Shown here piece by piece: positions 1 to 23,034 of a stretch of DNA of 23,034 nucleotides. Position numbers and translations under genes: made by a program. Within the stretch, counting starts at the first letter, position 1. Each line of letters starts with the position of its first letter. Under the pieces are notes generated by a model. That model ran no database searches, had not been told where the DNA came from, and worked only from the letters and a program-made list of their open reading frames with translations. The DNA comes from Oscillospiraceae bacterium (GTDB lineage: Bacteria; Bacillota_A; Clostridia; Oscillospirales; Oscillospiraceae): NCBI GenBank assembly GCA_902786615.1, contig CADADE010000031.1, positions 1 through 23,034 on the forward strand. Direction: 5' to 3'.

Positions 1-52
1 TTTCCTATACAGATCATGCAACTATACTACATGGAGAAAGAAGGAACAAGCC

Positions 53-259
53 TTGGCAAAATTAACCTTTAGAGAGGAAATCTGCAAGGGCTGCGGCCTG
101 TGCGTCGCGGCATGTCCCAAGCAGATTCTGGCCCTTTCTAAAACCAGACTCAATCCCAAAGGATATTCCCCCGTGGAGCTGACAAAGCCCGAAGAGTGCA
201 TCGGCTGCGCAAGCTGCGCCATGATGTGCCCGGACTGCGTCATCACCGTGGAGCGTTAA
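53..259 (+). CDS. vorD: Ferredoxin-type (2x4Fe-4S) subunit of 2-oxoacid:ferredoxin oxidoreductase
   Basis: This 68-residue protein carries two clustered cysteine motifs, CKGCGLCVAACP near residues 12-23 and CIGCASCAMMCP near 49-60, the standard pair that ligates two [4Fe-4S] clusters. In four-subunit VOR/KOR enzymes this delta subunit passes electrons from the TPP-bound intermediate to free ferredoxin. The start is a TTG at 53, chosen because AAGGA lies just upstream at about 41-45 and the reading frame begins with the typical short lead-in (AKLTF). The ATG at 31 is in another frame and stops after 13 codons. The next gene follows after 16 bases with its own Shine-Dalgarno, so the four subunits form one operon. 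A TATACT at 23-28 could be a -10 box, but its -35 would lie outside the window. Confidence 0.9.
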   Translation: MAKLTFREEICKGCGLCVAACPKQILALSKTRLNPKGYSPVELTKPEECIGCASCAMMCPDCVITVER

Positions 260-275
260 GGAAAGGAGCAGGATC

Positions 276-1310
276 ATGAGTGAAACTGTCCTGATGAAAG
301 GAAACGAAGCCCTTGCGGAGGCTGCCATTCTGGCCGGCTGCCGCCACTACTTCGGCTATCCCATCACCCCGCAGACGGAGGTCGCGGCATACATGGCCAA
401 GAAGATGCCCAAGATCGGCGGCACCTTCCTCCAGGCCGAGAGCGAAATCGCTGCCATCAACATGGTTTACGGCGTCGCCTCCACCGGCCACCCGGCCATG
501 ACCTCTTCTTCCAGCCCCGGCATCTCCCTGAAGACTGAGGGTATCTCTTACCTCGCCGGCGCGGATCTGCCCGCCCTCATCATCAATGTGCAGCGCGGCG
601 GCCCCGGTCTCGGCGGCATCCAGCCCTCCCAATCCGACTATTTCCTCGTCACCCGCGGCCCCGGCCACGGCGACTTCCATGTGCTGGTCTTCGCGCCGGC
701 CTCCGTCCAGGAGATGGCCGACCTCACCGGCCGCGCCCTGCACCTGGCGTGGAAGTACCGCATGCCCGCCATGCTGCTGGCCGACGGCACAATGGGCCAG
801 ATGATGGAGCCCGTCCGACTCCCCGAGCCCTGCAACGCCTTTGGCGACGATAATCCCTGGGCCGCCACCGGTACCCAGATGAAGCGCCCCCACAATATCA
901 TCAACTCCCTGGACCTCTCCGCGGAGAACCTGGAGAAGCAGAACTTCGCCCGTTTTGAACGCTATAAGACCATCGAAGAGAACGAACCGCTCTGGGAAGA
1001 GTACATGATGGACGACGCGGAGATCTGCATCGTGTCCTGCGGCATCACCGCCCGCGTCTCCCGCAACGCCATTGTCGAGGCCAGAAAGCAGGGCATCAAG
1101 GTCGGCATGCTCCGTCCCATCACCCTCTGGCCCTTCAACGCCTTCCTCTGCGTGGAGATGAACATGGGCCAGATGAAGGACGATGTGGAGCTTGCGATCC
1201 GCTGCAAGAAGCCCGTCGACCTCTGCAACCGCGTCGGCGGCATGATCCCCACCCCGGACGAGGTGCTTGCGCATATCAAAAAGATCGCAGAAGGAGGAAT
1301 TGAAGCATGA
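276..1310 (+). CDS. vorB: 2-oxoacid:ferredoxin oxidoreductase alpha subunit (VorB/KorA type)
   Basis: The 344-residue product is the pyrimidine-binding and domain II/III subunit of a 2-oxoacid:ferredoxin oxidoreductase. With TPP, CoA and ferredoxin the enzyme oxidatively decarboxylates branched-chain or related 2-oxoacids to acyl-CoA. Visible family signatures are [11 protein letters not shown] near residue 27, [19 protein letters not shown] near 53-71, [19 protein letters not shown], and a C-terminal VEMNMGQM followed by [11 protein letters not shown]. Start ATG at 276 is preceded by AAGGAG, and its TGA overlaps the next ATG as ATGA. One oddity stands out: between LRPITLWPF and [10 protein letters not shown] the protein appears to lack roughly a dozen residues, a helix normally found there in homologues as I know them. 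The frame is intact. VOR rather than KOR specificity is inferred mainly from the nearby aminotransferase. Confidence 0.92.
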
Positions 1311-2044
1311 TCGTGTTTGAAAAGCCCCATGCCCTGACCGACACCGTCCTGCACTACTGCCCGGGCTGCACCCACGGCATCGTGCACCGCCTTGTCGCCG
1401 AGGCCATTGACGAGCTCGGCATCGAGGGCAAAACCGTCGGCATCGCGCCGGTCGGCTGCTCCGTGCTGGCCTACAATTATTTCAACTGCGACATGATCGA
1501 GGCCGCCCATGGCCGCGCCCCCGCTGTCGCCACCGGCGTCAAGCGCGCCCTGCCCGACAACATCGTCTTCGCCTATCAGGGCGACGGCGACCTTGCCTCC
1601 ATCGGCATGTGCGAGACGGTCTCCACCGCGGCCCGCGGCGAGAACATCACCATTATCTTCATCAACAACGCCATTTACGGCATGACCGGCGGTCAGATGG
1701 CCCCGACTTCTCTGCTCGGCCAGGTCACGCAGACCTCTCCCTACGGCCGTGACCCCAAGACCCAGGGCTACCCCATCCGCGTTTGCGAGCTGCTCTCTAC
1801 GCTGGATGCTCCCGCCTACCTCGAGCGCGTCACCGTCAACAACGTGAAAAATGTCCGCAACGCCAAGCGCGCCATCAAGAAGGCCTTCCAGAACCAGATC
1901 GACGGCAAGGGCTTTTCCTTCGTGGAAGTTCTCTCCGCCTGCCCCACCAACTGGGGCATGACGCCGCAGAAGGCTCTTCAGTGGATCGACGAAGCGATGA
2001 TCCCCCAGTACCCGCTGGGTGTGTTCCGGGATAAGGAGGCGTAA
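1307..2044 (+). CDS. vorA: 2-oxoacid:ferredoxin oxidoreductase beta subunit (TPP-binding)
   Basis: The 245-residue protein is the TPP-diphosphate-binding subunit. It shows the CPGCTHG segment near residue 19-25, [12 protein letters not shown], and the TPP/Mg motif GDGDLASIG followed about 27 residues later by [11 protein letters not shown], which is diagnostic of the KorB/VorA/PorB family. The conserved cysteines in CPGC and GCS are typical of the family. Its ATG overlaps the vorB stop (ATGA), and AAGGAGG at 1291-1297 gives an excellent ribosome site inside the end of vorB. Length is about normal for the four-subunit class. It acts in the cytoplasm with VorB, VorC and VorD. Exact substrate cannot be settled from sequence alone: 2-oxoisovalerate, indolepyruvate-like or 2-oxoglutarate use remains possible. 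Confidence 0.93.
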
Positions 2045-2046
2045 GA

Positions 2047-2586
2047 ATGGCACATCATGAAATCGTGATCGCCGGCTTCGGCGGACAGGGCCTCCTGTTT
2101 ATCGGCAAGATCCTGGCCTACGCCGGCCTTATCGAAAAGCGTCAGCTCAGCTGGCTGCCCTCCTACGGCCCCGAGATGCGCGGCGGCACCGCCAACTGCA
2201 ACGTCATCCTCTCCGATGATCCCGTGGGCTCTCCCATCGTGCAGCACCCCAACGTGCTCATCGTCATGAACGCGCCCTCTCTCGACAAGTACGAGAGCGC
2301 CGTCGTCCCCGGCGGCAAGATCTTTGTGGACTCCACCCTCATCTCCCGCAAGGTCGAGCGCGACGATGTGGACGTCTACTATGTCCCCGCCACCCAGATG
2401 GCCAAGGACATGGAGCTTAAAAACCTCGCCAACATGATCCTGCTCGGCACCGTGATCCGTGAGACAAAATGCATCAAGGAGGAAACGGTGGAGGAAGCCC
2501 TCAAGCATGTGATCCCCGCCCGCAAGATAGACCTCATGGGCGTGAACCTCAAGGCCATCCAGGCAGGAAAGGATTATCGCCCGTGA
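2047..2586 (+). CDS. vorC: 2-oxoacid:ferredoxin oxidoreductase gamma subunit
   Basis: The 179-residue protein is the gamma (POR_N/catalytic-domain-like) subunit of the complex. Its N-terminus reads [20 protein letters not shown], the characteristic GxGGQG motif. The next hallmark, [17 protein letters not shown] at about residues 37-53, contains the conserved YGPEMRGG found in KorC/VorC proteins. It starts two bases after the vorA stop, with AAGGAGG near 2034-2040 as ribosome site. Its TGA overlaps the GTG start of the downstream amidase (GTGA at 2583-2586), implying translational coupling. No defect is visible and length matches the family. Confidence 0.93.
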
Positions 2587-3368
2587 AAATCGCCTGCGCC
2601 CAGATGAATGTGCGCCTTGGGGACAGCGCGTACAACTTTGCCCATGCGGAGGCGCTTGTCCGCAAAGCCGCCGCCGAGGGCGCGGATGTGGTCATGCTGC
2701 CCGAGACCTGGAACCTTGGCTTTTTCCCGAGAGAGAAGCTTGCGGAGCTTGCCGACCCGAACGGGGAGCATGTACAGCGCCTCTTCGGCACGCTTGCCAG
2801 GGAAGCGCACGTCAACATCGTGGCGGGCAGCGCCGCGACAGTACGCGGGGGAAAGGTTTTCAACACCGCCTATGTCTTCGACCGCGAGGGCGCGTGTGTG
2901 GCTGCCTACGACAAGACCCACCTCTTCACTCCCATGGGCGAGCATGAATATTTTACCCCCGGTGATCATCTCTGCACCTTCACGCTGGACGGCGTCAGGT
3001 GCGCTCTCATCATCTGCTACGATCTGCGTTTCCCGGAGCTGACCCGCTCTCTCGTTCTGCAGGGAGCCGACCTGCTCTTCGTCCCGGCTGAGTGGCCCGC
3101 CGTGCGCATGCTGCACTGGCAGACGCTCAACCGCGCCCGCGCCATCGAAAACCAGATCTTCCTGGCCTGCTGCAACGGCTGCGGCACGGCGGGGGAGACG
3201 GTGTACGGCGGTCACTCCGCCGTCTATGACCCCTGGGGCGAGGTGAAAGCCGAGGCCGGCGCGGAGGAGGAGATCATCCTTGCCGACTGCGATTTTTCGA
3301 TCAAGGAGCAGATCAGAAACAGCATCAACGTCTTCCGCGACAGAAGACCGGAGCTGTATAAAGCGTGA
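2583..3368 (+). CDS. Nitrilase-superfamily carbon-nitrogen hydrolase (omega-amidase/Nit2-like)
   Basis: The 261-residue protein belongs to the C-N hydrolase (nitrilase) superfamily. The Glu-Lys-Cys triad is visible: E41 in LPETWN, K111 in DKTHLF and C145 in IICYDLRFPE. The DLRFPE context resembles Nit2/omega-amidase and YafV-type enzymes, which deamidate 2-oxoglutaramate or 2-oxosuccinamate left by glutamine or asparagine transamination; that substrate is inferred. An upstream in-frame ATG at 2469 would add 38 residues of low-complexity vorC shadow, so the GTG at 2583 was chosen: it begins with the expected VKIACAQMN strand, overlaps the vorC stop and has AGGAAAGG about 11 bases upstream. Its position between the oxoacid oxidoreductase and an aminotransferase fits a role in handling oxoacid amides made by transaminases. 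Confidence 0.85.
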   Translation: MKIACAQMNVRLGDSAYNFAHAEALVRKAAAEGADVVMLPETWNLGFFPREKLAELADPNGEHVQRLFGTLAREAHVNIVAGSAATVRGGKVFNTAYVFDREGACVAAYDKTHLFTPMGEHEYFTPGDHLCTFTLDGVRCALIICYDLRFPELTRSLVLQGADLLFVPAEWPAVRMLHWQTLNRARAIENQIFLACCNGCGTAGETVYGGHSAVYDPWGEVKAEAGAEEEIILADCDFSIKEQIRNSINVFRDRRPELYKA

Positions 3369-3376
3369 TCGCTTAC

Positions 3377-3395
3377 CTCCCTTTCACAAAGGGAG
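3377..3395. repeat. Short perfect hairpin between the amidase gene and ilvE
   Basis: An 8-bp perfect inverted repeat (CTCCCTTT and AAAGGGAG) flanks a 3-base CAC loop. It lacks a following T run (the next bases are CTTAAAG), so it is a poor intrinsic terminator. It resembles the core of short dispersed palindromes common in gut Clostridia, but that is recollection, not a search result. It could act as an mRNA processing or stability element between the two cistrons. Confidence 0.55.
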
Positions 3396-3431
3396 CTTAA
3401 AGAGTAATCATTAAGGAAAAGGAGAACCACA

Positions 3432-4517
3432 ATGGACTACAATTTTCCCGTAACCCGTACCACCCATCCCAAGCCCCGGCCCGAGGATGAGAGCAAGCTC
3501 GGCTTTGCCAAATACTTCACCGATCACATGTTCGTCATGGACTGGGATGAGGGACAGGGCTGGCATGACGGCCGCATCGTTCCCCACGCCCCCATCGAGA
3601 TCGAGCCCGCCTCCTGCGTTCTGCACTACGCGCAGATGATGTTCGAGGGCATGAAGGCCTACAAGACCGCCGACGGTCACATCCAGCTTTTCCGCCCCGA
3701 CATGAACATCGCCCGCATGGTCCGCACCAACGAGCGTATGTGCATTCCCGAGCTGCCCGGCGATCTCTTCCTCGCCGCCGTCAAGGCCGTGATCTGGGAA
3801 GACCGCGACTGGATCCCCAGCTCCCCCGGTACGGCGCTGTATATCCGCCCCTTCATCTTCGGCGATGAGGTTTCCTTCTCCGTCCTGCCCGCCAAGCACT
3901 ACCGCTTCATGATCATCCTGACCCCGACCGGCTCCTACTACGCGGCAAACGACGGGGGCCTCTCCACCACCCGCATCTTCGTGCAGGATACCTATATCCG
4001 CGCGGCGCGCGGCGGCACGGGCTATGCCAAGGTCGGCGGCAACTACGGCGGCGGCATGCGCGCCTCCCTCGATGCCATGAAGTATAACTGCAAGGACGTC
4101 CTCTGGCTGGATGCTGCCGAGAACAAGTACGTGGAAGAGATCGGCACCTCCAACGCCTTCTTCCGCATCAATGACGAGGTCATCACCGCACCCCTGGATT
4201 CCGGCACGATCCTTCCCGGCATCACCCGCAACTCCGTCATCCAGCTCCTGAAAAAGTGGGGCGTCAAGGTCTCCGAGCGCAAGCTCTCCATCGACGAGAT
4301 CATCGCCGCCTCCAAGGACGGCACCCTCCAGGAGATTTTTGCCTCCGGCACCGCGGCTGTCATCTCTCCCATCGGCTGCCTCAACTACAAGGGCACCGAT
4401 TACAAGGTGGCTGACGAGAAGGTCGGCCCCGTTGCCCAGAAGCTCTATGACACGATCTACGGCATGCAGACCGGCAAGGTCGAGGACGACATGGGCTGGA
4501 CCTACAAGCTGTTCTGA
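3432..4517 (+). CDS. ilvE: Branched-chain amino acid aminotransferase (class IV PLP fold)
   Basis: This 361-residue protein matches the long BCAT subgroup (eukaryotic/Bacillus-like, about 350-360 residues). Family marks include FEGMKAYK near residue 71-78, the PLP-lysine segment GGTGYAKVGGNYGG with K200 as the Schiff-base lysine, the phosphate-binding EIGTSNAFF, and a C-terminal GTAAVISPIG. It reversibly moves the amino group between Leu/Ile/Val and 2-oxoglutarate. The start ATG follows AAGGAAAAGGAG in a 63-base spacer with no good promoter, so transcription probably reads through from vorDBAC and the amidase. In that setting it would make the branched 2-oxoacids oxidised by the upstream VOR-type enzyme, or act in reverse to synthesise the amino acids. 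It is followed by a MITE-like element and then a terminator. Confidence 0.93.
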   Translation: MDYNFPVTRTTHPKPRPEDESKLGFAKYFTDHMFVMDWDEGQGWHDGRIVPHAPIEIEPASCVLHYAQMMFEGMKAYKTADGHIQLFRPDMNIARMVRTNERMCIPELPGDLFLAAVKAVIWEDRDWIPSSPGTALYIRPFIFGDEVSFSVLPAKHYRFMIILTPTGSYYAANDGGLSTTRIFVQDTYIRAARGGTGYAKVGGNYGGGMRASLDAMKYNCKDVLWLDAAENKYVEEIGTSNAFFRINDEVITAPLDSGTILPGITRNSVIQLLKKWGVKVSERKLSIDEIIAASKDGTLQEIFASGTAAVISPIGCLNYKGTDYKVADEKVGPVAQKLYDTIYGMQTGKVEDDMGWTYKLF

Positions 4518-4536
4518 TTTGTATCTAATAAATCTA

Positions 4537-4699
4537 AGGAAGCGCTGATTAAATCGAAGTGTGCGGATTGACGAGCAGATTTTTCGTCTGATGAAGGCGA
4601 GAAATTGCAGATGTACTTTGTGTACATCAAGATTTTGAGACAAAATCAGGCGGAAAAGATGCCGTCAAGACGTGCGCGGCGATTTATTCAGCGTTTCCC
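4537..4699. mobile_element. 163-bp MITE-like element with imperfect terminal inverted repeats
   Basis: The ends at 4537-4556 and 4680-4699 are inverted repeats matching at 17 of 20 positions, and both are flanked by TA (4535-4536 and 4700-4701), as expected for an insertion that duplicates a TA target. The interior holds no convincing gene. It carries two perfect hairpins: a 7-bp stem with a 5-base loop at 4610-4628 and a 7-bp stem with a 3-base loop at 4631-4647. Size, ends and TA flanks fit a non-autonomous element mobilised in trans by an IS630/mariner-type transposase; that family is inferred from the TA only. It lies 19 bases after the ilvE stop, so it sits within the ilvE 3' untranslated region. 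Confidence 0.6.
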
Positions 4700-4703
4700 T
4701 AAT

Positions 4704-4744
4704 AAAAAATGCTTCCCGTTCAATTCGAACAGGAAGCATTTTTT
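4704..4744. terminator. Bidirectional rho-independent terminator between ilvE and ogt
   Basis: A 13-bp arm (AAAAAATGCTTCC with GGAAGCATTTTTT), one C/A mismatch and a further GTTC/GAAC helix form a long stem with a 5-base loop. There is an A tract on one side and a T tract on the other, so it can stop transcripts from both strands. It serves the convergent ilvE operon (plus) and ogt operon (minus). The last seven codons and stop of ogt lie inside the stem. Confidence 0.9.
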
Positions 4745-5226
4745 ATGCCCTCCAGCGAGAGCAGGAAGCGCTTTTTCTCGATTCCGCCCGCATAGCCGGT
4801 GAGCCTGCCGCCCGCGCCGACAACGCGGTGGCAGGGGATGATGAGCGAGATGGGGTTATGCCCCACCGCGCCGCCGACAGCCCGGGCGGATGATTTGACA
4901 AGGCCCCGCTCCCCGGCAAGCCGTGCCGCGATTTCGCCGTAGGTCACGATTGTCCCGAAGGGGATGGATCGCAGCATTTCCCAGACCGCCTCCCGGAAAG
5001 GCGTGGAACGCAGGGACAGCTTCGGCGTGAAGCCGGGGTCCTTCCCGGAGAAATAGAGATCGAGCCATTTTATAGCCTCTTCAAAAACAGGAAGAGGCTT
5101 TTGCTCGCGCCCGAGCACAGCAGGAAAGTGCTTCTGTCCGTCAAACCACAGCCCGGTCAGCGCCTTGCCGTCGCTTGCAAGCGTGATGCCGCCGAGAGGG
5201 GAGACGTAATGCCGGCGATAGTCCAT
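4720..5226 (-). CDS. ogt: Methylated-DNA-[protein]-cysteine S-methyltransferase
   Basis: The 168-residue protein is an O6-alkylguanine-DNA alkyltransferase that moves the alkyl group irreversibly to its own cysteine. The active-site motif IPCHRVVG places the acceptor at C132, with the preceding SARAVGGAVGHNP (about 113-125) supplying the winged-helix segment with the Arg finger and Asn hinge. FREAVWEMLRSIPFGTIVTYGEIA matches the conserved start of the DNA-binding domain. The N-terminal part is the short RNase-H-like domain of Ogt proteins, and no Ada-type regulatory domain is present. It is the last gene of a minus-strand operon, three bases after the stop of the coiled-coil gene. Its 3' end is part of the bidirectional terminator. 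Confidence 0.92.
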   Translation of the reverse strand: MDYRRHYVSPLGGITLASDGKALTGLWFDGQKHFPAVLGREQKPLPVFEEAIKWLDLYFSGKDPGFTPKLSLRSTPFREAVWEMLRSIPFGTIVTYGEIAARLAGERGLVKSSARAVGGAVGHNPISLIIPCHRVVGAGGRLTGYAGGIEKKRFLLSLEGIKNASCSN

Positions 5227-5229
5227 GGC

Positions 5230-5658
5230 TTATTCGCCGTCCTTCTTGATTTCCACGGTCATGCCGTCGGCCTCGGTGGCGCTGACGACGTCGTCAAAAT
5301 CGCCGATCTCCACGGCAATGTCGTCCTGCCCGGAAAGGCCGGAGCCCTCTTTGAGTTCGTTGATTTTTGCACGGCGCTCGCGTATGCCGTCCGTGATGCG
5401 GTCCGCCTGCTCAAAGAGCGGGACGAACACGCCCTGCGGCGCGGCCTTGGCCTGCTCATAATAGAGGCGGCCGATTTCCGTATAAATGTCCCTGAGTTCC
5501 TCCTGCTCACGGTTGAGCTCGACAGTTAGCTTTGTGAGCTGCCCGAAGGCTTTCGCACGGCTTGCGCCCTGGGCATAGACGTCCATCACGCCGCTGGTCT
5601 CGGCTACATCCTTGACCTTGTCGGCGAGCTTCCCGAAAAGCTCCTTATAATCTGCCAT
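5230..5658 (-). CDS. Small coiled-coil protein of unknown function
   Basis: I do not recognise a specific function for this 142-residue protein. It opens with MADYKELFGKLADKVKDVAETSG. A long, charged helical stretch (about residues 20-105) full of E, K, R and Q follows, with heptad-like leucine, isoleucine and tyrosine spacing suggesting a coiled coil. The tail is acidic (DDIAVEIGDFDDVVS) and ends EIKKDGE. No cysteine pairs, signal peptide or membrane span are visible. A start at 5682 would overlap lgt by 23 bases. The ATG at 5658 was chosen because GGGAGGAA lies about 8 bases upstream and it begins one base after the lgt stop. It resembles small clostridial proteins sometimes joined to zinc-ribbon domains, but no such domain is present here. 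Confidence 0.8.
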   Translation of the reverse strand: MADYKELFGKLADKVKDVAETSGVMDVYAQGASRAKAFGQLTKLTVELNREQEELRDIYTEIGRLYYEQAKAAPQGVFVPLFEQADRITDGIRERRAKINELKEGSGLSGQDDIAVEIGDFDDVVSATEADGMTVEIKKDGE

Positions 5659-5659
5659 T

Positions 5660-6553
5660 TTACGATTCCTCCCGTTTTTCAATAATCATGCCCGCTTCCT
5701 TCGCGGCCACGCGGTTTACATACAGATGATCCGGCGAGAAGGGCTGCCCTCGCATGTACAGCAGCAGCGCCGCCGCCGAGAGTACCAGCACCAGGCTCAG
5801 CGCCTGGGAAACCCGGATGCCGGTATTGCCGATATACAGACTGTCGGTCCGAAGCCCCTCGATCCAGAAGCGGCCGAGGCCGTAGAGCAGGAAATAGAGC
5901 GTGATGCAATGCCCGTCAAAGCGGCGCTTTCCGGCCTTCTCAAACCACAGCAGAAACAGAAAAACCCCGAGGTTCCAGAGACTTTCATATAAAAAAGTGG
6001 GATGTACATAGATCGTGGTGCCATCCGGCGCGGTCAGGCCCATGCGGCAGAAAACGGTCGTCTCGGCTCCGAAGGCCTCGCGGTTCATGAAGTTGCCCCA
6101 GCGACCGATGATCTGCCCGATCAGAAGCCCATAGCAGAGATTATCCAGCATGGCCCCGACGGGAATCTTCTTTTTGCGGCAGACCAGCACGACCACAAGG
6201 ATTCCGGCAATCACCCCGCCATAAATGGCGAGACCGCCGTTCCAGACGGCAAAAAGCTCCTCCGGATGCTGCAGATAATAGCCCAGGCGGAAAAGCACAT
6301 AGTAGAGCCGCGCCCCGAGAATCGAGCAGGGGATGCCCCAAATCGCCACGTCGTAAACGTCGTCTTCTTTAAGTCCGAAGCGTTTGGCGCGCCTTGCACA
6401 GAAGAGAATGCCCAGAAAGAAGCCCAGGCCGATCAGAACGCCGTAGAAATAAACAGGCCGCCCGAACAGGGTGAAGTAAGAAGGAGGGTTCAGGCGGAGA
6501 TTCCCCAGCATGGGAAATGAGATCACCGAATCCCGCTGTATGGTTTCCAGCAT
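5660..6553 (-). CDS. lgt: Prolipoprotein diacylglyceryl transferase
   Basis: The 297-residue membrane enzyme transfers diacylglycerol from phosphatidylglycerol to the lipobox cysteine of prelipoproteins. The signature GRWGNFMNREAFG is present around residues 151-163, as is the N-terminal YGVLIGLGFFLGI segment and a GGLAIYGGVIAG stretch with the essential-glycine pattern. Several hydrophobic spans fit the usual seven-helix fold, and the YGLGRFWIEGLRTDSLY segment near the C-terminus matches family members with the conserved Arg and Glu. The start at 6553 comes three bases after the yfmH stop with GGAG about 8 bases upstream. An internal Met at residue 15 is a possible alternative. It shares an operon with the M16 peptidase pair. 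Confidence 0.94.
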   Translation of the reverse strand: MLETIQRDSVISFPMLGNLRLNPPSYFTLFGRPVYFYGVLIGLGFFLGILFCARRAKRFGLKEDDVYDVAIWGIPCSILGARLYYVLFRLGYYLQHPEELFAVWNGGLAIYGGVIAGILVVVLVCRKKKIPVGAMLDNLCYGLLIGQIIGRWGNFMNREAFGAETTVFCRMGLTAPDGTTIYVHPTFLYESLWNLGVFLFLLWFEKAGKRRFDGHCITLYFLLYGLGRFWIEGLRTDSLYIGNTGIRVSQALSLVLVLSAAALLLYMRGQPFSPDHLYVNRVAAKEAGMIIEKREES

Positions 6554-6556
6554 GGT

Positions 6557-7852
6557 CTACTCCGCAGCCTCCCTCGCTTTGGGCGCGATGACCGACATGG
6601 CCAGACGCTCGGGGGCAAGCTCCTCCGCCACGAAGCGGCGGCAGTCTTCCGCCGTGATCCCCTCCAGAAGGTCGAAGCTGTCAAAGGTGCAGTAGCCGTC
6701 AAAGTGATCCATGGCGAGGGAAACGCATACATTGTCAAAATCCTCCAGCGCCCGCAGCCGCGCGCCGAGCGAGGCCCGCTTTGCGCGGGTGAAGGTATCG
6801 TTGTCAAAGCCGTTTTCCGCAATTTGCGCGACCTCCGCCTTGAACTCGCGCAGCACCTTGTCGGGCGTTCTGCTCTCGCCGCCGAGGATGAAGGTAAGGG
6901 TTCCGGCGCTGGCGTCGACCTCATAGTCAAAGTCCATGTTCAGCGTCCCGTCGGCATAGAGCCGCGTGAAGAAGGGGGAGGAATTGCCGCAGAGCATCCG
7001 CAGGGCGAGCCCCGCGATCAGACGCTGACGCTGGGCCGCTTCGCCGCCGAGACCGGGGGTGAGCTTCGCGCCGATGAGAAACTGCGGGGCCGAGACCTCC
7101 ATCTCCTCCCGGCGGAAGCTCTCCGCGGGCAGCAGACTTTCCGCCTCACCGAAATCCGCCGCGGGGACGGGGGCCTTCTCCTTGGGCAGTACTTCCCCGG
7201 CAATGCGGCAGACGGCCTCCGGGTCCACGTCGCCCTCCACACAGAGGACCATGTTGGACGGCGCGTAAAAGACCCTGTGGCAGTCATAGAGCGTTTCGGC
7301 GGTGATCTCGGCAATGCTCTCCACCGTGCCGGCTACCCGGTCACGGATGGGGTGATGGGCGTAGAGCAGCTTGAGCAGGTTATAGTAGATTTCCATGCCG
7401 GGGTTATCCTCCCCCATGCGGATCTCTTGGGCGATGATGCCCTGCTCCTTCTGCACGGTCTCCTCCGTGAAATACGGCGTGGAGACAAAGTGCAGCAGCA
7501 TGCGAAGGTTTTCCTCAAAGCCCTCGGTGCACTGAAAGTAATAGCAGGTAATGCCGGAGGAGGTGAAGGCATTGGGATCTGCGCCGTTGGCGGAGAGAAT
7601 GTTCAGGGCGTTGTCGCCGTTTGGGAGATCGAACATCTTGTGTTCCAGATAATGCGCCACGCCCGCCGGGGTGTCGAGCATTTTGCCGTCCACGCTGAAG
7701 CGGCGGCAGGCCCCGCCGTAGTTGGCGGCAAAGGCGGCATAGAAAGTGGAAAAGTCCTTTTTGGGAACGACGCGCACTTCCAGACCGTTATCAAGCACGG
7801 CGCTGTAGAGCGTTTCGCCCACGCCGGGGTAATCATGCTTGTGTATCTTCAT
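6557..7852 (-). CDS. yfmH: M16 family metallopeptidase, YfmH/YmfH type (active-site subunit)
   Basis: The product has 431 residues when started at the ATG at 7852, which removes a basic, unlikely 30-residue extension overlapping the upstream gene and begins with the family-like MKIHKHDYPGVGETLY. The inverted zinc motif HxxEH is present as HYLEH at residues 67-71, and E148 lies exactly 76 residues further, matching HxxEH-x76-E of the pitrilysin/MPP family. A second M16 half follows. In Bacillus these proteins are paired with YmfF, and annotation systems link the pair to the EF-P 5-aminopentanol modification locus; the substrate here is unknown. Its start overlaps the end of yfmF by 20 bases, suggesting coupled translation of a heterodimer in which only this subunit carries the zinc site. 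Confidence 0.88.
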   Translation of the reverse strand: MKIHKHDYPGVGETLYSAVLDNGLEVRVVPKKDFSTFYAAFAANYGGACRRFSVDGKMLDTPAGVAHYLEHKMFDLPNGDNALNILSANGADPNAFTSSGITCYYFQCTEGFEENLRMLLHFVSTPYFTEETVQKEQGIIAQEIRMGEDNPGMEIYYNLLKLLYAHHPIRDRVAGTVESIAEITAETLYDCHRVFYAPSNMVLCVEGDVDPEAVCRIAGEVLPKEKAPVPAADFGEAESLLPAESFRREEMEVSAPQFLIGAKLTPGLGGEAAQRQRLIAGLALRMLCGNSSPFFTRLYADGTLNMDFDYEVDASAGTLTFILGGESRTPDKVLREFKAEVAQIAENGFDNDTFTRAKRASLGARLRALEDFDNVCVSLAMDHFDGYCTFDSFDLLEGITAEDCRRFVAEELAPERLAMSVIAPKAREAAE

Positions 7853-9161
7853 CTTCCGCTTCCTCTTCTTCCTCAGACTCTTCCCCGTCCTCACCGCGCA
7901 GGAAATAGACGAGATCCAGTTCCACGCTGCGGGCGATGGCAATAACGTCTTCCTTCGTCACGTCCTCCACAAGTCCGGCAAGCTCATTGGGACCGCAGTC
8001 CAGCCCATCGAGCGCCTGACTGAGCCAGTAGCCCTCCAGCTCCCCCTGGCTGTCCAGCGTCGCGCGCAGGTCCGAGGCTACGGCGCGCTTTGCCCAGAGA
8101 AGCTCGTCATCCGTAATATCGCCGTTTTTGACCGCCTCGAGCTGGGCGAGGATCTCCGCTTTGGCAGGCTCAAAGTTTTCAAAGCTGATGCCGGAGGATA
8201 CAAGCATCAGTCCCTTGCGCAAAACGACGGCAGAACTTGCGTAGTAGCACAGCGAGAGCTTTTCGCGCACATTCAGGAAGAGCTTGGAGGTTGCGCCGCT
8301 GCCGTAGAGGGCGTTGAAGACATGAATGGCGGCGCGGTCGGGCTCCTCCATGCAATCGCCCAGGCGGAAGCCGAGCACCAGCTTGCCCTGGGTCACGTCC
8401 ATCCGCTCCTCATAATAGCGCGGCTCGGCCTCAACGGCGTTCATGCGGATCTCAGTGCCGATGTCATAGTTGATCTCGCCCCTCGGCATCCCGGCCAGCG
8501 CCTCGCACAGGGCCTGCTCCACGTCGGAAAGCTTTGCCTGCCCGCAGTAGAAAAGCTCCATGGGGCTTGTGCGCAGAAGCTCCCGGTAATGCCGGGTGAG
8601 CTTTTTGTAGTGGATGCCCTCCGCCTCCTCGATGCTGCCGAAGCGGGAGACGGCAAAGTCCTCATAACAGCACATCTCTTCAATGCAGCGCTGCACGGCG
8701 TAGCTGCGCTTCTCGTTGACGCGGCTGCGGATGAGATCCAGGAGCTTTTCCTTCTCGCTGTCCACATATTGCGGAAGAAGAAGCCCGCCGCGCGTGACGG
8801 GGGAGAGCAGCATCTCCGCCATCAGGGCGCTCACCTCCCCCAGCAGGGCTTCTCCCCCGGGGAGAAAGGCGGGCTCCGGGAAGCTCGCAAAAAAGCCGAG
8901 ACAGTGCACCTCGCCGATCCGGCGGATCACGGGCTCGATCGCGGCTCCGTAGAGCTCGTCAAGGCGGGCGGAGAGCTTCTCCATATCCGGGTAGCGTGTG
9001 GTGCCGCGGTGCAGCACGGCAGGGATCAGCGCGTTCATGGACGCGGTTTCCCGTGTGAGCTGGGTGAGCAGATTGACGCTCAAACAGGCGGTCTTGAATT
9101 TATCGGATCGCAGATGGCTCAGAAAAACGCCTGGCATCAGCTCCGACCGTGAATACTCCAT
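7833..9161 (-). CDS. yfmF: M16 family peptidase-like protein, YfmF/YmfF type (no zinc motif)
   Basis: The 442-residue protein has the two-lobed M16 layout but no HxxEH: the corresponding region reads LIPAVLHRGTTRYPDMEKLS, which is typical of YmfF-like partners. The C-lobe has the family pattern VFNALYGSGATSKLFLNVREKLSLCYYASS. It probably pairs with YfmH encoded immediately downstream. The C-terminus is strongly acidic (a run of glutamates before EDEDTQA), and this acidic stretch is encoded by the same bases that form the ribosome site and start of yfmH. The ATG at 9161 is preceded by GGAGGTG with 5-base spacing, and a promoter lies at 9201-9229. It is the first gene of the minus-strand operon yfmF-yfmH-lgt-coiled coil-ogt. 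Confidence 0.87.
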   Translation of the reverse strand: MEYSRSELMPGVFLSHLRSDKFKTACLSVNLLTQLTRETASMNALIPAVLHRGTTRYPDMEKLSARLDELYGAAIEPVIRRIGEVHCLGFFASFPEPAFLPGGEALLGEVSALMAEMLLSPVTRGGLLLPQYVDSEKEKLLDLIRSRVNEKRSYAVQRCIEEMCCYEDFAVSRFGSIEEAEGIHYKKLTRHYRELLRTSPMELFYCGQAKLSDVEQALCEALAGMPRGEINYDIGTEIRMNAVEAEPRYYEERMDVTQGKLVLGFRLGDCMEEPDRAAIHVFNALYGSGATSKLFLNVREKLSLCYYASSAVVLRKGLMLVSSGISFENFEPAKAEILAQLEAVKNGDITDDELLWAKRAVASDLRATLDSQGELEGYWLSQALDGLDCGPNELAGLVEDVTKEDVIAIARSVELDLVYFLRGEDGEESEEEEEAEDEDTQA

Positions 9162-9200
9162 GGGGCACCTCCAGGGGGGGGTAATTTCTATATTTGTTTA

Positions 9201-9229
9201 ATTATAACACTAAGAGAGAGAAATGCAAA
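9201..9229 (-). promoter_or_regulatory. Sigma-A-type promoter for the yfmF operon
   Basis: Read on the minus strand, TTTGCA (9224-9229) and a perfect TATAAT (9201-9206) are separated by 17 bases, in an AT-rich stretch 40 bases before the yfmF start. The spacing and the -10 are consensus and the -35 is 4/6. A short leader leads to the GGAGGTG ribosome site. Confidence 0.75.
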
Positions 9230-9324
9230 GAAAAAGTGTGAAGAGTGAAGTTATGGTATCCGCTTTGCGAATGATTCTTATTCAGCGGCAAAGGCGCACG
9301 ATAAACTTCAAACTCCACACTGAA

Positions 9325-12300
9325 CTAAATCCCTTTCCCATTGTATTTCTCGCCGTCGACATAGAGCGCGCTGTCCTGCGCCTCGATACGGTGCGCGGTT
9401 CCCTTCGTGTCTGTCCAATAAACCGTATAGTCTCCCGGCAGGGGAGCGGCGGGGCTGACATAGAGCTTCCCGCCCTTCAACTTGAGGCCCAGCAGCCCCT
9501 CGCAGACCACGCGGAAGTACCAGCCCGCAGAGCCGGTGTACCAGGTCCAGCCCGCGGCTCCCTCGCGTCCGGGCGCGGCGCATACATCCGCCGGGAGAAC
9601 AAAGGGTTCGGCCTCATAGCAGGCCGGATCGTGTGTCTCGGGCAGCAGCATGCGCAGAAGCTCGCGCCCCTCGCGCTCCCGTCCGCGCCGGAGACAGGCC
9701 AGAGCCAGCCAGATTGCCGCGTGAGTGTACTGTCCGCCGTTTTCCCGGAAGCCTGCGCCGTAGCCGCTGAGATAACCGGGGCTGTCGGACGTGGGATAGG
9801 GCGGGTCGAGAAGCTTCACAACGCCGTGTTCCCGGTCGACCAGACGGCTGAGCGCACTGTCCAGCGCAAGCTCGACCTTTTCAGGACTTGCCCAGGGGCA
9901 GAGGGCCGCCCAGCTCTGAGCGAGGGAGTCGATGCGATCCCCATCACCGAGGGCTCTGCCGTCCTTCCTCCAGGCGCGGATATACCAGCGCCCGTTGAAG
10001 GCGGCGTCGGCCGCCCGGCCGAGCTGCTCGGAGAGTAAGCGATAGTGCGCGGCGCGCCTGTCGTCCAGACTCTCCAGCAGCTCCGCAAAGCGCAGGGCGC
10101 AGCAGGAGAAAAACCAGCCCAGCCAGACGCTCTCCCCGCCCACGCGGTCAAGACCGTCGTTCCAGTCGCCGCTGCCCATGAAGGGGAGGCCGTGCGGGCC
10201 GAAGCCGCGCTCCTCGGCTTTGCGCAGGGCAAGCAGAGCATGCTCCAGGACGCAGGCCGTTTCCGCGCTTTGCTCCGGCATTTCGTAGCGGTCGCGCTCC
10301 TCCTCGCGCAGCGCGGGAGAGCGGACAAAGGGCAGCGCCACGGAGCAGACGGAGAGATCGCCGGTTGCTTCTGTATATTCGCACAGCGCCCACACCAGCC
10401 ACAGAAGATCGTCCGAGCAGCGGGTGCGCACCCCTTTGTCGCCGCCGGGGTGACGGTGCCACCAGTGCATCACGTCGCCCTCCTGGTACTGGTGACGGCA
10501 GCAGTCCAGGATCTGTGCGCGGCAGAGCGCCGGATCGACAAGCAGCAGGTTCGCGCTGTCCTGGAGCTGATCCCGGAAGCCGATGGCCCCGCCGCTCTGA
10601 TAAATACTGCTTCGCGCAAGCAGACGGCAGGCGTAGGTCTGGTAGACCGCCCAGTTGTTCATATAGTCTGCAAGCGCCGCGTCCACGCACGCCAGCCGAA
10701 AACGCCCGAGCAGATCCCGCCACCAGCGCTGCGTCTCGCGCAGCATAGCCTCCGCCTCGCCGGGGAAGAGGGCGCGGTTTACACTCTCTTCCTTCGTCCC
10801 CAGGAGCAGGAGCGTGGCGTCCTCCGCGTCCAGGCGCAGACGCAGCGCCGCGGGGCAGAAGTCCTTTTCAAAGCGCAGGGGGACGGACGCGGCGAGATAG
10901 AGCGACGTTCCCGGCAGCCAGCTCCCGGCGTCCGTGAGGCACAGCAGCCCGCTCTGCTCCCGGATCTGCAGCCCTGCCGCGTCCTCCGTGCCGAGACGGG
11001 GGGAGAGCTCCCAGCCCAGCGTGAGCCCGCCTGCGCCGCGGATGAGCAGCGCACGCAGATCAAGCCCCATGGGGATAAAGAGCGCCGTTTCGATCTGCCG
11101 CCCGGCGATTTCCTTTCGCCAGACGCTGACAGCGGGGGAGTAGGCCACACCGCAGGGGCTGACCCCGTCGGCAAAGAGACTCACGGCCTCATCGCCCACC
11201 CAGGCGTACAGCGCTTCCGCGCCCGCCGTGTCCCGAATATCCTCCGGGGGCGGCAGCAGACGCATTTCCCGTGCGTTTTTGAGCCACAGCCCCGCCGGAC
11301 CGAAGTCGGCGGCAAAGGCGGAGAGACTGCCGTTTGTGATCACATGCTGCCAGATGCGCGGCGGCATGGCGTTTTCAACGGTGTAAAAGAAACGGTCCGC
11401 ATCCCAGCCGTGCGCGGGAATACGCGCTGCGCGCTTCGGAGCGGGGAGGGCGGACGAAAGCGGCGCTGGCAGCAGCCGCGGCGCCCCAATGAAAACGGCG
11501 GCGCGGCTTTTCAGCACGTCCGCGGCCTCGGTCGGCGCACTCAGAACGCCGCCGCGCGCGCCCAGCAGCGCTTCCAGACCGAAGGCGGCAAGGCGGCGCT
11601 CAAGCTCCCGCATGCGCGGGCGCAGATATTCCCCATGCTCATTGGAAAGGTAGACCAACTCCGCTTCCAGCCCACAGCTTTTCAGCAGACAGAAGCAGCG
11701 CAGCAGGCGCTCGGACTCCGCCGCGCCCGCCTCGCAGCCAATCAGCGGCAGATCGCCGGACACGCCCCAGCGCCAGAGTGCGGATTTGGGCGCGGCGCCG
11801 CACAGACGGTTTTCCCACAGCGGCAGGACAAGCTCCATGGCCTCGCCAAGCTCGTCTCCGCTCATGCCGAGGCGCAGGGCGGCCGCCCGTGTCATGCTTC
11901 CGCCGGCACTCGCGGGGGCGGCAAGGATGCGCGCCGCAGCGTCGAAAGCCTCCCGCGCGCTCTGCCCCAGGGCGAGGGCGAAGCGAGCCTCCGTTTTTTC
12001 GCCCTTTTGCGGCGGCAGCTCGACCCGCGCAGAGACCAGCGGCGATAAAAGCGCGCCGAGACCGCCCCGCGCGTCGGCGTGAAAGACGGCGGGCAGATCG
12101 GCAGCGAGACAGAGCCAGCGCTCAGACTCCCCGTTTTTCGAAAGCCTTCGCAGCAGCAGACACCCGTCACGTACCTCTGCCCACAGCCCCAGCTGCCAGT
12201 AGGCGCGGTGACTGCGCCAGTCGCGCTCCAGGGCGAGAACGGGCGTAAAGCGCAGCGTGAGCGGGAGCGAATGCGCAAGCCCGGAAACGGAGATCATCAG

Positions 12301-15300
12301 CGCCTCCCCCAGCTCGCCTTCGGCGCTCTGCCTTCTCAGCGAGACGGACAGTGGATCGGTTTTCAGCTCCCAGCGGCAGCTCTCTTCGCCGAATTCCCAG
12401 CGATCCGAGACCCCGGCGGGCAGAAGCTCCCTTTCGCCGAGAGAAATCGAGAGACCCGGATCGCCGCCCTCGGACTGATAGACGCACAGATCCCCCAGAA
12501 AGGCGGCGCTCTCGCCGCTGTACTTCACGCGCAGACTGTAAGCCCCGTTTGAGAGCAGGCAGGCCCCGGGCTTTTCGCTGCAGACGCCGCTCTGCTCCCA
12601 GGCGCGGCGCGGACTCTTCTCCGGCCGCTCCGGCACCGGGGCGCGATCCCGCCGGATCACGGCGGCGGAGTCCGGCAGCTTCTCCTGCAAAAGAAGGGTA
12701 AACGCCGCCATCTCCGGCTCGCTCATAAAAAGCTCCCGCACAAGTCCGCCGTCCACAGCGTTAAGCGCGGCGAGAATGCTCATCCCGACATGGTGCGCCA
12801 TCCAGCAGCGTACCTGTTCCCCCTCGTTCCGGGTGCAGCGGCCCGGGGTGAAATCCAGCGCTTCGATATATCCCCAGCGGCCCGCCGCGCCGAGATCGCG
12901 CAGCCGCCGGAGATTGCGCACGGCGGCGGCGGGCTCCACCGCGAGCGCGAGAAAGCTCGCGTAGGGCGCAATGACCAGATCCTCCTCCTGTCCTCGCTTG
13001 AGCGCCAGAGCCGGACAGCCGTGGGCCTTGTAGCGATAGCTGTTCGCCGCGTCCAGGGAATAGAAGGCACTCTCGGAGATGCCCCAGGGCATGCCCGGCA
13101 GATGCCGTCTGCGCTGGACGTAGAGACAAAAGCGCGCGCTTTCATAGAGAAGGCTCGAGCGATAGAGCGGCAGAAAGAGCATCGGCATCAGATACTCGAA
13201 CATGGTGCCCGTCCAGCTTGCAAGACCGCGAAAGCCGTCCTTCTGCAGCTGCGCCCGGCTGAGCTGCCGCCAGTGCCGCAGCGGAACCTGACCGCGGGCG
13301 AGGGCAATATAGCTTGTGAGCATCGCCTCGCTTGCCATCAGATCGTACCAGCCGCCCGCGCCCCGCTCCTTTTCGGCGTCATAGCAGATATAGAACAGCT
13401 CCCGCTGCCGGTCATAGAGGGGGCCAAAATCCATCTCCTCCAGGAGCCGTCGGAACCGTGCTTCCAGGTCGGCCTTTTCCCAGCGCCGCAGGGCGGCGCA
13501 GGCGGTGACCAGACCCGCGCAGAGATTGCCGCTGTCCACGGTGGAGAGAAAGCGCGGGCGCAGCGGGCGCAGGGTGCGCGTGTCGTACCAGTTGAAAAAG
13601 TGCCCCCTGTGCCGCTCCAGCTGTTCAAGCGTCGGCAGCATATGGCTGAGATAGGAGAGGGCTTCATCTTTCGGTATCACGCCCGCCGTCCCAAGGGCCG
13701 CTGCCGAAGCGAGGGCGAGGCCGATATTTGTCGGCGAGGTGCGGTGCGCCGCGCCGACAGGCGGCTGCTGCTGAAAGTTGTCGGGCGGGAGAAAATGATC
13801 CTCCGCCCCGGAGAGATCCTTATAATAGCCCCAGCTCTCGCTGAGGGCGCGGTGCAGCAGATCGCTGTCCCGCACGGAGAGGGGCGCTTCCCGCGCCGAG
13901 GGGAGGGCCAGCGCCGCCGTCGCCGCCGGACTCAACAGCCACATGAGCCCCGCCGCCTTGCCGGGGGCCTGGGGCGCAAAGGCCATCAGCAGCACCCCCA
14001 GCATCACGCAGGGCCACATTGCCCTGACATGCTCGGCCAGAGAGCTTGTCGCCTGCACCTCGGCAAAGGTCGTCCACTGCAAAAGCCGCCTGTGGCTCAC
14101 CAGCATGCGCCAGAGCGCGGTGAGGATCGCCGTGAGGCAGATCCAGGCCTCAAAGGGCAGAAGCCAGAGACGCATGAAGCTTCGCACAATGGCCCCGCCG
14201 AGACCTGTGAGAAGCCTGGTGTGCCGCCGTATGCGGACGCGCCCGTTTTCACGCTGCAATCCGCATTCGGCAAGCGTAAGCAGCAGATCCTGCAAAAGCG
14301 TCAGGAGCGCGGCCCAGCCGACAAGCTTCAGCCCGGGACTCGGCGAGACGAGCCCCAGCAGCATGGCCGTCAATGTCAGCGGCGCGACCAGACTGCGCCG
14401 CAGGCTGTCCAGCAGGCGAAAGCGGTCCATGAAGGGCAGTTCCCGCTTGAAGATCCAGGGGGCGTTCTGCCAGTCGCCCCGCACCCAGCGGTGCATGCGC
14501 TTATAATAGGCCAGGGGCTTGGCCGGAAAGGCGTCGGAAAAGGCGGCGTCGCTCATATACGCCCCGTGCAGATACGCGCCCTCCAGCGCGTCGTGGCTGA
14601 GAATGCGCTTTTCCGGCAGCTTCTCCCCGCACTTGAGCAGCATACGCGCGTCGAGTATGCCCTTGCCCGCGAAGCCGCCGGAGCCGAAGGCGTCCATGTA
14701 GAGCTCGGTGCTGAGTCCGCCGTAGGGATCGCTGCCCCCGGCTCCGGCGAAGATCAGGGCAAAGTCTGTCGCGCCCGCGCTCTCAAGCTCCGTTTCAATG
14801 CGCGGATGGATGACCGCGTGCCCCGCCGTCGGCAGTCCGTCCGGCCCGGGCAGGGGGGCGTTCAGCGGATGCAGCGCCGCCCCGATGAGCTGCCCCAGCG
14901 AGCCGGGGAAAACGCGGGTGTCGGCGTCCAGCGAGATGATGTAGCGCGTACCACGCAGGGCGTTTTGATCGCCGACGACCGTGAGGGCGCTCCCTTGCCC
15001 GCACAGGAGCCTTGCCAACTCCGTCAGCGCGCCGCGCTTGCGCTCGTGACCGCTGTAGCTTTCTCCGTCAAACACGCGGGGGCGGAGGAAGAGATAGAAG
15101 CCGCCGCCGTATTTTTCGTTGAGCCTCTCCACCTGCAGCCTCGCCGTTTGAATCAGCGCCTCATCACCGGAGGCGTGTTCGCTTTTGGCGGCGGGCAGAT
15201 CGGCCAGCAGCCCGAAGCAGAGCTCACTGCCCTCGTGCACGCTTGCAAGGCGAAGCTCCTCCAGACGGGCGGGGTCCACGCAGCCGAGCAGCACCGACAG

Positions 15301-16338
15301 CACGCAGAGCGTCTTCCCCTCCGGCGGCACCCCGTCCGAGAGATCGAGGCGCGGCAGGGGATGGGGACGCAGAAAACGCAGCAGCAGAAAGTCCACAATA
15401 CCCTTTACCAGCGACCAGAGCGGGACGATCAGCAGCAAGGCCGCCCGTACATCGCGCAGCATGACGGACGCAAGCAGACAGCCGAAAAGCGTGAGGCCTG
15501 TGAGAGAGGCCGTATAGACCGCCGCACCCAGCTCTCCCGGCGGGGTGTACAGCAGAAACCCCACATGACGTCCCTCGGCTTTGGCCGTGTCGATCAGGCG
15601 GCGGGCGAGCGTCTGCTCGTCTATCCCCTCCGCCTCCGCCATTTCCGCGAGACGCCGCAGATAGTCCTCCCGCGTCTGCCTGTCCATGCGCGAAAAGCTC
15701 CCCGTGGGGTCCTCGGAGAGAATCTTTCCGGACACGTCCGCTCCGTCCAGCACGGACTCCATATCCATCGAGGACAGCAGGATCAGCGAGCGGAAGAGCG
15801 CTGCGAGCGTATTGCTCAGCTCCTCGGGCTCGCTCGACGCGCGCATCTTCCGGCATGCGCCGGCGACGGCCTCCAGAATCACCGCCCGCAAGGCCGCAGG
15901 GAAGAGCAGCAGCTCCCGCCGCTGCAAAGCAGTCACGCTCTGAAAGCCCCGCAGAAAGAGAGCGCAGCGCTCCTCTGTCAGTTTGCCTTGTCCGGCGGAG
16001 AGAAGCGCACGGCAGAGCTCCGTCACCAAAAGCTTCCCGCGGCTGCAGCGCTGCGGCTGGGCCTGCTTGAAGGCGCGGCGGACGGCGGGGTACTCCCGCT
16101 GAATCAGATAGTGGTTATCCAGCAGCCATTCGCAGGCCGCCGGGATGCGCGCCGCCCCGTCGTAGCGCCGCTGCAGGAGACTCTGGCAGCGCGCCGTCTC
16201 CTGGTAGCAGCGCAGGAGCGCCTGCGCCTCGCCCCGCCCGTCGCTCCTGCCGTCGGCGCGCAGGGTCTGGGCGCAGGAGACGGCGTAGTCAAAAAGCTTC
16301 TCGTCTTCGATATACGGTATCAGATTCATGCTGTCCAT
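9325..16338 (-). CDS. Cyclic beta-1,2-glucan synthase-like multidomain membrane enzyme (GT84-GH189-GH94)
   Basis: This giant protein has 2337 residues. An N-terminal helical region is followed by two membrane spans near 270-320, then a glycosyltransferase module with DAD at 471-473 and HRWVRGDWQ at 616-624 (GT84/GT2-like). Four further hydrophobic segments lie between about 650 and 810. A glucoamylase-like region (about 850-1250; PPDNFQQQP, STVDSGNLCAGL, CWMAHHVGMSI) corresponds to the cyclising GH189 module. The C-terminal GH94 phosphorylase-like module has MHWWHRHPGGDKGVRTRCSDD near 1955-1975 and GDWND at 2057-2061, D2061 being the likely catalytic acid. This order is known from NdvB/ChvB synthases, where GH94 trims chain length. 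Members I know are about 2700-2900 residues, so this one is compact. ATG 16338 was chosen over 16518 because GGAG lies 6 bases upstream and 16518 would overlap divergent ylxM. No transporter is adjacent. Confidence 0.87.
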   Translation of the reverse strand: MDSMNLIPYIEDEKLFDYAVSCAQTLRADGRSDGRGEAQALLRCYQETARCQSLLQRRYDGAARIPAACEWLLDNHYLIQREYPAVRRAFKQAQPQRCSRGKLLVTELCRALLSAGQGKLTEERCALFLRGFQSVTALQRRELLLFPAALRAVILEAVAGACRKMRASSEPEELSNTLAALFRSLILLSSMDMESVLDGADVSGKILSEDPTGSFSRMDRQTREDYLRRLAEMAEAEGIDEQTLARRLIDTAKAEGRHVGFLLYTPPGELGAAVYTASLTGLTLFGCLLASVMLRDVRAALLLIVPLWSLVKGIVDFLLLRFLRPHPLPRLDLSDGVPPEGKTLCVLSVLLGCVDPARLEELRLASVHEGSELCFGLLADLPAAKSEHASGDEALIQTARLQVERLNEKYGGGFYLFLRPRVFDGESYSGHERKRGALTELARLLCGQGSALTVVGDQNALRGTRYIISLDADTRVFPGSLGQLIGAALHPLNAPLPGPDGLPTAGHAVIHPRIETELESAGATDFALIFAGAGGSDPYGGLSTELYMDAFGSGGFAGKGILDARMLLKCGEKLPEKRILSHDALEGAYLHGAYMSDAAFSDAFPAKPLAYYKRMHRWVRGDWQNAPWIFKRELPFMDRFRLLDSLRRSLVAPLTLTAMLLGLVSPSPGLKLVGWAALLTLLQDLLLTLAECGLQRENGRVRIRRHTRLLTGLGGAIVRSFMRLWLLPFEAWICLTAILTALWRMLVSHRRLLQWTTFAEVQATSSLAEHVRAMWPCVMLGVLLMAFAPQAPGKAAGLMWLLSPAATAALALPSAREAPLSVRDSDLLHRALSESWGYYKDLSGAEDHFLPPDNFQQQPPVGAAHRTSPTNIGLALASAAALGTAGVIPKDEALSYLSHMLPTLEQLERHRGHFFNWYDTRTLRPLRPRFLSTVDSGNLCAGLVTACAALRRWEKADLEARFRRLLEEMDFGPLYDRQRELFYICYDAEKERGAGGWYDLMASEAMLTSYIALARGQVPLRHWRQLSRAQLQKDGFRGLASWTGTMFEYLMPMLFLPLYRSSLLYESARFCLYVQRRRHLPGMPWGISESAFYSLDAANSYRYKAHGCPALALKRGQEEDLVIAPYASFLALAVEPAAAVRNLRRLRDLGAAGRWGYIEALDFTPGRCTRNEGEQVRCWMAHHVGMSILAALNAVDGGLVRELFMSEPEMAAFTLLLQEKLPDSAAVIRRDRAPVPERPEKSPRRAWEQSGVCSEKPGACLLSNGAYSLRVKYSGESAAFLGDLCVYQSEGGDPGLSISLGERELLPAGVSDRWEFGEESCRWELKTDPLSVSLRRQSAEGELGEALMISVSGLAHSLPLTLRFTPVLALERDWRSHRAYWQLGLWAEVRDGCLLLRRLSKNGESERWLCLAADLPAVFHADARGGLGALLSPLVSARVELPPQKGEKTEARFALALGQSAREAFDAAARILAAPASAGGSMTRAAALRLGMSGDELGEAMELVLPLWENRLCGAAPKSALWRWGVSGDLPLIGCEAGAAESERLLRCFCLLKSCGLEAELVYLSNEHGEYLRPRMRELERRLAAFGLEALLGARGGVLSAPTEAADVLKSRAAVFIGAPRLLPAPLSSALPAPKRAARIPAHGWDADRFFYTVENAMPPRIWQHVITNGSLSAFAADFGPAGLWLKNAREMRLLPPPEDIRDTAGAEALYAWVGDEAVSLFADGVSPCGVAYSPAVSVWRKEIAGRQIETALFIPMGLDLRALLIRGAGGLTLGWELSPRLGTEDAAGLQIREQSGLLCLTDAGSWLPGTSLYLAASVPLRFEKDFCPAALRLRLDAEDATLLLLGTKEESVNRALFPGEAEAMLRETQRWWRDLLGRFRLACVDAALADYMNNWAVYQTYACRLLARSSIYQSGGAIGFRDQLQDSANLLLVDPALCRAQILDCCRHQYQEGDVMHWWHRHPGGDKGVRTRCSDDLLWLVWALCEYTEATGDLSVCSVALPFVRSPALREEERDRYEMPEQSAETACVLEHALLALRKAEERGFGPHGLPFMGSGDWNDGLDRVGGESVWLGWFFSCCALRFAELLESLDDRRAAHYRLLSEQLGRAADAAFNGRWYIRAWRKDGRALGDGDRIDSLAQSWAALCPWASPEKVELALDSALSRLVDREHGVVKLLDPPYPTSDSPGYLSGYGAGFRENGGQYTHAAIWLALACLRRGREREGRELLRMLLPETHDPACYEAEPFVLPADVCAAPGREGAAGWTWYTGSAGWYFRVVCEGLLGLKLKGGKLYVSPAAPLPGDYTVYWTDTKGTAHRIEAQDSALYVDGEKYNGKGI

Positions 16339-16430
16339 GTCTTTCTCCGATCTGCAAATGATATACGCGAGAACATTTTTTCCCATTTGGCGGGGGATAT
16401 ACATTTTTGACCGCTGACAAGAAAAAAGAC

Positions 16431-16459
16431 TTGACAGAACAGGAAGGGGCGAGTATAAT
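16431..16459 (+). promoter_or_regulatory. Consensus sigma-A promoter for ylxM-ffh
   Basis: TTGACA (16431-16436), exactly 17 bases, and TATAAT (16454-16459) match the consensus at every position. Transcription would start near 16466, about 30 bases before the GTG start of ylxM. It is the strongest promoter visible in the window. Confidence 0.93.
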
Positions 16460-16496
16460 CTGTTAAGCTTGAAGACTTGACAGGGAGGCGCTTGCC

Positions 16497-16847
16497 GTGG
16501 CGGAAAGCAGATGGACACAGAGCATGCTGCTGGATTTCTATGGCGAGCTTTTGACAGACAAGCAGAGAGAGTGCTTCGACCTGCATTACAATGAGGATCT
16601 GTCCCTGTCGGAGATCGCCGAGCAGCTCGGCATATCGCGCCAGGGCGTGTGGGACAACATCCGCCGCGCCGAAGGGGCGATGAAGGAGATCGAGGAAAAG
16701 ACCGGGCTCATCCGCCGCTTTGAAGGCACAAAGCGCGCGCTGGAGACCGTTCGGAAGCAGGCAGAGGAAATCGGAGGGCTCACGCAGGGCAGGGCGCGGG
16801 AAATCGCGCAGGCCATCGTACATGAGATCGAACAGCTTGAGGACTGA
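16497..16847 (+). CDS. ylxM: YlxM family helix-turn-helix protein (SRP-associated)
   Basis: The 116-residue protein has a sigma-70 region-4-like helix-turn-helix: SLSEIAEQLGISRQGVWDNIRRAE at about residues 36-59. The length and the position directly before ffh are those of YlxM, which in streptococci has been linked to SRP assembly and function. The start is GTG at 16497, preceded by GGGAGG with 8-base spacing. The C-terminal half is helical and charged. It lies under a perfect promoter, and three bases separate its stop from ffh, so the two are co-transcribed. Confidence 0.92.
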   Translation: MAESRWTQSMLLDFYGELLTDKQRECFDLHYNEDLSLSEIAEQLGISRQGVWDNIRRAEGAMKEIEEKTGLIRRFEGTKRALETVRKQAEEIGGLTQGRAREIAQAIVHEIEQLED

Positions 16848-16850
16848 ACA

Positions 16851-18221
16851 ATGGCATTTGAAAGCTTATCCGAAAAACTGAATGAAGCCTTTAAGAAGCT
16901 GCGCGGAAAGGGCAGACTGACCGAGAACGACGTCAAGGAAGCGATGCGCGAGGTGCGCATGGCTCTTCTCGAGGCGGACGTGAGCTATAAGGTCGTGCGC
17001 GACTTTACCAAGTCCGTCACTGCCAAGGCTGTCGGCTCCGATGTGCTGGAGGCCCTGAACCCCGCCCAGATGGTCATCAAGATCGTCAATGACGAGCTCT
17101 GCTCCCTCATGGGCAGCGAAAACCGCAAGCTCAACATCAGCTCCAAGTCGCCCAGCGTTGTGATGATGGTCGGCCTGCAGGGCGCGGGCAAGACCACCAA
17201 CGGCGCAAAGCTTGCCGCCTATATGCGCAAGCAGGGCAAACGCCCGATGCTGGCCGCCTGTGACATCTACCGTCCCGCCGCCATCAAGCAGCTCGAGACG
17301 GTCGGCGCGCAGCTTGATATCCCCGTTTTCCAGATGGGCACGACCAATCCCGTGGACATCGCCCGCGCTGCCGTGGAGCATGCAAAGAAGCACGGCAACG
17401 ACCTGGTCTTCCTGGACACCGCGGGCCGCCTGCACATTGACACCCAGCTCATGGACGAGCTGAAAAATATCAAGGCTGCGGTTGAACCGTCGGAGATCCT
17501 GCTGGTGGTTGACGCCATGACCGGTCAGGACGCGGTGAGCGCCGCCACTGCCTTTGATGAAGCGCTGGACGTCACCGGCGTCATGCTCACCAAACTCGAC
17601 GGCGACGCGAGAGGCGGCGCGGCTCTGTCCATCACCGCCGCGACCGGCAAGCCCATCAAGTTCATCGGCGTGGGCGAAAAGCTCGATATGATCGAGCCTT
17701 TCTATCCCGACCGCATGGCCTCGCGTATCCTCGGCATGGGCGACATGCTCACCCTGATCGAGAAGGCGCAGCAGACCTTCGACGAAAAGAAGGCTCTCGA
17801 GGCTGCCGAGAGGCTGAAAGCCAACCGCTTTACGCTGAGCGATTACCTGGATCAGATGAACCAGCTCAAGAGCATGGGCGATCTGGAGAGCGTGCTGAGC
17901 ATGCTCCCCGGCGTGGATTCCAAGGCCCTCAAGGGCGTGAAGCTGGACGATAAGGCCATGAGCCGTCAGGAGGCCATCATCCTCTCCATGACGCAGGTCG
18001 AGCGGGAAAACCCCGCTATGCTCAACTCCAGCCGCAAAAAGCGCATCGCCGCGGGCTCCGGCACCACGGTGGTGGATGTGAACCGCCTGCTCAAGCAGTT
18101 TGAGGCCATGCAGCAGATGACCAAGCAGCTCACCGGCAAGAACATGAAGAAGCTGCAAAAGAAAATGGGCCGCATGGGCGGCGGAGGCGGCCTTTTCGGA
18201 GGCGGCTTCCCCGGCTTCTAA
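16851..18221 (+). CDS. ffh: Signal recognition particle protein Ffh
   Basis: The 456-residue SRP54 GTPase binds signal peptides of nascent membrane and secreted proteins, together with SRP RNA and FtsY. It has the N-domain four-helix bundle (about 1-90), the G1 loop GLQGAGKTT at 108-116, DTAGRLHID, TKLDGDARGGAAL and the methionine-rich M domain (about 320-430) with the ERENPAMLNSSRKKRIAAGSG RNA-binding segment. The tail ends in a glycine/phenylalanine-rich GGGGGLFGGGFPGF, common in clostridial Ffh. Start ATG follows GAGGA. No terminator is evident directly after it; a repeat-rich spacer follows, and the last bases of the gene are part of an imperfect 60-bp-period duplication. Confidence 0.96.
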   Translation: MAFESLSEKLNEAFKKLRGKGRLTENDVKEAMREVRMALLEADVSYKVVRDFTKSVTAKAVGSDVLEALNPAQMVIKIVNDELCSLMGSENRKLNISSKSPSVVMMVGLQGAGKTTNGAKLAAYMRKQGKRPMLAACDIYRPAAIKQLETVGAQLDIPVFQMGTTNPVDIARAAVEHAKKHGNDLVFLDTAGRLHIDTQLMDELKNIKAAVEPSEILLVVDAMTGQDAVSAATAFDEALDVTGVMLTKLDGDARGGAALSITAATGKPIKFIGVGEKLDMIEPFYPDRMASRILGMGDMLTLIEKAQQTFDEKKALEAAERLKANRFTLSDYLDQMNQLKSMGDLESVLSMLPGVDSKALKGVKLDDKAMSRQEAIILSMTQVERENPAMLNSSRKKRIAAGSGTTVVDVNRLLKQFEAMQQMTKQLTGKNMKKLQKKMGRMGGGGGLFGGGFPGF

Positions 18222-18303
18222 AACCGAGTCAAAGCCCAACGTAGCGAGCTTCTTCTGATCGGTGAATTCCCCGGGCTCTGAAACCGATTCAAAGCCCAAC
18301 GAA
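18207..18303. repeat. Imperfect direct repeat, 60-bp period, including the ffh 3' end
   Basis: About 37 bases from 18207 (final ffh codons, stop and following bases) recur 60 bases later from 18267, with 33 of 38 positions the same. A second repeated piece, a 21-mer at 18238-18258, recurs at 18381-18401 with one mismatch. The spacer therefore looks built from copies of the ffh end and of a short dispersed sequence rather than unique regulatory DNA. Confidence 0.7.
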
Positions 18304-18318
18304 GTGGGTTTGAATCGG
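18284..18318. repeat. Large hairpin in the ffh-rpsP spacer
   Basis: CCGATTCAAA at 18284-18293 pairs with TTTGAATCGG at 18309-18318, extended by CCCA/TGGG with one bulged G, leaving a 6-base loop (ACGAAG). That gives about 14 bp of stem. It is not followed by a T run (AAAGGAAGAAGG comes next), so it is a palindromic repeat or mRNA-stability element rather than an intrinsic terminator. Apart from this hairpin and the direct repeats, no gene was found in 18222-18465. Confidence 0.7.
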
Positions 18319-18405
18319 AAAGGAAGAAGGAGGGAGCGGATGTGGAGTTTTCGCGGCGCTTACGCAAACCGCGGAAACGGAACGCAGCGAGCTTCTTCTG
18401 ACGTG

Positions 18406-18434
18406 GTTACACAGCGCACGGCGCTTTGTAATAT
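18406..18434 (+). promoter_or_regulatory. Possible promoter for rpsP-khpA
   Basis: GTTACA (18406-18411) and TAATAT (18429-18434) are separated by 17 bases and lie about 30 bases upstream of the rpsP start. Each hexamer matches the consensus at 4 of 6 positions. It is plausible but weak; read-through from ffh is the alternative. Confidence 0.4.
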
Positions 18435-18465
18435 AAACAAGTAATTAACATGGAGGTGAATATAC

Positions 18466-18702
18466 ATGGTTAAAATCAGACTTCGCAGAATGGGCGCCAA
18501 GAAGGCTCCTTACTACCGCATCGTTGTCGCTGACTCCCGCAGCCCGCGCGACGGCCGTTTCATTGAGGAAATCGGCGTTTACGATCCCATGGCCGACGGC
18601 GAGAAGATCAAGGTCGATATGGAGCGCGCAAAGTACTGGATCGCCAGCGGCGCACAGCCCACCGATACGGTGCGCGGCCTGCTCAAGAAAGTTGAGGCCT
18701 AA
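18466..18702 (+). CDS. rpsP: 30S ribosomal protein S16
   Basis: The 78-residue protein starts [20 protein letters not shown] and contains [21 protein letters not shown], which is unmistakable S16. It binds 16S rRNA in the 30S body and aids early assembly. The ribosome site is very strong: GGAGGTGA at 18452-18459 matches eight bases of the anti-Shine-Dalgarno. It is followed by khpA, the usual Firmicutes order. It ends with a short GLLKKVEA rather than the extended tails found in some bacteria. Confidence 0.97.
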
Positions 18703-18722
18703 ATTAAGGAGTTCATGACCGC

Positions 18723-18953
18723 ATGAAAGAGCTTTTGACCTATATCGTACAGAGCCTGGTGGATGAACCCGATCAGGTCTCTGTGACCGAGCGCAAAGCC
18801 GACGGCGAAACCGTGTTTGAGGTTCGCGTCGCCGACGGCGACATGGGCAAGGTCATCGGCCGGCAGGGGAGGATCGTCAAGCAGATCCGTATCCTCATGC
18901 GGGCCGTCGCCCAGAGAAAGGGCAAAAAAATATCAGTTGAGATTGTGGACTGA
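18723..18953 (+). CDS. khpA: KH-domain RNA-binding protein KhpA (YlqC)
   Basis: The 76-residue single KH domain has the RNA-gripping loop GRQG at residues 46-49 within MGKVIGRQGRIVKQIRILMRA. KhpA binds RNA, often with KhpB/Jag, and influences cell elongation and small-RNA regulation in Firmicutes. It lies 20 bases after rpsP as usual. AAGGAG at 18706-18711 lies 3 bases from an ATG at 18715 that begins a three-codon frame (ATG ACC GCA TGA) whose TGA overlaps the khpA ATG. The true start at 18723 is 11 bases from that Shine-Dalgarno. The stop codon runs directly into a strong terminator. Confidence 0.95.
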   Translation: MKELLTYIVQSLVDEPDQVSVTERKADGETVFEVRVADGDMGKVIGRQGRIVKQIRILMRAVAQRKGKKISVEIVD

Positions 18954-18982
18954 AAAAACTCCCGGGAGACCGGGAGTTTTTT
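18953..18982 (+). terminator. Rho-independent terminator after khpA
   Basis: A perfect 13-bp stem (AAAAAACTCCCGG with CCGGGAGTTTTTT) closed by a GAGA tetraloop and ending in six T. It begins at the last base of the khpA stop codon, so rpsP-khpA forms a closed transcription unit separate from rimM-trmD. The symmetric A and T tracts mean it could also work on the other strand. Confidence 0.95.
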
Positions 18983-19045
18983 GCGCATAAGAGTTTACAA
19001 TTTGATAATAGGAATGCTCCTGATTATGAAATATCTTTCTGGTAC

Positions 19046-19131
19046 TATAATCCTGCAAGCAGCAAAGAACCTTCATTTGAACCACCTTAAAAGAACTAAG
19101 CAGAGCGGTCAGGCGCTCTGCTTTTGTTATT
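19046..19131 (+). ncRNA. Candidate small RNA unit between khpA and rimM
   Basis: A perfect TATAAT at 19046-19051 is followed about 45 bases later by a terminator-like hairpin: AAGCAGAGCG (19098-19107), a 6-base loop and CGCTCTGCTT (19114-19123), then TTTTGTTATTT. A transcript starting near 19058 and ending near 19130 would be about 70-75 nt. The -35 is weak. No convincing peptide with a ribosome site is present, and the sequence matches no RNA family I can name. It could equally be a decayed gene remnant or a terminator for read-through transcripts. Confidence 0.35.
19098..19131 (+). terminator. Terminator-like hairpin upstream of rimM
   Basis: A 10-bp perfect stem with a 6-base loop (GTCAGG) is followed by TTTTGTTATTT. 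It stands 116 bases after the khpA terminator and 54 bases before the rimM -35, with no gene before it, so it must end either read-through RNA or an independent short transcript. Confidence 0.7.
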
Positions 19132-19184
19132 TATGTTCATTTCATAAAAATTCCTTGAACAAAGGCTCGTATATGCCATTTTTG

Positions 19185-19213
19185 TTGGCAATTTGCCGCG
19201 TCTATGATATAAT
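19185..19213 (+). promoter_or_regulatory. Promoter for the rimM-trmD-rsmA operon
   Basis: TTGGCA (19185-19190), 17 bases and TATAAT (19208-19213), with TG one base before the -10 (extended -10 TGaTATAAT), make a strong sigma-A promoter. The palindrome GGCAATTTGCC at 19187-19197 overlaps the -35 and its downstream edge; it could be an operator, but it is short and may be chance. Confidence 0.88.
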
Positions 19214-19242
19214 CAGAGAATCAAAATACCGGGAGGAAGAGC

Positions 19243-19734
19243 ATGGAAAAAAAAGGACTGATCGAAGCCGGGCGCATCGTCAATACCCACGGCGTACAGG
19301 GCGAGGTCAAAATCGAGGTCTGGCTGGATTCGCCCCGCTTTTTTAACAGCTTCAAGCGCCTGGTGCTGGATTCCGGCGAGGAAATCAAGGTTCTCTCTTC
19401 CAGAGCGCACAAGGGCTTTGCGATCACAAAGCTGGAGGGGGCGGCGGATGTGAACGCCGCCATGCGCCTCAAGGGGAAAACCGTCTTTGTCCGGCGCGAG
19501 GACGCGGCGCTGCCGCGCGGCGCCTTCTTCCTTCAGGACATCATCGGCGCAAAAGTCGTAGACGAGGCCGGAAACGAGATCGGCACCCTCGCTGAAGTCA
19601 TGGAGACGCCCGCCTCCAACGTCTATGTCGTTCGCGGCGAGACGGAGCATCTCATTCCCGCCGTCCCGGAATTTGTCAAAAAGACCGACGCGGACGCGGG
19701 CGTCGTCACGGTGCACTTGATTGAGGGTATGTGA
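19243..19734 (+). CDS. rimM: Ribosome maturation factor RimM
   Basis: The 163-residue protein has the two RimM domains. The N-terminal RimM barrel begins IEAGRIVNTHGVQGEVKIEVWLD, and the C-terminal PRC-barrel starts near FFLQDIIGAKVVDEAGNEIG and ends at HLIPAVPEFVKK. It binds S19 and helps mature the 30S head. The start follows GGGAGGAAG by a few bases and is under its own promoter. It ends one base before the trmD ATG (TGAG ATG), a standard pairing. Slightly compact but complete. Confidence 0.95.
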   Translation: MEKKGLIEAGRIVNTHGVQGEVKIEVWLDSPRFFNSFKRLVLDSGEEIKVLSSRAHKGFAITKLEGAADVNAAMRLKGKTVFVRREDAALPRGAFFLQDIIGAKVVDEAGNEIGTLAEVMETPASNVYVVRGETEHLIPAVPEFVKKTDADAGVVTVHLIEGM

Positions 19735-19735
19735 G

Positions 19736-21028
19736 ATGAAAATAGACATTCTGACCCTCTTCCCGGATACCGTACATGCCGTCCTGCATGAGAGCATCAT
19801 CGGCCGCGCCGCCGCCAAAGGCATTGTGGAGATCAACTGCGTGCAGATCCGGGACTTTACCGAGAATAAGCAGAAGCAGGTGGACGACTATCCCTACGGC
19901 GGGGGCTTCGGCTGCGTGATGATGGCCCAGCCGCTCAAGTCCTGCCTCAATCATGTGATGCAGGGGGCGGAGGGCCTGCGCTCCCGCGTGATTTACATGT
20001 CTCCCCAGGGACAGCCCTACACCCAGGAGACGGCAAAGCGCCTCAACCGGGATTACGACCATCTGGTGCTGGTCTGCGGCCATTATGAGGGCGTGGACGA
20101 GCGCTTTATCGAAGCCTGCGTGGATGAGGAAATCTCTCTCGGCGACTTCGTGCTCACCGGCGGCGAGATCGCGGCCATGGCCGTGGCCGACTCCGTGTGC
20201 CGCCTCGTCCCCGGCGTGCTGGCGGACGAGCAGTGCTATACCGGCGAGAGCCATTGGGACGGGCTGCTGGAATATCCACAGTACACCCGCCCGGAGAACT
20301 GGGAAGGCCGCGCCGTGCCGGAGATCCTCTTAAACGGCGACCATGCCCGCATCGAGCATTGGCGGCGCAAGCAGCAGCTTGCGCGCACGCGCTTGAAGCG
20401 CCCGGACATGTTCGCGGCCTTTGAGGCACAGTCGGACGAGGACCGGAAGCTCCTGCAGGAGCTGGAAAAGGAGCAGGGGCGCAAACAGCTCACGGAGCCG
20501 GTACAGTACCGCGCCGCGGCGGCGGAGGACATCCCCCGCATCCTTGAGATCGTGCAGGACGCGCGTGAGAGCCTCAGACGCTACCATGTGGATCAGTGGC
20601 AGGGACCGTACCCCGGAGCCGAAAGCTTTGAAGAGGATATCCGCCTGGGGCAGTGCTTTGTGCTCACCCACGGGGGGGACGTGCTTGCCTTCTTCACGCT
20701 CAGCACCATCCCGGAGCCAAGCTACGATGAGATCACCGACGGTAAGTGGTCTGCGGAGCTGCCATACTGCGTGCTGCATCGCTCGGCGGTAGCAAAGGAG
20801 TACCGCGGCAGCGGCGCGGCCATGGCGCTGATGCGCTGCGTGGAGGAGCAGGCAAGAGCCTACGGCCTCAAATGTATAAGAGTGGACACGCACAGAAAGA
20901 ATAAGCCAATGCAGACGCTGCTGCGGGAGAGCGGCTACCGCTATCGGGGCAATGTCCTGGTCAATGCCGAGCCGGGCCACGATCCGCGCCGCCAGGCGTT
21001 TGAAAAAATACTGAAGGACAGGAAATGA
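19736..21028 (+). CDS. trmD: TrmD tRNA (guanine-37-N1) methyltransferase fused to a C-terminal GNAT acetyltransferase domain
   Basis: The 430-residue protein is a fusion. Residues 1 to about 245 are a full TrmD, the SAM-dependent SPOUT enzyme that makes m1G37 in tRNAs: DDYPYGGGFG near 50-59, SPQGQPYTQ near 89, the trefoil-knot segments VLVCGHYEGVDERF (111-124) and DEEISLGDFVLTGGE (130-144), and DGLLEYPQYTRP with D175 as the likely general base. After a charged linker (about 232-255), residues 256-430 form a GNAT N-acetyltransferase: YRAAAAEDIPRILEIV, DQWQGPYP, and the acetyl-CoA loop VAKEYRGSGAA at 352-362. Lone TrmD is usually about 240-250 residues. No stop, frameshift or internal Shine-Dalgarno is visible at the junction. 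The ATG at 19736 was chosen over 19721, which overlaps rimM. The acetylation substrate is unknown. Confidence 0.92.
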   Translation: MKIDILTLFPDTVHAVLHESIIGRAAAKGIVEINCVQIRDFTENKQKQVDDYPYGGGFGCVMMAQPLKSCLNHVMQGAEGLRSRVIYMSPQGQPYTQETAKRLNRDYDHLVLVCGHYEGVDERFIEACVDEEISLGDFVLTGGEIAAMAVADSVCRLVPGVLADEQCYTGESHWDGLLEYPQYTRPENWEGRAVPEILLNGDHARIEHWRRKQQLARTRLKRPDMFAAFEAQSDEDRKLLQELEKEQGRKQLTEPVQYRAAAAEDIPRILEIVQDARESLRRYHVDQWQGPYPGAESFEEDIRLGQCFVLTHGGDVLAFFTLSTIPEPSYDEITDGKWSAELPYCVLHRSAVAKEYRGSGAAMALMRCVEEQARAYGLKCIRVDTHRKNKPMQTLLRESGYRYRGNVLVNAEPGHDPRRQAFEKILKDRK

Positions 21029-21894
21029 ACTTAACCGATTACAACGAGATCCGGGCACTGCTTGCCCGGCATAAATTTCAGTTCTCCAAATCCAAGGGCC
21101 AGAACTTTCTGACCGCCGCCTGGGTGCCGGAGGATATTGCCGCCTCCGCCGGACTCGACGAGCATACCGGCGTTTTGGAGGTCGGCCCCGGCGTCGGCTG
21201 CCTGACGAAGGAACTGAGCCTGCGCGCGGGAAAGGTTCTGAGCGTGGAGCTGGACCGGGATCTCAAGCCCGTGCTGGCGGAAACGCTGGCGGAGTGCAAG
21301 AATGTGGAACTTCTGTTTGCCGACGCCTTAAAGCAGGATCTGGCCGGCCTCGTGGAGGAACATATGCCCGGCATGCGGCATGTGGTCTGCGCCAATATCC
21401 CGTATAATGTGACAAGCCCGCTGCTCACCGCGTTTCTGGAGGCGGGCTGCTTTGAGACCGTCACCGTCATGATCCAGCGCGAGGTGGCAAAACGCATCTG
21501 CGCAGACCCCGGCACGGCGGATTACGGCGCTTTCGGCATCTTTGTGCAGTGGCATTGCGTGCCCGAGCTCCTGTTCGACGTGCCGCCCTCCTGCTTCGTG
21601 CCGCGGCCGAAGGTCACAAGCTCGGTCGTCCGCCTGACAAGGCGCGCAGTGCCGCCTGCAATGGTCCTGGACGAGAAGCTCTTTTTCCGCGTGGTGCGCG
21701 CGGCCTTCAACCAGCGCCGCAAGACCCTGGTCAACGCCCTGAGCGCCCAGCTTCCGGGGCTTGACAAGGGGCTGCTCGAAGCGGTGCTGACCGAATGCGG
21801 TCTCGATCCCCGCGTTCGCGGCGAGGTGCTGGACATCAGCGCTTTTGCCAGGATAGCCGACGCAATTTTTCGGGCACAAAACACGGATTTCTGA
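21025..21894 (+). CDS. rsmA: 16S rRNA (adenine(1518)-N(6)/adenine(1519)-N(6))-dimethyltransferase
   Basis: The 289-residue KsgA/RsmA enzyme dimethylates two adjacent adenines in the 3' terminal hairpin of 16S rRNA late in 30S assembly. It has KGQNFL at 24-29, the SAM loop LEVGPGVGCLTKEL at 51-64, acidic SVELD near 73-77, and the catalytic NIPY at 124-127. The C-terminal RNA-binding domain contains FNQRRKTLVNAL. Its ATG overlaps the trmD-GNAT stop as ATGA, so translation is coupled. Placement here, rather than rplS after trmD, is a lineage variation on the common order. No terminator is evident after it before the ppdK start region. Confidence 0.95.
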   Translation: MNLTDYNEIRALLARHKFQFSKSKGQNFLTAAWVPEDIAASAGLDEHTGVLEVGPGVGCLTKELSLRAGKVLSVELDRDLKPVLAETLAECKNVELLFADALKQDLAGLVEEHMPGMRHVVCANIPYNVTSPLLTAFLEAGCFETVTVMIQREVAKRICADPGTADYGAFGIFVQWHCVPELLFDVPPSCFVPRPKVTSSVVRLTRRAVPPAMVLDEKLFFRVVRAAFNQRRKTLVNALSAQLPGLDKGLLEAVLTECGLDPRVRGEVLDISAFARIADAIFRAQNTDF

Positions 21895-21955
21895 CGAAAA
21901 GGTATTGCGAAAGAACAGTGAAATGTGGTAAGCTATAAAGACGTAGACAGTAGTT

Positions 21956-21961
21956 TATAAT
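21956..21961 (+). promoter_or_regulatory. Possible -10 box for ppdK
   Basis: TATAAT at 21956-21961 lies 36 bases before the ppdK start in an AT-rich stretch. The matching -35 position reads poorly (about 3/6), so this is only a candidate. The other AT-rich stretch, TTGCGA near 21905, has no well-spaced -10. Confidence 0.35.
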
Positions 21962-21996
21962 TCAAATTTTTTTCTATTTTGGAAAGGAAAGACAGC

Positions 21997-23034
21997 ATGA
22001 GCAAAAAGTACGTGTATCTCTTCTCCGAAGGCAATGCAAGCATGCGTGAGCTGCTCGGCGGCAAGGGCGCAAACCTCGCCGAGATGAGCCACATCGGCCT
22101 GCCCGTTCCCCAGGGCTTCACCATCAGCACCGAAGCCTGCACCCAGTACTATGATGACGGCCGTCAGATCAACGACGACATCATGGCGGAGATCATGAAG
22201 AACGTCGAGATCATGGAGCAGATCAACGGCAAAAAGTTCGGCGATCTCAAGAACCCCCTGCTGGTCTCCGTTCGCTCCGGTGCCCGCGCCTCCATGCCCG
22301 GCATGATGGATACCATTCTGAACCTCGGTTTGAATGACGATGTTGTCGCTGCCATGATCGCAGGCAACCCCGATCCCAAGTTCGAGCGCTTTGTCTATGA
22401 CTCCTACCGCCGCTTTATCCAGATGTTCTCCGACGTTGTCATGGAAGTCGGCAAGAAGTATTTTGAGCAGCTCATCGACAAGATGAAGGCGGAAAAGGGC
22501 GTCACCTTTGACGTCGAGCTCACCGCCGCCGATCTCAAGGAGCTGGCTGAGCAGTTCAAGGCCGAGTACAAAAAGCAGATCGGCGAGGACTTCCCCTCCG
22601 ATCCCGTTGTCCAGCTGAAGGAGGCCATCCGCGCCGTCTTCCGTTCCTGGGACAACCCCCGCGCAAACTACTACCGTCAGCAGAACGACATCCCCTATTC
22701 CTGGGGCACCGCCGTCAACGTCATGCCGATGGTCTTCGGCAACCTGAACGAAAATTCCGGCACCGGCGTCGCCTTCACCCGCGATCCCGCCACCGGCGAG
22801 AAGAAGCTCATGGGTGAGTTCCTCACCAACGCCCAGGGCGAGGACGTCGTGGCAGGCGTGCGCACCCCGATGCCCATCTCCCAGATGGAGGAGAAGTTCC
22901 CCGAAGCTTACGAGCAGTTCGTCAAGGTCTGCGCCCTGCTTGAGGATCACTACCGCGACATGCAGGACATGGAGTTCACCGTTGAAAACGGCAAGCTCTA
23001 CATGCTCCAGTGCCGCAACGGCAAGCGCACCGCG
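21997..23034 (+). CDS. ppdK: Pyruvate phosphate dikinase, N-terminal part (runs off the window)
   Basis: The frame stays open from the ATG at 21997 to the edge, giving 346 residues of a protein normally about 870-880 long. It opens [30 protein letters not shown] and contains [24 protein letters not shown], the PPDK nucleotide-grasp domain. [31 protein letters not shown] and a [13 protein letters not shown] end match the ATP-binding lobe. The swivelling His domain and PEP domain lie outside the window. PPDK interconverts pyruvate, ATP and phosphate with PEP, AMP and PPi; in anaerobes it often runs glycolytically or recovers PEP. AAAGGAAAG upstream is the ribosome site. It lies outside the rimM-trmD-rsmA operon and probably has its own promoter. 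Confidence 0.95.

Follow-up and report, generated by a model that had tools for sequence, protein, structure and literature searches.

A single open frame on the forward strand of the window, which is the whole 23,034-nucleotide stretch of DNA that was analyzed, joins the tRNA G37 methyltransferase TrmD to a GNAT acetyltransferase domain, and this raised the questions of whether the fusion is real and what the second domain contributes. TrmD was described as essential (PMC5217690) and universal in bacteria (PMC11187310), where here and below the statements taken from the literature refer to excerpts of the cited papers.

The trmD–GNAT gene (19736..21028, + strand) comprised 430 codons and a stop codon, and no internal stop codon was found in its translation; TIGR00088, NF000648, and PF00583 all matched above their cut-offs. 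The TrmD part (residues 1–238; 19736..20449, + strand) covered the whole TIGR00088 profile (positions 1–233 of 233) with 301.7 bits against a cut-off of 195, scored 306.6 bits for NF000648 (cut-off of 220), and matched TrmD chains in the PDB, the best being 3ky7 (1.8e-70). A charged linker (about residues 239–255; 20450..20500, + strand) lacking in-frame start codons and of near-constant length in relatives leads to the GNAT domain (about residues 256–425; 20501..21010, + strand), in which residues 278–401 matched the GNAT superfamily profile PF00583 with 44.9 bits (cut-off of 20.7). The acetyl-CoA loop motif of GNATs is (Q/R)xxGx(G/A), and the RGSGAA loop claimed for this domain by the original prediction was found at residues 357–362 of the fusion protein, with R357 and G358 conserved in 90% and 94% of 80 fused rows, respectively. 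The protein belongs to the wider kind of TrmD fused to a second enzyme, with a complete TrmD leading in frame into a second domain that is likewise complete.

The start codon of the fusion gene (ATG at 19736) directly follows the stop codon of rimM (19243..19734, + strand; PF01782 and PF24986 above cut-off), and its TGA overlaps the ATG of rsmA at 21025 as ATGA (rsmA, 21025..21894, + strand; PF00398, 181.2 bits). Between a KH-domain gene and rimM, a GC-rich hairpin followed by a T run (18955–18985, + strand) looked terminator-like by eye, and thus rimM–trmD–GNAT–rsmA may be a transcription unit of its own.

Scanning genomes with the full protein retrieved 56 loci from metagenome-assembled genomes labelled Oscillospiraceae, Ruminococcaceae, Clostridiales, and similar, many of them from animal guts. 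Essentially full-length matches were obtained for 55 of the 56 loci, while L056 matched only over residues 1–229; L048 and L054, both among the 55, had a frame break that left the two parts outside a common frame. How far the fusion extends, a question raised by the original prediction, was mapped in 150 evenly drawn genomes from the family of the closest genome, of which 135 had a trmD match. The match continued into the GNAT domain in 27 of the 135, with a single trmD match (E ≤ 1e-40) in each; among these 27, G408 was cut at the contig start and the GNAT of G335 was eroded. The fusion was rarer in an order-level survey of 295 genomes (278 with some match), where five full-length rows were present among the matches listed, full-length matches being ranked first. 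When the GNAT half was searched against a protein database, 1504 of 2432 candidates matched at E ≤ 1e-3, and the best 120 listed all carried PF01746 (TrmD). Only proteins of 0.55–1.75 times the query length were admitted, which excluded free-standing GNATs by design, so this result reflects the number of fusions and not that this GNAT type is always fused; free-standing GNATs of the window type do exist.

The distance from TrmD residue 240 to a conserved GNAT arginine was exactly 18 residues in 64 of the 80 fused rows. Because many independent genomes share this open frame and the linker length is near-constant, an artefact was dismissed: as the original prediction had held, TrmD–GNAT is a true in-frame fusion, with one open frame, domain profiles above cut-off, and a presence in many genomes, and it is neither an annotation nor an assembly artefact. 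The fusion is old and widespread, occurring in many uncultured animal-gut bacteria.

Neighboring gene orders were compared among the relatives. At three loci (L122–L124), the order was trmD, a type II pantothenate kinase-like gene (PanK; Fumble, PF03630), a separate GNAT gene, and rsmA, and at L175 it was trmD, PanK, and rsmA with no GNAT, so either half exists without its partner. At L130, L138, and L154, the order was trmD–GNAT, PanK, and rsmA, and at L134, trmD–GNAT was followed by a piece of PanK; set beside L122–L124, the L130, L138, and L154 orders place the window-type GNAT in this operon both fused and free. The original prediction had named separate genes in relatives and a broken frame as signs against a fusion; the former were found, in the same operon, at L122–L124, whereas the frame in the window is open and is shared by many genomes. 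The PanK-like gene also lies between trmD or trmD–GNAT and rsmA at L070, L072, and L074; this arrangement puts a CoA-synthesis gene beside a presumed acetyl-CoA user.

For the TrmD tree, 194 TrmD loci were reduced to 149 rows by excluding 32 one-genome duplicates, four cut or frame-broken loci (L048, L054, L108, and L188), and nine close relatives (L002, L004, L012, L013, L037, L043, L050, L103, and L106); from the 80 fused rows of the window type, 25 were hand-picked for spread and entered into a second TrmD tree. Most window-type fusions fell into one part of the TrmD trees, in which many forks were weak, and L067, L051, and L117 stood apart. One starred branch of the GNAT tree held fused, free, and operonic rows together (10, 9, and 3, respectively). 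Operonic GNAT forms were placed among fused ones in both the TrmD and GNAT trees, and the separate GNAT genes of L122–L124 may be secondary. The TrmD of the L207 type lay inside the larger fused clade on a long branch, and its GNAT may represent either a separate acquisition or a replacement of the window-type GNAT, that is, a partner swap within the clade. The TrmD of L067 (G293) was placed among TrmDs that are mostly unfused, while the GNAT of this locus was 54% identical to that of the window; a domain swap or transfer is possible, as is a long-branch effect.

The GNAT domain modelled alone, using an alignment of 77 of the 93 available GNAT sequences, yielded a GNAT fold with a pLDDT of 96.1. 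The best fold match was 2pc1 (E of 3.1e-14, TM of 0.86/0.91, 1.4 Å, 30% identity), followed by SbzI, 2oh1, 3h4q, and 2fia, and a sequence search against the PDB gave 2pc1 (1.1e-17) and 3h4q (1.8e-17). The window GNAT retained all 38 columns that were conserved at ≥85% across the 80 fused rows. For 12 chosen near-invariant residues (Q287, W288, W338, H348, R349, G358, R382, D384, T385, H386, N389, and R419), the full set was kept in 66 of the 80 fused GNATs, one residue was missing in 10, and two to five were missing in 4; among the free or operonic relatives, 10 of 13 kept all 12 and the remaining three kept 10, 10, and 11. In 18 fused pairs, some of which share rows, dN/dS (NG86) was 0.06–0.42 for the GNAT half and 0.03–0.19 for the TrmD half, being higher in the GNAT half in 15 pairs. 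These values indicate that the GNAT half is under purifying selection, and its sequence and predicted fold suggest that the domain is a functional enzyme from a group that is structurally known and, by the titles of its PDB entries, uncharacterized.

Identity with RimI was considered and rejected, as TIGR01575 scored 16.9 bits against a cut-off of 86.4. A replacement of RimI was rejected as well: a separate RimI above cut-off was found in 33 of 34 genomes with fused, degenerate, or operonic forms, and the 34th (G398) held RimI pieces below cut-off at contig edges. A nucleic-acid-binding surface was dropped as evidence either way since its basic signal came from a stretch that included the linker, the median pI in that first comparison being 8.4 for fused GNATs against 5.9. 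Over the same columns, the median charge was −0.5 for A-type fused GNATs (70 rows), −6.5 for B-type fused GNATs (10 rows), and −4.8 for free GNATs; the difference between A-type and free or operonic GNATs had a p-value of 3e-4, uncorrected for kinship.

Eroded forms of the domain were also observed. At L070, L072, and L074, an extension of 156 residues was kept in which the HR, RGxG loop, and DTHxxN motifs were lost and only 3–4 of the 12 residues were left. Its model had a GNAT-like fold (pLDDT of 93.2), and the best listed fold matches were GNAT acyltransferases with SbzI first (TM of 0.62), although the underlying alignment contained intact GNATs in 13 of 16 rows and may be biased towards the GNAT fold. 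The dN/dS of this extension was 0.17–0.25, with dS of up to 2. Further reduced forms kept 3 (L161), 7 (L140), 9 (L118 and L120), and 10 (L116) of the 12 residues. The domain was therefore retained without its catalytic motifs in more than one lineage.

Fusions to any partner were searched by open-frame length, and partner types were determined by Pfam on one or two members per type, the rest being assigned by BLAST to those. In a class-wide draw, trmD was found in 139 of 148 genomes, and all 16 with a frame of ≥300 amino acids were examined; a C-terminal domain was present in 14, namely a GNAT or GNAT-derived domain in 4 (G001, G018, G642, and G023, of which G001 and G018 were taken from earlier loci), a class-V aminotransferase in 4, a tyrosine phosphatase in 2, and a domain of unknown type in 4. 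With no extra domain in 125 of the 139 trmD-bearing genomes, as screened by frame length, TrmD is usually encoded alone, in agreement with the original prediction. In an order-wide draw, trmD was found in 135 of 147 genomes, and a C-terminal domain was present in 13 of the 22 with a frame of ≥340 amino acids, all of which were examined: GNAT or GNAT-derived in 7, aldose epimerase in 4, phosphomannomutase in 1, and unknown in 1. The two draws overlap, with at least G001, G018, and G023 in common. The family draw contained 27 window-type, 2 degenerate, 3 M29, and 2 weakly Acetyltransf_3-like extensions (at least 34 of 135), where the Acetyltransf_3 match of the L168 extension, at 21.8 bits, was below the cut-off of 25.4. 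In a further order, that of G642, a C-terminal fusion occurred in G642 alone among 96 trmD-bearing genomes, all four frames of ≥340 amino acids having been examined. The C-terminus of TrmD is a recurrent and permissive fusion site in these bacteria.

The partners were diverse. An M29 aminopeptidase-like domain was joined to TrmD at L171 (1217–3205, + strand; PF02073, 523 bits), L172 (155–2137, + strand), and L174 (− strand, 654 amino acids), while at L069, L071, and L176–L179, the M29 gene was separate, next to trmD, and overlapping. A class-V aminotransferase, probably a cysteine desulfurase, was present at L056 (4323–6260), L219, L220, L222, and L223, as typed by Pfam on one or two members and by BLAST. 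A tyrosine phosphatase was found at L225 (1546–3240, − strand; PF13350, 176.4 bits) and L226, an aldose epimerase (PF01263) at L234, L236, L237, and L243, and a phosphomannomutase (PF02878–PF02880) at L235. L225 also carried an Ala/Pro-rich insert inside TrmD, and a shorter one was seen in L226. Extensions of about 120–290 residues followed TrmD at L221, L224, L228, L229, and L242, and those of L221, L228, and L242 matched no partner family above cut-off in Pfam. Two database proteins, P0162 (548 amino acids) and P0164 (591 amino acids), held RimM, TrmD, and GNAT domains in one chain, which may be triple fusions or frames running on.

GNATs were joined to TrmD more than once, with at least three types besides that of the window. 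PF13673 matched the extensions of L227 (66.1 bits) and L207 (41.1 bits), and L230, L239, and L241 shared one GNAT type that matched PF00583 (34.8 bits for L230 and 47.1 bits for L241). When the extensions were compared by BLAST, no match was found between the window GNAT and these further types (E of 7.4 for L207, the others being unlisted at E ≤ 10); a B-type GNAT, which is related to that of the window, matched L239 at E of 0.003 over 55 residues, and the GNATs of L207 and L227 were weakly alike (E of 2e-7). In database searches under the same length limit of 0.55–1.75 times, TrmD was present on all 4 matches of the L227 GNAT and on 116 of the best 120 of 325 matches of the L207 GNAT; some L207-type clusters contained thousands of member sequences, and the L230 type was found in 3 genomes. 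GNATs accounted for 4 of 11 partner types, and for 3 of 10 when the lineage of the window was set aside, counting three neighboring unknown types as one and omitting the Acetyltransf_3-like type. The GNAT share of genes was estimated at 0.55–0.8% from 170 PF00583 and 74 PF13302 matches in 14 genomes (30.8 Mb, assuming one gene per kb), and the chance of 3 GNATs among 10 partners was 2e-5 to 6e-5 at this share and 9e-4 at a share of 2%; these probabilities are rough, as the number of events was judged by eye from trees with weak resolution and L207 may be a partner swap. GNATs seem to be fusion-prone in general, and among about 150 rows listed, about 30 GNATs, counted by eye, were in frames of ≥340 amino acids.

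The architecture was compared with known systems. A fusion of TrmD to a second enzyme has already been published as TrmD–Tm1570 (PF01746–PF09936) of Calditerrivibrio nitroreducens, for which 66 proteins were reported by Pfam together with a series of gene arrangements (separate, adjacent, overlapping, and fused; PMC11187310). TrmD–GNAT resembles it in carrying a second enzyme domain at the TrmD C-terminus and in the same separate-to-fused series, and a TrmD chain similar in length to the window protein is present in the PDB (8b1n, 436 amino acids). TrmD–Tm1570 differs in that its second domain is a SPOUT methyltransferase, and PF09936 did not match the window protein at E ≤ 1e-3. The 2pc1/3h4q/2fia-type GNATs are like the window GNAT in fold and sequence (30% identity for 2pc1) and have no function stated in their entry titles; unlike the window protein, these chains are single-domain and none is joined to TrmD. 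SbzI (8zt3 and 8zt4), the second-best fold match and the best with a tested function, acylates an amino group; its identity to the window GNAT is 21–23%, and its acyl donor is a carrier protein (PMC6331615). RimI (TIGR01575) shares the GNAT fold and is translation-related, but the window domain is far below its cut-off and RimI is a separate gene here. GNAT-fold enzymes that use aminoacyl-tRNA are known, but with two GNAT domains (PMC12945691). No report of a TrmD–GNAT fusion was found among the papers listed in searches of the open-licence PMC literature, judged largely by titles and the starts of abstracts, nor in the Fusobacterium TrmD literature, and the excerpts of PMC5217690, PMC9508554, and PMC1829167 do not mention it. 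The TrmD–GNAT architecture is already visible in precomputed Pfam domains.

From the open frame, its spread, its conservation, its operon neighbors, and the predicted fold, we infer a long-kept fusion of TrmD and a working 2pc1-like GNAT that act as two independent enzymes on one chain, the GNAT having a substrate common to its free relatives; we assign this reading a probability of about 0.55. A GNAT gene would have adjoined trmD in a rimM–trmD–rsmA operon before the two frames were joined. The TrmD half would methylate tRNA G37 as usual, while the GNAT half would move an acetyl group from acetyl-CoA to the amine of a soluble substrate, either a small molecule or a protein, which would be the same as that of the free-standing relatives and need not be tRNA. 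The main effect of the tether would be to keep the two enzymes, otherwise independent, at equal and coupled levels on a TrmD dimer. Two independent enzymes are favored because the retained residues are the same in fused and free GNATs, the halves occur apart, and metabolic partners are equally taken. Support is also given by the spread of the fusion with a single trmD copy, the retention of the 12 residues, the purifying selection, the 2pc1 fold match, the M29 gene that is fused at three loci and a separate, overlapping neighbor elsewhere, and the finding that the TrmD domain alone retains 86% of the activity of TrmD–Tm1570 (PMC11187310). Against it, the repeated joining of GNATs above the gene-count expectation hints at a functional reason, the retention of GNATs without motifs at L070, L072, L074, and L161 suggests that a role in structure or binding may also matter, and the operonic GNATs placed among fused ones in the trees count against the joining route.

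The original prediction had pointed the tethered GNAT towards tRNA, TrmD itself, or a ribosomal protein, and this found no support, since RimI is separate, fused and free GNATs have like residues, and metabolic enzymes are partners too; one result, the repeated fusion to different GNATs, still favors a link to such a target. That the GNAT acts on the translation machinery (the tRNAs of TrmD, TrmD itself, or a ribosomal or other translation protein), so that one protein sets methyl and acetyl marks, is somewhat unlikely. The gain of at least three further GNAT types by TrmD, each from more than one source, the rimM and rsmA neighbors, and the less acidic A-type fused GNATs are in its favor, but the B-type shows no such shift relative to free GNATs, 33 of 34 genomes have a separate RimI, TrmD is also fused to non-translation enzymes, and GNATs are often in long frames anyway. 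Its convergent form, in which lineages independently tethered different acetyltransferases because acetylation at the workplace of TrmD is useful, is unlikely; if true, it would imply an undescribed acetyl mark coupled to m1G37, on the tRNA anticodon arm, TrmD, or the ribosome.

We consider it slightly less probable again that the GNAT is mainly a binding or structural module, either an acetyl-CoA sensor tuning TrmD or a dimer stabilizer, with dispensable catalysis. The degenerate extensions of L070, L072, and L074, predicted to fold and constrained in dN/dS, the low residue counts of L161 and L140, and the pantothenate kinase-like gene for CoA synthesis next to the fusion in several relatives would fit such a role. 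However, the degenerate forms have also lost the CoA-binding loop that a CoA sensor needs, their model may owe its GNAT fold to the intact rows of the alignment, and at least 11 of the 12 residues are present in 76 of the 80 fused rows. Very improbable is a lack of any functional fusion, through a sequencing or assembly error or separate synthesis of the GNAT from an internal start. An in-frame start codon near the linker is preceded by an SD-like stretch in 15 of the 80 fused rows (some start codon in 60 of 80), codon 225 of the window is an ATG that may act as an internal start, and the frame is broken at L048 and L054; however, no in-frame ATG, GTG, or TTG lies between codons 225 and 273 of the window, which restricts the start of a separate GNAT to the end of TrmD or to the GNAT itself, and the open frames and linker length in many genomes argue for one product.

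The TrmD C-terminus, a repeatedly used fusion site to which acetyltransferases were joined more than once, offers a natural experiment with intact, eroded, unfused, and unrelated partners of one tether, through which a connection of tRNA methylation to acetylation can be tested directly. When such proteins are named after their first domain, the second enzyme goes unnoticed, as the three source names shown among the best 120 listed matches mention only TrmD.

Elsewhere in the window, an open reading frame of 2397 amino acids (9325–16518, − strand) contained GH94 (PF17167, 246 bits) and glucoamylase-like (PF10091) domains. A frame of 1206 amino acids on the opposite strand (12790–16410) had no Pfam match at E ≤ 1e-5 and is probably open by composition only.
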